Source of the DNA: Chelativorans salis
GTDB taxonomy: Bacteria; Pseudomonadota; Alphaproteobacteria; Rhizobiales; Rhizobiaceae
Length of the DNA stretch: 64,000 bases
Reading direction: 5' to 3'
Assembly (NCBI RefSeq): GCF_025336525.1
Contig: NZ_JAOCZP010000007.1
Span: 1-64,000, forward strand
Positions within the stretch are counted from its first letter, which is position 1. Each line of letters starts with the position of its first letter. A program made the position numbers and the translations under genes. Under the pieces are notes generated by a model. It made no database searches. It saw nothing but the letters and a program-made list of their open reading frames with translations, and was not told where the DNA came from. This document shows, piece by piece, positions 1 to 64,000 of the stretch.

Positions 1-1174
<1,174 letters not shown>

Positions 1175-1828
1175 GTGACTGACAAGACAATATTCGAACG
1201 CGATCCGTCGGACCCGAAGCGCAAGGAGATCAACCCGCTCCTGAAGCTGGTGCTGGAGCTCGGCCCGCTCCTGGTGTTCTTCTTCGCCAATGCGCGCGGC
1301 GAGTGGCTGGCGGAGCGGTTCCCGGCGCTCGGCAGCCTCGGCGGTCCGCTGTTCATCGCCACGGCGCTCTTTATGGTGGCGACGGCGACCGCGCTCAGCG
1401 CCTCATGGCTCCTGACGCGCACGCTGCCCATCATGCCGCTGGTCTCCGGCATCGTCGTCTTCGTCTTCGGCGCGCTGACGCTCTATCTGCATAGCGAGAT
1501 GTTCATCAAGATGAAGCCTACCATCGTCAACACGCTGTTCGGTGCCGTGCTTCTCGGCGGGCTCGCCTTCGGCAAGTCGCTCTTGGGCTACGTATTCGAT
1601 TCGGCCTTCAAGCTGGACGCGGAAGGCTGGCGGAAGCTGACGTTGCGTTGGGGGCTGTTCTTCCTCTTTCTCGCCGTCACCAACGAGATCGTCTGGCGCA
1701 CCTTCTCTACCGACGCCTGGGTGGCGTTCAAGGTGTGGGGCATCATGCCTATCACCCTCATCTTCACCATGAGCCAGATGCCGCTCATCATGCGGCATTC
1801 GCTGGAAGAGAAGCAGCCGGGGGAGTAG
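1175..1828 (+). CDS. yciB: inner membrane protein YciB (septation protein A family)
   Basis: Polytopic inner-membrane protein of the YciB/IspZ family, linked in other bacteria to cell-envelope synthesis and septation. The 217 residues carry about five hydrophobic segments. Family-typical stretches include [16 protein letters not shown] near the N terminus, [10 protein letters not shown] in the middle and [10 protein letters not shown] near the C terminus. It starts at a GTG immediately after the ftsY stop codon, so the two are almost certainly co-transcribed and translationally coupled. The ftsY-yciB order is common in rhizobia. No anomalies seen. Confidence 0.93.
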
Positions 1829-1852
1829 GCCTCAGACGCTTTCCTTCCCAGC

Positions 1853-2260
1853 CTAAACCCCAAACCAGCCAATGATGCCGCCCATGATGAGCGCCACACC
1901 CAGCCAGTGGCCGGCGTCGATGATGGTGAGGTCCCAGCCGAAGCCCTGGTAGCGGTGGTTGACGGAGATGATGGTGGCCATGAAGCCGAGCCAAACGAAA
2001 GCGCCGGAGACGAGGCCGTTCCACAAGGTCACCTGGCCCGTGCCCAGATGGCCGATGACGCCAGCCAGCACCCAGGCCATGATGAGCTCGGCCACGAAAG
2101 ACGTGATGAACGGCACCGGGCTCATCTGCATCTCTTCGGGCTTCAGGCGTGCCGCACTTATCCAGAACCTGCCGAGCAGGCCGTAATAGGCTGCGCCGAA
2201 GGCGAAGGCGGCGACGGCTGCGGTAAGAATCGCCAGATATTGAATTCCTGCGAAATCCAT
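1853..2260 (-). CDS. DUF1761 family membrane protein
   Basis: Small membrane protein of 135 residues with four predicted transmembrane segments, resembling the DUF1761 family. The family has no assigned function that I know of. The start MDFAGIQY is chosen because a strong GGAGGGG ribosome-binding site lies just upstream in the leftward sense; an upstream in-frame ATG would add 20 polar residues that do not fit the family. It converges on yciB with about 24 bp between stop codons, and lies downstream of the methyltransferase-EVE-YciI group with a 56 bp gap. Confidence 0.75.
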   Translation of the reverse strand: MDFAGIQYLAILTAAVAAFAFGAAYYGLLGRFWISAARLKPEEMQMSPVPFITSFVAELIMAWVLAGVIGHLGTGQVTLWNGLVSGAFVWLGFMATIISVNHRYQGFGWDLTIIDAGHWLGVALIMGGIIGWFGV

Positions 2261-2316
2261 CAGTCCCCTCCGCATATTGATGCACAGCAGGATTGAACGC
2301 CCGCGCGCTTCCAGCG

Positions 2317-2976
2317 TCAAGAGAAGCGCCAGACCGTGGTGCGTTTGACTTCCGCGTCTTCCAAGGCGCGGGTGACGGGAACGGAGTAGGTGGCGAGCGG
2401 CTGCATCTGCGCCTTCGGCAGGTAAGCCCGGCCCGGATCGCCGACGAGGACGGTGATGCCGCTGGCGGCCAGATGCGCAAACCAGGGCGCGACCATTTCA
2501 GCAAGGGTGCGGTCGTAGAAGACATCACCGGCAAGAAGCACCTCGCATCCGGGATCGCTGCCGACAAGCTCGTCGGCTGTCAAACCGAAGGTGACCCCGT
2601 TTGCCGCCATATTGAGGCCGCAAGCGGTTGCGGAGAAGGGGTCGGTGTCGGCAGCCGTCACCCGCGTCGCACCCGCCTTGCAGGCAGCGATGGCGACGAG
2701 GCCGGAACCGGTGGCGAAGTCGAAGACGGTGCGGCCGCGCACCGCCTCTCGATGGTCGAGGATATAGCGGGCGAGCCCCTGGCCGCCGGCCCATGCGAAG
2801 GCCCAGAAGGGCGGCGGCAAGCCTATCGCGTCGAGCTCCTCCTCCGTGCGCTGCCAAAGGTCGTGCGCCTCGTCGGCGAGATGAAGGCGGATTTCCGGCA
2901 CATGGGGCGGGGGTCGAAGCGTGGTGTTGGCGCGGATGAAAGCTTCCGCGCCTTCAGGTGTCAGCTTTCGGATCAC
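2317..2976 (-). CDS. class I SAM methyltransferase, ETF-beta lysine methyltransferase-like
   Basis: About 219 residues. The motif PPFWAFAWAGGQGLARYIL, followed by the SAM-binding FDFATGSGLVAIAA and an acidic post-motif (TAADTDPF), matches the group containing electron-transfer-flavoprotein beta lysine methyltransferases, often mis-annotated as L11 methyltransferase or nicotinamide N-methyltransferase. The start is taken as the GTG whose bases overlap the TGA stop of the upstream EVE gene (GTGA), giving a compact translationally coupled unit. A longer ATG-initiated reading would run through the EVE gene in another frame and is not supported. The substrate is inferred. Confidence 0.75.
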   Translation of the reverse strand: MIRKLTPEGAEAFIRANTTLRPPPHVPEIRLHLADEAHDLWQRTEEELDAIGLPPPFWAFAWAGGQGLARYILDHREAVRGRTVFDFATGSGLVAIAACKAGATRVTAADTDPFSATACGLNMAANGVTFGLTADELVGSDPGCEVLLAGDVFYDRTLAEMVAPWFAHLAASGITVLVGDPGRAYLPKAQMQPLATYSVPVTRALEDAEVKRTTVWRFS

Positions 2977-3398
2977 GGCGCCCTGTCGAGGCCCCCCATG
3001 CGGCAGACTTCCTGCCATTCCGCCGCGCTCACCGGCTGCACGGAAAGGCGCGAATTGTTGACCAGCACCATGTCCTTCAGCTTCGGGTTGGCCTTGATAT
3101 CCTCCAGCGAAACAGGCTTCGGCACGTCGCGGACGGCGCGGATATCGACGCATTCCCAGCGTGGGTCGTCGGTGGTTGAGTCGGGATGGACGGTGGCGCA
3201 GATTTCAACAATGCCGACCACACTCGTCTCCTTCACCGAGTGATAGAAGAAGCCGAGATCACCGATCTTCATCTCACGCATGTTGTTGCGCGCCTGGTAG
3301 TTGCGCACGCCATCCCATTCCTGGCCCTTGTCGCCCTTCTTCTTCTGCATCTCCCAGGACCAGGAGCTTGGCTCCGATTTGAACAGCCAATAAGCCAT
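2973..3398 (-). CDS. EVE domain protein
   Basis: An EVE domain fills the protein (141 residues), starting MAYWLFKSEPSSWSW, a typical EVE N terminus. EVE domains share the PUA-like fold with YTH domains and are thought to bind modified bases in DNA or RNA. Conserved features include GVRNYQARNNM and GFFYHS. The ATG overlaps the last base of the YciI stop codon, and the stop overlaps the methyltransferase start, so three genes form one coupled leftward operon. Solo EVE proteins of this size are common in alphaproteobacteria and need not be restriction components. Confidence 0.88.
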   Translation of the reverse strand: MAYWLFKSEPSSWSWEMQKKKGDKGQEWDGVRNYQARNNMREMKIGDLGFFYHSVKETSVVGIVEICATVHPDSTTDDPRWECVDIRAVRDVPKPVSLEDIKANPKLKDMVLVNNSRLSVQPVSAAEWQEVCRMGGLDRAP

Positions 3399-3694
3399 CA
3401 CGCGTTCTCCGGTTTGTTGAAGACCCAGTTCCACGGGCGTATTTCAACGGATTCGAAGAGCCCGGCAAGGGCATAAGGGTCGGCCTTGGCAATGGCCTCC
3501 GCGGCGGCGCTATCCTCCGCCTCGACGGCCACCATGCTGCCGCAGGGCTTCCCTTCGTCGTCAAGGAAAGGCCCGGCGAATTTCAGCGTGCCTGCGGCGT
3601 TAAGCTTTTCCAGATGGGCGACATGCTCAGGGCGCGTATCCATGCGCACCTGCAGGTGGCCGGGCTTGTCCTGGCACAGGATGACGAAGATCAT
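3398..3694 (-). CDS. YciI family protein
   Basis: Short ferredoxin-fold protein (98 residues) of the YciI/YCII family, beginning MIFVILCQDKPG. The conserved central His-Asp-type dyad region is visible as RPEHVAHLEKL and GPFLDDEG. The biochemical role of family members is mostly unknown; some relatives are chlorohydrolase-like or act as accessory domains. The internal ATG at 3694 is preferred over an upstream ATG because GGAGGG lies at the usual spacing. It is the first gene of the YciI-EVE-methyltransferase unit; upstream lies a large palindromic element. Confidence 0.85.
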   Translation of the reverse strand: MIFVILCQDKPGHLQVRMDTRPEHVAHLEKLNAAGTLKFAGPFLDDEGKPCGSMVAVEAEDSAAAEAIAKADPYALAGLFESVEIRPWNWVFNKPENA

Positions 3695-3744
3695 TTTCAG
3701 CTTTCCCTCCTTCAAATCGGTTGTTCGGCGGCGTTTGTACCCTT

Positions 3745-3910
3745 CGCGCCTCCCTCTGCCCTGCCGGGCATCTCCCCCACAAGAGGCGGGAGATTACACT
3801 GGCAGCTTGCTCCAGCGCCTTTCCTGCAACGCTGGCGATTGGCGAACCAACCGATGACGGCCAATCTCCCCCCTCGCGGGGGAGATGCCCGGCAGGGCAG
3901 AGGGGGCGCG
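3745..3910. repeat. RIME-like intergenic palindromic element
   Basis: A perfect 26 bp inverted repeat (3752-3777 and 3879-3904; arms contain CTGCCCTGCCGGGCATCTCC) brackets about 100 bp that is itself partly self-complementary. It lies between the YciI gene and the 3' end of gpsA. Size, arm sequence and intergenic position fit the Rhizobium-specific intergenic mosaic element (RIME) type known from rhizobial genomes. It would fold as one long hairpin on either strand and could act as a transcript stabiliser or terminator. Assignment to RIME is by resemblance, not by alignment. Confidence 0.75.
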
Positions 3911-3962
3911 ACGGGATGCCAGCCTCGCACCTTTACACAACCTCGGAGCACCGCCATCCCCC

Positions 3963-4952
3963 TCACTCAACCTCGCTCTTCAACGGCCGCGCAAGCAGGG
4001 CCTTCATGGCGGCGTCCACCGTGAGGCGACCTTCGAGTATCTCCGTCACGCTCCCGATGATCGGCGCCTCCAGCCCACGCTCGCGCACAATCTTGGCGGC
4101 GATGCCGGCGGTATAAACGCCCTCGGCAAGCGGCAGGCCCTCCACGCTTTCGCCCCGGCCCAGCGCCAGGCCATAGGAGAAATTGCGCGACTGTGCGGAA
4201 CTGCAGGTGAGAACCAGATCGCCGAGGCCGGACAGGCCCATCAGCGTCTCTGGTTGGGCGCCGAAGGCCGCACCAATTCGTCTCAGTTCCACGAAGCCGC
4301 GGGTGATGATGGCGGCAACGGCGCTGGCGCCGAAGCCGGCGCCGCTGGTTGCGCCGGCGGCGATCGCAAGCACGTTCTTCAGCGCCCCGCCGATCTCCAC
4401 GCCAACAAGATCGCCGCTGGAATAGCAGCGCAGGTTGGGGGCGGAGAGGCGCGCTGCAAGTTCCGCCGCCAGCGCACCGTCATGGGCGGCAATGGTAACG
4501 GCCGTCGGCAGGCCGGCCGCCACGTCGGCGGCGAAGCTGGGGCCGGAAAGGGCGGCGAGCGGGTTCTGCGGCAGCACCTCGCGGGCAACCTCCGACATCA
4601 GCCGCCCGGTCTCGCGCTCGATGCCCTTGGCGCACAGCACCACGGGAACATTCGGCGCGAGCGCATCGTGGGCTGTGCCCAGCACCGCGCACAGGGTCTG
4701 CGCCGGCGTGGCAGCAAGCACGCAGTGCGCGCCGTCGAGAACGGCAGTGATGTCGGTGAGCGCAGCAAGGCTGGGATCGAGCTTCACGCCCGGCAGATAG
4801 CGGCTGTTCGCATGCGTGCGGTTGATTGCGTGGGCGGTCTCGGCGTCACGCGCCCACAGCGTCGCCTTATGGCCGCCGCGCCGCGCGGTGAGCGCAAGGG
4901 CCGTGCCCCAGGCGCCAGCGCCGAGAACGGCGATGTTCCACGTCTCGCTCAT
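3963..4952 (-). CDS. gpsA: NAD(P)-dependent glycerol-3-phosphate dehydrogenase
   Basis: Reduces dihydroxyacetone phosphate to sn-glycerol-3-phosphate, the precursor of phospholipids, in the cytoplasm. The 329 residues start with a Rossmann motif ([13 protein letters not shown]). Family signatures follow: [33 protein letters not shown] around the catalytic Lys, and [12 protein letters not shown]. Length is normal. The ATG overlaps the tsaD stop codon (ATGA), so gpsA is translated from a tsaD-gpsA message. This pairing is common in alphaproteobacteria. Confidence 0.96.
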
Positions 4953-6034
4953 GCCTTGGCCCCTCGCTTACCGGCGCCGAAAAGCGGCTCTGATGCAGTG
5001 TCGAGCGGCCAGCGCGGACGCGCGAAGGCAAGCGCATCATCCTCCGGGAGCCCCGCTTCCAGCCGCTCCAGCCCGGCCCAGGCGATCATGGCGGCATTGT
5101 CGCCGCATAGGTTCAGCGGCGGCGCCACAAGGCGGAAACCTTCGCGCTCGCACAGGGCTTCCAGCGCTGTGCGGATGGCGGCATTGGCGGCCACACCGCC
5201 GGCCACCACCAGCGCCGGCCGCTTCGGCTTCGGGTGCGCCTTGCGGAAGCGCTTGAGGCTCAGCGCCACGCGGTCGGCAAGAGTCTCGGTGACGGCGAGT
5301 TGGAAGGACGCGCAGATGTCGGCGATATCTGACTCGGACAAAGGTGCAAGTTCCGTGGCGGCACGGCGCACCGCGGTCTTGAGGCCGGAGAAGGAGAAAT
5401 CAGGCCGCGCCTCGCCCTTGAGCGGCCTCGGGAAGGTGAAGCGCTTCGGGTTGCCCGCCAGCGCAGCCTTTTCGACGTTGGGGCCGCCGGGATAAGGCAG
5501 GCTCAGGAGCTTCGCCGTCTTGTCGAACGCTTCACCCAACGCATCGTCGATGGTGCTCGCCCAGCGCTCGTAGCGGCCGAGGCCCGCAACGTGCACGAGC
5601 TGCGTATGACCGCCGGAGACGAGCAGCAGGAGATAGGGAAAGTCGAGCCGGTCGGTCAGGCGCGCCGTCAGGGCGTGGCCTTCCAGGTGGTTGATCGGCA
5701 GGAGTGGCTTGTCGGCGGCCGCGGCGATGGCCTTGGCTGTCGTGAGGCCGACGATCAGGCCGCCGATCAAGCCGGGGCCGGCAGTGGCGGCAATGCCATC
5801 TATGTCATCGAGTGCAAGCCCGGCCTCGGCAAGGGCCGCCTCTATCACCCCGTCGAGTGCCTCGACATGGGCGCGGGCGGCGATCTCCGGCACCACGCCT
5901 CCGAAGGCCGCATGCGCCTCGATCTGGCTCAGCACGACGTTGGACAGGATCGCCGGCGCGCCGTCATCCGCGCGCACAACAACGGCGGCGGCGGTCTCGT
6001 CGCAGCTCGTCTCGATGCCCAGAACGCGCGTCAT
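4949..6034 (-). CDS. tsaD: tRNA N6-adenosine threonylcarbamoyltransferase TsaD
   Basis: Transfers threonylcarbamoyl to A37 of ANN-decoding tRNAs with TsaB and TsaE, an essential translation-fidelity modification. The 361-residue protein has the ASKHA-type N terminus ([15 protein letters not shown]) and the metal-binding HLEGH motif (His116, His120). It also shows the LLVSGGHTQ stretch, [11 protein letters not shown], and a C-terminal [10 protein letters not shown] with [10 protein letters not shown]. It is divergent from hemC across a 97 bp gap that must hold both promoters. Confidence 0.97.
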
Positions 6035-6131
6035 TCGGTCCAGCCTGCCTTTGTTGCCGATAAGTGCTATCCCCGATAGGTAGGGAACTATCCTGAATTC
6101 AGGAGATGCGGGTTAGCACGGACATGGCGGC

Positions 6132-7061
6132 ATGCAAACGGATGTGGTGAGGATTGGAACGCGCGGCAGTGCCCTCGCGCTGGCCCAGGCGGCGGAGACC
6201 AGGGCGCGGCTGATGGCGGCGCATGGGCTGCCGGAGGAAGCGTTCGAGATCGTCGTCATCCGCACCTCGGGTGACCTCATCCAGGACCGGCCGCTCTCGC
6301 AGGCCGGCGGAAAGGGGCTTTTTACCAAGGAGATCGAGGAGGCGCTGATCGATGGACGTATCGACCTCGCCGTGCATTCCTCCAAGGACATGCCGACCCT
6401 CTTTCCGGAGGGGTTGGAGATTTCCGCCTTCCTGGAGCGCGAGGACGTGCGCGACGTCTTCATCGGCCGGTCGGTGAAGCGGCTCGATGATCTGCCTCAT
6501 GGGGCGAAGCTCGGCACCTCCTCGCTGCGCCGCCAGGCGCTGGCGCTGAGGATCAGGCCGGACCTCGACGTCGGCATGTTCCGCGGCAACGTGCAGACGC
6601 GGCTCAAAAAGCTGGAAGAAGGCGTGGCGGAAGGCACGCTCCTGGCGCTCGCCGGGTTGAAACGGCTGAAACTGGAGCATGTGGCAAGCGCCGTCATGGA
6701 TCCGGCGACCTTTCCGCCGGCGCTGGGGCAGGGAGCGATCTGCATCGAGAGCCGCGCGAACGATGAGCGCATCCTGCCGCTGGTGCGGGCGATCCACCAC
6801 AAGGCGACGGGTATCGCCCTCACATGCGAACGGGCATTCCTGGCCGCGCTCGACGGCTCCTGCCGCACGCCGATTGCCGGGCAGGCCACGGTTGAAGGCG
6901 ACAGGGTCAGCTTCACCGGAATGATCCTGACGCCGGACGGGCGCGAGACGCACGAGATCTCCGGCGAGGGCGGTTTTGCCGAGGCGGCGAAGATCGGCGC
7001 GGACGCAGGCGCGCGCATCCGCGAGAAGGCTGGAAGCACTTTCTTTCAGGCCTGGGAATAA
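6132..7061 (+). CDS. hemC: hydroxymethylbilane synthase (porphobilinogen deaminase)
   Basis: Condenses four porphobilinogens into hydroxymethylbilane in heme and corrinoid synthesis. The protein has 309 residues. Recognisable elements are [14 protein letters not shown] at the N terminus, HSSKDMPT and GTSSLRRQA in the substrate-binding domain, and Cys244 in DGSCRTPI, the expected attachment site of the dipyrromethane cofactor. It opens a rightward hemC-hemD-mitofilin-hemY series and is divergent from tsaD. Length and motifs are normal. Confidence 0.97.
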
Positions 7062-7064
7062 GGG

Positions 7065-7781
7065 ATGCGGCGCGTCCTCGTCACACGGCCTGAGCCCGGC
7101 GCGTCGCGGACGGCGGCGCGGCTGAAGGCCAGAGGCTTCGTGCCGGTTGTCCTGCCGCTGACGAAGATAGAACCCCTGCGGCCGGGCGCGTGGCCGGCGG
7201 CCGCGCAATCGAGCGCGGTGGCGATCTCCAGCGCCAATGCCGTACGCCACGCGCCGGCCGATCTTGTGCGGGACATCGCGCATCTGCCGGCCTATGCGGT
7301 TGGCGAAAGGACGGCGGGGGCAGCGCGGGAAGCGGGACTCACAGTCGCAGACGCCGGCGCGGGCGATGCGGAGAGGCTCGTAGAACGCATCGCCGGCGGC
7401 GTGGCGCCCGGTGGGCGTGTGCTCGTCCTCGCCGGGCTGGTGCGGCGCGAGACGCTGGAATGGGGGCTTTCCGGAGCCGGATTCGCGGTCGATGTCGTCG
7501 AGACCTACGAGACGCTGCCGCTCTCCCCCTCTCCAGGCGAAATCGACGCGGCGTTCGGCGCCGCCCCCATCGACGCCGCGCTTTTCTACTCGGCTTTCGC
7601 GGTGGAGGCGTTCGGACGGCTCCACGAGCGTGCCTCTGCGGGATTGTTCGAAGGTACTGTCTTCATTGCCATTTCCGCGCGCGTCGCCGAGCGCCTGCCC
7701 CATGTGCCTCGGGCCAGGGTGCGCGTTGCCGCGGAACCGACCGAGGAGGCGATGTTTTCTTTGCTTGAGGTAGGAATGTGA
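7065..7781 (+). CDS. hemD: uroporphyrinogen-III synthase
   Basis: Cyclises hydroxymethylbilane to uroporphyrinogen III. The family is poorly conserved, but the 238-residue protein begins RRVLVTRPEPGASRTAARL, has the domain-swap hinge around ISSANAV and AVGERTA, and a later VVETYETLPL and LFYSAFAVEAF. These match the two-domain HemD layout. It starts 3 bp after the hemC stop, which together with gene order makes the call secure despite sequence divergence. Confidence 0.93.
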   Translation: MRRVLVTRPEPGASRTAARLKARGFVPVVLPLTKIEPLRPGAWPAAAQSSAVAISSANAVRHAPADLVRDIAHLPAYAVGERTAGAAREAGLTVADAGAGDAERLVERIAGGVAPGGRVLVLAGLVRRETLEWGLSGAGFAVDVVETYETLPLSPSPGEIDAAFGAAPIDAALFYSAFAVEAFGRLHERASAGLFEGTVFIAISARVAERLPHVPRARVRVAAEPTEEAMFSLLEVGM

Positions 7782-7873
7782 CGTCTGCCTCTTCTCATGC
7801 CCTTTCCGTGTGCTAGGGAAGGTGCTGCGCCGCACAAGCGGACAAGAACTGGAACTGCCAGCGGAGCTGCCTG

Positions 7874-9265
7874 ATGGCCAAGACACCGAGGACGCGCCAC
7901 TCCAGAACGAAACGGGAGCCGGTGACGATCGATCTCGAAGCCGACCAAGTGAAGCGCGAATCGGAAGAGGCCGAGGACACGACCGGCCCCGCCCCCGCCG
8001 AGGAAGGCAAGGCTCAGGAGGCGGCTGCGGCGGAGACATCGGAGGCGGCAGAGAAGGAAGAAGCACACGCCTCGAACGAGCAGGAGAACGCAGCTTCCGA
8101 GGCTGAGGGCGAAGGCCCGACCGACGAAGCGGGTGACGCCGAAACGGCCGACGCCGGCGCACAGGATGAACCCGTTTCGGAACCCGCGCCTGCCGAGCCG
8201 CGTTCGGGCGGCGGGGGTGGCCGCGCCTTGGCGGCGGGTGTCGCCGGCGGTGTCATCGGCTTGGTTCTGGCCAGCGCTCTGCAATGGGCGAACGTACTGC
8301 CCGTTCCGGGCGCGCCAGGGGACGCTCCGGATGCGGCTGTGGAAGGCCTCCGCCAGGAGGTCGAGACGATGCGTGGCGAGATATCGCAGCTGCGCGAGAC
8401 TGCTTCGGCGGGCCCGTCCGACGAGACGGTGGAGCAGGCGCTGGCCGAGCCGCGGCAACAGATCGCCGAGCTTCGCGAGATGGTGTCTTCGCTACAGGAG
8501 TCCGTCTCCTCCGGCGGGGCGGGCGAGACCGCCGGCCTCGACGCACTCGACGCGCGCCTCTCCGATCTGGAAAGCCAGTTGGCAAGCCTTTCCGAAACGG
8601 CCGGGCAGGCCGGGGCCAACGGTGCATCGGCCGAACGCCTCGAGGCTCTCGAATCGGCCTTAGCCGCGCAGGAGGCAGCGTCCGCCAACGCGCAGCAGCT
8701 CGATACCCTCTCCGGTGAGGTGCAAGCCCTTTCCGAACAGGTGGCGAGCCAGGACGAGGGGCCGCGGCTGGCGCTGGTGGTCGCGGCGTCGGCGTTGCGC
8801 TCGGCGGTGGAGCGAGGCGAGCCCTTCGCCAGCGAACTGGAAACTTATTCTGCGCTGGCGCCCGACACGCCCGAACTCGATCCGTTGCGGCAATATGCCG
8901 ATACGGGCATCCCCACCCACGCTGAGCTCGCCGAGGAGGCGCCGGGCGTGGCCTCGCGCATCGCCGCCGTGGCGTCCGCCCCGCCTGAGGGGGCCGGTTT
9001 CTTCGAGCGGCTGATGGCAAGCGCGCGCTCGGCAATCACGGTGCGGCCGGTGGGCGAGGTCGAGGGCGAGACGCCGCAGGCGATCGCCGCGCGATTGGAA
9101 GCGGCCGTCATCGAGGGCGACTACGCCCAGGCACTCGCCGAATATGAGGCCCTGCCGCCCGAGGCGCAGGAGGCCGCAAACAGCTTTGCCGAGAGGCTGC
9201 GCGCCAGACAGGCGGCGGACGGGGTTCTCGAACAGGCGCTTTCCGATGCGCTGAAGCCGGCTTGA
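7874..9265 (+). CDS. mitofilin (Mic60-like) inner membrane protein
   Basis: 463 residues in four parts: an acidic low-complexity N terminus (about 1-110), one transmembrane helix (about 118-141, AAGVAGGVIGLVLASAL), a coiled-coil-rich stretch (about 150-300), and a C-terminal conserved domain starting near LALVVAASALRSAVERG. This is the layout of alphaproteobacterial Mic60/mitofilin homologues, the bacterial relatives of the MICOS cristae-organising protein. The location between hemD and hemY is characteristic of that family. It would sit in the inner membrane with most of its mass periplasmic. Function here is inferred from architecture and synteny. Confidence 0.82.
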   Translation: MAKTPRTRHSRTKREPVTIDLEADQVKRESEEAEDTTGPAPAEEGKAQEAAAAETSEAAEKEEAHASNEQENAASEAEGEGPTDEAGDAETADAGAQDEPVSEPAPAEPRSGGGGGRALAAGVAGGVIGLVLASALQWANVLPVPGAPGDAPDAAVEGLRQEVETMRGEISQLRETASAGPSDETVEQALAEPRQQIAELREMVSSLQESVSSGGAGETAGLDALDARLSDLESQLASLSETAGQAGANGASAERLEALESALAAQEAASANAQQLDTLSGEVQALSEQVASQDEGPRLALVVAASALRSAVERGEPFASELETYSALAPDTPELDPLRQYADTGIPTHAELAEEAPGVASRIAAVASAPPEGAGFFERLMASARSAITVRPVGEVEGETPQAIAARLEAAVIEGDYAQALAEYEALPPEAQEAANSFAERLRARQAADGVLEQALSDALKPA

Positions 9266-9277
9266 GGAAGGACGCCC

Positions 9278-10891
9278 ATGTTTCGCATTCTTTTCTTTCT
9301 CGTCGTTGTCTTCCTGCTCGGCCTCGGCTTTGCCTGGCTGGCGGAGCGGCCGGGCGATCTGGTGATCACCTTCGCCGGATACCGCTACGAGGTGACGCTG
9401 ATGGTGGCGGCGGTGCTGGTGGTGGCGGTCGTCGCCGCGGTGATGATCGTGTGGTGGCTGATCCGCAGCATCTGGAACAGCCCTTACGCGGTGGCGCGCT
9501 ACTTCCGCGTGCGGCGGCGCGATCGGGGCTATCAGGCGCTTTCCACTGGCATGATCGCCGCCGGCGCCGGCGACGGCGGGCTTGCCCAGCGCATGGGCAA
9601 GCAGGCGGCGAAGATGATCTCCTCGGACCAGGAGCCGCTCATCCACCTGCTCGATGCGCAGGCGGCCCTGCTGGAAGGCGACCACGAGACGGCGCGAAAG
9701 AAATTCGCCGCCATGGCGGACGACCCGGAAACGCGCCTTCTGGGTCTGCGCGGGCTTTATCTGGAGGCCGAGCGGCTTGGCGAGCGGGAGGCGGCCCGCC
9801 ACTACGCCGCTCGGGCGGCCAGCCAGGCGCCGCAGCTAAACTGGGCGGTGAATGCCACGCTTGAAGCCAAGACCGAGGAGGGCGACTGGCCGGGCGCGCT
9901 GGCGCTCGTCGAGGCGCAGAAGGCGACGCACAAGGCCGACCGCGAGGCGCAGACCCGCCGCCGTGCCGTGCTTCTCACCGCACAGGCGATGGAGCAGCTC
10001 GACACCGACACAGCCGCCGCGCGCGCGGCGGCGCTGGAGGCGCACCGCCTGCAGCCGGATTTCGTGCCGGCGGCGGTGACGGCCGCGCGCGCTCTTTTCC
10101 GGGAGAGCGACCTGCGTCGCGGTTCCAAGGTGCTGGAAGCGGTATGGAAGAAGGAGCCCCATCCGGAGGTGGCGGACCTTTACGTCCATGCACGCTCGGG
10201 CGATTCCACCCATGACCGTCTGGAGCGGGCCAAGCGGCTTGCGCGTCTGAAGCTCAATCATGTGGAGTCCGAGCTGGTGGTGGCCCGCGCCGCGCTCGAC
10301 GCTGGCGAGTTCCAGGAGGCCCGCGCGGCAGCAGAAGCCGCCGTGCGGATTGCCCCGCGCGAGGGCGCCTTTCTGCTTTTGGCCGATATCGAGGAGGCCG
10401 AGACCGGAGACCAGGGCCGCGTGCGCCATTGGCTCGCCAAGGCGGTGCGCGCGCCGCGCGATCCCGCCTGGGTGGCCGACGGCGTCGTGTCGGAACACTG
10501 GGCGCCCGCCTCGCCCGTGACCGGGCAGCTGGACGCCTTCGAATGGCGTGTGCCGGTGGAGCGGCTGGGCCAGGTGATCGAAGGCGAAGAGGCGCTGGCG
10601 GCACTGCCGGCAGTGGCCGAGGAGCCGCCTGCCGAAGAACCTGCAGAGGAAGAGACAGTCGTCACGGTCGATGCCGAGCCTGTTCCTCCGCCGCCGGCCG
10701 AAGAGGAAGCGCCGGCCGAGCCGGAAGAAGCGCAGCCTTTGCCGGAAAAAGCCGAAGGAAACGGCGAGGGTGAAAAAGGGCCGCCGGCGCCGGACGAGCC
10801 CGCCGAGGAGCGGCCGCCGATTCCCGATGATCCCGGTGTCGAACCGGACGAGGAAAAGGCAAACGGGGCGTCCCGTTTCCGGTTGTTTTGA
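9278..10891 (+). CDS. hemY: heme biosynthesis protein HemY (TPR membrane protein)
   Basis: 537-residue HemY_N-family protein, distinct from the protoporphyrinogen oxidase also called HemY. It has two transmembrane segments at about 2-20 and 41-65, then the family stretch WWLIRSIWNSPYAVARYFR, a run of TPR-like helices (about 90-420), and an acidic Glu/Pro/Ala-rich C-terminal tail from about 440. Neighbouring hemC, hemD and mitofilin genes suggest a membrane scaffold for late heme steps. The start lies 12 bp after the mitofilin stop. Confidence 0.92.
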   Translation: MFRILFFLVVVFLLGLGFAWLAERPGDLVITFAGYRYEVTLMVAAVLVVAVVAAVMIVWWLIRSIWNSPYAVARYFRVRRRDRGYQALSTGMIAAGAGDGGLAQRMGKQAAKMISSDQEPLIHLLDAQAALLEGDHETARKKFAAMADDPETRLLGLRGLYLEAERLGEREAARHYAARAASQAPQLNWAVNATLEAKTEEGDWPGALALVEAQKATHKADREAQTRRRAVLLTAQAMEQLDTDTAAARAAALEAHRLQPDFVPAAVTAARALFRESDLRRGSKVLEAVWKKEPHPEVADLYVHARSGDSTHDRLERAKRLARLKLNHVESELVVARAALDAGEFQEARAAAEAAVRIAPREGAFLLLADIEEAETGDQGRVRHWLAKAVRAPRDPAWVADGVVSEHWAPASPVTGQLDAFEWRVPVERLGQVIEGEEALAALPAVAEEPPAEEPAEEETVVTVDAEPVPPPPAEEEAPAEPEEAQPLPEKAEGNGEGEKGPPAPDEPAEERPPIPDDPGVEPDEEKANGASRFRLF

Positions 10892-11022
10892 TGAACGGGC
10901 CGGAACGGTTGGGGAACCCTGGCGATTATTTTTTCTTTACAGTCGTAGCAGGCGCAAAAAAAGGCGCTTGTGCGGCCTGCCGCCCGTCCGCAACATATCC
11001 GCGATGATTCCATAGGATCTCG

Positions 11023-11496
11023 ATGTTCGAACGCATCCTCTCATTCCTGAAAGACTTGCCGGCAGGCGGCGACACATCGCGACATCTGGACGCGGACGAC
11101 CCGCGCGTAGCCGCCGCCGCGCTCCTCATCCACGTGATGGCGGCCGACGGCGAGCGCAGCGACGAGGAGCAGGCGCGGCTGAAGGAGACGCTGTCGCAGG
11201 CCTACGACCTGCACGGGGCGGAGCTCAAGGCGCTGATGAAGGCCGGCGAGGAAGCCGAGGCCGATGCCGTCGATCTCTACACTTTCACCAGCGTCCTGAA
11301 GCGGCACCTCGACCACGATGCGCGGGCCGAGTTCATCCGGCTGATGTGGGAGATCGTCTTCGCCGACGGCGAGATGCATGAACTAGAGGACAACCTGGTC
11401 TGGCGCGTGGCCGAGTTGATCGGCGTCGACACGCGTACACGCGTGACCATGCGACAGCGCGTGCGGAAGACGGAAGACGGGGAAGGGGACGAGTAG
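11023..11496 (+). CDS. TerB-family protein
   Basis: 157 residues, all-helical, with two repeats of the acidic metal-binding TerB pattern: VMAADGERSDEEQARL (residues about 39-54) and VFADGEMHELEDNLVWRVAELIGV. TerB-like proteins are found with tellurite-resistance modules, but stand-alone copies of this length are common in rhizobia and have no defined role. It is preceded by 131 bp that hold no gene and followed closely by a glutamine amidotransferase gene (8 bp gap), probably one operon. No other ter genes are adjacent; the TerC-family gene at 17288 is 6 kb away. Confidence 0.85.
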   Translation: MFERILSFLKDLPAGGDTSRHLDADDPRVAAAALLIHVMAADGERSDEEQARLKETLSQAYDLHGAELKALMKAGEEAEADAVDLYTFTSVLKRHLDHDARAEFIRLMWEIVFADGEMHELEDNLVWRVAELIGVDTRTRVTMRQRVRKTEDGEGDE

Positions 11497-11504
11497 CCGC
11501 GAAG

Positions 11505-12290
11505 ATGGCCAGGGGGACCGACAAGAAGATCCTGATCGTGCTGCATCAGGAGATGTCCAGCCCTGGCCGGGTCGGCCAGCTTCTGCAACGCAACGGCTTC
11601 ACGCTCGATATCCGCCGCCCGCCGCTGGGCGATCCCCTGCCCGAAACCCTTGCCGAGCACGAGGGCGCGGTCATCTTCGGTGGGCCGATGAGCGCCAACG
11701 ACCATGACGACTTCGTGCGCCGCGAGACGGAATGGCTTTCCGTGCCGCTCAAGGAGGAAAAACCCTTCCTCGGCATCTGCCTGGGCGCGCAGATGCTGGT
11801 CAACCATCTGGGCGGCCAGGTGACGAGCCACGACGACGGGCTGGTGGAGATCGGCTGGTATCCGCTCAAACCCACGGAGGAGGGGCGGCACCTCATGCAC
11901 TGGCCGGAGATGGTCTACCAGTTCCACCGCGAGGGCTTCTCGCTGCCCTCCGGCGCCACGCTGCTGGCCACCGCCGACCACTATCCGAACCAGGCCTTCC
12001 GCTACGGCCGCAACGCCTGGGGCATCCAGTTCCATGCAGAGCTGACGCGGGCGATGATGCAGCGCTGGGTGGTGCACGGCGCGCACCGCTTCGTGCTCCC
12101 CGGCGCCCAGCAGGGCCGCGACCATCTGGGCGGCCGGCTCATCTGGGACACGCACCTGAAGCAGTGGCTGGTAGGCTTCCTCGACATCGTCTTTGGCGCC
12201 GGGATGGAAGCCCGCGTGACGGCGGGAGACGAAGCCGAGGCTCGCAAACCCGTCGGACGGCGCCAGGTTGGGCGGCGGGGTGTGGCGTAG
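11505..12290 (+). CDS. class I glutamine amidotransferase (GMP-synthase-like GATase)
   Basis: 261 residues with a complete triad: nucleophile Cys92 in FLGICLGAQML, and His177 with Glu179 in GIQFHAELT. The GATase domain occupies nearly the whole protein, and no synthetase domain is attached. Stand-alone GATases of this type hydrolyse gamma-glutamyl bonds or pass ammonia to a separate partner; the substrate cannot be told from sequence. The C-terminal 30 residues are basic and variable. It follows the TerB-like gene and converges on the AraC-type regulator with about 24 bp between stop codons. Confidence 0.85.
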   Translation: MARGTDKKILIVLHQEMSSPGRVGQLLQRNGFTLDIRRPPLGDPLPETLAEHEGAVIFGGPMSANDHDDFVRRETEWLSVPLKEEKPFLGICLGAQMLVNHLGGQVTSHDDGLVEIGWYPLKPTEEGRHLMHWPEMVYQFHREGFSLPSGATLLATADHYPNQAFRYGRNAWGIQFHAELTRAMMQRWVVHGAHRFVLPGAQQGRDHLGGRLIWDTHLKQWLVGFLDIVFGAGMEARVTAGDEAEARKPVGRRQVGRRGVA

Positions 12291-12314
12291 ACCCGGCCGG
12301 CGGTGGGAATACCG

Positions 12315-13478
12315 CTAGCGTCTAAATTCGGCCCGGTCTGGGGATTGATCGGTTCCAACCGTGCCGTCACGCCACGCTGCGGGTGAAACGCCTACGGCCT
12401 TTTTGAAAGCCCTGCTGAAGGCTGCCTCGGATTCGTAGCCGATCTCACGGCCCACCGTGGCTACCTTCATGGAGTCATCCGCAAGAAGACGTGCGGCAAT
12501 CTGCATGCGCCAGAGCGTCAAATACTGCATCGGGGGATGACCGACGACATGGGTGAAGCGTGCGGCAAGTGCTGCTCGCGACATGCAGGCACGACTCGCC
12601 AACTCGTTCAGGGTCCAGGGATATGCGGGCTGTTTGTGGAGCATCACCAGGACTTTGCCGATTGCAGGGTCGCGCAGGCCCGAAAGCCAGCCGGTTTCGT
12701 GGGCCGGCAGGGTCTCCAGATATCGTCGCATCACCTCGACGAAAACCAGCTCGCTCAGTCTCAGTCGGATCGACTCGCCGCCCACCCGCGGGCAGCGCGC
12801 CTCGGCAAGCGTGAGATCGATGAGACGGCCCAAAAGGTTCTCGCGTCCGTTGTGGGACTGCTTGATCCGCAGGAGGCGCGGCAGGGTCGAGAGCACGGGG
12901 TTGAAGGGCTGCATGTCGCAGCCGAGAAAGCCGCAGACGAATTCGCTGCGCGGCTCGCCGCCGCCACCTTCCTTCGATACGAAGGGCAACCTGCCCGCAG
13001 CCATGTCCCGGAAATAGTCCATTGTCGCTTCAGCATCGAACTCCGGCGGCTGTCCGGGCTCGCTGAGCATCAAATACGGGTCGCCATGCGGGAGCACCAG
13101 CACGTCACCGGCCTCGAACGACGTGGAGGTGACGTTCGGAATGCCGGCCCAGCCCGAGCCCTTCAAGATGACGTGATAGGACACGATATGCTGGGCGCCT
13201 GGCAGGATGATGGAGGAAAACTCATCCGCGTGCGGCACCTCCACGCCCCAGGGGAAGGACGCATCCACCATGAAGAAGAGCGCCCCCGTCAGCTTGACCG
13301 TGCGCAGGACGTCTGAAAGCGGATCGGTGCCATGCGTCCTGTCCGGGGCAGGCGGCACCACCGCTGAAGTGTCGTCCGCCCGCTCCGCATCGAGCGCTAT
13401 GGACGATGCGGCAAGCGATAAAGACTTACGATCATGGGCCTGAACCATCCTCGAAGCATACTCTTTGCGCACCGGCAT
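12315..13478 (-). CDS. AraC-family transcriptional regulator with cupin sensor domain
   Basis: About 387 residues. The N-terminal half matches an AraC-binding/cupin-type sensor (the part containing SFEAGDVLVLPHGDPYLM). The C terminus holds two helix-turn-helix units, with WTLNELASRACMSRAALAARF and then VGREIGYESEAAFSRAFKKAVGVSPAAWR. It is divergent from a methyltransferase gene with only 47 bp between starts, the usual layout of a regulator and its target. The exact start is uncertain: an ATG at 13478 is used, a GTG at 13484 and an ATG at 13448 are alternatives. The ligand is unknown. Confidence 0.85.
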   Translation of the reverse strand: MPVRKEYASRMVQAHDRKSLSLAASSIALDAERADDTSAVVPPAPDRTHGTDPLSDVLRTVKLTGALFFMVDASFPWGVEVPHADEFSSIILPGAQHIVSYHVILKGSGWAGIPNVTSTSFEAGDVLVLPHGDPYLMLSEPGQPPEFDAEATMDYFRDMAAGRLPFVSKEGGGGEPRSEFVCGFLGCDMQPFNPVLSTLPRLLRIKQSHNGRENLLGRLIDLTLAEARCPRVGGESIRLRLSELVFVEVMRRYLETLPAHETGWLSGLRDPAIGKVLVMLHKQPAYPWTLNELASRACMSRAALAARFTHVVGHPPMQYLTLWRMQIAARLLADDSMKVATVGREIGYESEAAFSRAFKKAVGVSPAAWRDGTVGTDQSPDRAEFRR

Positions 13479-13525
13479 ATCCACCGGATGTACCGGAAAC
13501 TGAAGATCAGGCTGGAGACAAGACC

Positions 13526-14320
13526 ATGACTACGCTTGAGGAAGTGCGCAGTCCGGCGGAGATATACGATGCCCGTTTCGTGCCGGCGCTGTTTGCCCAA
13601 TGGGGCCCTGTGATCGCTGCGGAAGCTGGGGTGCAGAAGGGAGACCGCGTGCTCGACGTGGCCTGCGGCACCGGCGCTCTGACGCTCGCCGCAGCCGAGA
13701 TCGCCGGCCCATCGGGCTCGATTGTCGGGCTTGACGCCAATCCGGAAATGCTGGCGGTCGCCCGTCGCAAGCCCGTGCAGATCGAATGGATGGAAGGAAC
13801 GGCCGAGGCGCTGCCTTTACCGGACAACGACTTCGATGCCGTTGTCAGTCAGTTCGGGTTCATGTTCTTCGAGGATAAGCCGCAGGCGCTTCGCGAGATG
13901 ATGCGGGTCTTGAAGCCGGGCGGTCGATTGGCGGTCGCCGTGTGCGATGCGGTCGAAAACTCGCCGGGCTACGGCGCTTTCGCGCTGCTGCTCGACCGGC
14001 TGTTCGGTAAGGAGGTGGGGGATGCCTTCCGCGCGCCGTTCAGCCTCGGTGATGCCGGGCGGCTGCATGCAATCTGCAACGAAGCCGGCATCGCGGATGC
14101 CGAGGTCGTCCAGCGCAACGGAAAGGTTCGCTTCAAATCGATCGATGCGTTGGTGTCCACCGAACGCGCTTGTGTGTGGACCCTCGGCGGCGTGCTGACC
14201 GACGAGCAGTTCGAGCGGCTTCTTACGGAGTCGGAGACGGCGCTCAGACCCTTCGTGATCGACGGCGGCACGGTCGAATTCGACATGCCGTCGCTCGTCA
14301 TAAAGGCACAGAAGTTCTGA
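13526..14320 (+). CDS. class I SAM-dependent methyltransferase
   Basis: 264 residues with a standard methyltransferase-11 core: motif I VLDVACGTGALTLAAA, acidic loop GLDANPEML, motif II region FDAVVSQFGFMFF, and motif III LREMMRVLKPGGRL. The overall pattern is UbiE-like, but this is not a ubiquinone-pathway enzyme by context. The start at 13526 has GGAG nine bases upstream; the frame is open further upstream but overlaps the divergent regulator. Control by the adjacent AraC-type gene is likely but inferred. The methyl acceptor is unknown. Confidence 0.85.
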   Translation: MTTLEEVRSPAEIYDARFVPALFAQWGPVIAAEAGVQKGDRVLDVACGTGALTLAAAEIAGPSGSIVGLDANPEMLAVARRKPVQIEWMEGTAEALPLPDNDFDAVVSQFGFMFFEDKPQALREMMRVLKPGGRLAVAVCDAVENSPGYGAFALLLDRLFGKEVGDAFRAPFSLGDAGRLHAICNEAGIADAEVVQRNGKVRFKSIDALVSTERACVWTLGGVLTDEQFERLLTESETALRPFVIDGGTVEFDMPSLVIKAQKF

Positions 14321-14363
14321 TCGAAATTTAGGTGAGGGCGCAGCAAAACCGGGACAACACAAA

Positions 14364-14804
14364 CTATCGCTGATACTTGACGAAGGGCGTGAGCTTGCCC
14401 ACGCGGTCATAAAGCCTGCGGGCTGTGTGGTTGAATTCCTGGGTCAGCCAATAGGTCTGTGCGGCTTCCTTCCGGTCCGCTTCCGCGTAGACCGCCTCGA
14501 TAAGCGCACGGCCGACACCCCGCCCACGTGCCGCCGGCTCGGCATACAGATCTTGCAGGTAGCAGCGCGGGTTCCAGTCGGAGGTGGAGAAAACGAAGAA
14601 GTAGTGGGCAAAACCGACCACAACGCCGTCAAGCTCAGCGGCGAAGCCATAGGGCTCGCCGCTGTTCTCGAGCAATCGCGACCACAGGCGCTCGGTGACG
14701 CGATCTTCGACGCTGCGTTCGTAGAAGATGTTGTAGTCCTGCCAAAGTGCGTTCCAGCGCTTGCGGTCGATGGCTGAAAACCGGCGGATGATGGCTTCGG
14801 GCAT
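14364..14804 (-). CDS. GNAT-family N-acetyltransferase
   Basis: 146 residues, a single Acetyltransf_1 domain. The acetyl-CoA pyrophosphate-binding motif A is clear (YLQDLYAEPAARGRGVGRALIEAVY), followed by WLTQEFNHTARRLYDRVGKLTPFVKY, typical of small rhizobial GNATs. The frame is open for 77 codons upstream of the chosen ATG, but that extension is unlike the family. The substrate cannot be inferred. It converges on the methyltransferase gene. Confidence 0.83.
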   Translation of the reverse strand: MPEAIIRRFSAIDRKRWNALWQDYNIFYERSVEDRVTERLWSRLLENSGEPYGFAAELDGVVVGFAHYFFVFSTSDWNPRCYLQDLYAEPAARGRGVGRALIEAVYAEADRKEAAQTYWLTQEFNHTARRLYDRVGKLTPFVKYQR

Positions 14805-15536
14805 GGGTGCTTTCCAGATTTGTCGCGGCGATCTTGCCGCTGTGAGCAAGAGCGGCAAGGACCAGCGCCGCTGCGGCCGTTGTACCTGGGCGATGAAGGG
14901 GCGACGAGATAGATCACAGGCGCCGGCTGGCCCAATGTTGATCCAAAGTGGGGATAAATTCCGCCCCTCGTTCCCGCCAACCCATTGATCCCCCACAACC
15001 TGCAAACTTTTCTCGCAGGAAAACTCGCCCCCCACCTCACGCCGCCCCTATCATAGCCTCATCGCTCTCGCGGGAACCGGATGCGCACCGGGTGTTCGGG
15101 ATAGCGGCGGCAGCCTCCCCCTCCGGGTCGGTTCCGGAGGCATGTGAGGGCCCGCGAACGGGCCGGAGTCCGGCAGGCCCATCGCAAGATGGCAATGCCG
15201 GATGCGGAAAAGCCGCGGGGTTTCGGCAAAGGCGCTTCACTGCGTGTGTCCGTCCGGAGCCAGAAAGAGCCCTTAGACCGGTCGAATGTCGGGACAGCGG
15301 CCGGCGGGGCGCGTTGCTCGCGCCTTAAAGTTAATAGAGTGGCACGGACAACGCGCCCCGCTTCCCACCCAATCAACGGCCAGACGCTTCGGCGGGCGTG
15401 GCGACGATGAGGCGCGTCCTTACCTCCCGCACTGGCAAGACCGAAAGAGGCATATCGATCATGAATCTGACTACGCAGCCTGAATTGCAATCACCTGCCA
15501 CTGGCGCGGCCCGTGCGCGCGGCCTATATTGCGGCT
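14805..15536. other. gene-free stretch of about 730 bp with several strong hairpins
   Basis: No reading frame here shows protein-like composition or a recognisable family. The sequence contains well-formed short hairpins: CCTCCGG/CCGGAGG (15120-15140), GGCCCG-CGAA-CGGGCC (15149-15164, a GNRA-type tetraloop), GCGG/CCGC (15204-15216) and GGCGCG/CGCGCC (15308-15324). It lies between the GNAT promoter region and the probable 6S RNA promoter. I do not recognise it as tmRNA, RNase P RNA, SRP RNA or a known riboswitch. Confidence 0.5.
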
Positions 15537-15696
15537 GCGGTCTGCGCCTCGCGACAGGAAATCATTTCCCCGGGGCCTTATCGATCCTTAAGGGAGCTGT
15601 CCCTGGCCTCGCTCGTGGGCTTGGCTATACGGCGCCCACCTACTTTGTAGGTTCCCGGGATCGACATTCCATCGGTTGTCGTGGATCGCATCTTTC
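15537..15696 (+). ncRNA. ssrS: probable 6S RNA (ssrS)
   Basis: A -10 like TATATT (15525-15530) precedes a roughly 160-base segment whose ends pair. TGCGCCTCGCGAC (15543-15555) and GTCGTGGATCGCA (15678-15690) form a 4 bp helix, a 2x2 internal loop and a 7 bp helix. The middle holds a GGGC/GCCC hairpin (15617-15636) and an ACCTAC-TTT-GTAGGT hairpin. The long closing stem with an open middle, the length, and the location just upstream of the 5-formyl-THF cyclo-ligase gene (the usual ssrS-ygfA neighbour) all indicate 6S RNA, the RNA polymerase regulator. Exact ends are estimated. Confidence 0.7.
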
Positions 15697-15794
15697 CCTC
15701 TTTCAGTCGTCCTCCTTCGCTTCAATGTCGTCTCCCAGCCTTCCCGCCGGGCGGAGTGCCCCCTATTGTCCGGGCGTTGACGAAGGACCGGCGG

Positions 15795-16385
15795 ATGACA
15801 ATGACGGCACGTGAGATGAAGAGGGCGCTTCGAGGCGAGGCGCTGGCGCGGCGCGACGCGCTCGATCCAAACTGGCGGGTGGAAGCCTCGCTCGGCTTTG
15901 CCGAGTGGGTGGACGAGCTTGCGCCGGGGCCCGGCAGGGTGGTGTCGGGCTTCTGGCCCATGCGTTCGGAGGTCGATGTGCGGCCGCTGATGGCGGCACT
16001 CGCCGACAGGGGCGCGCGGCTTTGTCTGCCGGCGATCCTCGACAAGACCACCATCGTCTTCCGTGAGCTCAAGCGCGGGGCGCCGCTCGTCGACATGGGC
16101 TTCGGCACGCAGGGGCCGGGCGAGGACGCGGCAGTGCTGGAGCCGGAGCTGATGCTTGTGCCGCTGGCCGCGTTCGACCGGCGCGGCCACCGTATCGGCT
16201 ATGGCGCGGGCTACTACGACCGGGCGATCGCGCGAATTCAGGAGAATGGCACCGCCGCGCCACGCCTCGTCGGCATCGCCTTCGACTGCCAGGAGGTGCC
16301 CCAGGTGCCGGACGAAATGCATGACGTCATCATTCCGGAAATACTCACCGAAAGCGGCTTGCGCCGCTTCCCCCCACCCCTGTAA
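15795..16385 (+). CDS. 5-formyltetrahydrofolate cyclo-ligase
   Basis: Converts 5-formyl-THF to 5,10-methenyl-THF with ATP. About 196 residues with the family hallmarks: a basic N-terminal helix with RRDAL, SGFWPMRSEVD, LCLPAI, and the C-terminal FDRRGHRIGYGAGYYDRAI substrate loop. The start at 15795 has AAGGA seven bases upstream; an ATG two codons later is also possible. It lies about 100 bp downstream of the probable 6S RNA, as ygfA does in many proteobacteria, and 9 bp upstream of the metallophosphoesterase gene. Confidence 0.93.
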   Translation: MTMTAREMKRALRGEALARRDALDPNWRVEASLGFAEWVDELAPGPGRVVSGFWPMRSEVDVRPLMAALADRGARLCLPAILDKTTIVFRELKRGAPLVDMGFGTQGPGEDAAVLEPELMLVPLAAFDRRGHRIGYGAGYYDRAIARIQENGTAAPRLVGIAFDCQEVPQVPDEMHDVIIPEILTESGLRRFPPPL

Positions 16386-16394
16386 GAGCGGGAA

Positions 16395-17219
16395 ATGCGA
16401 CTTCTTTTTCTTGGCGACATGGTGGGGCGGACCGGCCGCACCGCGGTTTGGGAGCGGCTGCCAGGCCTGATCTCCGACTTCAAGCTCGACTTCGTGGTGG
16501 TGAACGGCGAGAACGCGGCCGGCGGCTTCGGCATCACCGAGGAAATCTTCCGCGAAACGCTCAATGCCGGCGCCGACGTGGTGACGACGGGCAACCACGT
16601 CTGGGACCAGCGCGAGGCGCTGAGCTTCGCCCCCTACGAAGAGCGCTTCCTGCGGCCGGCCAATTTCCCCGAGGGCACGCCCGGCCGGGGCTCGGGGCTT
16701 TTCATGGCCAGGAACGGCGCCCGCGTGCTGGTGGCGAACATCATGGGCCGCGTCTTCATGCAGCCCGATCTGGACGATCCCTTTCGCGCCGCCGAGGAGG
16801 CGCTTGCCGCATGCCCGCTCGGCGAGCAGGCGGACGCCGTGTTGATCGATTTCCATGCCGAGGCGACGTCGGAGAAGATGTGCTTCGGTCATTTCGTCGA
16901 CGGGCGGGTGAGCGCGGTGATCGGCACACACACACATCAGCCGACGGCGGACCATCAGATTCTCGACGGCGGCACCGCCTACATTTCCGATGCCGGCATG
17001 TGCGGCGACTATGATTCCTCGCTGGGGATGGAAAAGGAGGAACCGCTTAACCGCTTCCTCACCAAGGTGCCCAAGGGACGCTTCGAGGCGGCGACGGGGC
17101 CGGCGACGCTGTGCGGCGTCGGCCTGGAAATCTCCGACCGTACGGGACTTGCCGAAAGGATAGCACCGCTCAGGCTGGGGCCGAGGCTGGAGGAGACGAT
17201 TCCCGCCTTCTGGCGTTGA
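16395..17219 (+). CDS. YmdB-type (TIGR00282) metallophosphoesterase
   Basis: 274 residues with dinuclear metal-binding motifs in order: GDMVGRTG (Asp8), NGENAAGG (Glu39, Asn40), TGNHVWD (Asn67, His68), [10 protein letters not shown] and [10 protein letters not shown]. Members of this family, such as Bacillus YmdB, hydrolyse cyclic nucleotides or phosphodiesters; the substrate in alphaproteobacteria is not established. Length and motifs are complete. It is co-oriented with the cyclo-ligase gene 9 bp upstream, suggesting one transcript. Confidence 0.9.
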
Positions 17220-17287
17220 CGGCGGCGGGAGGCGGGCCTACCTGTGCGAGGCTTTTTGCTTTTTCATCAAGAGAGACGGTTGCCGCC

Positions 17288-18055
17288 ATGGACTGGCTGA
17301 TTTCCCACTTCGCATTCGTGTCGAGTCCCGAGGCCTGGGTCGCACTGGTGACCCTCGTCGTCTTGGAGATCGTCCTCGGCATCGACAACCTGATCTTCAT
17401 CTCCATCCTCACCAACAAGCTGCCCAAGGAGCGCCAGGCATTCGCCCGCAAGCTGGGCATCAGCGCGGCACTCATTCTGAGGCTGGCACTGCTGGCCACC
17501 ATCTCGTTCATCGTGCAGCTTACAGAGCCGCTGTTCACGCTCTTCGACCATGGCTTCTCCTGGCGCGACCTCATCCTGATTGCCGGCGGCCTGTTCCTCG
17601 TCTGGAAGGCGACGAAGGAGATCCACCACTCGGTCGACCCGGTGGATCTGAAGGAGGATATGGTCGGCGGTGCGGTAACGATGTCGATAGGCGGGGCGAT
17701 CGTGCAGATATTGCTGCTCGACCTCGTCTTCTCCATCGATTCCATCATCACCGCCGTCGGCATGACCGACGAGATCGCCATCATGTTCATCGCCGTCATC
17801 AGCGCGGTGACGGTGATGCTGCTGGCAGCCGAACCGCTGTCGCGTTTCATCGCCGCCAATCCAACCGTGGTCATGCTGGCGCTCGGCTTCCTCCTGATGA
17901 TCGGTATGACGCTCATCGCCGACGGCTTCGGCTTCCACGTGCCGAAAGGTTACGTCTACGTCGCCATGGGCTTCTCGGCACTGGTCGAGGCGCTCAACAT
18001 GCTGGCGCGGCGCAAGCGTGCGCGGGAGAAGGCCATGCGGGAGGAAGAGGCGTAG
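17288..18055 (+). CDS. TerC-family integral membrane protein
   Basis: 255 residues with about seven transmembrane helices. TerC hallmarks include [21 protein letters not shown] near residue 22 and [15 protein letters not shown] in the middle, each carrying the buried Asp residues of the family. TerC proteins are linked to tellurite resistance and, in several bacteria, to metal (Mn) export coupled to metalation of exported enzymes. The ATG at 17288 is used; an upstream open extension overlaps the previous gene and is unlikely. It ends 7 bp from the convergent MBL-fold gene. Confidence 0.9.
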
Positions 18056-18062
18056 GAAAGAC

Positions 18063-18857
18063 CTACACCCCTTCCAGAACGACGATAGTCGGCCGCTGCG
18101 GCAGCGTCGTCAGCGAGACGGTGAGCGAGCGTGAATCGCGGAAGTCCAGGTCGAAGCCTTCACCCATGCGCCGGGTGAAGGCATCGAGCGGCGTAGTGTG
18201 CCGGTGCATGGGCAGGATGACCGATGAGGACAGCCTTCGCGCGATCTCGCTCATCCCATCGAGCGACATGGTAAGCCCCCCGTCCACCGGCACCATGACC
18301 ACGTCGAGCCTTCCGATGGCGGCATAATGGGAATCCTCCAGCCGATGGTGCAGGTGCCCCAGATGGCCGATGCACAGGCCGGCAACCTCGAAGATGAAGA
18401 TGGAGTTTCCGTCCTTCTCCATGACGCCGTAACGGTTGATGTCCGTCGCCACGTTGCGGATGTAGACGTCGTCGACCATCAGCGAGTGCTCGGCAGGGCC
18501 ACCATCGGGATTCCAACCCCGAAGCACGTGCTCGATCGCCGGGTCGGGACTGGAGGTGAAATGGGTGGTGTGCGCCTTGTTCATGGTGATGACGTCGGGC
18601 GTCGGGCGCGTTCCGTAGGCGCCGGAGAAATCCGTAGCGATCCGCACGCCGGCGGGGGTCTCGATGATATAGGTGGAATGACCGGCATAGGTGATCGTCA
18701 CGTCCTCGCCGGCTGCCAGCTGGAGGTTGACAAAGGTCACGTTTGGCAGCGCCTCGGCCATGGCAAGGCAGGTGCTTGGCCGCGTCTCCTGCGCATGAGC
18801 GGCAAGCGGCATCAGAAGAAAGGCGAACATAGAGGCAATCAGGCGGAAGGCGGACAT
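18063..18857 (-). CDS. secreted MBL-fold metallohydrolase
   Basis: 264 residues with a clear signal peptide (hydrophobic stretch then AAHA before QE), so probably periplasmic. The body resembles UlaG-like beta-lactamase-fold proteins: ITYAGHSTYIIETPAGVRIATDFSG, MNKAHTTHF, GHLGHLHH and MVPVDGG. The classical HxHxDH is replaced by the divergent AHTTHF region, so catalytic competence is uncertain. The start at 18857 has GGGAG at good spacing; an ATG two codons upstream lies directly on that sequence. The substrate is unknown. Confidence 0.82.
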   Translation of the reverse strand: MSAFRLIASMFAFLLMPLAAHAQETRPSTCLAMAEALPNVTFVNLQLAAGEDVTITYAGHSTYIIETPAGVRIATDFSGAYGTRPTPDVITMNKAHTTHFTSSPDPAIEHVLRGWNPDGGPAEHSLMVDDVYIRNVATDINRYGVMEKDGNSIFIFEVAGLCIGHLGHLHHRLEDSHYAAIGRLDVVMVPVDGGLTMSLDGMSEIARRLSSSVILPMHRHTTPLDAFTRRMGEGFDLDFRDSRSLTVSLTTLPQRPTIVVLEGV

Positions 18858-19038
18858 CGGCATCTCCCGGGATTGGCAAGGCGTGCATCCTAACCGATGA
18901 TCGCGCCTCCCGCCACGGAGGGCACCGTAACCATTGCGTGAGCATGCTCGGCTGTGCACCTTCTGGACGTTGCCGGCCAATTTCACTATAAGGCCGCCAA
19001 TCCGTGAAAGCGCAGGAATATTCCGACGAAGGAGCCCC

Positions 19039-19788
19039 ATGGCCGGCCATTCCCAATTCAAGAACATCATGCACCGCAAAGGCCGCCAGGACGCGGCCAA
19101 ATCGAAGGTCTTTTCCAAGCTGGCGCGCGAGATCACCGTCGCCGCCAAGTCGGGCTTGCCCGACCCGGACATGAACCCGCGTCTGCGGCTTGCCGTGCAG
19201 AACGCCAAGGCCCAGTCCATGCCCAAGGACAATATCGAACGGGCCATCAAGAAGGCCTCGGGCGGCGATGCGGAGAACTACGAGGAAGTGCGCTACGAGG
19301 GCTACGGGCCCGGCGGCGTGGCGGTGATCGTCGAGGCGCTCACCGACAACCGCAACCGCACCGCCTCCAACGTGCGCGCCGCCTTCACGAAGGCCGGCGG
19401 ATCATTGGGCGAGACCGGCTCAGTGTCCTTCATGTTCGACCGGGTGGGCGAGATCGTCTATCCGGCGGATGCCGGTGACGCCGACAAGGTGATGGAAGCG
19501 GCGATTGAGGCCGGCGCCGAGGATGTGCAGTCGGACAACAACGGCCACGTGATCACCTGCATGTTCGAGGATTTCGGCGACGTGACCACAGCGCTGGAAA
19601 AGACGCTCGGCGAGGCGGAATCGATAAAGGCAGTGTGGCGGCCGCAGACCGGTACGCCGGTGGACGAGGATCGCGCGCAGTCCGTGCTGAGGCTTCTCGC
19701 CGTGCTCGAGGACGACGACGACGTGCAGAACGTCTACGCCAACTTCGAGGTCGACGACGAGACCATGGCCAAGCTGAGCGCGGCCTGA
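19039..19788 (+). CDS. YebC/PmpR-family DNA-binding or translation factor
   Basis: 249 residues, starting [23 protein letters not shown], the diagnostic N terminus of the YebC/TACO1 family, followed by [15 protein letters not shown] and [19 protein letters not shown]. YebC proteins were described as transcriptional regulators and more recently as ribosome-associated factors helping at polyproline stretches. The second role is worth noting because (Glu-Pro)n FtsY and Pro-rich TolA are encoded nearby. AAGGAG precedes the ATG. It is followed 10 bp later by the SelW-like gene. Confidence 0.95.
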
Positions 19789-19798
19789 GGACACGGGC

Positions 19799-20074
19799 AT
19801 GACCGATCACCGCGTGACCATCGCCTATTGCTCCCAGTGCCAGTGGCTCTTACGCGCCGGCTGGATGGCGCAGGAACTGCTATCCACCTTTTCCACGGAA
19901 TTGGCCGAGGTGAGCCTGAAGCCGGGCACTGGCGGTATTTTCGAGGTCCATTGCGACGGCGAACTCATCTGGGAGCGCAAGCGTGATGGCGGCTTTCCCG
20001 ATGCGGCCGAACTCAAGCGGCGCGTGCGCGATCTGATCGATCCAGAGCGCGATATGGGGCATCTGGACAAATAG
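19799..20074 (+). CDS. SelT/SelW/SelH (Rdx) family protein
   Basis: 91-residue thioredoxin-like protein with a CxxC redox motif near the N terminus (YCSQCQW), where animal relatives have selenocysteine. The conserved G-T-G-G-I-F-E-V strand and a C-terminal helix are present. The family is presumed to be thiol-redox active, with no known bacterial substrate. It lies 10 bp after yebC and ends just before a strong bidirectional terminator, so it closes that transcript. Confidence 0.88.
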   Translation: MTDHRVTIAYCSQCQWLLRAGWMAQELLSTFSTELAEVSLKPGTGGIFEVHCDGELIWERKRDGGFPDAAELKRRVRDLIDPERDMGHLDK

Positions 20075-20092
20075 CGGGTGTGCAACCGGACA

Positions 20093-20127
20093 AATAAAAA
20101 GCCCGCCGGTACGGCGGGCTTTTTATT
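20093..20127. terminator. bidirectional intrinsic terminator
   Basis: A perfect inverted repeat: AATAAAAAGCCCGCCG (20093-20108), loop GTA, CGGCGGGCTTTTTATT (20112-20127). GC-rich stem with T-runs on both strands. It serves the convergent SelW-like gene (rightward) and rpmE (leftward). Confidence 0.95.
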
Positions 20128-20143
20128 GTGCGTGAAAGCGGGC

Positions 20144-20365
20144 TTAGATGCCCAGGCCCTCGTAGCGCTTCTTGAAACGGGAGACGCGGCCGCCGCGATC
20201 CACCAGCGTCTGCTGACCGCCCGTCCAGGCGGGGTGCGTGGTGGGATCAATGTCGAGATGCAAGGTGTCGCCTTCCTTGCCCCAGGTCGAGCGCGTCTCG
20301 TATTCGGTGCCGTCTGTCATGACGACCTTGATCATGTGGTAGTTGGGATGAATGTCGGCTTTCAT
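20144..20365 (-). CDS. rpmE: 50S ribosomal protein L31
   Basis: 73 residues starting [19 protein letters not shown], the L31 signature, with a basic C terminus (SRFKKRYEG). There is no cysteine, so this is the zinc-independent form. AGGACA is present ahead of the ATG; an upstream open extension is not L31-like and is discarded. It lies opposite the ABC exporter gene, with about 195 bp of shared upstream region. Confidence 0.96.
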
Positions 20366-20559
20366 CGATCTGTCCTGAATCTGTATCCGCATCGAGGCGC
20401 TGCACTTGCGCTGCGGCAATCTCGCCCATGCTGAAAACTTGAAGCCGCGGCCATTGACCGCTACGGCTTCGAAAAGGTTCGCGTGCCTATACATCAGGCG
20501 TCCGGTGGATACAAGGCCGGCACCGTTCGAATCTTCGACGGGCGCCGGAGGGGCAGGTA

Positions 20560-22365
20560 ATGGCAGAGATCAGTGCGGTATCGGACGGCAAGGCGCGGCG
20601 TTCGCTCCATCCGCTCCGGCGCTTGGCGCCGTATGTGGGCCGCTACCGCGGCCTCGTCGTCGGTGCATGTTTCTTCCTGCTTTTGGCGGCAGGCGCCACG
20701 TTGACGCTGCCGCTCGCTGTCAGGCGGATGATCGATCACGGTTTCTCGGAAGCCGACAGCACCTTCATCGCCAACTATTTCTCCATGCTGATCGTCGTGG
20801 CAGCCGTGCTGGCGGTGGCGTCAGCCTGCCGGTACTATTTCGTCGTTACGCTCGGTGAGCGGGTGGTGGCGGATCTGAGGCGCAATGTTTTTGGCCATGT
20901 CACGTGTCTTTCACCGGCTTTCTTCGACCGCGCGCAGTCGGGGGAGATCGTGTCGCGGCTGACGGCGGACACCACGCAGATCAAGGCGGCGGTCGGCTCC
21001 ACGGCCTCGTCGGCCCTCAGAAACGTCATCATGGGTCTTGGAGCGGTCGTCATGATGGTGATCACGAGCCCGCGGCTTTCGCTGCTGGTCGTCGTCGCCA
21101 TTCCCTTCATCGTCCTGCCGCTTGTCGCGTTCGGTCGCTCTGTACGGCGGCGCTCGCGGTACGCGCAGGACCAGCTTGCCGAGGCGACGGCCTATGCGAG
21201 CGAGCAGATCGGCGCCGTGCGGGTGCTGCAGGCCTTCACCAGTGAGAAAAGCGTGAGGGGGCGCTTCGGCGCAGCGGTGGAGGCGGCATTCGCGGCGGCA
21301 CGCTCCTCCATCTTCGCACGCTCCTTCCTCACCTTCTTCGCCATCTTCACCACCTTCTCCTCAGTGGTCGCGGTGCTGTGGGTCGGCTCGCACGATGTGC
21401 TTGCCGGCACTATGACCGCCGGCACGCTCGGCCAGTTCCTGCTCTATGCGGTGCTGGCGGCCGGGGCGCTGGGCGCGTTGTCGGAGGTGTGGGGTGAACT
21501 CTCACAGGCGGCCGGCGCCGCCGAGCGGATGGGCGAGCTTCTGGATGAGGAGCCGGCGGTTGCAGTGCCGGAGGCGCCCGTCGCCATGCCATCGCCGCCG
21601 CGCGGTGCCGTCTCCTTCCGCAATGTGAGCTTTTCCTACCCTACCCGGCCGGAGCGCTCCGCATTGCACGGGCTGTCTTTAGACGTCGCGCCGGGTGAGA
21701 CGGTGGCCATCGTCGGACCGTCCGGGGCGGGCAAGAGCACGATCTTCTCGCTGATCCTGCGCTATTACGACCCGATCGAGGGCCAGGTGCTGGTCGATGG
21801 CGTCGATATAAGACAGGCGGACCCGCAGGCGGTGCGTGAGCGGCTCGCCATCGTGCCGCAGGACGTGACGGTGTTCGCCGAGAGTGCGGCTGAAAACATC
21901 GCCTTCGGCCGGCCGGGCGCAACGCGGGAAGAGGTGGAAGCGGCCGCGCAGGCAGCGCTCGCGCATGATTTCATCATGGCGCTCGAAGACGGCTACGATA
22001 CGCAGGTGGGTGAGCGCGGTGTGACACTGTCCGGCGGGCAGCGCCAGCGGCTGGCGATTGCCCGGGCCATCCTGCGCGATGCCCCAATCCTGCTCCTCGA
22101 CGAGGCGACCTCGGCGCTCGACGCCGAGAGCGAAACGCTGGTGCAGAAGGCGCTGGAGCGGCTGATGGAGGGGCGGACCACCATCGTTGTCGCACACCGG
22201 CTGGCGACGATCCTGAAGGCCGAACGCATCCTGGTGATGACGGATGGAAAGATCGTGGAGGAAGGCACGCACGCTGAATTGGTCGGGCGGGGTGGTGTCT
22301 ACGCACGGCTTGCGAGCCTGCAGTTCGATGCAGGTGCGGATGTCTTCAAGGGCGCGGCGGAATAA
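20560..22365 (+). CDS. ABC exporter, fused membrane and ATPase domains (MsbA/LmrA-like half transporter)
   Basis: 601 residues. A six-helix transmembrane domain (about 20-310) is followed by a nucleotide-binding domain with Walker [10 protein letters not shown] (385-393), signature [14 protein letters not shown] (about 490) and Walker [13 protein letters not shown] (about 510). A switch His lies in VVAHRLA. It acts as a homodimer in the inner membrane. Rhizobial homologues are usually annotated as multidrug or lipid exporters; the substrate cannot be read from sequence. GGAGGGGCAG precedes the ATG. It ends 3 bp before the convergent dehydrogenase pseudogene. Confidence 0.93.
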
Positions 22366-22368
22366 CGA

Positions 22369-24026
22369 CTACAGCGCCTTTGCGGCGTGCCGGCCCGCGT
22401 TGCGGCCTGAGAAGAGACAACCGCCGAGGAACGTTCCTTCCAACGCGTTGTAGCCGTGGTAACCGCCACCACCGAAACCGGCGGCCTCGCCCACCGCGTA
22501 GAGGCCGGGCACCGGCTCGCCTTGAGCGTCCAGCACCTGTGCGTCGAGATTTGTGTGCAGCCCGCCCAGCGTCTTCCGAGTCAGGATGTGGAGCTTTACG
22601 GCGATCAGCGGCCCGTTGTCCGGATCGAGGATCTTGTGCGGCCTGGCCGTGCGGATGAGCCGATCGCCCAGATAGGCGCGGGCGCCGCGGATGGCGACGA
22701 TCTGCGCGTCCTTGGCGAACGGGTTGTCGAGTTCGCGATCACGGGCGGCGATCTGCGCCTCGATATGGTCGTGGTCGAGCAGGCTGTCGCCAGCAAGCGC
22801 GTTCATCGCCGCCACGAGATCGCGTAGATCGTCGCGGACGATGAAATCCTCGCCCTTTTCCTTGAAAGCCTCGACGGGCGGCGGCGCGCCCTTGCCGCGG
22901 CGGCTTTTCAGCACCTGGAGCCAGCTCTTCGAGGTCAGGTCGGGGTTCTGCTCGGAGCCCGAAAGCGCGAACTCCTTTTCGATGATTTTCTGCGTCAGCA
23001 CGAACCAGGAATAATCGTATCCCGTCGAAAGAATATGCCTCAGCGTGGACAGCGTGTCGAAGCCGGGGAGACAGGGGGCGGGCAGGCGGTTGCCAAGGGC
23101 ATCGAACCACATGGAGGAGGGGCCGGGCAGGATGCGGATGCCGTGGTAGGGCCAGATGGGCGACCAGTTCTTCACGCCTTCGGTGTAGTGCCACATACGG
23201 TCGGTGTTGATGGTGGCCGCCCCTGCCTTTCTGGCAATCTCGATCATTGCGCCGTCGACGTGGTGGGGCACGCCGGAGACCATGGATTTGGGCGGCGGGC
23301 CTAGGCGGTTCGAGGGCCAGTTCTTGCGCACGAGGTCCAGGTTGCCGCCGATGCCGCCTGATGCGACGACGACCAGAGGTGCCTTGAAAGCGAAGTCGCC
23401 GATGACGGTGCGGCCGGACTTCTCGCCGCGCCTTTCCGTGGAGGGTTCCAGGATGTCGCCGGCGACGCCCGTTATGGCGCCCTTCGATTGACGAGCCGGG
23501 TCGCCCGGTGGCGGAATTTCTGTGTGACCAAGCCATGTTCGGCATGCGCACGCACCCGGCGCTCGAACGGTTCGACCACGCCGGGGCCGGTGCCCCAGGT
23601 GATGTGGAAGCGGGGGACGGAGTTGCCGTGGCCGTGAGCCTGCGCCCCTCCACGCTCAGCCCATCCCACGACGGGAAACCAGCGCATGCCCATTTGATAG
23701 AGCCAGGAGCGCATCTCGCCGGCGGCGAAGTCGACGAAGGCTTCGGCGACTTTCCTCGGCCAGTGATCCTCCTCACGGTCGAATCCAGCCGAGCCCATCC
23801 AGTCCTGAAGCGCAAGCTCCCGGCTGTCGCGGATGCGCATGCGCCGCTGCTCGGGACTACCGACCATGAAGAGCCCGCCGAGCGACCAGAAGGCTTGGCC
23901 GCCGAGCGAATTCTCGCCTTCCTGTTCGAGAATGAGGACGCGTTTACCGGCGTCCGCCAGTTCCGCCGCCGCCGTCAGACCGGCAAGCCCGCTACCGATG
24001 ACGATTGCGTCGGTATCGTCGGCCAT
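22369..24026 (-). pseudogene. FAD-binding dehydrogenase (KsdD/fumarate-reductase-like), frameshifted
   Basis: Read from 24026 leftward, the N-terminal frame encodes a GSGLAGLTAAAELADAG Rossmann motif, HITWGTGPGVVEPF and more, then stops at a TAA at 23474-23472. The following frame continues the same protein (AITGVAGDILEPS, VVVASGGIGGNLDL, VSGVPHHVDGAMIEIA, GLYAVGEAAGFGGGGYHGYN) to a stop at 22369. Restoring one A in CGAAGGG near 23484 rejoins them into about 552 residues, normal for this family. A single-base deletion in a short homopolymer could be a real mutation or a sequencing error. Confidence 0.85.
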
Positions 24027-24080
24027 GATTCCCCTCCGTTTCGGCCAGAGTAATTGGAGCCGCGGACAAGGGGAAGCCGC

Positions 24081-25112
24081 TTACTTCTCGGTGAGCTTCA
24101 GCTCGATACGGCGGTTCCTGGCACGTGCCTCCGGCGTGTCGGCGGGATCGAGCGGCTGGTACTCTCCGAAGCCTGCAGCGACCAGCCGGCTCGCCGGAAC
24201 GCCGTTTTCGATCAGGAACTTAACGACGGAGGTGGCGCGCGCGGTGGAAAGCTCCCAGTTGTCGCGATAGCGCCCGGTTCCGGACAGCGGCACGTCGTCC
24301 GTGTGGCCGTCGACACGCAGCACCCAGTCGATCTCCGGCGGGATCTCCTTCTGCAGGTCGAGAATGGCGTTGGCGAGCTTCCGCATCTCCTCCCGACCAT
24401 TCTCGTTGATCTCCGTGGCGCCGGAGGCGAATAGCACCTCCGACTGGAAGACGAAGCGGTCGCCGACGATGCGGATGTTCTCGCGGTCGGAGAGAATCTC
24501 GCGCAGGCGACCGAAGAAGTCGGAGCGATAGCGGTTCAGTTCCTGCACGCGCTGGGCCAGCGCCACGTTGAGCCGGCGGCCGAGGTCGGCGATCTTGGCC
24601 TTGGCTTCGACATCACGCTGCTCGGATACCTCAAGCGCGGCCTCAAGGGCGCCGATCTGCTGGCGCAGCGCCGAGATCTGCTGGTTCAGGAGCTCCACCT
24701 GGGACAGCGCGCGCTGGCTGACCTGGCGCTCTTCTTCGAGCTCGCCAGTGAGCGTGCCGATACGCTGCTGGGCCTCTTCGCTGCGACCGCTATCGCTCGC
24801 CAGAAGCTGTTGGAGGCGCGACTGCTCGGCCTCGGCCTCGGCCAGCGAGGCGCGCAGGCTGGCAAGCTGATCTTCGGCATCCTGGGCATTGGCCTGCTCC
24901 AGCGCCAGGAGCTGCGTCAGCTCGTTCACCTGCGCGTTGAGACGGTCGAGAACGGCGTCCCGGCTGGTGATCTCCTGGCTCAGGAGAAACTGCGCCAGCA
25001 CGAAGACCGACAGCAGGAACATGATGGCGAGCAGCAGCGTGGCCATGGCGTCGACGAAGCCCGGCCAGTAGTCGACTCCCCTCTCACGGCGACGCGCGCG
25101 TGCCAGCGCCAT
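24081..25112 (-). CDS. MotB/OmpA-like peptidoglycan-binding protein with long coiled coil
   Basis: 343 residues: a short cytoplasmic N terminus, one transmembrane helix with a stator-type Asp21 (YWPGFVDAMATLLL), a Gln/Glu-rich coiled coil (about 45-190), and a C-terminal OmpA-family domain with VDGHTDDVPL and NWELSTARA. This is MotB architecture with an unusually long coiled-coil linker. The ATG overlaps the stop of the upstream MotA/TolQ-like gene (TGATG), so the two are coupled and form a proton-driven 5:2-type stator by inference. No flagellar gene lies nearby. Related pairs occur in rhizobial genomes and, in shape, in Zorya ZorAB. Confidence 0.85.
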   Translation of the reverse strand: MALARARRRERGVDYWPGFVDAMATLLLAIMFLLSVFVLAQFLLSQEITSRDAVLDRLNAQVNELTQLLALEQANAQDAEDQLASLRASLAEAEAEQSRLQQLLASDSGRSEEAQQRIGTLTGELEEERQVSQRALSQVELLNQQISALRQQIGALEAALEVSEQRDVEAKAKIADLGRRLNVALAQRVQELNRYRSDFFGRLREILSDRENIRIVGDRFVFQSEVLFASGATEINENGREEMRKLANAILDLQKEIPPEIDWVLRVDGHTDDVPLSGTGRYRDNWELSTARATSVVKFLIENGVPASRLVAAGFGEYQPLDPADTPEARARNRRIELKLTEK

Positions 25113-26194
25113 CAGTTATTTTCCCGTTTCTTCAAGGAGGCGGCGATCTTATCGAGCGTTTCGCGCAGCGCCTTCTGATCCTCGGCCTGCGCCTCCACCC
25201 AGTCGCGCATCATCTGCTGCTCCTGGCGCATGTTCTTCACCAGACCCGAAATGCCGGTGGCAAGCGACGCCATGGCGGCGGCTGTGCGCGGATTGCTGCC
25301 GCCGGACTCCTGCACCGTGCGCAACTTCTCCGCCAATGCGCGCAACTCCTCAGACGTGCCGTTTTTTGCGCCTTCGGTAAGATCGGAGCTCAAGTCGGTG
25401 ACTGTGGACAGCCAGTTTTCCAGTTCGGTGTAGAAGCGATTCTGGGCGCGGCCGGCCTGCAGGTCGAGAAAGCCGAGGATGAGCGAGCCGGACAGGCCAA
25501 AGAGCGAGGACGAGAAGGCCGTTCCCATGCCGCCCAGCGGCGCCGACAGCCCCGCCTTCAGCGAATCGAGGATGTCGTTGGCGTCGCCCGTGCCCGGATC
25601 GAGCGACTGGATCGTGTCGCCGATGGAGCTGATAGTCTGCAAAAGGCCCCAGAAGGTGCCGAGCAGGCCGAGGAAGACGAGCAGGCCGATCAGATAGCGC
25701 GATATGTCACGGCTCTCGTCGAGGCGGGTGGCGATGGAATCGAGGATGGAGCGCATGGAGCTGGTGGACAGCGCCATGGCGGAAGAGCGGCTCAACAGCG
25801 CCTTCATGGGGGCCAGCAGGACCGGCTCCGTCGCTTCGGTCCCGGCCAGGAATGAATTGATCCAGCGCACCTCGCGGAAAAGCCGGATGACCTGCGCGAA
25901 GGCCAGCAGGATGCCGACCGCGAGCACGCCGAGAATGAGCCCGTTGAGCCCCGGGTTGCTTTGGAATGCGGAGGAGATCTGGCGATAGAGGATTGCCGCC
26001 ACGAAGCCGGCGATCGCCAGGAAGATCAGCATCGAATAGAGGAAAACATGAGGGCTGGAAAGGCTCCGCGGGTCGTATCTCTCTTCTTCGGTGAGACCGT
26101 CCGCTCCCAGCGATTTCAGCAAGGCCATATGTTCCTCGAGTTCGTTAGGCCGTGTGGGCGGATCGTGTTGCGGTGACGGAGCGCCGCCCGACAT
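25112..26194 (-). CDS. MotA/TolQ/ExbB-like proton channel protein
   Basis: 360 residues. Hydrophobic segments lie at about 50-70, 83-106, 167-188 and 221-246. The last two contain the MotA/TolQ pattern (GLLGTFWGLLQTI and GMGTAFSSSLFGLSGSLILGF). A helical C-terminal tail of about 110 residues follows, ending in charged heptads. It forms one coupled unit with the MotB-like gene, and is presumably the channel-forming partner. It is clearly different from the TolQ encoded at 38081. Confidence 0.85.
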   Translation of the reverse strand: MSGGAPSPQHDPPTRPNELEEHMALLKSLGADGLTEEERYDPRSLSSPHVFLYSMLIFLAIAGFVAAILYRQISSAFQSNPGLNGLILGVLAVGILLAFAQVIRLFREVRWINSFLAGTEATEPVLLAPMKALLSRSSAMALSTSSMRSILDSIATRLDESRDISRYLIGLLVFLGLLGTFWGLLQTISSIGDTIQSLDPGTGDANDILDSLKAGLSAPLGGMGTAFSSSLFGLSGSLILGFLDLQAGRAQNRFYTELENWLSTVTDLSSDLTEGAKNGTSEELRALAEKLRTVQESGGSNPRTAAAMASLATGISGLVKNMRQEQQMMRDWVEAQAEDQKALRETLDKIAASLKKRENN

Positions 26195-26363
26195 GAATGT
26201 AGCCTATATCGCCCGCCCCGGGGGCACCAAATACTATTTATCACCCGACCTCCGCCTGAGACTGGCCGAGACTCTAAACGGAATTGTGACGAAATTGAAA
26301 TAAGCCTTATTGCCTCTCCATCCCGGGAAACGTACACGCAGCCAACCAGCGAGGGCAAGTTCC

Positions 26364-27284
26364 ATGGCGAAAGTGCTCGTCACCGGCGCGTCCGGCTTCA
26401 TCGGTCGCCATCTCGCGCCGCTGCTGGCGGCACGCGGGCACGATGTCGCCGAGGCGGGCAGGCGCCCGCGCGCGGGGGCGAGGCGGTTCTTCGCAGTTGG
26501 TGAGATCAACGCCGCCACCGACTGGCAGGCGGCGCTTGCCGGGGTCGACGCCGTTGTTCACCTTGCCGGAGTGGCGCACCGAGAAGATGCATGCGAGGCG
26601 GAGTACTTCGCCATCAACGAGGCGGGGACGGGGAGGCTTGTCGAGGCTTGTGCGGCCGCCGGCGTGCATGCGGTCGTTTTCGTCAGCAGCATCGCCGCGC
26701 GGGAGGGCGCCAACGCTTATGGACTGTCGAAACGTGCCGGCGAGGCCCATGTGCAACGTTTTGCCGCGATGGACGGCAAGACGGGCATCGCGCTGCGCCC
26801 GCCGCTCGCCTACGGACACGACGCACCGGGCAACTGGCAACGGCTGCAGCGGCTTGCCGCCACGGGCGTACCCTTGCCCTTCGGGCTGGTCTCCAACCAC
26901 CGCTCCCTGTGCTCGGTGGGAAACCTCTGTGATGCGATCGCCGTCGCGGCGGAGGCGGGGCTGCTAGGTATCGGCAGCGGGGTCTACGAGGTGGCGGACC
27001 GGGAGCAGGTATCGCTCTGCGAGATGCTCACATTGCTCCGCGCGGGGATGGGGCGGCCGAGGCGGCTCCTGCCGGTCCCTCCGGGCCTCCTGCGTTTGGC
27101 CGCTCGCGCGAGCGGCAGGCGGAAACTTGCTGCGGCGCTGCTGGACGATCTAACGCTCGACCCGTCCGATTTCATGCGGACGTTCGAGTGGAACCCGCCT
27201 GAGACGGCGCAGGATGCGATCCTGCAGTCCGGCCAGTCCTACGTGAAGCAGTCCCGCCCTCATGGTGAGCTTGTCGAGCCATGA
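26364..27284 (+). CDS. NAD-dependent epimerase/dehydratase (extended SDR)
   Basis: 306 residues with TGASGFIGRHLA (NAD-binding), HLAGVAHR, FVSSIAA and the catalytic YxxxK (YGLSK). The closest general resemblance is to UDP-glucose 4-epimerase-like and nucleoside-diphosphate-sugar epimerases. The substrate is not determinable and no polysaccharide cluster surrounds it. The last ten codons and the stop lie inside a palindromic repeat (27257-27287), so the terminal PHGELVEP has probably replaced or extended the original C terminus. It is divergent from the MotA-like gene. Confidence 0.87.
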   Translation: MAKVLVTGASGFIGRHLAPLLAARGHDVAEAGRRPRAGARRFFAVGEINAATDWQAALAGVDAVVHLAGVAHREDACEAEYFAINEAGTGRLVEACAAAGVHAVVFVSSIAAREGANAYGLSKRAGEAHVQRFAAMDGKTGIALRPPLAYGHDAPGNWQRLQRLAATGVPLPFGLVSNHRSLCSVGNLCDAIAVAAEAGLLGIGSGVYEVADREQVSLCEMLTLLRAGMGRPRRLLPVPPGLLRLAARASGRRKLAAALLDDLTLDPSDFMRTFEWNPPETAQDAILQSGQSYVKQSRPHGELVEP

Positions 27285-27287
27285 GGG
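27257..27287. repeat. perfect palindromic repeat overlapping the epimerase 3' end
   Basis: CCCTCATGG (27257-27265), core TGAGCTTGTCGAG, CCATGAGGG (27279-27287): a perfect 9 bp stem with a 13-base loop. It supplies the C-terminal codons and the TGA stop of the epimerase gene. The core matches 11 of 13 bases of the degenerate copy inside ftsY (123-149). It lies between two convergent genes and could also help terminate or stabilise transcripts. Confidence 0.8.
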
Positions 27288-27306
27288 TGAAAGCATGCCT
27301 CACGGA

Positions 27307-28101
27307 TTAGCGGACCGGCTTCTGCAGCGTCTTGAGGAGCGCGCGGTGGATGGTTTCGTTGCCGGCGACAATGGAGCCGGTGCCGAACATGTCCTGGCCA
27401 CCGGACCTGTCGGTGACGAAGCCGCCGGCCTCGCGCACCATCAGGATGCCCGCCGCGGTGTCCCAGGGCTGCAACGCATCTTCCCAGAAACCGTCCACGC
27501 GGCCGGCGGCGACATAGGCAAGGTCGAGCGCAGCCGCGCCCATGCGGCGGATGCCGGCGGTCTCGGCCATCACATTGCGCAGGTCGAGGAGCGCCTGGCC
27601 GTGGTGGCCACGGCCGAGATGAGGGATGCCCGTGCTGACGACGGTGTCGGACAGCCGCATGCGCGCGGCCACGCGCATACGCCGGTCGTTGAAGAAGGCG
27701 CCACCGCCGCGCTCGGCGCTGTAGAGCTCGTCCATAGCCGGGTTGTAGATGACACCGGCCACGATCTGGCCCTGCCTTTCGAGCGCAATGGAGACGGCGA
27801 AGATGGGGATGCCGTGCAGGAAGTTGGTGGTGCCGTCGAGCGGGTCGACCAGCCAGCGGTGCTGGGCGTCTTCGCCTTCCACCACGCCGCGCTCCTCCAT
27901 GAGGAAAGCGTAGCCCGGGCGGGCGCGCGAAAGCTCGGCGTGGACGATCTCCTCGGCGCGGCGGTCGGCCTGGCTGACGTAGTCGCCGGGTCCCTTGAGC
28001 GAAACCTGCAGGTTTTGCACCTCGCCGAAATCGCGCGCCAGCGAGCGCCCGGCCTTCATGGCGGCTTGAACCATGACGTTAATGATGGCCGAACGCGGCA
28101 T
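27307..28101 (-). CDS. suhB: inositol-1-monophosphatase family protein
   Basis: 264 residues. Metal-binding motifs of the IMPase superfamily are present: MEERG, DPLDGTTNF and WDTAAGILMVREAGG. It dephosphorylates inositol monophosphate or related sugar phosphates; in E. coli SuhB also assists rRNA antitermination. The ATG at 28101 has AGGGA upstream and begins MPRSAIINVMVQAAMKAGR, as in rhizobial SuhB. It lies 37 bp downstream of efp, a common rhizobial pairing. The gene symbol is assigned by resemblance and synteny. Confidence 0.88.
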   Translation of the reverse strand: MPRSAIINVMVQAAMKAGRSLARDFGEVQNLQVSLKGPGDYVSQADRRAEEIVHAELSRARPGYAFLMEERGVVEGEDAQHRWLVDPLDGTTNFLHGIPIFAVSIALERQGQIVAGVIYNPAMDELYSAERGGGAFFNDRRMRVAARMRLSDTVVSTGIPHLGRGHHGQALLDLRNVMAETAGIRRMGAAALDLAYVAAGRVDGFWEDALQPWDTAAGILMVREAGGFVTDRSGGQDMFGTGSIVAGNETIHRALLKTLQKPVR

Positions 28102-28138
28102 GGAAAATGTCCCTGGAGTTGTGTTGCGAGACGCGCGC

Positions 28139-28702
28139 TCAGTCGGCGCGGCGTATATAGGTGATGTCGTTCGTATCGACGACGATCTTTTCACCGGACG
28201 TGACGAACGGCGGTACCATAACGCGAATGCCGTTTTCCATGACAGCCGGCTTATAGGAGGACGCCGCCGTCTGGCCCTTGACCACGGGGTCAGCCTCGAC
28301 CACTTGCAGCGTCACCTGGTCGGGCAGCGAGATGCCGATCGGCTTTTCCTGATAGAGCTCCACCGTCACGGTCATGCCGTCCTGCAGGAAGGCAGCGCGG
28401 TCGCCGACAAAATCCTTCTGCAGTTCAAGCTGCTCATAAGTCTCCGTATCCATGAAGACCAGCGCTTCGCCCTGCTCGTAAAGGTAGGAGAAGTCCTTTT
28501 GTTCCAGCCGCACCTTCTCGACCGTCTCGGCGGCGCGGAAGCGCTCGTTGAGCTTGGTGCCGTCGATGAGGTTCTTAAGTTCGACCTGGTTATAGGCGCC
28601 GCCCTTGCCGGGCTTGACCGCATTCGTCTTCACCGCGACCCACAGGCCGCCATTGTGCTCTATGACGTTTCCGGGACGGATTTCGTTGCCGTTGATCTTC
28701 AT
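28139..28702 (-). CDS. efp: translation elongation factor P
   Basis: 187 residues, three beta-barrel domains. EF-P enters the ribosomal E site and relieves stalling at consecutive prolines. The tip lysine is Lys33 in KPGKGGAY. The C-terminal signature ([24 protein letters not shown]) is intact. The start [19 protein letters not shown] matches the family; 40 further upstream codons are open but not conserved. It is co-directional with suhB. Confidence 0.97.
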
Positions 28703-28855
28703 CGTGACTGTCCTGATACGTGTCCGCGTCGCATGGGCGCGAGCCGGCGCCTCCAAGACCACAAAACACCCAACTAAGCAAGACAGGCGGGAAGGGAACA
28801 GGTGAGTGAGGCAAGAAGGCACTAAGGCAAAGCGCTCTCTTACTGCCGTACTGCC

Positions 28856-29839
28856 TTATCGCAACCTGTTGGCGCGTTCCAGCGCATCCTTCAACTGTTC
28901 GCTCGTCAGGCCATCCAGGAAATCTTCCATTTCGCTGTCCGTGAGGCCGGCGCGGCGCGCCAGGATGTACCAGGCCGCGGCCTGGACGGGGTCTGCCTCG
29001 ACGCCGACGCCGGCGCGAAGGAGCTTGGCGACGCGGTTCTGCGCGGCGACGTTGCCGCCTTCGGCGGCGCGCTTCAGCCATGCGAAACCCAGCTCAGGCT
29101 TCGCCTCACCGCCGCGGCCTTCGACGAGCCAGGTGCCGAGGTCGAGCTGCGCCGTGTCGTAGTTCTGACGGGCGGCCCGTAGCAGCCAGCGCAGTGCCGC
29201 GGCAGCGTCTTCCGGTTTGCCGCCGACTCCGTTGGCATGCACCTGCGCCATAGCATATTGCGCGTCGGGCAAACCTGCCCTGGCGGCGCGCTCGTACCAG
29301 CCAACCGCCTCCTCCATGGAAGCGCCCTCTTCAATCATCATCTGCGCGAGGTTGAACTGGGCGAGCGGCTTCCCGGCTTCGGCCGCGCTCCGCATCAGGG
29401 TGTAGGCCTTTTCCCGATCCTCTTTCACAAAGCGGCCGTCGATGAGCATGAGCGCGTACTGCATCTGTGCCTCGGGATCGCCCTGCTCCGCCGCCTTGGC
29501 ATACCACTTGGCCGCTTCCTGGGCGTCGCGCGCGACGCCCAGGCCACGGGCGTAGATCTCGGCCATCAGCGTCTGCGCGGCAGAATTCCCTGCTTCGGCG
29601 CGGGGGCGGGCAAGTTCCAGGGCGGTGAGATAGTGTCCACGCTGATAGGCGCCGAAAGCGGGGTCCGGCACCTTGCCGAAGCGCTTCGGGTCGACTTCTC
29701 TGGACGATGGCTCCTGGGGGCCCGGTCTGGGCTGCGTCTCCGCAGCCGTGGTGCCGTCCTCCTGCGCCCAAGCAGCTTGGGGCCCCATGGCGAGCGCAAG
29801 CAAGAGGATCACGAGACAGGATTTGGCGGCTTCGTTCAT
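28856..29839 (-). CDS. secreted SEL1-repeat (TPR-like) protein
   Basis: 327 residues with an N-terminal signal peptide (hydrophobic core then AWAQ), a low-complexity Pro/Glu linker, and about six SEL1-type repeats from residue 70 onward. Examples of the repeat spine are AQTLMAEIYARGLGVARDAQEAAKWYAKAA and later AQYAMAQVHANGVGG. Such proteins act as periplasmic or signalling scaffolds; no partner is apparent. The start lies one base after the stop of the ThiE-like gene, so they share a transcript. Confidence 0.85.
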   Translation of the reverse strand: MNEAAKSCLVILLLALAMGPQAAWAQEDGTTAAETQPRPGPQEPSSREVDPKRFGKVPDPAFGAYQRGHYLTALELARPRAEAGNSAAQTLMAEIYARGLGVARDAQEAAKWYAKAAEQGDPEAQMQYALMLIDGRFVKEDREKAYTLMRSAAEAGKPLAQFNLAQMMIEEGASMEEAVGWYERAARAGLPDAQYAMAQVHANGVGGKPEDAAAALRWLLRAARQNYDTAQLDLGTWLVEGRGGEAKPELGFAWLKRAAEGGNVAAQNRVAKLLRAGVGVEADPVQAAAWYILARRAGLTDSEMEDFLDGLTSEQLKDALERANRLR

Positions 29840-29840
29840 G

Positions 29841-30497
29841 TCACCTGTCTTCGAATGCGGGCGCGTGCAGGTCGAGCAGCATGTTGGCTCCCGTCACCAT
29901 GCGCGCCGGGTCCGCCCCATCGGCGAAGACGGCGGCGCCGAGGGCGACGAATTCCGCGCCGGTCTCGGCCACCGCCTGCACGGAGCGGATATCGGTGCCG
30001 GCAAGCACGATGCAGGGAACGCTAATCATCTGCGACCACCAGCCGCCGAGTGTGAGATTGCGCGGGTGGGGCTCCGGCTTGTTATCGTAGCCGAAGCGGC
30101 CGAAGAAGATATAGTCAGGTTGCGTCTCTCCGAGTTCCAGCGCGTCGTCGCGGGTTTTCGCCCCGCCGCAGCCGACCACCATTCGGTCTTGATATTTGCG
30201 GACAGCGTCTGCCAGTTCCGACTTCGAGCCCTCGACGTGGATGCCGTCGGCTTGGACGCGGGCGGCCGTGCGCGGCTCGCCGGCGATGATAACGGCGATA
30301 CCGCGCGCCTGGGCCAGCGGCGTCAGCCGTTCGGCATAGTCCTGGAAGGCCGCCTCGTCGGCGCCATAGTCGGGCAAGATCAAGGATGCGATGTCGCCGC
30401 CCGACAGCGCGGCCTCGATACGGGCCGCGTCGCCCGCACCTGCTGGCGGGGCGATGAGCACGATGCGGCAGCGGTTAGGCGTTTCCTCTTCACTCAT
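29841..30497 (-). CDS. ThiE-like thiamine phosphate synthase family protein
   Basis: 218 residues, a TIM-barrel of the TMP-TENI/ThiE family. Seen: VIIAGEPRTAARVQADGIHVEG, VVGCGGAKTRDDALELGE, and a phosphate-binding region near VLAGTDIRSVQAVAETGAEFVALGAAVF. It is divergent from canonical ThiE: the usual HLGQ is HVEG here and no other thi gene is adjacent, so it could be a paralogue with another role. It is the first gene of a leftward pair with the SEL1 protein. Confidence 0.78.
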   Translation of the reverse strand: MSEEETPNRCRIVLIAPPAGAGDAARIEAALSGGDIASLILPDYGADEAAFQDYAERLTPLAQARGIAVIIAGEPRTAARVQADGIHVEGSKSELADAVRKYQDRMVVGCGGAKTRDDALELGETQPDYIFFGRFGYDNKPEPHPRNLTLGGWWSQMISVPCIVLAGTDIRSVQAVAETGAEFVALGAAVFADGADPARMVTGANMLLDLHAPAFEDR

Positions 30498-30676
30498 GGC
30501 GTTCCGACATCATTTTCCGGCTCTGGCGGGCAGCCGGTACTGCCTGCCGTTTTTGGTTTGATTGGGGCATAGCGAAGGGGCGGTAAGCCCACAAGAGAAA
30601 TCGGAAACTTCGCTGCCGCCCCTCGTCAAGCGGTGGGAATGGGGTTATGCCGCTACCGCACAATCGACGTCTCGAC

Positions 30677-31450
30677 ATGGCTCCCATTCTCAGCGACCCG
30701 CTTTTCTATCTGGCCGCGATCCCGGCCGTCATCCTGGTTGGCCTGTCCAAGGGCGGGTTCGGCGGGGCGATGGCGCTGCTCGGCGTGCCGTTGATCGCAC
30801 TGGTGGTGCCGCCGGTGCAGGCAGCGGCCATCCTGCTGCCGATCCTCATCGTCATGGATGTCGTTTCGCTGTGGGCCTGGCGCGGCTTCTTCGATCGGCG
30901 GCTGCTCGCCATCATGCTGCCCGGCGCGCTTATCGGCATCACCATCGGCTGGCTGACGGCGGCTGTCGTCACCGAAGGACACGTGCGGCTCATCGTCGGC
31001 GTCGTAACCTTCCTTTTCTTCATGCGCTGGGTAGTGGATAAGGTGCGCAGCGGCGAACGCATTGCCAATCACAGTCCTTACAAAGGGTTCTTCTGGGGCA
31101 CGGTTTCCGGTTTCACCAGTTTCGTGGCCCACGCGGGCGGCCCGCCTTACCAGGTCTACGCCCTGTCGCTGAAGCAGGACCCGAAGCTCTATACCGGTAC
31201 GAGCGTCGTCTTCTTCGCCATTGTGAACGCGGTGAAGCTCATTCCCTATTTCGCTCTCGGTCAGTTCGATGCGACCAATCTGACAGCTTCCCTAATCCTC
31301 GTGCCGCTGGCGCCACTCGCTACGCTCGCCGGCGTGTGGATCGTCAAGCGCATGAAGCCGCAGGTCTTCTATCCCTTCATGTACACGATGGTGCTGATCG
31401 TTTCGCTCAAGCTCATCCACGACGGCACGGCAAACCTTTGGGGCTGGTGA
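30677..31450 (+). CDS. TauE/SafE-family sulfite/anion exporter
   Basis: 257 residues with about seven or eight hydrophobic segments. The two inverted halves typical of the family are visible: VGLSKGGFGGAMALLGVPLIAL near residue 22 and SGFTSFVAHAGGPPYQVYAL in the middle. The family exports sulfite, sulfoacetate or similar small anions; the substrate is undetermined. A second TauE/SafE protein is encoded at 34021. It is followed after 48 bp by the acyl-CoA synthetase gene. Confidence 0.88.
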   Translation: MAPILSDPLFYLAAIPAVILVGLSKGGFGGAMALLGVPLIALVVPPVQAAAILLPILIVMDVVSLWAWRGFFDRRLLAIMLPGALIGITIGWLTAAVVTEGHVRLIVGVVTFLFFMRWVVDKVRSGERIANHSPYKGFFWGTVSGFTSFVAHAGGPPYQVYALSLKQDPKLYTGTSVVFFAIVNAVKLIPYFALGQFDATNLTASLILVPLAPLATLAGVWIVKRMKPQVFYPFMYTMVLIVSLKLIHDGTANLWGW

Positions 31451-31498
31451 GACAATTCCTCCTGTCTTAAGAATGGAGGAAAAGCCTGGGAGGAAAAC

Positions 31499-33142
31499 GT
31501 GAGCGACAATCCTTACGCGCAGAATCTCGACAGAAACCCCGCGAACCACCAGCCGCTGACGCCGCTGACGCTGATGGAGCGGGCGGCGATGACCTTTCCT
31601 GACCATACGGCCATCATCCATGGCGAGACCCGGCGTACATACCGGGAATTCTGGCAGCGTTCGCGGCAGCTTGCGTCCGCCCTTGCCCGCCACGGCATTG
31701 GCAAGGGCGACACGGTGTCGGCGATGCTGTCGAACACGCCGCCCATGCTGGAGGCGCATTTCGGCGTGCCGATGACGAAGGCGGTGCTCCACTCTATCAA
31801 CACGCGCCTCGACGCCGCCGTCGTCGCCTTCCAGCTCGACCATGCTGATGCGAAGGTGGTGATCGTCGACCGCGAGTTCTCCGGCGTCATGAAGGAGGCA
31901 CTGGCCAGGGCCAAGGTGGAGCCGCTGGTGATCGACTACGACGATCCGGACTATCCCGCCGACGCACCCCATCCCAAGGGGGAACCGATTGGAAGCGCAG
32001 AATACGAGGCTTTCGTGGCCTCGGGCGATGCCGACTTCGCCTGGGCGATGCCGGACGATGAATGGGACGCCATCTCGCTCAACTACACCTCGGGCACGAC
32101 GGGCAATCCCAAGGGGGTGGTCTACCATCACCGCGGCGCGGCGCTGATGGCTTATGCCAATACGGTCCATGCGGGCCTCGGGCGGCATCCGGTCTATCTG
32201 TGGACGTTGCCCATGTTCCATTGCAACGGCTGGTGCTTTCCCTGGACGCTGGCGCTTCAGGCGGGAACTCACGTATGCCTGCGCTGGGTGCGCGCGAAAG
32301 CCATGTACGATGCGATCACCGATCATGGCGTGACGCATCTTTGCGGGGCGCCCGTCGTCATGGGAACGCTGGTCAATGCCGAGGAGGCGGATCGCCGCGA
32401 CTTCCCGCAGACCGTCATCTTCAACACAGCCGCTGCACCGCCGCCCGAATCCGTTCTGGCGGCGATGGCAGATGCCGGTTTCATCGTCACTCACCTCTAC
32501 GGGTTGACTGAAACCTACGGCCCCGCAGTGGTGAACGAGTGGAAGATGGCTTGGGACGGCCTCGACGGGCCGGAGCAGGCGACGCGCAAGGCGCGGCAGG
32601 GCGTGCGCTACGCGACGCTGGAAGGCCTGACGGTGATGGACCCCGAGACCATGAAGCCCGTTCCGCCCGACGGCGAGACGCTGGGCGAGGTGATGTTCCG
32701 CGGGAACATCGTCATGAAGGGATACCTGAAAAACAAGGCGGCGACGGACGAAGCCTTTGCCGGCGGCTGGTTCCATTCCGGCGATCTCGGTGTGCTGCAC
32801 CCGGACGGTTACATCCAGCTCAAGGACCGCTCAAAGGACATCATCATCTCAGGCGGCGAGAACATTTCCTCCATCGAGGTGGAGGACGCGCTCTACAAGC
32901 ATCCGGCCATCGCCGCATGCGGTGTGGTGGCGCGCGCGGACGACAAATGGGGCGAGACGCCGGTGGCCTTCGTCGAATTAAAGCCGGGCAAGCAGGCAAG
33001 TGCGGAGGAGATCATCGATCATTGCCGGCGGCTGCTCGCATCGTTCAAGTGCCCGCGCCATGTGTTTTTTGTGGAAATCCCGAAGACGTCGACGGGGAAA
33101 ATCCAGAAGTTCAAGCTGCGCGACCTGGCAAAGGCGATGTGA
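31499..33142 (+). CDS. acyl-CoA synthetase (AMP-forming)
   Basis: 547 residues. The AMP-binding motif YTSGTTGNPKGVVYHHRG lies at about residue 195, LYGLTETYG in the middle, and the C-terminal GWFHSGDLGV, DRSKDIIISGGENIS and the acyl-adenylate lysine in PKTSTGKIQKFKLR. The pattern is that of medium/long-chain or aryl acyl-CoA ligases of the fadD3/AlkK kind. The GTG start has a strong GGGAGG ribosome-binding site. Downstream is a 160 bp gap with a CtrA box and a probable small RNA. Confidence 0.92.
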   Translation: MSDNPYAQNLDRNPANHQPLTPLTLMERAAMTFPDHTAIIHGETRRTYREFWQRSRQLASALARHGIGKGDTVSAMLSNTPPMLEAHFGVPMTKAVLHSINTRLDAAVVAFQLDHADAKVVIVDREFSGVMKEALARAKVEPLVIDYDDPDYPADAPHPKGEPIGSAEYEAFVASGDADFAWAMPDDEWDAISLNYTSGTTGNPKGVVYHHRGAALMAYANTVHAGLGRHPVYLWTLPMFHCNGWCFPWTLALQAGTHVCLRWVRAKAMYDAITDHGVTHLCGAPVVMGTLVNAEEADRRDFPQTVIFNTAAAPPPESVLAAMADAGFIVTHLYGLTETYGPAVVNEWKMAWDGLDGPEQATRKARQGVRYATLEGLTVMDPETMKPVPPDGETLGEVMFRGNIVMKGYLKNKAATDEAFAGGWFHSGDLGVLHPDGYIQLKDRSKDIIISGGENISSIEVEDALYKHPAIAACGVVARADDKWGETPVAFVELKPGKQASAEEIIDHCRRLLASFKCPRHVFFVEIPKTSTGKIQKFKLRDLAKAM

Positions 33143-33192
33143 GAGGAAGTGAAGCATTTTTCGCGGTTTTTAGTCGAAGATCCGCGATTTCG

Positions 33193-33207
33193 TTAACCTT
33201 CTGTTAA
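33193..33207 (+). promoter_or_regulatory. CtrA box (TTAA-N7-TTAA) ahead of the small RNA candidate
   Basis: TTAACCTTCTGTTAA is a perfect match to the TTAA-N7-TTAA consensus of the cell-cycle regulator CtrA. It is centred about 30 bases ahead of the first hairpin of the RNA candidate, overlapping the expected -35 region, the position of CtrA-activated promoters. No clear sigma70 -35 replaces it. Functional assignment is inferred from motif and position. Confidence 0.7.
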
Positions 33208-33229
33208 GCTTTACGGGTGTTTACTGTGT

Positions 33230-33328
33230 TTATCCAGTGATCTGGATTCTTACCGAGTGGCTGGAGCCATTCTGTTTGACGCCTCCCTGTTAAACTCCTG
33301 AGAGCCGCAACCGCGGCTCTTTTTTTTC
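33230..33328 (+). ncRNA. candidate trans-acting small RNA with anti-Shine-Dalgarno loop
   Basis: Four consecutive hairpins with little spacing: ATCCAG-TGAT-CTGGAT (33232-33247); AGTGGC-TGGA-GCCATT (33256-33271); GTTTGAC-GCCTCCCT-GTTAAAC (33274-33295), which displays CCUCCC complementary to a Shine-Dalgarno; and a terminator stem with eight Ts (33301-33328). No protein-like ORF is present. The stop of the upstream synthetase gene is 90 bases away and a CtrA box precedes the element. This is the layout of roughly 100-nt rhizobial trans-sRNAs. The 5' end is estimated and the family is unassigned. Confidence 0.68.
33301..33328 (+). terminator. strong intrinsic terminator of the small RNA candidate
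   Basis: AGAGCCGC (33301-33308), loop AACC, GCGGCTCT (33313-33320), followed by a T-run to 33327. A textbook rho-independent terminator about 160 bp beyond the acyl-CoA synthetase stop. Confidence 0.92.
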
Positions 33329-33358
33329 AGCCGTCGATGTTTTTGCCAAAGTCGGCCG

Positions 33359-33373
33359 TTAACGCTTTGTTAA
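33359..33373 (+). promoter_or_regulatory. CtrA box (TTAA-N7-TTAA) ahead of rcdA
   Basis: TTAACGCTTTGTTAA is a second perfect CtrA consensus, 103 bp before the rcdA start and 31 bp after the small RNA terminator. It implies that rcdA, whose product helps degrade CtrA, is itself CtrA-regulated: a feedback loop. Inferred from motif and context. Confidence 0.7.
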
Positions 33374-33475
33374 GCTAGGGCTTGCGTTCAGGCTTCTCAA
33401 AGCGCATTTTGCCGCCCTCAAGAAGGCTACAACAATGGACATGCGCCGGATTGGGCGCAGTGGGATTGGGGCGTG

Positions 33476-34012
33476 ATGCGCATGGTCACGGGCAGTACGG
33501 GTAGCGCCAATATGGTCAAGTTGGCGGAGAGGCGGGTTTTCTCTCATTCGTTTAAGCCGCTCTACAATGAGGGCATGGGGCTGGTCGAAGAGGCGGCCGA
33601 ATATCTCGATGGCGATGGGCGCTTGGCCGCCAAGGAGCTGCCGCAGGTGGCGGCGGGGCTCTATGCGGCCGAATCGATGCGCCTGACGACGCGCCTCATG
33701 CAGCTCGCTTCCTGGCTCTTGCTGCAAAGGGCCGCCAATTCCGGCGAGATGACGCGGGAACAGGTCGCGGTCGAGAAGGCGAAGGTGCGGCTCGACACCG
33801 CCTCCGCCCACGAGGATGCGCCCGGATGGGCCGAACTGCCGGAGGCTTTCCGCAGTCTGGTGCGGCGTTCGCTGCGGCTGGAGGCGCTGGTGCGGCGCAT
33901 GGACGAGCAAATCTACGGTCCGGAGGCGGAGCGGACGTTGGACGAGCCGTTCGCGGTCAATCCTGTCTCGGACCAGATCACCCTGCTGCAAACCGCCTTC
34001 GGGCGTGGCTGA
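33476..34012 (+). CDS. rcdA: RcdA/DUF1465 protein (adaptor for CtrA proteolysis)
   Basis: About 178 residues, helical, of the DUF1465 family whose Caulobacter member RcdA is the ClpXP adaptor that helps deliver CtrA and other substrates. Family stretches: FSHSFKPLYNEGMGLVEEAAEYLDGDGR, YAAESMRLTTRLMQLASWLL, EQVAVEKAKVRL, and VNPVSDQITLLQTAFGRG at the C terminus. Several starts are possible (33473 GTG, 33476 ATG, 33482 ATG); none has a perfect ribosome-binding site. A CtrA box lies 103 bp upstream. Function in this organism is inferred from the family. Confidence 0.82.
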   Translation: MRMVTGSTGSANMVKLAERRVFSHSFKPLYNEGMGLVEEAAEYLDGDGRLAAKELPQVAAGLYAAESMRLTTRLMQLASWLLLQRAANSGEMTREQVAVEKAKVRLDTASAHEDAPGWAELPEAFRSLVRRSLRLEALVRRMDEQIYGPEAERTLDEPFAVNPVSDQITLLQTAFGRG

Positions 34013-34020
34013 GCTGATCC

Positions 34021-34797
34021 TTACGCGGCTAGGGCGCTTATTGCCGCCCTCACGACATATTCCGATGTCGGCATCGCAATGAGCGCAGCCGCAACGACCA
34101 GTGCAAAGGTGAACCGGCGATAAACCTGTTCGCTGGAGCGGCCGTAGAGGCCCCAGCCCAGGAGCAGGCCGGTCAGATAAAAAGGCGTTGCGGTGAGCCC
34201 CAACATCAGGCGGGGCATTTCGAAAAGCCCCGCGGCCCAGAGATTGCCGATCGACAGGAATTCGCTCAGGAAGAACAGTGCCAGCAGGTTGGCGCGCACG
34301 ATCGCCGCCGGAAGCGCTGTGGCGAGCCAGTAGACGATGACTGGCGGGCCGGGGAGCGAGGCGATGCCCGAGAGAACGCCGGCCAGACCGCCGACTGAGA
34401 AGGAAATGGGAAGCGAACGCGGACCGCGGTAGCGCCAGCCGCGCCAGAGGGCGAGAACGCAGACGAGGATCGTCAGGCAGATGAACCAGCGCAGAAGCGC
34501 CGGGTCGCCGTGCTTCAGGATATAGATGCCAACGGGGACGAAGACGCCGAGGCCTGCCAGGATGGGCAGCACTTCGCGCCATCGTGCGATCTTGAGGACG
34601 GGTATCGTCACCGGCAGCATGGGCAGCGAATCTATGATGACGATGAGCACAACGGCGGTGATCGGATCATAGAGCGCGGCGGCGATCGGCGTGACGATCA
34701 TGCCGGTTCCGAAACCCGATAGGCCGCGCGCGACGCCGGCCACGGCGACAGCCGCCAGAAGCAGGGCCAGATTCTGATCGAGGACGGGAAGGATCAC
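34021..34797 (-). CDS. TauE/SafE-family membrane transporter
   Basis: About 258 residues with eight hydrophobic segments. Family repeats: VAGVARGLSGFGTGMIVTPIAAALYD near the N terminus and GGLAGVLSGIASLPGPPVIVYWLA in the second half. It is a likely anion exporter, paralogous to the protein at 30677 but quite divergent. The start is uncertain: a GTG at 34797 gives the family-like N terminus, while the frame stays open far upstream, antisense to ruvC. It converges on rcdA with 8 bp between stops. Confidence 0.82.
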   Translation of the reverse strand: MILPVLDQNLALLLAAVAVAGVARGLSGFGTGMIVTPIAAALYDPITAVVLIVIIDSLPMLPVTIPVLKIARWREVLPILAGLGVFVPVGIYILKHGDPALLRWFICLTILVCVLALWRGWRYRGPRSLPISFSVGGLAGVLSGIASLPGPPVIVYWLATALPAAIVRANLLALFFLSEFLSIGNLWAAGLFEMPRLMLGLTATPFYLTGLLLGWGLYGRSSEQVYRRFTFALVVAAALIAMPTSEYVVRAAISALAA

Positions 34798-34920
34798 GTC
34801 GCGCCGTAGGCCTTCTTCGTGCTGCGGCCCATGCCGTCCGCTGTGCGATTTTTCTTCCCATTGTTCCTGTTCGCGCTGTTGGCTGATGGCAATAGGCCTG
34901 CCTGCGGCTATGGTAGTGCC

Positions 34921-35436
34921 ATGGCAGGCGCGATTCGCATCATTGGCATCGATCCCGGGCTGAGACGCACCGGCTGGGCGATCATCGAGACGCTGGGCAA
35001 TTCGCTGCGTTTTGTGGCGGCTGGCACAGTGCGCTCGGACGAGAAAACCGATCTCGCCACGCGGCTCTGCCAGCTTCACGATGGCCTTTCCGGCATATTG
35101 CATACGCACACGCCGCAGGAGGCGGCGGTGGAAGCGACCTTCGTCAACAAGGATGCGGCGGCAACGCTGAAGCTCGGCCAGGCGCGCGGCATTGCCATGT
35201 TGGTGCCGGCGCGCGCCGGCTTGCGGGTGGCCGAATATGCGCCGAACGCGGTCAAGAAGGCGGTGATCGGCGTCGGCCATGGCGATAAGAAGCAGATCCA
35301 CATGATGGTGAAGGTGCTGATGCCGAAAGCGCAATTCGATACCGACGACGCCGCGGATGCCATAGCCATCGCCATCTGCCATGCGCACCATAGACAGTCG
35401 GTCACCTCCCGTCTGGCCCTGGAAACGGCGAAATGA
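34921..35436 (+). CDS. ruvC: crossover junction endodeoxyribonuclease RuvC
   Basis: 171 residues. Resolves Holliday junctions in complex with RuvAB. Catalytic acidic residues are visible: Asp11 in [11 protein letters not shown], Glu in [10 protein letters not shown], and the C-terminal pair in [13 protein letters not shown]. The ATG at 34921 is chosen; an extension upstream is open but unlike RuvC. Its stop overlaps the ruvA start (ATGA), giving translational coupling. In many alphaproteobacteria yebC sits just upstream; here yebC is 15 kb away. Confidence 0.96.
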
Positions 35437-36053
35437 TCGGCAAGCTGAAGGGCATCGTCGACGAGATCGGCGAGGATCACTGCATCGTCGACGTTGGCGG
35501 CGTCGGCTACGTCGCCTATTGCCCGGCGCGTACGCTGTCGAGCCTCGAGGGCGTGGGGACGGCGGTGACGCTGTTCATCGAGACCTATGTGCGCGAGGAC
35601 ATGATCCGCCTCTACGGCTTCCGCACGGTGCTGGAGCGCGAGTGGTTTCGCCTGTTGCAGAACAATGTGCAGGGCGTGGGGGCGAAGGTGGCGCTGTCGG
35701 TCCTTTCGACGCTTTCGGCGTCAGAGCTTGCCAACGCCATCGCACTCAAGGACGTAGCCATGGTGGCACGGGCGCCGGGCGTGGGCCGCAAGGTGGCCGA
35801 GCGGATCGTCACGGAGCTGAAGACCAAGGTGCCGGCCTATGCGGGCGAAGCAACGGGCACCATCGGATTGAAGCAGGAGCTGGGAGAGGGAGTGGCGGTC
35901 GCACCTGTCTCCGACGCGGTCTCGGCGCTGGCCAATCTCGGCTATTCGCGCGACGTGGCGGCGAACGCGGTGGCCGCGGCAATGAGGTCGGCGGGGGAAG
36001 GCGCGGATACGGGGACGCTGATCCGGCTGGGGCTGAAGGAGTTGGCGCGGTAG
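35433..36053 (+). CDS. ruvA: Holliday junction branch migration protein RuvA
   Basis: 206 residues in three domains: an OB-fold ([26 protein letters not shown]), helix-hairpin-helix motifs ([14 protein letters not shown] and [17 protein letters not shown]), and a C-terminal three-helix domain that contacts RuvB ([21 protein letters not shown]). Coupled to ruvC by a 4-base overlap. An unusual 250 bp gap follows before ruvB. Confidence 0.96.
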
Positions 36054-36303
36054 TGTTCCCGTCCTTGGATCCGGACGTTCGAGTATGCGCGTGGTGAAGT
36101 GTGGCTGGCGAGATCCTTGACGTCGATGATCTGGTCGTTGAGAAGCGGGAGCCGATGGTCGAGGCGGCCGGACAGGCGAGGAAAAACAGAACCGGGTTTT
36201 CAGATGTGATGGTTGCGTCGGGCAATCTCAGCACCGGCTGCGCGCGTGCGGTGGCATTCGACCGCCATGCGGGCAAGCGAAGTAAAGCCATGGAGTTGCT
36301 TTC

Positions 36304-37344
36304 ATGAGCGAGGCCGACCGCCTCATCTCCTCCGACAAGCGCGGCGAGGATGTCGACGCCACGATGCGGCCGCAGACGCTCGACGAGTTCGTCGGGCAGA
36401 GAGCGGCGCGGGCGAACCTCAAGGTGTTCGTTGAAGCCGCGCGTGGGCGCGGAGAGGCGCTGGACCATGTGCTGTTCGTCGGGCCGCCGGGGCTCGGCAA
36501 GACGACGCTGGCGCAGATCATGGCGCGCGAGCTCGGCGTCAACTTCCGCGCGACGTCCGGTCCGGTGATCGCCAAGGCGGGCGATCTGGCGGCGCTGCTC
36601 ACTAATCTGGAAGAGCGCGACGTTCTCTTCATCGACGAGATCCACCGGCTCAATCCGGCGGTGGAGGAGATCCTCTATCCGGCGATGGAGGACTACCAGC
36701 TCGACCTGATCATCGGCGAGGGGCCAGCGGCGCGCTCGGTGAAGATCGATCTTGCGAAGTTCACCCTGGTGGCGGCGACGACGCGGCTCGGGTTGCTCAC
36801 CACACCGCTGCGCGACCGTTTCGGCATTCCCGTGCGGCTGGAGTTTTATACGGTGGAGGAGTTGCAGGCGATCGTCACCCGCGGAGCGCGCATCCTCGGT
36901 CTGCCCCTCACGGAAGATGGGTCAGAGGAGATCGCCCGGCGCGCCCGCGGAACGCCGCGCATCGCCGGCAGGCTCCTGCGCCGGGTGCGCGACTTCGCCT
37001 CGGTTGCGGGTGCGGAGAAGGTAACGCGCACGGTGGCCGATGAAGCGCTGTCGCGGCTGGAAGTTGACGCGCTCGGCCTTGACCAGCTCGACCGGCGCTA
37101 CCTTACCATGATCGTGGAGAATTTCGGCGGCGGGCCTGTCGGTATCGATACCATCGCGGCGGGGCTTTCCGAGCCGCGCGACGCCATCGAGGACATCATC
37201 GAGCCTTATCTCATCCAGCAAGGCTTCATCCAGCGCACGCCGCGCGGGCGTGTGCTGGCGGCGCGGGCATGGAAACATCTGGGGCTGACGGCGCCGAAAG
37301 AGCTGACACAGGCGCAGATCAGCCTGTTCCAGGAAGAGGAATAG
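36304..37344 (+). CDS. ruvB: Holliday junction DNA helicase RuvB
   Basis: 346-residue AAA+ motor that drives branch migration. Walker [11 protein letters not shown] (60-69), Walker [10 protein letters not shown], sensor [13 protein letters not shown], arginine-finger region [14 protein letters not shown], and the C-terminal winged helix with [26 protein letters not shown] precedes the ATG, so it can be translated independently of ruvA. The ybgC gene follows 6 bp downstream. Confidence 0.97.
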
Positions 37345-37350
37345 CAGTCA

Positions 37351-37821
37351 TTGGCCGATGCCGACCGCAACGATGCGCTGACCGCCGGGCTCAGCGGCCA
37401 GCTTACACCCACGGGCCACCGGCTGATGGCGCGGGTCTATTTCGCCGATACGGATTTCACCGGCGTCGTCTACCACGCGCGCTATCTCGAGTTCCTGGAG
37501 CGTGGGCGGTCGGATTTCCTGCGCCTGGCCGGCGTCCATCACACAGAGCTTGCCGACGGCAAGCATGGGGAGCGGCTTTCCTGGGTGGTGCGGCGCATGG
37601 ATATCGAGTTCCGTCAGCCTGCCCGCATCGATGATATCGTGACCGTGGATACGCGCTTGGAACGGATTTCCGGGGCGCGCATCTTCATGGCGCAGCAGCT
37701 TTCGCGCGATGGCGAACGCTTGGTGGAGGCGCGGGTGGAGGCGGCGATCATCGGCGTTTCAGGCAAGCCGCGGCGCTTTCCCAAGGAGTGGGCGGCGGCT
37801 TTTCTGCGCCGTCCTGCGTAA
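37351..37821 (+). CDS. ybgC: Tol-Pal-associated acyl-CoA thioesterase YbgC
   Basis: 156-residue hot-dog-fold thioesterase. The catalytic Asp lies in VYFADTDFTGVVYHARYLEFLERGRSDFLR, the YbgC hallmark. It hydrolyses short- or long-chain acyl-CoA or ACP and is linked to phospholipid metabolism at the Tol-Pal site. It starts at TTG 6 bp after ruvB; TTG is chosen because no in-frame ATG precedes the conserved core except one at residue 26. A 259 bp gap separates it from tolQ. Confidence 0.92.
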   Translation: MADADRNDALTAGLSGQLTPTGHRLMARVYFADTDFTGVVYHARYLEFLERGRSDFLRLAGVHHTELADGKHGERLSWVVRRMDIEFRQPARIDDIVTVDTRLERISGARIFMAQQLSRDGERLVEARVEAAIIGVSGKPRRFPKEWAAAFLRRPA

Positions 37822-38080
37822 GGTGCTGCGCATAGAGTTTTGAATAATTACGGTTTCCGACAATTATTGGTGTCGTCGTAATATACCGTTAACCATGATT
37901 CCCCATATGATCTAGGTATAACCAGCGTTACGCGCGCCTTCCTTTGACCAAAATTTCCCGGAAAAAGGCGCGAATGAAAGCTCGCGGGGGGGCGCTGCGA
38001 CTTCGTTGGGGTGATGCAGCCACGCGGGCGGGACGGATCGGCATTAAGATGCTGCCCAGATTTTACGAGGATGTTTGTCC

Positions 38081-38809
38081 ATGGAAAGTGTAGCGCTCAC
38101 CGCGCCGGGTGGGGATCTGTCCATCTGGGCGCTGTTCTGGCAGGCGGGATGGGTCGTCAAGCTGGTGATGATCGGCCTTCTGGCCGTCTCTATCTGGACC
38201 TGGGCCATTATCGTCGACAAGACGGTTGCCTATGCGCGAATGCGCGTCGCGCTCAACCGGTTTGAGCAGGTGTTCTGGTCCGGACAGTCGCTGGAGGAGC
38301 TCTACCGCTCGCTGTCGGAGCGCAAAACCTCGGGCATGGGCTCCATTTTCGTGGCGGCCATGCGTGAATGGAAAAAGAGCTTTGAGAAGGGTGCGCGCTC
38401 GCCGCTCGGCTTGCAAACGCGCGTCGACAAAGCGATGGACCTGGCGCTGACGCGGGAGATGGAGCGGCTGGAGGGCAAGCTCGGCTTCCTCGCTTCGATT
38501 GGTTCCTCGGCACCCTTCATCGGCCTCTTCGGCACGGTGGTGGGCATTATGACCTCATTCCAGGCCATCGCCGGCTCCAAATCCACAAATCTCGCCGTGG
38601 TGGCGCCGGGCATCGCCGAGGCGCTGCTGGCCACCGCCATGGGGCTCCTGGCGGCCATTCCCGCTGTCATTGCCTACAACAAACTGACATCCGATGCCGG
38701 CAAGCTGGCCTCCAGAATGGAGGGCTTTGCCGATGAGTTCTCTGCCATACTGTCGCGGCAAATTGATGAGAGAGCTGTACCGAAGCAAAGGGCAGAGGAG
38801 TACGCCTGA
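38081..38809 (+). CDS. tolQ: Tol-Pal system protein TolQ
   Basis: 242 residues. Channel-forming subunit of the proton-driven TolQR motor in the inner membrane. Three transmembrane helices: about 20-43, then [23 protein letters not shown] and [22 protein letters not shown], the conserved pore pair. The ATG at 38081 follows GAGG. The upstream 259 bp contains a TTAACCATGA half-site resembling CtrA boxes (37890) and a probable promoter. Coupled to tolR by TGATG overlap. Confidence 0.95.
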
Positions 38810-39261
38810 TGGGCATGTCGGTTTCCTCGGCCAATGGGGTTGGGAACGGGCGCAGGCGCCGTGGGCGCCGGCACGCGCTGATGTCGGAGATCAACGTCAC
38901 GCCTTTCGTGGATGTGATGCTGGTGCTGCTCATCATCTTCATGGTGGCCGCTCCGCTCTTGACGGTCGGCGTTCCCATCGACCTCCCCGAGACGCAAGCA
39001 CGGGCGCTGAACTCCGAAACGACGCCGATCACCATATCGGTCAACAATGAGGGGCTGATCTATCTCCAGGAAACGGAGATCCCGATCGACGAGGTGGTGC
39101 CGAAGCTGGAGGCTATCGCCCAGGCCGGCTATGACGAGCGCATCTATGTGCGCGGCGACAAGTCGGCGGACTACGGCACGGTGATGCGGGTAATGGCGCG
39201 CATCTCGGCCGCCGGCTTCCGCAATCTCGGTCTCGTCACCCTGCAGGAACAGGACAGCTGA
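38809..39261 (+). CDS. tolR: Tol-Pal system protein TolR
   Basis: 150 residues, ExbD/TolR family. Single transmembrane helix with proton-relay Asp35 (MSEINVTPFVDVMLVLLIIFMV), preceded by a basic cytoplasmic segment (RRRRGRR). The periplasmic domain ends with YGTVMRVMARISAAGFRNLGLVT. Overlaps the tolQ stop codon; tolA starts 6 bp later. Confidence 0.96.
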   Translation: MGMSVSSANGVGNGRRRRGRRHALMSEINVTPFVDVMLVLLIIFMVAAPLLTVGVPIDLPETQARALNSETTPITISVNNEGLIYLQETEIPIDEVVPKLEAIAQAGYDERIYVRGDKSADYGTVMRVMARISAAGFRNLGLVTLQEQDS

Positions 39262-39266
39262 TCTTC

Positions 39267-40325
39267 ATGAAGACCGGTCTCGTCACATCGGTCACGATGC
39301 ACGCGGTGCTTCTCGGCTTCGGGATTTTCTCGTTGTCGGCGCCACGCGCCTATGAAGTGGCCGATGTCGAGGCGCTACCGGTCGACATCGTTCCTGTCGA
39401 TAGCTTGTCACAGGTTCAGGAAGGCGACAAAAAGGCGCCGTTGCGGCAGAAGCCCACTCCGACGCCGACGGAGCGTCCGGACATAGTGGAAAACGCGCAG
39501 AAGACAGGCGAGGCGGATACGGACCAGAAGACGCCGCCGACGCCGGAGGTGAGGCCAAAACCGGTGGAGGAGCGTACGGCCGAATCGGCCCCCGCTCCCA
39601 AGCCCCAGCCGAAGCCCGTGGAGAAGCCCGCCGAAGAGACGGAGCAGGCAAAAGCTGAAAATGTGCCTGCGCCGGCCACCGAGCGCGAGCCCGAGCCGCA
39701 GCCCCGACAGGAAGTCACGCCGGAACCGGCCGAGGAGCCCGTGGTGGCGGAGAATGCGGAAGATGAAAGCGTGAGACTGCCCCAATCAGCCCCCGTGCCG
39801 CGAGCGCGTCCGCAGCCGCCAAAGGCGCAGACCGCCAAGGCGCCGGAACGCAAGGAGACGGAAAAGCCGACCGCCCGCGAGCAGGCGAAGAGCGAGGAGA
39901 AGGATGAGGAGCTGCTTGATCAGGTGGCGGCGCTCCTGGACAAGCAGAAGGCCTCCGGCGGCGGTGCCAAGCGCTCCACGGAGGAAGCTGCGCTCGGCGG
40001 CGAGCGCACGACTGCCGGTGAGACGCTGACGCAGAGCGAGATGGATGCATTGCGCGGCCAGATCCAGCGCTGCTGGAACGTGCCGGCGGGCGCGATCGAC
40101 GCGGAGAACCTCAAAGTGTCGCTCAAGTTCAAGCTGGATCCGAACGGCGCCGTCGAGGGGAGCCCCGAGATCATATCCGGCGGCAGCGGCTCCACCGTGG
40201 AGCGCGCAGCGGCCCTCTCGGCGCAGCGTGCTATCTTGCAGTGCGCGCCCTACAATCTGCCGGCTGAGAAATACAGCGCCTGGGCCGACGTCATCGTCAA
40301 TTTCGATCCCACCGACATGTTCTGA
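39267..40325 (+). CDS. tolA: cell envelope integrity protein TolA
   Basis: 352 residues. One N-terminal transmembrane anchor (about 5-24), a long Pro/Glu/Lys/Ala-rich periplasmic stalk (about 55-235), and a C-terminal TolA domain ([18 protein letters not shown], then a TonB-like fold ending [10 protein letters not shown]). It links the TolQR motor to TolB-Pal. The stalk is proline-rich rather than the Ala/Lys helix of enterobacteria, as is usual in alphaproteobacteria. Many Pro-containing pairs suggest dependence on EF-P. Confidence 0.93.
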
Positions 40326-40363
40326 CACGAACACCCGACCGAGAATTCAAGAGGCATGAGCTG

Positions 40364-41680
40364 ATGCGGAAATTCGTGAAAACGACCCTCGCCATCGTGA
40401 CGCTTGTCGCGGGCTTTGCCGCGCTGGCTGTCGTCCCGGCGCGGGCGCTGGTGGAAATCGACATCAACAAGGGTGTCGTCGAGCCGGTACCGATCGCCAT
40501 CACCGACTTTCTGTCGGGCGATGCGATGGGCACCGAGATCGCCGGCGTGATCTCCGCCGATCTCAGGCGCTCAGGTCTCTTCGCGCCGATCGAGAAGAAC
40601 GCCTTCATCGAAAAGATATCCAATCCCGACGTGACGCCTCGCTTCGAGGACTGGAAGGTCATCAACGCCCAGGCCGTGGTGACGGGGCGCGTGACGCAGG
40701 AGCCGGACGGCCGGTTGCGTGTGGAGTTCCGTGTATGGGACACGTTTGCGGGGCGGCAGCTCGCGGGGGAGCAGCTCTTCGCCAACAAGGACAACTGGCG
40801 CCGCGTCGCGCACATCATCGCCGACACGATCTACGAGCAGTTCACCGGCGAGAAGGGCTATTTCGACAGCCGCATTGTCTATGTCAGCGAGTCCGGGCCG
40901 CGGGACAACCGCGTCAAGCGGCTTGCCATCATGGACCAGGACGGAGCCAGGCACGAGTACCTCTCCGACGGCCGCTCGATCGTGCTGACGCCGCGCTTTT
41001 CGCCGCAGCGTCAGGAAATCACCTACATGTCCTACGAGAGCGGCAATCCGCAGGTTTATCTGCTGCAGCTTGAAACAGGCCAGCGCGAGCTGGTGGGAAA
41101 CTTCCCGGGCATGACCTTTGCCCCGCGCTTCTCGCCCAACGGCGACAAGGTCATCATGAGCCTGCTGCGCGAGGACGGCAACTCCAACATCTATACGATG
41201 GATCTGAGGACGCGGAACACGGCGCGGCTGACCGACACCAATGCCATCGACACCTCGCCTTCCTATTCGCCAGATGGCAGCCAGGTGGTCTTCACCTCCG
41301 ACCGGGGCGGGAGGGCGCAGATCTACGTCATGGGTGCCGACGGCAGCAACCAGCGCCGCATCTCCTTCGGCGACGGCGCCTATTCGACACCGGTCTGGTC
41401 GCCGCGCGGCGATCTCATCGCCTTTACGAAGCAGAGCGGAGGGAATTTCCAGATCGGCGTGATGCGCACGGACGGTTCGGGCGAGCGGATCATCTCGTCG
41501 GGCTTTCTGCAGGAGGGGCCGACGTGGTCGCCCAATGGTCGGGTTATTATGTTCTTCCGCCAGGATGCAGGCGCGGCAGGGCCGAAACTCTATTCAATCG
41601 ACCTGACAGGCCGCAACGAGCAGCCGGTGCCGACACCGACTTTCGGCTCGGATCCGGCCTGGTCTCCACTGCTGAAGTGA
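40364..41680 (+). CDS. tolB: Tol-Pal system protein TolB
   Basis: 438 residues with a signal peptide ([17 protein letters not shown]). An N-terminal TolB_N domain precedes a six-bladed beta-propeller made of PD40 repeats (for example [26 protein letters not shown] and [12 protein letters not shown]). It binds Pal in the periplasm. It lies 38 bp after tolA. The protein is full length with no anomalies. Confidence 0.97.
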
Positions 41681-41860
41681 TTTCCGCCGCCTTTCAGCCG
41701 CATTTGCCACTACCGTCCGAATCACGGTTTTTGTAATGTGGTGCGGGTGGGGACAGTGCGAAAACAACGAAACGTTAACCTCGTTTCTTGAACGCGCGTT
41801 AACCGCACCATGGTTACTAGGTGTTGAAGAAATCCACTCAAATGCCAAGGAGTGACGGCA

Positions 41861-42373
41861 ATGCGCCGTATCGCAGCCCTGACTAGAAATCCCGTCGCCA
41901 TCGCCCTTTTCGCCGCTCTCGCGGTCGCGGGATGTCGGTCTCAGCAACAGGTTCCCAACACGGCGGCCGATCTCGGCCTGGGAGGCGGCGCGGGGTCGGC
42001 GACGCCGGGTTCCACGCAGGAGTTTACGGTCAGCGTCGGCGATCGCATCTTCTTCGATACGGATTCCTCCGTCATTCGCTCCGACGCGCAGGCGACGCTT
42101 ACTCGTCAGGCGCAGTGGCTGAACAGGTACCCGTCCTACTCCATCACCATGGAAGGCCATGCCGACGAGCGCGGCACGCGTGAATACAACTTGGCGCTGG
42201 GCGCCCGCCGTGCCGCTGCCGCTCGCGACTTCCTGGTGTCGCAGGGCGTGCCAGCCAACCGCATCCGCACGATCTCCTACGGCAAGGAGCGGCCGGTGGC
42301 CGTCTGCGACGACATCTCCTGCTGGTCGCAGAACCGGCGCGCCGTCACAGTGTTGAACGGGGCGGGAAGCTGA
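41861..42373 (+). CDS. pal: peptidoglycan-associated lipoprotein Pal
   Basis: 170 residues. Lipoprotein signal with lipobox AVAGC, then a short linker and an OmpA domain with the peptidoglycan-binding pattern GHADERGTREYNLALGARRA. It tethers the outer membrane to the wall. The ATG at 41861 is preferred because AAGGAG lies nine bases upstream; a GTG at 41852 overlaps that sequence. The 180 bp gap from tolB contains two GTTAACC sequences and probably a separate pal promoter. A terminator follows the stop. Confidence 0.96.
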   Translation: MRRIAALTRNPVAIALFAALAVAGCRSQQQVPNTAADLGLGGGAGSATPGSTQEFTVSVGDRIFFDTDSSVIRSDAQATLTRQAQWLNRYPSYSITMEGHADERGTREYNLALGARRAAAARDFLVSQGVPANRIRTISYGKERPVAVCDDISCWSQNRRAVTVLNGAGS

Positions 42374-42396
42374 CGCCCGAGCGAGAGTGGTTCACG

Positions 42397-42423
42397 AGGG
42401 CGGCAAACGATGCCGCCCTTTTT
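42397..42423 (+). terminator. intrinsic terminator after pal
   Basis: AGGGCGGC (42397-42404), loop AAACGAT, GCCGCCCT (42412-42419), then a run of Ts to 42423. It separates pal from cpoB, so cpoB needs read-through or its own promoter. Confidence 0.9.
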
Positions 42424-42530
42424 GCATGGCGCACACAATCAAAATTTGGCCGAAGTCTCACGGCCTGATAAAGGGAAGGCGGGGCCGCTGCCGCCGCCTT
42501 TATCATGTCCTTTTCGAGAGCGAGACAGGA

Positions 42531-43484
42531 ATGCAGTTCCGAACATTTTTGACCGGTCTGTCCGTTGTAGCCTTCTCCCTCGCCGCTACGGTGGGGATCG
42601 GCGAAGCGGGATTCCAGCCGCGTCTGTCCGACGCTCCCTCCATCGGCCACGAACGCCGTCATGAAGCACCCATTATCTTGGCCCAGGCGAGCGACCCGCG
42701 CCTTGTCGGCCTTGAGGAAGAGGTGCGGCGGCTGAACGGCCGGGTGGAGGAGCTCAACTTCCAACTCCTGGAAATGCAGGACCAACTGCGCCGCATGCAG
42801 GAAGACAACGAATTCCGTTTCCAGGAGCTGGAGGGCAAGCGCTCCGAGGCGACGGGCCAAGAACCGCTAGAAAGGGCTGAGCGTCCCGCAGTCCCCTCTG
42901 GCGATCCCGCGACAGGCACGACCAGCACGGCGGATACCACTGCCCCGACCCAGGGAGAGCCGCCGCGTACGCTTGGCACCCTGACCCTCGACGAGAACGG
43001 CAATCTCGTCTCCAACGGTACCAGCGGGCCGGTGGATCTCTTGCATGGCAACCAGGACACCGGCAATGGCGGCTCCATCGTCGCCGCTGTGCCGCCCTCC
43101 GATGATCCGGATGAGATCTACCGCAATGCTTACGAGTTCGTTCTTTCCGGCGACTACGGTACGGCGGAGGCTGGGTTCCGTCAGTATCTGGAGCGTTTTC
43201 CAGACGGGCAGCATGCCGCCGACGCCAGTTTTTGGCTGGGCGAGGCGCTTTTGGGGCAGGACCGCCACCGCGAGGCGGCGGAGGTCTTCCTGCAGGCCAA
43301 CCGCGACCACCCCAACGCCGGCAAGGCGCCGGAAATGCTCCTGAAGCTCGGCGTCTCCCTCGCCGCGCTCGACCAGATCGACGTCGCCTGCGCAACCTTT
43401 ACCGAAATCGGCCAGCGCTATCCGCAGGCCTCCGACGCGCTCAGGGAGCGGGTCAGGCGGGAACAGGCTTCTGCCGGTTGCTGA
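42531..43484 (+). CDS. cpoB: cell division coordinator CpoB (YbgF)
   Basis: 317 residues. Signal peptide, then a coiled coil (about 54-105, LVGLEEEVRRLNGRVEELNFQLLEMQDQLRR), a low-complexity linker, and a C-terminal TPR domain (YEFVLSGDYGTAEAGFRQYLERFPDGQHAADASFWLGEALL). CpoB links Tol-Pal to peptidoglycan synthesis at the septum. The ATG at 42531 has AGGA upstream. Its end overlaps the tilS start by 7 bases. Confidence 0.93.
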   Translation: MQFRTFLTGLSVVAFSLAATVGIGEAGFQPRLSDAPSIGHERRHEAPIILAQASDPRLVGLEEEVRRLNGRVEELNFQLLEMQDQLRRMQEDNEFRFQELEGKRSEATGQEPLERAERPAVPSGDPATGTTSTADTTAPTQGEPPRTLGTLTLDENGNLVSNGTSGPVDLLHGNQDTGNGGSIVAAVPPSDDPDEIYRNAYEFVLSGDYGTAEAGFRQYLERFPDGQHAADASFWLGEALLGQDRHREAAEVFLQANRDHPNAGKAPEMLLKLGVSLAALDQIDVACATFTEIGQRYPQASDALRERVRREQASAGC

Positions 43485-44821
43485 GCCAGGTTTCCCCGCC
43501 CGCGGCGGGTCCTCTCTTTTCCGCGATCGATCTTGCCGGGCGCAGATGCGTGATTGCGGCAGTCTCAGGCGGCGGCGACTCGCTTGCCCTTCTGCTCCTT
43601 CTCCACGACTATCTGAAAAGCGCGCAAAGCGGACCATCGCTTCTGGCCGTGACGGTAGATCACGGCCTTCGCCCCGAGGCCGCGGAGGAGGCACGTGCGG
43701 TAGGCCGGCTGTGCGCAGCGCACGGCATTGCGCATCGTGTTCTTCGATGGGAGGGGCGGAAACCGGCGACCGGGCTCTCGGCTGCGGCGCGGGAAGCCCG
43801 GCTGCGGCTTCTGGCGGGCGCGGCGGACGAGGCGGGCAGTGATCTCGTGTTGACTGGCCACGCGGCGGACGACCAGGCCGAGACGCTGGCCATGCGGCTG
43901 AAGCGCGGAGGCGGGCGTGGAACCGCAGGCATCGCTCCCGCCACGCTCTACGACGGCCGCGTCTGGTTCGTACGGCCGCTTCTCGGCGCGCGCCGAAGCG
44001 CGCTGCGCCGCCTTCTTCAGGCGCAAGGCATCGGCTGGTTCGAAGACCCCAGCAACAAGGACCGGCGGTTCGAACGGGCGCGCGTGCGACAGACGCTGGA
44101 CGAAGAGGATGTCGAGCGGCTCGTCGACCGGGCGCGGGAAACGGGCCTTGCGCGGGAGGAGGCAGGGGAACACGCTGCCACGTTCATCTCCGGCACGACG
44201 CGGCTTGTTGTGCCAGGACTCCTTTGCCTGCCGCATTCAGCGCTACGACAGGCGGAGGAGAGCGTGGCCCTCTATACGCTCCGGATCCTTCTGGCGGTCG
44301 CCGGCGGCACGCAGCATCTGCCGGACGAGACACGGACCGCGGCTATTCTGGCGCGTGCGGGAGACGAAGGCTTTCGCGCCACCTTGTCGCGGGCGGTTAT
44401 CGCCGCAAGGCGTGGAGGTCTCTATATTCATCGGGAGAGGCGTAATCTGCCTCGGCTCGCCGTCGCCGGCGGTATGATCTGGGACGGGCGATACCGCGTC
44501 CAGGTGCGTGAAACGCCAAGCGACTTGATGCTCGCTCCTTTCGGCACCGAGAACGTGCGGGCATCCGAGCTAGCCGATCTGGATGCACCCGCCGGTCTTG
44601 CGCGCTCGGCGCTTGCCGCCGAACCGGCGCTTTGGCGCGATGGGCGGTTTCTCGGTCGTGCAAGCGAGGGAGCGGCGGTGTCTCTGCAGTCGGTGGCGGG
44701 GCCGTGGGCGCGGTTTTTGCCCACGTTCGATCTCGCTCCAGCACGGGCGGTCGCCAAGGTGATAGGCGGTGCGACTATTCAGCCTTCGCCATGGCGCGGC
44801 CACAAAGGGGATAACAGATAA
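43478..44821 (+). CDS. tilS: tRNA(Ile)-lysidine synthase TilS
   Basis: About 447 residues. Modifies C34 of the CAU-anticodon tRNA-Ile. PP-loop AVSGGGDSLALLLLL near residue 28, then LTGHAADDQAETLAMRLKRGGG and RPLLGARRSALRRLL, all in the N-terminal ATPase domain; a divergent C-terminal substrate domain follows. No ATG precedes the PP-loop, so a TTG at 43478, overlapping the cpoB stop, is the best start. The N-terminal 20 residues are uncertain. Confidence 0.9.
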   Translation: MLSQVSPPAAGPLFSAIDLAGRRCVIAAVSGGGDSLALLLLLHDYLKSAQSGPSLLAVTVDHGLRPEAAEEARAVGRLCAAHGIAHRVLRWEGRKPATGLSAAAREARLRLLAGAADEAGSDLVLTGHAADDQAETLAMRLKRGGGRGTAGIAPATLYDGRVWFVRPLLGARRSALRRLLQAQGIGWFEDPSNKDRRFERARVRQTLDEEDVERLVDRARETGLAREEAGEHAATFISGTTRLVVPGLLCLPHSALRQAEESVALYTLRILLAVAGGTQHLPDETRTAAILARAGDEGFRATLSRAVIAARRGGLYIHRERRNLPRLAVAGGMIWDGRYRVQVRETPSDLMLAPFGTENVRASELADLDAPAGLARSALAAEPALWRDGRFLGRASEGAAVSLQSVAGPWARFLPTFDLAPARAVAKVIGGATIQPSPWRGHKGDNR

Positions 44822-44861
44822 CCATATCGGCTGGGATATGAGCGCAATAGCGGGCTTGCGC

Positions 44862-44890
44862 TTGGCAATATTGCGCACGCTCCCTATGTT
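44862..44890 (+). promoter_or_regulatory. promoter ahead of ftsH
   Basis: TTGGCA (44862-44867), a 17 bp spacer, TATGTT (44885-44890). It reads as a sigma70-type promoter. The same bases, CTTGG...CCCTAT, also resemble the rhizobial RpoH pattern (CTTG with a CC-type -10), which would suit heat induction of ftsH. Predicted transcription start near 44897, about 50 bases ahead of the ATG. Confidence 0.6.
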
Positions 44891-44945
44891 AGTTGAAACC
44901 CGTGCTTTGGGATGATGCCGGCCTCGGCGCACTTACAGGACGCAC

Positions 44946-46883
44946 ATGAATCCGAATTACAGAAATTTCGCGCTGTGGGCGATCATCGCCGTTCTGCTCA
45001 TCGCGCTGTTCAACCTCTTCCAGGCGCCGCAGCAGCGTGGAGCGACGCGCGACATCGCCTATTCGCAGTTCCTTCAGGAACTGGCGAACGGCCGCGTTGA
45101 GAGCGTGACGATTACCGGCGATCGCATCACCGGCACCTACACGGATAACCAGACGCCGTTCCAGACTTATTCTCCGGGAGATCCGAGCCTCGTGCAGCGG
45201 CTGGAAGACCGTGGCGTGACCATCAACGCACGGCCGGAATCGGACGGCTCCAACTCCATATTGGGCTACTTCATCTCCTGGCTGCCGATGATCCTCATCC
45301 TCGCCGTGTGGATATTCTTCATGCGGCAGATGCAGTCGGGCTCCGGCCGCGCCATGGGTTTCGGTAAGTCCAAGGCGAAGCTTCTTACCGAGGCGCATGG
45401 CCGCGTCACCTTCCAGGATGTGGCGGGCGTCGACGAGGCGAAGGAAGACCTGGAGGAGATCGTCGAGTTCCTGCGTGATCCGCAGAAGTTCCAGCGCCTG
45501 GGCGGCAAGATCCCACGCGGCGTGCTTCTGGTCGGCCCTCCGGGAACGGGTAAGACGCTGCTTGCCCGCTCCGTCGCCGGCGAGGCGAATGTTCCGTTCT
45601 TCACGATCTCCGGCTCCGACTTCGTTGAGATGTTTGTCGGTGTCGGTGCTTCGCGCGTGCGCGATATGTTCGAGCAGGCCAAGAAGAACGCGCCCTGCAT
45701 CATCTTCATCGATGAGATCGACGCGGTCGGCCGCCATCGCGGCGCCGGCCTTGGCGGCGGTAACGACGAGCGCGAGCAAACGCTGAACCAGTTGCTGGTC
45801 GAGATGGATGGCTTCGAGGCCAACGAGGGCATCATCCTGATCGCCGCCACCAACCGGCCCGACGTGCTCGATCCGGCGCTCCTGCGTCCCGGCCGCTTCG
45901 ACCGGCAGGTCGTGGTGCCGAACCCGGACATTGCCGGACGCGAGAAGATCCTCAAGGTTCACGTGCGCAACGTGCCGCTGGCGCCCAATGTCGACCTGAA
46001 GATCGTCGCGCGCGGCACGCCGGGCTTCTCCGGTGCCGATCTCGCCAACCTGGTCAACGAGGCCGCCCTGATGGCTGCGCGCCGTAACAAGCGTCTCGTC
46101 ACCATGGCTGAGTTCGAGGACGCCAAGGACAAGGTGATGATGGGCGCGGAACGGCGCTCGCACGCCATGACCCAGGAGGAGAAGGAACTGACCGCCTTCC
46201 ACGAGGCGGGGCACGCCGTGGTGGCGCTCCACACGCCGTCCTCCGATCCGGTGCACAAGGCGACCATCATTCCGCGTGGGCGGGCGCTCGGCATGGTCAT
46301 GCAGTTGCCCGAGGGCGACCGCTATTCCATGAGCTACAGGTGGATGATCTCGCGGCTCGCCACCATGATGGGCGGTCGCGTGGCCGAGGAGATCAAGTTC
46401 GGCAAGGAGAACATCACCTCCGGTGCGGCCTCCGATATCGAGCAGGCGACCAAACTTGCCCGCGCCATGGTCACGCAGTGGGGCTTTTCCGACAAGCTCG
46501 GTCAGGTCGCCTATGGTGAGAACCAGGAAGAGGTATTCCTCGGCCACTCCGTGGCGCGTCATCAGAACATGTCGCAGGAGACGCAGCAGAAGATCGACCA
46601 GGAGGTGCGCAGGCTCATCGACGAGGCCTATACCAAGGCGCGCGAAATCCTGACCAAGAAGAAGAAGGAATGGATCGCTGTCGCCGAAGGCCTGCTCGAA
46701 TACGAGACGCTGTCGGGCGACGAAATCCGTGCCATCATCCGCGGCGAGAAGCCGGCGCGCGACCTTGGCGATGATACACCGCCGTCGCGCGGCTCCACCG
46801 TGCCCAAGGCCGGTGCGCGCAAGGAAAACAAGAAGGGCGGCGAAGAGCCCGACGCCGGGATGGAACCACAACCGCAAGGGTAG
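44946..46883 (+). CDS. ftsH: ATP-dependent zinc metalloprotease FtsH
   Basis: 645-residue membrane-anchored AAA protease that degrades misassembled membrane proteins and RpoH. Two N-terminal transmembrane helices (about 7-24 and 105-125), Walker A GPPGTGKT (197-204), Walker [31 protein letters not shown], and the zinc site HEAGH (419-423). The C-terminal tail is Pro/Lys/Glu-rich. Downstream is an intrinsic terminator. Because rpoH is also in the window (57598), the usual FtsH-RpoH feedback partners are both encoded here. Confidence 0.98.
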
Positions 46884-46915
46884 GAACCGTCACAGCGACA
46901 TAAAAATCCACAGTG

Positions 46916-46943
46916 CTGCGGGGCCTTGGCGCCCCGCAGTTTT
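46916..46943 (+). terminator. intrinsic terminator after ftsH
   Basis: CTGCGGGG (46916-46923), an 8-base loop with partial pairing, CCCCGCAG (46932-46939), followed by TTTT. Ends the ftsH transcript. Confidence 0.85.
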
Positions 46944-46973
46944 GTTAGCGCATCGCTTCCTGTATCACGGTTG

Positions 46974-46988
46974 TTTACCTACCGTTAA
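46974..46988 (+). promoter_or_regulatory. near-consensus CtrA box upstream of glmM
   Basis: TTTACCTACCGTTAA matches TTAA-N7-TTAA with one mismatch. It lies 146 bp ahead of glmM, in the gap after the ftsH terminator. A weaker case than the three or four perfect boxes in the window. Confidence 0.4.
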
Positions 46989-47133
46989 TCATGGTGGGCA
47001 AGCACCTATTCATATAGATCGGTTACGATTTCTGACATAAAGTGATGAGCACAAGCTCCCGAACCTGTGGCAAATGAAGATGGGGACCGCAGTTTTGCGA
47101 CAAATTTCCAAACCGGTGCGGGCAAAAAAAGAC

Positions 47134-48486
47134 ATGACGAAGAGATACTTCGGGACCGACGGCATCCGCGGTCGTGCCAATCGATTTCCTATGACAGCCG
47201 AGGTGGCCATGAAGGTGGGTATGGCCGCCGGCTTGACCTTCCAGAACGGCAACCATCGCCATCGCGTGGTGCTTGGCAAGGACACGCGCCTTTCCGGCTA
47301 CATGATCGAGAACGCACTGGTTTCCGGTTTCTGCGCGGCAGGCATGGACGTGTTCCTTCTGGGGCCGATCCCGACGCCGGCGGTGGCTATGCTGGTGCGC
47401 TCGCTTCGGGCCGATATCGGCGTCATGATCTCGGCTTCGCACAATCCGTTCGAGGACAACGGCATCAAGCTGTTCGGGCCCGACGGCTATAAACTTTCCG
47501 ACAAGATCGAGGGACGCATCGAGGCGATGCTCGACAAGGACATCGAGCTGGCGCTGGCCGATGCCGAAATGCTCGGCCGGGCAAAGCGCGTCGACGGCGT
47601 GCATGATCGCTATATCGAATTCGCCAAGCGCACACTGCCGCGGGCCATGTCGCTCTCGGGGCTGCGCATCGTCGTCGACTGCGCCAACGGTGCAGCCTAT
47701 AAGGTGGCACCCGCTGCCCTCTGGGAACTGGGTGCGGAGGTGGTGGCCATCCACGTCGACCCGGACGGCCTCAACATCAACAGCGATTGCGGCTCGACCA
47801 GCCCCTTGAGCCTTGCAAAGAAGGTGCACGAAGTGCGTGCCGACATCGGTATCGCGCTCGACGGCGATGCAGACAGGGTGGTGATCGTCGACGAGAACGG
47901 CACCGTGGTCGACGGCGACCAGATCATGGCGCTGATTGCGCAGTCCTGGCATGAGAGCGAGCGGCTGGCCGGCGGCGGCATCGCCGCTACGGTGATGTCC
48001 AATCTCGGCCTGGAGCGCTTCCTGAAGGGCCGCGGGCTCGATCTGCACCGCACCAAGGTGGGCGACCGCTACGTGGTGGAGCACATGCGCGCCAACGGGC
48101 TCAACGTGGGCGGTGAGCAGTCCGGCCATGTCATCCTTTCCGACTTCGCTACCTCGGGCGACGGCCTGGTCACGGCGCTGCAGGTTCTGGCCTGCATCAA
48201 GCGCGAGAACCGCCCGGCCAGTGAGGTGTGCCGCAAGTTCGAGCCGGTGCCGCAGGTCTTGAAGAACGTGCGTACCAGCGGCGGCAAGCCGCTCGAGAGG
48301 GCGCCGGTCAAGGCGGCGATCGCCGAGGCGCAGTCACGGCTTGGCGAGAGCGGTCGTCTCGTCATCCGCCCCTCCGGCACCGAACCGCTCATCCGTGTGA
48401 TGGCCGAAGGCGACGATCCCGATCTGGTGCACGCCGTGGTCGACGATATCATCGGTGCCATCGCCAATGCTCGCACGGCGGCCTAG
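47134..48486 (+). CDS. glmM: phosphoglucosamine mutase
   Basis: 450 residues. Converts glucosamine-6-phosphate to glucosamine-1-phosphate for UDP-GlcNAc, feeding peptidoglycan and [17 protein letters not shown] at the N terminus, phosphoserine loop [13 protein letters not shown] with Ser102, metal-binding [11 protein letters not shown], sugar loop GGEQSGHVI, and C-terminal [18 protein letters not shown] at 47134; an upstream in-frame ATG (47074) adds residues outside the family. Confidence 0.97.
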
Positions 48487-48624
48487 GAACCCGTCGGTCT
48501 TCAGCCTGCCAGACTGGTTAAAACCGGCTACGACACGCAGGCTGTGCCTGACGCGGCTCCAATTTCCACTTGAATAAGAACAAACTTATCGCTGCATGAA
48601 AACGCGGAAATCAAACTGTTAGGG

Positions 48625-48639
48625 TTAAGCGGCGTTTAA
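48625..48639 (+). promoter_or_regulatory. CtrA box ahead of the first outer-membrane protein gene
   Basis: TTAAGCGGCGTTTAA is a perfect TTAA-N7-TTAA match, 85 bp upstream of the ATG. A second, degenerate copy (TTCACCATGACTCAA, 48656-48670) differs in only two bases from the perfect box ahead of the next paralogue, suggesting the promoter region was duplicated with the gene. Confidence 0.65.
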
Positions 48640-48723
48640 CTTTTTTGCTCCAATCTTCACCATGACTCAACCAAGCGAGGCGCCAAACCGTGCGGCCGTC
48701 GTATTTTTGGGGGATGGGGAAAG

Positions 48724-49575
48724 ATGCTGAAGACGATGAAGCCGGTTATCGTGGCTGCCGCGGTTGCCTTCGCCACCGGCGCCTACGCTGCCGACATCTA
48801 TGAACCGCCGGTGGTGGAGATGCCGCCACCGCAGTACGTTGAAAAGGAGGTGGCCGCGGGCGGCTGGTACCTGCGCGGGGACATCAACTATCACTGGTCG
48901 AAACTGCGCGGTACCGAATACATCACCTATGGTCCGCCGCCCGGCACGGACGATTTCGACACCACGGATCTCGATGGCGCCATGTCGCTTGGCGCGGGCG
49001 TCGGCTATCAGATGACGCGTTATCTGCGCACCGACTTCACGGCGGACTACTGGTTCAAGTCAGACTTTCGCGGCACGACCTCGGGCGTGTGCGGCGATCC
49101 GCCCGTGCCCTGTACGTCGACTGACAGATCGGCTTATTCGGCGCTTCTCCTGATGGCTAATGCCTATGTCGACCTTGGCACCTATCGTGGTGTCACACCC
49201 TATGTCGGCGCGGGTATCGGCGGCGCATATGTGAAGTGGGACGATCTCGAAAACACCATCGACGGCGAAACGGATGTGCACAGAGGTGCCAAGAATTGGC
49301 GCTTTGCCTGGTCGCTCATGGCGGGTGCGTCCTATTGCCTGACCGAGAACCTGCAGCTCGACGCCGGCTATCGCTTCAGCCGTATCGAGGGAGGGCGCAT
49401 GTTCGAAGAATCCGGCTTCGGCGTTGGCCCCGGCTACGACGACGGCTTCAACGTGCACGAGGCGCGTGCGGGCCTGCGCTATTCGTTCGGCGGCGGCAAT
49501 CCGAACTGCGCCGTGCCGCAGATGGTGGCCTACGACCCGCCGCCTTTCAAGTACGAGCCGCCGGTCTACAAATAA
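48724..49575 (+). CDS. outer membrane beta-barrel protein (Omp25/Omp31-like)
   Basis: 283 residues. Signal peptide ending AYA, a Pro-rich segment (PPVVEMPPPQYVEKE), then GGWYLRGDINYHWSK and alternating amphipathic strands such as ANAYVDLGTYRGVTPYVGAGIGGAYV. It ends with a barrel strand (ARAGLRYSFGG) and a Pro/Tyr-rich tail. The pattern is that of the rhizobial/Brucella Omp25-Omp31 porin-like family, single eight-stranded barrels in the outer membrane. A paralogue lies 174 bp downstream. A CtrA box upstream suggests cell-cycle control. Confidence 0.87.
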   Translation: MLKTMKPVIVAAAVAFATGAYAADIYEPPVVEMPPPQYVEKEVAAGGWYLRGDINYHWSKLRGTEYITYGPPPGTDDFDTTDLDGAMSLGAGVGYQMTRYLRTDFTADYWFKSDFRGTTSGVCGDPPVPCTSTDRSAYSALLLMANAYVDLGTYRGVTPYVGAGIGGAYVKWDDLENTIDGETDVHRGAKNWRFAWSLMAGASYCLTENLQLDAGYRFSRIEGGRMFEESGFGVGPGYDDGFNVHEARAGLRYSFGGGNPNCAVPQMVAYDPPPFKYEPPVYK

Positions 49576-49598
49576 ACATATCTTCCATCGTACCTGTA

Positions 49599-49630
49599 GG
49601 CCGCCCGGCTTTCCGCCGGGCGGCCTTTTT
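49599..49630 (+). terminator. intrinsic terminator between the two porin genes
   Basis: GGCCGCCCGGC (49599-49609), loop TTTCC, GCCGGGCGGCC (49615-49625), then TTTTT. A perfect 11 bp stem. It means the two outer-membrane protein genes are transcribed separately, each with its own CtrA box. Confidence 0.93.
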
Positions 49631-49658
49631 CGTATCGCTCGTTCACGCACTGTTATCC

Positions 49659-49673
49659 TTAACCATGACTTAA
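49659..49673 (+). promoter_or_regulatory. CtrA box ahead of the second outer-membrane protein gene
   Basis: TTAACCATGACTTAA is a perfect TTAA-N7-TTAA match, 77 bp upstream of the ATG; a further GTTAAC follows at 49682. Similar spacing to the box ahead of the upstream paralogue. Confidence 0.68.
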
Positions 49674-49749
49674 CCGAAATGGTTAACACTGCCTCTCGAC
49701 TGGCGGCGGGGGGCAAGCACTGCTCCGTCGCATTTTCGCGGAGCAGGTT

Positions 49750-50445
49750 ATGTATAAATTTTCCAGCACTCTCATTCTGATCGTTGCGGGTGCCGCGCTG
49801 GCGACATCCGCCGGCGCGGCCGATTACGACCCGCCCATCGTCATAGAGGAAGCGCCGCAATACGTGCCGGTGGAGTTCGGTTCGGGGTGGTATCTGCGCG
49901 GCGACGTCACCTACAGCGTCAACGATTCGGTGTATGATTTCAGCCTCTTCGGCGAAGAGGCGGACAACAACCGTTTTGGAGGCAGCATCGGTGTCGGCTA
50001 TCACTTCACCGACATGCTGCGGGCAGATGTCAATCTCGCCTATATAGGGGACGACAGCTTTGACTACGACAACGGAGTCGATTCGGTATCGGGCGAGAAC
50101 CGGGTGTTGGGCGCGATCGTCAACGGTTACGTCGACCTCGGCACCTTTGTCGGCATCACCCCTTATGTCGGTGCCGGTGCCGGCCTCGTCTTTTCCAAGC
50201 ACGAGCTGGAGGTTGATTCACCGACGCTGAATACTCCGCCCTCCCCATCGGATCGGCAATACAAGTTCGCCTACACACTCAACGCAGGCGTCAACTATCA
50301 GGTCACGAAAAACGTCTCTCTGGACGTGGGTTATCAATACCTCAACTCGCCGAGTCTGGAATATCTCGACGTATCCTCCAATACCGTCGAGGACGGCGTG
50401 GACTATCACCAGGTCAAGGTCGGACTGCGCTACGATCTCTGGTAA
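49750..50445 (+). CDS. outer membrane beta-barrel protein, paralogue of the preceding gene
   Basis: 231 residues. Signal peptide ending SAGA, then YDPPIVIEEAPQYVPVE and GSGWYLRGDVTYSVN, closely parallel to the upstream paralogue. Barrel strands include RFGGSIGVGYHFTDMLRADVNLAYIG, VNGYVDLGTFVGITPYVGAGAGL and a C-terminal VKVGLRYDLW ending in the aromatic residue expected for outer-membrane insertion. It lacks the Pro-rich tail of the paralogue. Tandem duplication is inferred from shared order and motifs. Confidence 0.88.
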   Translation: MYKFSSTLILIVAGAALATSAGAADYDPPIVIEEAPQYVPVEFGSGWYLRGDVTYSVNDSVYDFSLFGEEADNNRFGGSIGVGYHFTDMLRADVNLAYIGDDSFDYDNGVDSVSGENRVLGAIVNGYVDLGTFVGITPYVGAGAGLVFSKHELEVDSPTLNTPPSPSDRQYKFAYTLNAGVNYQVTKNVSLDVGYQYLNSPSLEYLDVSSNTVEDGVDYHQVKVGLRYDLW

Positions 50446-50525
50446 GTCCCGGCAAAGGCTCAAAGTTTCCGCGGTGGCGGGCGGAAGGGCCCGCCATGCG
50501 CTGCTCTGTCTCGTGAAGAACCTGC

Positions 50526-50585
50526 TTGACGCGGCGGCCCTGACAGCATAACCCCCTCCGTGGGCCACCCCTCCCCACCGAGGGG
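50526..50585 (+). promoter_or_regulatory. serC promoter and structured leader (possible serC RNA motif)
   Basis: TTGACG (50526-50531) with a CATAAC-like -10 near 50547-50552 would start transcription near 50558. The short leader then contains CCCCTC-CCCACC-GAGGGG (50568-50585), a strong hairpin ending 10 bases before the GGAAGGG ribosome-binding site. A weaker CCC/GGG hairpin lies just before it (50554-50564). Two small hairpins near the Shine-Dalgarno of serC in an alphaproteobacterium fit the reported serC RNA motif. Assignment is by position and shape only. Confidence 0.45.
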
Positions 50586-50611
50586 CGAGCTATCTGGAAG
50601 GGTAGAACATC

Positions 50612-51784
50612 ATGAGCACACTCCCCAAGCCGGACATCCGTCCGGCCAATCCCTATTTTTCATCAGGACCTTGCGCAAAGCGCCCCGGCTGGACGCCCGA
50701 GGCGTTGAAGGATGCCGCGCTCGGACGCTCCCACCGTGCCAAGATCGGCAAGGAAAAGCTCGGACGGGCAATCGAGCTCACGCGCGGGGTTCTTCAGGTT
50801 CCCTCAGACTACCGCATCGGTATTGTGCCGGCGTCGGACACCGGCGCCGTCGAGATGGCGCTTTGGTCGCTGCTCGGCGAACGCGGCGTCGACATGGTCG
50901 CTTGGGAATCCTTCGGCGCCGGCTGGGTGACGGATGTCCTCAAGCAGCTCAAGCTTGCTGACGCGCGGCGCATCGAGGCGGACTACGGCCAGCTGCCGGA
51001 CCTCGCGCAGATCGATTTCGACCGCGACGTGGTTTTCACCTGGAACGGCACGACCTCCGGCGTGCGTGTACCGAACGGCGACTTCATCCCCGCCGACCGT
51101 AAGGGGCTGACCATCTGCGACGCCACCTCCGCCGCCTTCGCGCAGCGGCTTGATTTTTCCAAGCTCGATGTCGTCACTTTCTCCTGGCAGAAGGTGCTGG
51201 GCGGCGAGGCCGCGCACGGCATCCTCATCCTCAGCCCGCGTGCCGTAGAGCGGCTGGAAAATTACACGCCCCCCTGGCCGTTGCCGAAGATCTTCCGCCT
51301 GACCAAGGGCGGAAAACTGATCGAGGGCATTTTCAAGGGCGAAACCATCAACTCCCCCTCCATGCTGTGCGTGGAAGATTATCTCGACGCACTTTCCTGG
51401 GCGCAGTCGGTGGGCGGGCTCGAAGGCCTCATCGCTCGCGCCGATGCCAACTTCGCCGTCATCGACCGGTTCGTTGAAAGGAGCGATTGGCTCGCGCATC
51501 TGGCGCAGGACCCGGCCACGCGCTCCAACACCTCTGTGTGCCTGTCGATCGTAGACGAGACGGTGGCTCGGCTCGATTCCGACGCCAAGGCGGCCTTCGC
51601 CAAGGGCATGGTATCCCGGCTCGACAAGGAGGGTGTGGCCTATGACATCGGCCATTACCGCGACGCACCTCCAGGCCTCAGGATCTGGGCCGGCGCGACC
51701 GTCGAGACCTCCGATCTGGAGGCTTTGATGCCTTGGCTCGACTGGGCATTCCAGGAACAGAAGGCGGCGCTAGAGAGCGCCTGA
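50612..51784 (+). CDS. serC: phosphoserine aminotransferase
   Basis: 390 residues, class V aminotransferase. Second step of serine synthesis from 3-phosphoglycerate; in many bacteria also used in pyridoxal phosphate synthesis. Starts [18 protein letters not shown]. The PLP lysine is Lys194 in [11 protein letters not shown], preceded by [10 protein letters not shown]. This is the alphaproteobacterial/Methanosarcina-type SerC. GGAAGGG precedes the ATG. serA follows 65 bp later, so the two serine genes form an operon. Confidence 0.96.
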
Positions 51785-51849
51785 ACAGTCCAGCGCCGAC
51801 GTCGGCGCTGCCTCTTCCCACCGCATTCGCTTTATACGGAGCCCCTGAA

Positions 51850-53448
51850 ATGGCACCTCGCGTTCTCGTTTCCGACAAGCTTTCGCCCACGGCCGTCGAT
51901 ATCTTCAAGCATCACGGCATCGAGGTGGACTATCAGCCGGATCTCGGCAAGGACAAGGAAAAGCTCCTTGCCATCATCGACCAGTATGATGGTCTGGCGA
52001 TCCGCTCGGCTACCAAGGTGACGGAAAAGCTGATTAACGCCGCGACCAATCTGAAGGTCGTCGGCCGGGCCGGCATCGGCGTCGACAACGTCGACATCCC
52101 CGCCGCCTCGCGCCGCGGCATCATCGTCATGAACACGCCCTTCGGCAACTCCATCACGACGGCCGAGCACGCGATTGCCATGATCTTTGCGGTGGCACGG
52201 CAGATCCCCGAAGCCAACGCCTCCACCCACAACGGCAAGTGGGAGAAGAATCGCTTCATGGGCGTCGAGATCACCGGCAAGACGCTAGGCGTCATCGGCT
52301 GCGGCAACATCGGCTCGGTGGTGGCTATGCGCGCCATCGGGCTGAAGATGCACGTGGTGGCGTTCGACCCGTTCCTCTCCCAGCAGCGGGCGGAGGAACT
52401 GGGCGTGGAGAAGGTGGAACTGGACGAGTTGTTCGCCCGTGCCGACTTCATCACGCTGCATACGCCGCTCACCGACAAGACACGGGGCATCATCAATGCC
52501 GCGGCGATCGCTAAGATGAAGGACGGCGTGCGCATCATCAATTGCGCACGTGGCGGCCTGGTCGTCGAGGCCGATCTGGTCGAAGCCTTGAAATCCGGCA
52601 AGGTGGCGGGCGCCGGCATCGATGTGTTCGAGAACGAGCCGGCTACGGAAAACCCGCTATTCAACCTGCCGAACGTGGTGTGCACGCCGCATCTCGGCGC
52701 CTCGACCACCGAGGCGCAGGAGAATGTCGCCCTGCAGGTGGCCGAGCAGATGTCGGACTACCTCATCAAGGGCGCGGTCACCAATGCCATTAACATGCCC
52801 TCGATCAGCGCCGAGGAGGCGCCGCGGCTGAAGCCTTTCATCAAGCTGGCCGAGGTGCTGGGCGCCTTCGTCGGCCAAGTGACGGAGGAGGCGATCCGCG
52901 AGGTGGAGGTGGTGTTCGACGGCTCCACCGCCGCCATGAACACGCGTGCCCTCATCAGTGCCGCGCTGGCGGGCCTCATCCGGCCGCAGGTCTCCGACGT
53001 CAACATGGTCTCCGCCCCCATCATGGCCAAGGAGCGCGGCGTCATCCTGTCGGAGGTCAAGCGCGACAAATCGGGCGTCTTCGACGGCTATATCAAGCTG
53101 ACGGTGAAGACCTCTGCCAAGACACGGTCGATCGCCGGCACGGTCTTCTCCGACGGCAAGCCGCGCTTCATCCAGATCAAGGGCATCAACCTCGATGCCG
53201 AGGTGGGCGAGCACATGCTTTACACCACCAACTACGATACGCCCGGCATCATCGGACTGCTCGGCACCATCTGTGCCAAGCACGGCGTGAACATCGCCAA
53301 CTTCCAGCTCGGCCGCAACCGGCCGGGGGGCGATGCCATTGCGCTCCTGTATCTCGACGCGCCTTTCCCTGAGAACGTGCTTCAGGAGTTGAAGGCGACG
53401 GATTCCATCATCTCGGCCAAGCCGTTGCATTTCGACGTGAGTGCGTAG
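51850..53448 (+). CDS. serA: D-3-phosphoglycerate dehydrogenase
   Basis: 532 residues, the long SerA form. N-terminal substrate/NAD domains with GRAGIGVDNVD, Rossmann GVIGCGNIGSVVA (about 146-158), the catalytic region NCARGGLVVEADL and His in TPHLGASTTEAQ. An intervening allosteric-substrate-binding domain follows, then a C-terminal ACT domain (about 460-532, YTTNYDTPGIIGLLGTICAKHGVNIANFQLGR) for serine feedback. The frame is open upstream into serC, but MAPRVLVSDKLSP is the family start. Confidence 0.97.
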   Translation: MAPRVLVSDKLSPTAVDIFKHHGIEVDYQPDLGKDKEKLLAIIDQYDGLAIRSATKVTEKLINAATNLKVVGRAGIGVDNVDIPAASRRGIIVMNTPFGNSITTAEHAIAMIFAVARQIPEANASTHNGKWEKNRFMGVEITGKTLGVIGCGNIGSVVAMRAIGLKMHVVAFDPFLSQQRAEELGVEKVELDELFARADFITLHTPLTDKTRGIINAAAIAKMKDGVRIINCARGGLVVEADLVEALKSGKVAGAGIDVFENEPATENPLFNLPNVVCTPHLGASTTEAQENVALQVAEQMSDYLIKGAVTNAINMPSISAEEAPRLKPFIKLAEVLGAFVGQVTEEAIREVEVVFDGSTAAMNTRALISAALAGLIRPQVSDVNMVSAPIMAKERGVILSEVKRDKSGVFDGYIKLTVKTSAKTRSIAGTVFSDGKPRFIQIKGINLDAEVGEHMLYTTNYDTPGIIGLLGTICAKHGVNIANFQLGRNRPGGDAIALLYLDAPFPENVLQELKATDSIISAKPLHFDVSA

Positions 53449-53456
53449 TCTGACGG

Positions 53457-53479
53457 AGGCGCAGGTTAAACCTGCGCCT
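53457..53479. terminator. palindrome between convergent serA and DMT gene
   Basis: AGGCGCAGGT (53457-53466), loop TAA, ACCTGCGCCT (53470-53479): a perfect 10 bp stem, symmetrical for both strands. T-runs are short, so termination is likely but not certain. Confidence 0.6.
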
Positions 53480-53485
53480 TCGAGA

Positions 53486-54412
53486 TCACGACCCGTCGAC
53501 TGGTGCCCGCACGCGCGGCGGCGCGCCCATCGCCTTGCGGCCGCTGTATTCGGCTAGCCCAATGCCGCAGAAGACGAGCGCCATCGCGAACGCGTGGTAC
53601 GGGTAGAAGTCCTCCCCCAGGATGAGGATCGAAAGCAGCGTGCCAAAGATTGGCACGAGGTTGACGAACAGGCCGGCACGGTTGCCGCCGATGAGTTCGT
53701 TGCCGCGGATATAGAAGACTTGGGCGAGGACCGACGGCATTGCAGCGGTGTAAAGCACGATCATCCAGCCGCGCAGGTCCGGCAAGATAAGGCTGCCGGT
53801 TGCGTATTCCCAGGCGAGGAAGGGGATCGAGCTTAAAAGGGCCGATGTCGCAAGCACGGTGATCGTGCTCAGCCAGTGGATGTCCGGCTTGAAGCGTAGG
53901 GACACGGTGTAGATCCCGTAGAACAGGACGGCGAGCAGCATCAGAAGATCGCCGACATTGATGTCGAGTTCCGCAAGCCGCGATAGATCGCCGTGGCTCG
54001 CTGTCAGCGAAATGCCAATAAGGGAAAGCGCGAAGCCTACAAGCTGAAGCCTTGTCGCCCTTACCTGGAACAGACAGAAATTCAGCACGATTATGACCAT
54101 CGGAATGGCCGCTTGCTCGATCGACACGTTGACTGCCGACGTGAACGTGAGGGCGCTGTAGAAGGCGGCGTTGAAGCAGGTGAAGCCGATCGCTCCAAGC
54201 ATGGCCATAAGCGGCAGGTTGCGCCTTACCTGCGGCCAATCGCGATTGAGCGGTTTCCATGCGAACGGGAGGAGAATGGCAAGCGCCACGATCCAGCGCA
54301 GGAAGGTCAGGGCGAAAGGCGAGACATGGCCGACCGCCAGCTTCCCCGCAACTGCATTCCCGCCCCAGAAGAGCGTGGTGAGCAGGAGGATGGTGTAGGC
54401 CTTGTTGTGCAT
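53486..54412 (-). CDS. EamA/DMT-family permease
   Basis: 308 residues with ten predicted transmembrane helices in two EamA repeats. The N-terminal LLLTTLFWGGNAVAGKLAVGHVSPFALTFLRW is typical, and the second repeat holds AAMPSVLAQVFYIRGNELIGGNRAGLFVNLVPIFG. Members export amino acids and metabolites; the position beside serA could hint at serine or related compounds but this is only proximity. ATG at 54412; the frame extends upstream without family similarity. Divergent from purA. Confidence 0.88.
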   Translation of the reverse strand: MHNKAYTILLLTTLFWGGNAVAGKLAVGHVSPFALTFLRWIVALAILLPFAWKPLNRDWPQVRRNLPLMAMLGAIGFTCFNAAFYSALTFTSAVNVSIEQAAIPMVIIVLNFCLFQVRATRLQLVGFALSLIGISLTASHGDLSRLAELDINVGDLLMLLAVLFYGIYTVSLRFKPDIHWLSTITVLATSALLSSIPFLAWEYATGSLILPDLRGWMIVLYTAAMPSVLAQVFYIRGNELIGGNRAGLFVNLVPIFGTLLSILILGEDFYPYHAFAMALVFCGIGLAEYSGRKAMGAPPRVRAPVDGS

Positions 54413-54619
54413 CGGTGGCTTCCGGGCAGTCTTCGAGGCGGTAGGAGGCAATAGCCGGTTCAATGCGCTTCGTAAATCGAACGGCGCGAAGAAAACCGGC
54501 GGAGCGCAGGCGGTATCGTTGAAAGGGAGTCGCATCGCCAGGCGCATGACGGTATAGAGCCTGTGGTTTTTCACGAGCAGCCGGGCGTTCCGCGCAAGGC
54601 CGGCAAGAAGGATGCACTG

Positions 54620-55918
54620 ATGGCGAATGTTGTGGTCGTCGGCTCGCAGTGGGGCGACGAGGGAAAGGGCAAGATTGTCGACTGGCTGTCGGAGCGCGCC
54701 GACGTGGTGGTGCGCTTCCAGGGCGGGCACAATGCCGGCCATACGCTGGTGATCGACGGGGTGAGCTACAAGCTCTCGCTTCTTCCCTCCGGTGTCGTGC
54801 GCGAGGGTAAGCTGTCGGTCATAGGCAACGGTGTCGTTTTCGATCCGCACGCTTTCGTGGCCGAGATCGAGCGCCTAGCGCAGCAGGGTGTGTCGGTATC
54901 GCCGGAGAGCCTGAAGGTCGCTGAAAATACTGCGCTGATCCTGTCGCTGCATCGCGAACTCGACGCCTTCCGCGAGGACGCGGCCTCCAACTCGGGCACC
55001 AAGATCGGCACGACGCGGCGCGGCATCGGGCCGGCCTACGAGGACAAGGTGGGTCGCCGCGCAATCCGCGTCATGGACCTTGCCAACATGGAGACGCTGC
55101 CGGCCAAGGTCGACCGACTTCTGACGCACCATAACGCGCTTCGCCGGGGGCTGGGCCACCCGGAAGTTTCGCACGCGGCCATCATGGAGGAGCTTTCCTC
55201 GGTGGCAGACCGTATCCTGCCCTATGTCGACCGGGTGTGGAAAATCCTCGACGACGCGCGCCGCGCGGGAAGCCGCATCCTCTTCGAGGGTGCGCAGGGC
55301 ACGCTGCTCGACATCGACCACGGTACCTATCCCTTCGTCACTTCGTCCAACACGGTGGCAGGCCAGGCGGCCACGGGTTCGGGGTTGGGACCGAGCGCTG
55401 TCGATTACGTCCTGGGCATCACCAAGGCCTATACGACCCGCGTTGGCGAAGGGCCTTTCCCCACAGAGCAGGACAACGAGGTCGGCGATTTCCTGGGCAC
55501 GCAGGGCAACGAGTTCGGAACGGTGACGGGGCGTAAGCGGCGCTGCGGCTGGTTCGATGCCGTGCTCGTGCGCCAGGCGGTGGTGGCGAACGGCATGAGC
55601 GGCATCGCGCTTACCAAGCTCGACGTGCTCGATGGGCTTGACGAGGTCAAGGTCTGCACGGGATACAAGCTCGACGGGCAGACGATCGACTATCTGCCTG
55701 CCGGCCAGGGCGCGCAGGCGCGGCTGCAGCCGATATACGAGACGCTCGAAGGCTGGAAGGAGACGACGCGTGGCGCCCGCAGCTGGAACGATTTGCCGGC
55801 CCAGGCAGTGAAATATGTCCGCCACATCGAGGAGCTGATCGGCGCTCCCGTGGCGCTGCTGTCGACCAGTCCGGAACGCGAGGACGCGATTCTGGTGACA
55901 GATCCCTTCCAGGATTAG
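54620..55918 (+). CDS. purA: adenylosuccinate synthetase
   Basis: 432 residues. First committed step from IMP to AMP (GTP-dependent). [21 protein letters not shown] at the N terminus with catalytic Asp and the GHNAGHTLV His41 region, [19 protein letters not shown], and TTTR-type loop [20 protein letters not shown] at 54620 with the canonical [12 protein letters not shown] start. Full length. Confidence 0.98.
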
Positions 55919-56067
55919 CGAGCAGGTAGCTAAGGCTTTGAATCTACGAATTGATCTTTTTAGAAGGCGATTCCATTGTTTGAGGCCATGCTGTAGAGTC
56001 ACCACAATTTCATGCATGTTGCGGGTGAAACTCGGGCAGTGAGAGGGCAGGAGCGAACAGTTTAGGC

Positions 56068-57555
56068 ATGGCGGATTTTGCTGCGGTTTTGCGCAAGACG
56101 ATCGGTGCGCTGAAAGAAAATACCCCCGCAACGCGGGCGAAGGTCTACGAAAAGGCACGCGCCACCATCGACGCCAAGCTGGCTGCGGTCTCGCCACCAC
56201 CTTCGCCGCAGCTTGTCGAGCGCCAGAAGAAACTGCTGGAAGACGCCATCAGCACGGTCGAGGCTGAGTACGCAGAGCCTGCGGCCACTCCGCCGGAAGA
56301 CGATCTCGACAGTGTCATGGCGGAGCTGAGCACTCCGTTCGGACTGCGCCCTTACCCTGATGCCGACGAGGCGGAAGCCGAACCGACTGTGGAGATGGCA
56401 GCGCACGATCGGGAGGAAGCCGCCGCGGCGGATCACGCCCATGCCACGGATGCGGACGGCGAGACCGACGAGGCGCATCACCAAACTTCTGAGTGGCCGG
56501 GGGGCGGTGCAGCGGATGTGCCCGTGGACGGGTCGGAATCCGGCCCGGATGAAGATGTAAGCCTTCCCGGAGACGAACCTGGCCGCCGACGTCGCAGGGC
56601 GGGCGGATGGGGCGCGCTGCTCCTCATCGTGGTTCTGCTTGGCGCCGCGGCAGCCGGCGCGTGGCTTTATCGCGACGACGTGGCGCAACTGGCCGGATTT
56701 CAAAGCTTCGACCAAATGATGGCGCGGGATACCGACACCGCACCGCCCGAGGAGGTGGGGGACGCGCCGGAGGAAACCGCGCAGGCGAGCGATGAGGCAG
56801 AGAGTCCGGAACCGGCGGGCGAGGAGCCACCAGCCAAGTTTACCCAGCGCCTGACGCCGGAGGGCCGGGAAGTCGATCCAGGCCCCGCCGGTGGTCAGCC
56901 GGGTGTGGGCGAGGGCACCTCCGTTGCCGAGGCCACGCAAAGCAGCGCCGCACCGGGCGAGGATAGCGGCGCCGGTGAGACGGAAGGTGAAGCCTCCCTA
57001 CCTGTAGGCCAGAGGGCAATCTTCTACGAGGAGCGCACGAACGCGTCGCAAGGCTCCGCCGACAGTGGTGCGGTGGTATGGTCGATTGTCGAAGAGTCGC
57101 CCGGCAACAACCTGCCGCCCGAGCCGGCCATCCGTGCCGAGGCTACCGTCCCCGATAAGGGATTGCAGCTCAAGATGACCATCCGGCGCAATGTCGATCA
57201 GTCCTTGCCGGCAAGCCACATCATGGAGCTCATCTTCCTGACGCCCGACGACTTTCAGGGCGGCAGCATCGATAATGTGCTGCGGGTGGCCATGAAGCGG
57301 TCGGAACAGGATACGGGCAGTCCGCTCCTCGGCATTCCGGCAAGGATTGCACCCGGGTTCTTCCTGGTGGCGCTGAGCGACAGCAGAGCGGATGTAGAAA
57401 CCAACACACTGCTCATGCGGCGACAGAACTGGATCGACATTCCGATCGTTTATACGTCCGGCCGCCGCGCCCTCATCACATTGGAAAAGGGCGTGCCCGG
57501 CGACCGGATCTTCACTGAGGTATTGGAGGCCTGGCAGAGGGGATCCAGCGGGTAA
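56068..57555 (+). CDS. conserved single-pass membrane protein of unknown function
   Basis: 495 residues. An N-terminal helical domain (1-75, FAAVLRKTIGALKENTPATRAKVYEKAR), an acidic low-complexity region (75-170), a basic patch then one transmembrane helix (about 185-205, GALLLIVVLLGAAAAGAWLY), a second acidic linker, and a C-terminal globular domain from about 315 (VGQRAIFYEERT... IARIAPGFFLVALSD). Location between purA and convergent rpoH is common for a rhizobial hypothetical protein. I do not recognise a function; the C-terminal domain would be periplasmic. Confidence 0.75.
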   Translation: MADFAAVLRKTIGALKENTPATRAKVYEKARATIDAKLAAVSPPPSPQLVERQKKLLEDAISTVEAEYAEPAATPPEDDLDSVMAELSTPFGLRPYPDADEAEAEPTVEMAAHDREEAAAADHAHATDADGETDEAHHQTSEWPGGGAADVPVDGSESGPDEDVSLPGDEPGRRRRRAGGWGALLLIVVLLGAAAAGAWLYRDDVAQLAGFQSFDQMMARDTDTAPPEEVGDAPEETAQASDEAESPEPAGEEPPAKFTQRLTPEGREVDPGPAGGQPGVGEGTSVAEATQSSAAPGEDSGAGETEGEASLPVGQRAIFYEERTNASQGSADSGAVVWSIVEESPGNNLPPEPAIRAEATVPDKGLQLKMTIRRNVDQSLPASHIMELIFLTPDDFQGGSIDNVLRVAMKRSEQDTGSPLLGIPARIAPGFFLVALSDSRADVETNTLLMRRQNWIDIPIVYTSGRRALITLEKGVPGDRIFTEVLEAWQRGSSG

Positions 57556-57597
57556 GACCTGCTGTCTCCTCTGCCTTGCCTTGCCGGAAGAAGGAAA

Positions 57598-58518
57598 TTA
57601 GACGGCGGCGCTCTGTCCTTCGCCCTGAGCGGTGCGCGGAGGCTGCGCCTGCTTCCTTGCCGAAGCCTGCACCGCTTCCTGGACCTTCTCGAATGCGCGC
57701 ACCTCGATCTGGCGGACACGCTCACGGCTGATGTCGAACTCGCCGGAAAGCTCTTCGAGCGTTAGCGGCTCATCGGACAGCCGCCGCGCCTCGAAGATGC
57801 GGCGCTCGCGGTCGTTCAGGATGCCCATCGCGTCGCCCAGCATGCGACGGCGGGATTCAAGTTCGTCCTGCTCGACCAGCATTTCTTCCTGGCTGTCGTG
57901 CTCGTCCACCAGCCAGTCCTGCCATTCGCCGGACTCGCCCTCGGTGGCACGGATGGGCGCGTTGAGCGAGGCATCGCCGGAGAGGCGGCGGTTCATGGAA
58001 ACCACTTCCTCCTCGCTCACGTTCAGCCTGGTGGCAATCTCGGACACCTGCTCGGGGTTGAGGTCGCCCTCGTCGAGCGCCTGGATCTTGCCCTTCACCT
58101 TGCGAAGGTTGAAAAACAGGCGCTTCTGATTGGCCGTGGTGCCCATCTTGACCAGGCTCCACGAGCGCAGGATGTACTCCTGGATCGACGCCTTGATCCA
58201 CCACATGGCATAGGTGGCCAGCCGGAAGCCACGCTCCGGCTCGAACTTCTTCACGGCCTGCATCAGGCCGACATTGCCCTCGGAGATCACTTCGCCGATC
58301 GGCAAGCCATAGCCGCGGTAACCCATTGCAATCTTCGCCACCAGCCTCAAGTGACTGGTGACCAGCCTATGTGCAGCATCAGTATCCTCATGCTCGCGAT
58401 AACGCTTCGCAAGCATGTACTCCTCTTCCGGCTGCAGCATAGGAAAGCGGCGGATTTCTTCGAGATAGCGGGTAAGACCGCCTTCTCCCGAAACAATGCT
58501 CGGTAGTGTCTGGGCCAT
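57598..58518 (-). CDS. rpoH: RNA polymerase heat-shock sigma factor RpoH
   Basis: 306 residues. Sigma-70 family regions 2.1-2.4 (YREHEDTDAAHRLVTSHLRLVAKIA, EVISEGNVGLMQAVKKFEPERGFRLATYAMWWIKASIQEYIL) and region 4 HTH (LTLEELSGEFDISRERVRQIEVRAFEKVQ). The RpoH box between regions 2 and 3 is intact (QKRLFFNLRKVK). It directs heat-shock transcription. Rhizobia often carry two rpoH genes; this may be rpoH1 or rpoH2. It converges on the upstream unknown membrane protein gene. Confidence 0.97.
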   Translation of the reverse strand: MAQTLPSIVSGEGGLTRYLEEIRRFPMLQPEEEYMLAKRYREHEDTDAAHRLVTSHLRLVAKIAMGYRGYGLPIGEVISEGNVGLMQAVKKFEPERGFRLATYAMWWIKASIQEYILRSWSLVKMGTTANQKRLFFNLRKVKGKIQALDEGDLNPEQVSEIATRLNVSEEEVVSMNRRLSGDASLNAPIRATEGESGEWQDWLVDEHDSQEEMLVEQDELESRRRMLGDAMGILNDRERRIFEARRLSDEPLTLEELSGEFDISRERVRQIEVRAFEKVQEAVQASARKQAQPPRTAQGEGQSAAV

Positions 58519-58694
58519 TTCAGCACCCTCCTCATCTTCAGCGTCCCCTAATCAAAGGCGGACGGAAAGCGCGGCCGCGCCAGCGCGCACCGCGCCACGT
58601 TCTATATAGGAACAAATTCCGAAAGGCAAAAGCTTCCGGTAACGGTCAACAAACCGTGACCGACCGTGAACAGCGACATCACGCCGGCTTCCGA

Positions 58695-59720
58695 TTACAA
58701 ACGGGCGAAACGCGCCAACAGTTCCGCTAAGTCAGCCGGAATCGGCGCTTCAAACCGCATTATAGCGCCGGTCTCAGGATGACGGAAGGCCAACATGCGC
58801 GCATGCAGCGCCTGGCGCGGAAATGTCGCAACCATGTCCGCCAGCGGTTGCGGCAGGCGCTTCGCCTTGGTGCGGAAGGCGCGGCCGTAGGCGGGGTCGC
58901 CAATGAGCGGGTGGCCGATATGCGCCATATGCACACGGATCTGATGCGTACGGCCGGTCTCCAGGCGGCATTCCACGAGGGCGGCGATCTCCTCGTTCGG
59001 CTGGCCGTAGCGCTCAACAACGGTGTAGTGGGTGACGGCGAGACGGGCGTCGGGGCGGCCCTCCGGCACCACGGCGCGCAGGGTCCGGTCGTGGGTAGAG
59101 CGGCCGAGCGGGGCGTCGATGGTGCCGGAAAGGCGCTTCGGCACTCCCCACACCAGCGCTACATAGGCGCGTTCAAGGTCGCCCGTACGGCCGTGGTCGG
59201 CGAAGGCCTCCGCCAGCGCCCGGTGGGCGCGGTCCGTCTTGGCCACCACCATGACGCCGCTCGTCTCACGGTCCAGCCGGTGCACGATGCCGGGCCGGCG
59301 CACCCCGCCAATGCCCGACAGCGTGTCGCCGCAATGGTGGATGAGCGCGTTCACCATTGTGCCCGTCCAGTTTCCTGGGCCGGGATGCACGACCAGGCCG
59401 GCCGGCTTGTTGACTACGATCAGCGCATCGTCCTCATAGAGGGTATCGAGGGGGATGGCTTCGCCCTCGGGCTCCGGCGCTCCGGCTTCGGGTAATATGA
59501 TCCTGTAAAGCTCGCCGGCGGAAACTTTGCGCTTCGGCTCCGTGACGGCGGCCCCTTCGAGCGTCACGGCGCCGGCACGAATGAGCGCCTGCACGCGGCT
59601 GCGCGAGATATCCGGCGCGAGGGCGGCGGCAAGCCACTGGTCAAGCCGTTTGCCCGCGGCCGCCTCGTCGGTGGCAAGCTCTTTCAATTCCGTGTCGGCT
59701 TCGCTATCAGGATCGCTCAT
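58695..59720 (-). CDS. rluD: 23S rRNA pseudouridine synthase (RluD/RluC-like)
   Basis: 341 residues. An N-terminal S4 RNA-binding domain (KRLDQWLAAALAPDISRSRVQALIRAGAVTLEG) followed by a PseudoU_synth_2 domain with catalytic Asp150 in PGIVHRLDRETSGVMVVAKT and C-terminal TGRTHQIRVHMAHIGHPLIGDPAYG. Modifies 23S rRNA uridines (probably helix 69). ATG at 59720; four further upstream codons are possible. Position next to rpoH is usual in alphaproteobacteria. Confidence 0.94.
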   Translation of the reverse strand: MSDPDSEADTELKELATDEAAAGKRLDQWLAAALAPDISRSRVQALIRAGAVTLEGAAVTEPKRKVSAGELYRIILPEAGAPEPEGEAIPLDTLYEDDALIVVNKPAGLVVHPGPGNWTGTMVNALIHHCGDTLSGIGGVRRPGIVHRLDRETSGVMVVAKTDRAHRALAEAFADHGRTGDLERAYVALVWGVPKRLSGTIDAPLGRSTHDRTLRAVVPEGRPDARLAVTHYTVVERYGQPNEEIAALVECRLETGRTHQIRVHMAHIGHPLIGDPAYGRAFRTKAKRLPQPLADMVATFPRQALHARMLAFRHPETGAIMRFEAPIPADLAELLARFARL

Positions 59721-59749
59721 TTTCCGACACATCCTGCGATTGGGTACCC

Positions 59750-60136
59750 ATGGCCGGACCGGCGCCGAACCAAAACGACGAAGACAAGCCGCTGGACCCG
59801 GCGGCCGAACGCGTGCGCCGCAAGCTCGTGCGTTTCATGGGCATCAATCTCGCCATCCTCTTTGCGGCGGTTATGGCGGTGGTGCTGGCTCTTGTCTACC
59901 GGTCGATGACGCCGCAGCCCGATGATGCGGCCCTCACGCAGGCGCCGGCCTCGGGCGAGGCACTGTCGGGCGATATCCGCCTACCGGCAGGTTCGCGGAT
60001 CGTTTCGCATGCGATCTCGAGCAACCGGCTGACGCTGCATCTCAGGCTTGCCGAAGGCGGTGAAGCAATCGTCGTCTACGACATGGCCGAAGGGCGGACG
60101 GTCGGCCGCCTCGAGATCGGCTACGAAACGCCATGA
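59750..60136 (+). CDS. small membrane-anchored conserved protein (DUF6476-like)
   Basis: 128 residues: a charged N terminus, one transmembrane helix (about 28-51, RFMGINLAILFAAVMAVVLALVY), and a periplasmic C-terminal region (RLPAGSRIVSHAISSNRLTLHLRLAEGG). It resembles small rhizobial proteins filed under DUF6476. Function is unknown. It is divergent from rluD with 29 bp between starts, and overlaps the VOC protein gene by 4 bp (ATGA), implying a shared operon. Confidence 0.75.
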   Translation: MAGPAPNQNDEDKPLDPAAERVRRKLVRFMGINLAILFAAVMAVVLALVYRSMTPQPDDAALTQAPASGEALSGDIRLPAGSRIVSHAISSNRLTLHLRLAEGGEAIVVYDMAEGRTVGRLEIGYETP

Positions 60137-60546
60137 GCCCGGTGGCAAGCCGCCGCATCGCGCTTACGACGTTGGTGGTGCGCGACTATGACGAGGCGAT
60201 CGCCTGGTACCGCGAGAAGCTCGGCTTCGAGGTAGCCGAAGATACGCCGCTCGGGCAGGGCAAACGCTGGGTGGTGATGGGGCCGCAAGGCGCAGACGGC
60301 GCCTGCCTGCTCCTTGCCAGGGCGGACGGCTCGGTCCAGGAGGCGGTCGTCGGCGGGCAGACAGGCGGGAGGGTTTTCCTCTTCCTCCACACGGACGACT
60401 TCCGGCGCGACTATCATGCCATGCAGGCGCGCGGTGTGGCGTTCCGCGAAGAGCCGCGGCAAGAAAACTACGGCACGGTGGCCGTTTTCGCCGACCTTTA
60501 CGGCAACCTGTGGGACCTCATCGAGCCCAGGAACACGAATGTTTGA
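60133..60546 (+). CDS. VOC-family protein (glyoxalase/dioxygenase-like)
   Basis: 137 residues, a single VOC domain with two beta-alpha-beta-beta-beta modules. Begins RRIALTTLVVRDYDEAIAWYREKLGFEVAED; the second half ends NYGTVAVFADLYGNLWDLIEPR. Metal ligands typical of VOC (His/Glu) are partly identifiable but no specific reaction can be assigned. The start overlaps the upstream gene's stop. It is followed by the tRNA-Glu promoter. Confidence 0.85.
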   Translation: MSPVASRRIALTTLVVRDYDEAIAWYREKLGFEVAEDTPLGQGKRWVVMGPQGADGACLLLARADGSVQEAVVGGQTGGRVFLFLHTDDFRRDYHAMQARGVAFREEPRQENYGTVAVFADLYGNLWDLIEPRNTNV

Positions 60547-60565
60547 GGCAGCGCGATCACGCCTG

Positions 60566-60594
60566 TTGCATTTGCCGGCGATCACGACTATATC
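60566..60594 (+). promoter_or_regulatory. promoter of tRNA-Glu
   Basis: TTGCAT (60566-60571), a 17 bp spacer, TATATC (60589-60594). Predicted start near 60601, about 11 bases before the mature tRNA 5' end. Good spacing and -10 match. Confidence 0.7.
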
Positions 60595-60611
60595 GCGGCC
60601 TTCAGCCGGAC

Positions 60612-60687
60612 GCTCCCATCGTCTAGCGGTCTAGGACGCCGCCCTCTCACGGCGGAAACAGGGGTTCGAGTCCCCTTGGGAGTGCCA
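60612..60687 (+). tRNA. tRNA-Glu (anticodon CTC)
   Basis: Full cloverleaf with encoded CCA. Acceptor GCTCCCA pairs TGGGAGT (with one G-T pair at the end), D-loop TCTAGCGGTCTAGGA, anticodon stem CCGCC/GGCGG around loop CTCTCAC with anticodon CTC (60646-60648) reading GAG, and T-arm GGGGTTCGAGTCCCC. Confidence 0.97.
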
Positions 60688-60855
60688 AACAATTCCCGAG
60701 TGATATAGGACCGTGGGCGGTCACTTCTGCCTCTTCAAGAGTTCGTTGATGGCGCTGCATCCAGGTACTTGAGGGGACAATCGCCAAAATCGAACGCGAG
60801 CGCCTTGCGAAGTAGGAAATCTCCCGCCCCGTCGACTTCGGGCGTGCGGCCTTGA

Positions 60856-61227
60856 CTATTGTGAGGGCTGTACCGCCGCACCCTCACAGCCCCTCCTGGT
60901 CAGCGAGCGGTTCATCGCCTCAATCCGGCCAATGGCGATACCTTGCTCCCGTTCCGCTCGAGATCTTAAATCGGGTAGAAGCGACCCGAGTGGAGGGTGC
61001 TTCTGGATCTTGAGCATTCTGCTGTGATCGACCGTTGCATTTCGCGGTAGGTTGAACCGAGCGGCTTCCTGGTTCCGGAGCGTCGTCAGTTCCTTGCATG
61101 AGAAGTCGTCGAATTGGATCGACGATATGATTTCGCGGTGCATGGCAGTGGTGATGCTCTGACACCCTGCCATCGTGCCGACGCCGCAGAGTGCCGCAAC
61201 ATGCGCCAATCTTGCCATCGAGAGCAT
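60856..61227 (-). CDS. small putative lipoprotein
   Basis: About 123 residues. Hydrophobic N terminus with a lipobox (TMAGC) suggests a lipoprotein; the rest is polar with several Cys (DFSCKEL, RRGCEG). No family is recognised. The start is uncertain (61245, 61227 or 61218 are possible ATGs). It sits in the less conserved region after tRNA-Glu; the flanking 168 bp and 299 bp show nothing recognisable. It could be a family-specific orphan. Confidence 0.55.
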   Translation of the reverse strand: MLSMARLAHVAALCGVGTMAGCQSITTAMHREIISSIQFDDFSCKELTTLRNQEAARFNLPRNATVDHSRMLKIQKHPPLGSLLPDLRSRAEREQGIAIGRIEAMNRSLTRRGCEGAAVQPSQ

Positions 61228-61526
61228 TGCTGCCTTCTCCGCCACGGCCGACGGCGTCTGTCCGGGGCCAGTTGAAGACTATATCACGAAAGGGAGAAGC
61301 TAGACCGCCAGTTCAGCTGTCCGGGCCTCTGAAGCTAGAATTGGTGCCTCTGCAGGCATAGCGGTTCGCACTAAAAGCTATCGGCCGAAACGCGTGGTGA
61401 TCGCGGCCTTGTTAAACAAGATTCGCCATGCTCAGGCACCGTGATTGAGCGGCTGAGTACAGTGGCCGCGATTGGATAGACACCAAAAGAGATGCCCCAG
61501 CCGGAATCAGACGGGGGCATCGTCTC

Positions 61527-62912
61527 TCAGCAGAGGCCAGCTTGCTTCTGCTCGGGCGTGCACTCTTGGGCCGGCGCCTCTTCGGGAGCAGCTTCCTCGG
61601 GCTGCGCCGGCTGTTCGGGAGCCTCTTCGGTCGGGGGCTGCTCGGCCTGCTCGCTGTTAGGAGCTTGGTCGGCCGGCTGTTGCTGCTCTGCGGGCTCCTC
61701 CTGCGTCGGCTGCTCCTGGGCAGGTTCGCCCTGAGGCGGCTGCTCCTGGGTGGGGGCAGGTTCTTCCGCGGCCGGTTGTTCTGCAGGTGCCTTCTCAGGG
61801 GGCTGTTCCTGCGCTGGCTGCTGCTCCTGGATGGGCTGCTCCTGGTCGGGAGCCTGTTCTGCCGGCTGCTCATCAGCCGGTGCTTCCTCCGCCGGAGCCT
61901 GTTCGGCTGGTTGCGTCTCGCTGGGGCTTTGTTGCTCCTCGCTCGGCGGTTGTTCCTCCTGCTCCGCAGGCTCCTCCGTTGGTGCGGCTTCACCTGCTGG
62001 CGGCGCTTCCTCGGCGGGTGATGCTTCCTCCGCCGGCTGCTCGGCCTCGGGGGTTTCTCCGGTTGCTGATCCCTGTGCCTGAATCTCCTGGCCCGCTGTA
62101 GGGGCTTCAACCTGAGTAGGCTCTGCGGCTTCCGCGGGTGTAGCGTCCTCGCTCGCAGCGATCTCACCTCTGAACACGGTGGGAGTGTCGGCCTGAGCCG
62201 CCTCGGCAGGATCCTGCACCTCCTGAATTTGGACGACCTGCACCTCTTCCTCGGAACGCTCCTGGACAAAGTCGATGTCGACGACGTTATTGACCACGAT
62301 ATCGTTCTGGACGCTGACGGGGCCGAGCACCTCGGTCCGCTCATAAATCACCGGCACCTCTTCGCGGTTGACGATCACCACCGTGAGATCGGGCGCGGTG
62401 AACTGTTCGACGGGCACGAACACCCAGTAACCTTCGGGAGGCTCGGTCGAAACCTCAATCTCGACCACGAAGCCGTCGCCTTCCGGCGGCAGCGGCGCCC
62501 AGCCGAGATAGTCGTCTCCGCGCCGCCAGGAAACCCAGGCAGGCGCCCAGTGCGTTCCCGGCACCCAGAACCAGCCAATATCCGGGTCATAAGCCCAGCG
62601 GCCGTAATGATAGACCGCCCAGGCGAAAGGCTCGTCCGAAACGAAGTACCAGCCATACTGCTCGGTGTAGACCCAGTGGCCATTTGTGTATGGCTCCCAA
62701 CTCGCTTCGACCTGCGTCGGCACCCAGACATACCGGTATTGGGGGTGGCTGACCCAGTTCCCGTGTTCCTGCAAGCTGTCGAAGAAGATGTCGATGCCGA
62801 CTTGCGCCTCCTGGGCGTGCACAGGCACGGTGCCAGAAAGCTGGAGTTGCGGAATGGCCGACGGCCCCAAAAGGAGGGCGGCGGCCGCGACACTGACAAG
62901 AAGCTTTTTCAC
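61527..62912 (-). CDS. secreted DUF6600-like protein with Pro/Glu/Gln-rich tail
   Basis: 461 residues. Signal peptide, then an aromatic-rich domain (about 38-175) with repeated W/Y-containing strands such as YRYVWVPTQVEASWEPY, GHWVYTEQYGWYF, YHYGRWAYD and GWFWVPGTHWAPAWV. This pattern is shared by DUF6600 secreted proteins. From about 250 the chain is almost only Pro, Glu, Gln and Ala (EEAP, QEQP repeats), ending in a two-Cys tail (ECTPEQKQAGLC). Likely periplasmic or surface-exposed. Repeats are in-frame and vary. Confidence 0.72.
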   Translation of the reverse strand: MKKLLVSVAAAALLLGPSAIPQLQLSGTVPVHAQEAQVGIDIFFDSLQEHGNWVSHPQYRYVWVPTQVEASWEPYTNGHWVYTEQYGWYFVSDEPFAWAVYHYGRWAYDPDIGWFWVPGTHWAPAWVSWRRGDDYLGWAPLPPEGDGFVVEIEVSTEPPEGYWVFVPVEQFTAPDLTVVIVNREEVPVIYERTEVLGPVSVQNDIVVNNVVDIDFVQERSEEEVQVVQIQEVQDPAEAAQADTPTVFRGEIAASEDATPAEAAEPTQVEAPTAGQEIQAQGSATGETPEAEQPAEEASPAEEAPPAGEAAPTEEPAEQEEQPPSEEQQSPSETQPAEQAPAEEAPADEQPAEQAPDQEQPIQEQQPAQEQPPEKAPAEQPAAEEPAPTQEQPPQGEPAQEQPTQEEPAEQQQPADQAPNSEQAEQPPTEEAPEQPAQPEEAAPEEAPAQECTPEQKQAGLC

Positions 62913-63181
62913 GGCAGTAATCCTTCTATCAGATCAGTGGCCGATGAATTTCCTAAAGCCGCTTTTGTTCCTCTTGGGCGAGGAAACAGGAACCATTGCG
63001 AGTTATATTGGACTAAATACCCTAGCTTATTTAGGACCAAAGCCCAAAAGACATACGCTCTGGCAGTTCCACTAGTAAGGCCGATCGAGGGATGGCCTCC
63101 TTCCTGCGATCGTGACCAGTGCGACTCGAAAATCGGAACAGGTTTCCGATCTGCACTTCACGAATGGACCCCCGTATCCGG

Positions 63182-63375
63182 AAGCGGCTGGACAACTTCA
63201 TCGACCGCTCCGGCGGGAAATTCCACGCCCTCCTTCTCCAGAGCAGTCATGATAGCGGTAATCTTGTTATAGGCCGCTTGTGAGCGTGGCAGCGCCCTTC
63301 TTTTCCATTGCCACAATCGTGTTGACGTTGACCGCCTGCCCTTTGGGCAAGCTCTGGTAGTTCCTTTCGGATCGT
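63182..63375 (-). pseudogene. decayed XRE-type helix-turn-helix regulator
   Basis: Three reading frames on the minus strand give successive pieces of a small HTH protein. They are TIRKELPELAQRAG (63375-63334), VNVNTIVAMEKKGAATLTSG (63332-63270), and AAYNKITAIMTALEKEGVEFPAG (63277 down to 63182). Together they resemble the solo XRE HTH domains common in alphaproteobacteria (LAxxAGVxxxTIxxxEKK then ALExxGVEF). At least two frameshifts and no intact start mean the gene is non-functional. It lies inside the 545 bp gap 62913-63457, of which the rest shows nothing. Confidence 0.65.
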
Positions 63376-63457
63376 TGCGGTGAGTGATAGGTTTTGATCC
63401 GGGTTGGAATGGTGCTCGATTGTCGTGCCGACGCAATCCTTAGTGGAGGTGAGCCCA

Positions 63458-63988
63458 ATGATCCGCAAATGGCGGCGGCTGGACGAAGCCGGCTTGGAGG
63501 TCTTCCAGATCGCGCCTGATGCCGAGGGGTTCCGTGCCACCTCAACGATCGTGCATGCGGGCGCCGAAGCATTCGGCATGAGCTATATCTGGCTGCTGGA
63601 TCAAGGCTGGCGAACGCGCCAACTTGATCTGCGCCTCTCCAGCCCGACACTACGAGAGATGCGAATCCAGCGTGCGCCCGACGGATGGCTGGTCGACGGG
63701 CGGAAAGAGCCTGACCTGGTTGACTGCGAGGAGGTCGATCTGTCGGCGACGCCGTTCTGCAATTCGCTGGCGATACGTCTGTTGAAAGGTCCCGGCGCTT
63801 TGACGGCGCTGTATGTGGACCTGCCTTCATTGCAACTGCTGCCTTCGCGTCAGCGATACGAGGTTCTCGGGGACAAGCGATGGCGATATGTCGACCTCGG
63901 GGTAGCCGAAGGATTCGAAGCCAACCTGACGGTCGACCAGGACGACCTCGTCATTGACTACGAGGGCCTGTTCAAAGCCGTCGAGTAG
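63458..63988 (+). CDS. putative glycolipid-binding domain protein (DUF1089)
   Basis: 176 residues, single domain. Starts IRKWRRLDEAGLEVFQI and includes GFRATSTIVHAGAEAFGMSYIWLLDQGWRTR and later YVDLPSLQLLPSRQRYEVLGDKRWRYVDLGVAEGFEANLTVD. This matches the putative glycolipid-binding family (PF06475) by pattern. The function of the family is poorly known. ATG at 63458 with GGAGG upstream. It is the last gene of the window. Confidence 0.8.
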   Translation: MIRKWRRLDEAGLEVFQIAPDAEGFRATSTIVHAGAEAFGMSYIWLLDQGWRTRQLDLRLSSPTLREMRIQRAPDGWLVDGRKEPDLVDCEEVDLSATPFCNSLAIRLLKGPGALTALYVDLPSLQLLPSRQRYEVLGDKRWRYVDLGVAEGFEANLTVDQDDLVIDYEGLFKAVE

Positions 63989-64000
63989 GGTCGGGGCAGC

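Follow-up and report, generated by a model that had tools for sequence, protein, structure and literature searches.

Is the short segment of DNA that separates an acyl-CoA synthetase gene from rcdA in Chelativorans salis the gene of a small RNA (sRNA) that CtrA switches on and, if so, what might that RNA do? The original prediction, made from the letters of the window (the whole stretch of DNA analysed here, 64,000 nucleotides), answered with a CtrA-driven sRNA that displays an anti-Shine-Dalgarno (anti-SD) loop and blocks the translation of cell-cycle mRNAs, perhaps a homologue of EcpR1 or of an alpha-r/cuckoo RNA; it also proposed an Rfam search and target prediction with the loop. The explanation that we find best overall, and on balance probable, keeps the first part of that answer: an sRNA that CtrA activates and that acts in trans by masking Shine-Dalgarno sequences.

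An RNA of a described family in front of rcdA

The layout of the locus (Table 1) is as first described: a perfect CtrA-type box, four hairpins that are recovered in the fold of 33232-33327 and of which the third carries CCUCCC in its loop, a terminator at the end, and the acyl-CoA synthetase and rcdA genes on either side. The 5' end of the RNA is placed, by inference, at the first base of hairpin 1 (33232). No open reading frame of at least 20 amino acids lies inside 33232-33327, in agreement with the earlier reading; one open frame enters the sRNA region from upstream and stops at 33207. The sole solved-structure match of the downstream gene product is RcdA (3ctw, E 1.8e-27).

Table 1. Features of the sRNA locus, in window coordinates
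Feature	Position	Strand	Basis and remarks
AMP-binding acyl-CoA synthetase gene, upstream flank	31499-33142		reads towards the sRNA
CtrA box 1, TTAACCTTCTGTTAA	33193-33207	+	exact TTAA-N7-TTAA (motif scan); 5' base 39 nt upstream of the predicted start
Predicted -10 element TTTACT, weak	33220-33225	+	box-anchored profile of 192 loci, A/T-rich from +27 to +32 counted from the first base of the box
Hairpin 1, AUCCAG/CUGGAU	33232-33247	+	fold; 97.3% of cells paired; both-side changes in 4/6 pairs
Hairpin 2, GAGUGGC/GCCAUUC	33255-33272	+	fold; 99.6% paired; both-side changes in 4/6 pairs
Hairpin 3, anti-SD loop CCUCCC at 33282-33287	33274-33295	+	fold; 88% paired; both-side changes in 2/5 pairs
Intrinsic terminator (hairpin 4 and T run)	33300-33327	+	98.9% paired; both-side changes in 4/7 pairs; stem 33300-33321, 8-T run 33320-33327
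CtrA box 2, in the interval near rcdA	33359-33373	+	exact TTAA-N7-TTAA
rcdA (PF07323; RcdA-like, DUF1465 protein)	33473-34012	+	usual downstream neighbour; start codon provisional

The Rfam search, now run, leads to a family that is already described. With cmscan, 33183-33326 matches RF02356 (BjrC1505) at 71.3 bits (cut-off 50) over model positions 1-140 of 140; its 3' hairpins and its terminator are both there, apart from 2 broken pairs at the apex of the terminator stem. Elsewhere in the window Rfam identifies 6S RNA (15536-15691), a serC leader (50558-50610) and a tRNA (60612-60684). The RNA is almost certainly a BjrC1505 family member. BjrC1505 is named for Bradyrhizobium japonicum; its founding paper, by Madhugiri in 2012, reportedly detected it on blots in B. 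japonicum, at a lower level in nodules. The family has a name and a model; in the open-licence literature we did not find RF02356 by its identifier, BjrC1505 appears in a single paper, as a list entry, and no function was found. The available portions of the open-licence literature on CtrA and sRNAs yielded neither a CtrA-controlled BjrC1505 nor an rcdA-associated sRNA of this kind.

The family is widespread. Of 297 genomes sampled from the host order, 245 match RF02356 at E 0.001 (212 above cut-off). In the host family, with one genome per genus, 75 of 81 match at a loose E of 1 (48 above cut-off), a threshold at which 3 of 14 controls also match. Most of these weak host-family matches are nevertheless real: the CtrA box is present in 73 of the 75 usable loci, and in 73 RcdA lies no more than 600 nt downstream. 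Across the class sample it is found in 30 of 289 genomes, counting the genome analysed here and two others of its order. Among the matches listed, an exact 36-base core occurs in Mesorhizobium, Aminobacter, Brucella/Ochrobactrum, Nitratireductor, Chelativorans and others; the nearest RcdA relatives among the fetched loci have ~78% identity. RF02356 is single-copy in the C. salis genome, and a second model, R1, built from the mature part of the RNA as explained below, likewise gives one match at E up to 10. Outside the order, three genomes, G581 (L118/L224), G747 (L225/L280) and G374 (L111), have two or three R1 matches each; those of G747, and two of the three that G581 has, are arranged in tandem ~100 nt apart.

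The predicted fold of 33232-33327 has a free energy of -38.8 kcal/mol (z -5.85), which none of 200 shuffles equals. Pair counts come from alignment A2, 40 sequences narrower in range than the 78 of the wide alignment A1 and picked by hand, so that the counts lean to the main type. In A2, 96.4% of cells pair, and sliding the partners lowers pairing to below 46%; both sides have changed in 14 of 24 pairs, against a shuffled mean of 4.1 and with none of 500 shuffles as high. Such compensatory changes support the predicted fold. On A1, RNAalifold recovers the terminator alone. Hairpin 3 has the least well paired stem of the four (Table 1), and its loop is among the most constant parts of the RNA: CTCCCTGT is kept in 194 of 199 loci, as is CUCCCUGU, and the wider forms CCTCCCTGT and GACGCCTCCCTGT in 178 and 167 of the 199. 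A terminal run of at least five T is present in 195/199.

One group of genera of the host family (L082, L089-L093, L095-L101, L103) departs from this plan: other sequence (CAGACA...GTCTGATTTT) stands in place of hairpin 2 and of the hairpin 3 stem, and CTCCCTGTT and the terminator are retained. In L090, the folded example, the anti-SD stretch stays unpaired.

The CtrA box and the start of the RNA

A plain sigma-70 scan finds no promoter at the start region of the sRNA. What the region does have is the box, one of 4 TTAA-N7-TTAA sites in the 64-kb window, where shuffles lead one to expect 0.07. Conservation of the box was followed through 200 loci, 110 of them from the order search (taken from ~150 best-scoring places listed), with 74 more contributed by the family search and 16 by that of the class; L104, which lacks the core and is probably a false match, and L199, with a short upstream part, were dropped from the count. 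With 65 starts scanned upstream, a box of at least 7/8 is found in 192 of the 198 remaining loci, perfect in 106 and with one mismatch in 86. The corresponding rates are 0.9% and 10.4% in shuffles of the same stretches, and 0.1% and 0.3% in 981 control windows taken elsewhere. The box is kept both within the host order (177/182 loci) and outside it (15/16). Each of 47 GTDB families (codes transferred by hand) has at least one locus at this level, and in 42 of them all loci reach it.

Spacing is conserved as well: the best boxes lie 83-97 nt ahead of the loop core in 182 of the 192 loci, and of the 170 loci whose hairpin 1 is recognized by pattern, 141 have the start of the box 38-40 nt ahead of it. 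In the window the 5' base of the box is 39 nt ahead of the start inferred from hairpin 1, as compared with about -35 to -39 at CtrA-activated promoters. According to the available part of a Caulobacter study (PMC4287350), the 5' base of a full CtrA motif falls near -35 where the promoter is activated, and at -39 in a P2 promoter that by our reading is that of ctrA; the CtrA-linked starts include rcdA and 6 non-coding RNAs. The earlier proposal of a CtrA box overlapping the -35 fits the predicted start, with box and spacing conserved in 47 families. The box is palindromic, so that it does not by itself give a direction.

The RF02356 model contains the box, which carries a risk of circularity, and R1 was therefore built from the mature part alone. 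It was searched in 385 genomes of the class, of which 68 matched at E 0.01; 50 listed matches were examined (30 search loci and 20 fetched), leaving out four from the C. salis genome or its order and one duplicate. Outside the order, 28 of the 37 matches that are not mmgR-like have a box of at least 7/8 (shuffles, 11%), against 0 of the 8 that are mmgR-like. Hence the box tracks the BjrC1505 RNA and not look-alikes with the same loop. Fifteen of the 37 had already been counted among the 200 loci, and 14 of these have the box; the other 22 divide into 14 with it and 8 without. Five of these 8 are themselves mmgR-like or doubtful: L274 (a box of 5) is mmgR-like and was left among the 37 by the pattern used, and L266, L268 and L270, all of one genus, and L271 are doubtful members.

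The 5' end of the Rfam model fits the same picture of a promoter. RF02356 has 14 pairs in its positions 1-48, and 6 of them are broken in the window; among nine aligned members the number of broken 5' pairs runs from ~2 (L153) to 6 (L003, L036), with few breaks further 3', and L003 is the best scorer, at 138 bits, yet has 6. When every second locus is taken, 100 in all, the mean folding z is -0.26 for the 48-nt promoter stretch (13% below -2) and -1.87 for the mature part without its terminator (46% below -2). Both the CtrA box and the -10-like block lie in the DNA under positions 1-48. It seems, then, that these positions resemble promoter DNA and that the 5' helices are spurious. We read the broken helices as a flaw of the model that leaves family membership unaffected, which suggests that RF02356 should start ~48 positions later.

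An independent sRNA is very probable, and control of it by CtrA from the predicted start, judged from the sequence, equally so. An RNA of ~96 nt would be transcribed from its own intergenic promoter, where CtrA~P would bind the full box with its 5' base at -39 of the predicted start, cover the -35 region and activate. The conserved box would point to a likely regulator of this widespread RNA and to the time at which it is expressed.

Two other kinds of site may be mentioned here. Further perfect CtrA boxes in the window, at 48625-48639 and 49659-49673, each lie ~75-100 bp ahead of an ORF (48724 and 49750), both ORFs reading as putative Omp25/Omp31-like outer-membrane proteins. GANTC sites occur in the 5' half in 59 of 198 loci, and in 45 of 75 in the host family.

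The sRNA, rcdA and the upstream gene as possible owners of the box

RcdA follows on the same strand in 188 of the 200 loci (tblastn), starting ~169 nt (median) past the end of the RNA match. Linkage this close also suits a role in cis, and the RNA could be imagined as a leader or attenuator of rcdA, CtrA initiating at box 1 and the terminator gating rcdA; several rcdA start sites in three agrobacterial lineages, where CtrA sites are farther upstream than in Caulobacter (PMC10469942, in the part available), would fit such an arrangement. We consider it unlikely. Eleven core-bearing loci have no RcdA match in the 1.2-2 kb examined (one ends at a contig edge 165 nt past the RNA), in 7 further loci rcdA is 509-1450 nt distant, and all 18 keep the RNA and a box of 7 or 8. 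The T run is nearly universal, attenuation needs no constant anti-SD loop, and the rcdA-proximal interval has its own box of at least 7/8 in 78 of 180 loci (3.3% of shuffles), as it has in the window. The preferred sRNA would instead stop at its own terminator ahead of rcdA and act in trans. In the outgroup loci L108, L111 and L117 an apparent O-acetylhomoserine sulfhydrylase-like gene takes the place of rcdA, and L109 and L110 have an ORF similar to it in size and position.

The box might, alternatively, belong to rcdA or to the upstream neighbour and merely lie near an ordinary anti-SD sRNA. Many cell-cycle genes are preceded by CtrA boxes, and rcdA is bound by CtrA in S. meliloti (PMC4433202) and has CtrA motifs. 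Against this reading, which we rate as improbable as the leader, stand the nearly fixed spacing between box and hairpin 1, the persistence of the box where rcdA is missing, and the direction of the upstream gene: because it points at the sRNA in the window, the box serves no divergent gene there, and in a crude open-frame count of 199 loci it does so in 72, where no divergent promoter is called for (away in 115, none in 7, not scored in 5). Since the upstream neighbour differs among loci and reads away in those 115, an origin of the RNA by read-through, as a 3' UTR of the acyl-CoA synthetase gene, is also unlikely. At L108, L111, L131, L135 and L160 the upstream gene appears to be a divergent, quinone-oxidoreductase-like one, with a DUF1013-like gene seemingly beyond it at L108 and L160.

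Assigning box 1 to the sRNA offers an explanation for a finding in S. meliloti. There, according to the accessible part of PMC4433202, CtrA occupies the rcdA promoter by ChIP-seq, rcdA is essential, and its expression is unchanged on CtrA depletion, for which the authors propose stringent cut-offs or further regulation. A bound but unresponsive rcdA is what one would expect if the bound site drives another transcript, and we infer that the CtrA peak may reflect the promoter of the BjrC1505 RNA. The RNA is not named in the available parts of PMC4287350, PMC4433202 and PMC10469942.

The loop, its candidate targets and related RNAs

The constant loop, CCUCCC/CUCCCUGU, would pair with Shine-Dalgarno sequences of GGGAG type and block translation of a set of mRNAs; anti-SD action of the loop is likely, if a little less so than CtrA control. 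The proposed loop-based prediction was carried out in two ways. A search for ACAGGGAGGCGTC, the complement of the loop, allowing 2 mismatches at most, is uninformative: the genome has 177 sites, one of which is the sRNA, and the reversed control has 145. Ribosome-binding-site patterns give a faint hint. An ORF of at least 60 amino acids follows ACAGGGAG in 18 of 24 places (17 proteins, two overlapping), CAAGGGAG in 25 of the 30 fetched from 39 places, and ACAAGGAG in 22 of 29. Solute-binding proteins, recognized by Pfam (first 25 families listed) and by reading of N-termini, number 8/17, 10/25 and 3/22, respectively. Their share is thus 18/42 at GGGAG-type sites against 3/22 at AAGGAG sites (p 0.025, uncorrected, with the AAGGAG sites as baseline). 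The wider loop pairing of ACAGGGAG brings no enrichment of binding proteins over CAAGGGAG (8/17 vs 10/25, p 0.75). In relatives, 30 loci of ~150 listed places, inspected by eye and with no control, include many binding proteins.

Because GGGAG-type sites are the richer in solute-binding proteins, uptake mRNAs are the likeliest class of target, at low confidence: transporter mRNAs, those of solute-binding proteins, are put forward tentatively. Repression of cell-cycle mRNAs, which the original prediction had in mind, finds no signal in the sites searched. The mRNAs blocked would most likely include those of periplasmic binding proteins of uptake systems, and the CtrA-active phase would then be coupled to lower synthesis of these systems. 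RcdA is an adaptor of CtrA proteolysis. A still more speculative extension is that of a widespread sRNA in an ancient CtrA circuit, in which a pulse of CtrA might prepare its own destruction through the adjacent rcdA and silence uptake mRNAs through the anti-SD loop. If that were true, a conserved RNA arm would tie nutrient uptake to the phase of the cell cycle.

Among known RNAs, EcpR1 had been proposed as a homologue. It lies at divK-pleD/rpmG (PMC4414408, available part), in contrast to the acyl-CoA synthetase/rcdA setting and the RF02356 match found here. Compared by locus and description, the identity with EcpR1 (SmelC291) is rejected; four hairpins stand against two stem-loop domains. 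Like the present RNA, EcpR1 is, from what is accessible about it, widespread in Rhizobiales and linked to the cell cycle; it differs in being induced by stress and the stringent response and in repressing gcrA and dnaA.

The other suggested kinship, with AbcR (alpha-r15), does not hold either: the suhB model gives the window RNA 28 bits (cut-off 41), and neither of the 8-nt AbcR motifs occurs within 33232-33327. AbcR1 and AbcR2 share with it CU-rich anti-SD motifs; they have two distinct 8-nt motifs, tandem genes, and control by LsrB and RpoH1. In the available part of PMC8844928, CU-rich anti-SD stretches are the working parts of AbcR1/2, and the targets are mostly transport and metabolic mRNAs. 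mmgR/suhB (RF00519) shares with it a CCUCCCU stretch ahead of a G+C-rich terminator and is set apart by the sub-threshold score and by the eight look-alikes that lack a 7/8 box. That the RNA is an EcpR1 or AbcR/mmgR family member under another name, as the common CUCCC loop and the weak suhB/mmgR match might suggest, is very improbable, given the EcpR1 locus, the boxless mmgR-type matches, and separate matches of these types in the C. salis genome: L512 (C18:9338-9417, 58 bits) is suhB/mmgR-type, and L513 (C12:320640-320726), with a CUCCUCCC stretch, is AbcR-like by reading (the suhB model scores it at 34.1 bits, short of the cut-off). Of the original prediction, the CtrA-driven anti-SD sRNA is supported by box, spacing and loop; homology with EcpR1 or AbcR, and cell-cycle targets in the sites searched, find no support.

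The SorX and SorY RNAs of Rhodobacter (RF02784, RF02651) are stress-controlled and have a transporter target, takP. The SorY consensus and outgroup L108 share a ACCUCCCUGUUGGACUU-like core (34.8 bits, cut-off 111); on the window RNA the SorY model gives 13.1 bits (cut-off 111). Cuckoo (CcsR) RNAs have several copies with CCUCCUCCC loops; here there are a single R1 match in the genome and the loop CCUCCC, and that identity is dropped. The alias alpha-r45, which we take to be C45 of S. meliloti, is rejected too, SmelC706/C45 being RF00518. Caulobacter offers a parallel of another sort in its CtrA-linked non-coding RNAs, CcnA for example, which have CtrA sites or are tied to CtrA control. No CtrA control was found stated for BjrC1505 itself, which the window RNA matches over the full length of RF02356, with the same 3' hairpins, loop and terminator; the model differs in beginning in apparent promoter DNA. 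The RNA family is already described, and what is new here is the promoter-like 5' end of its model, the conserved CtrA box and the linkage to rcdA.
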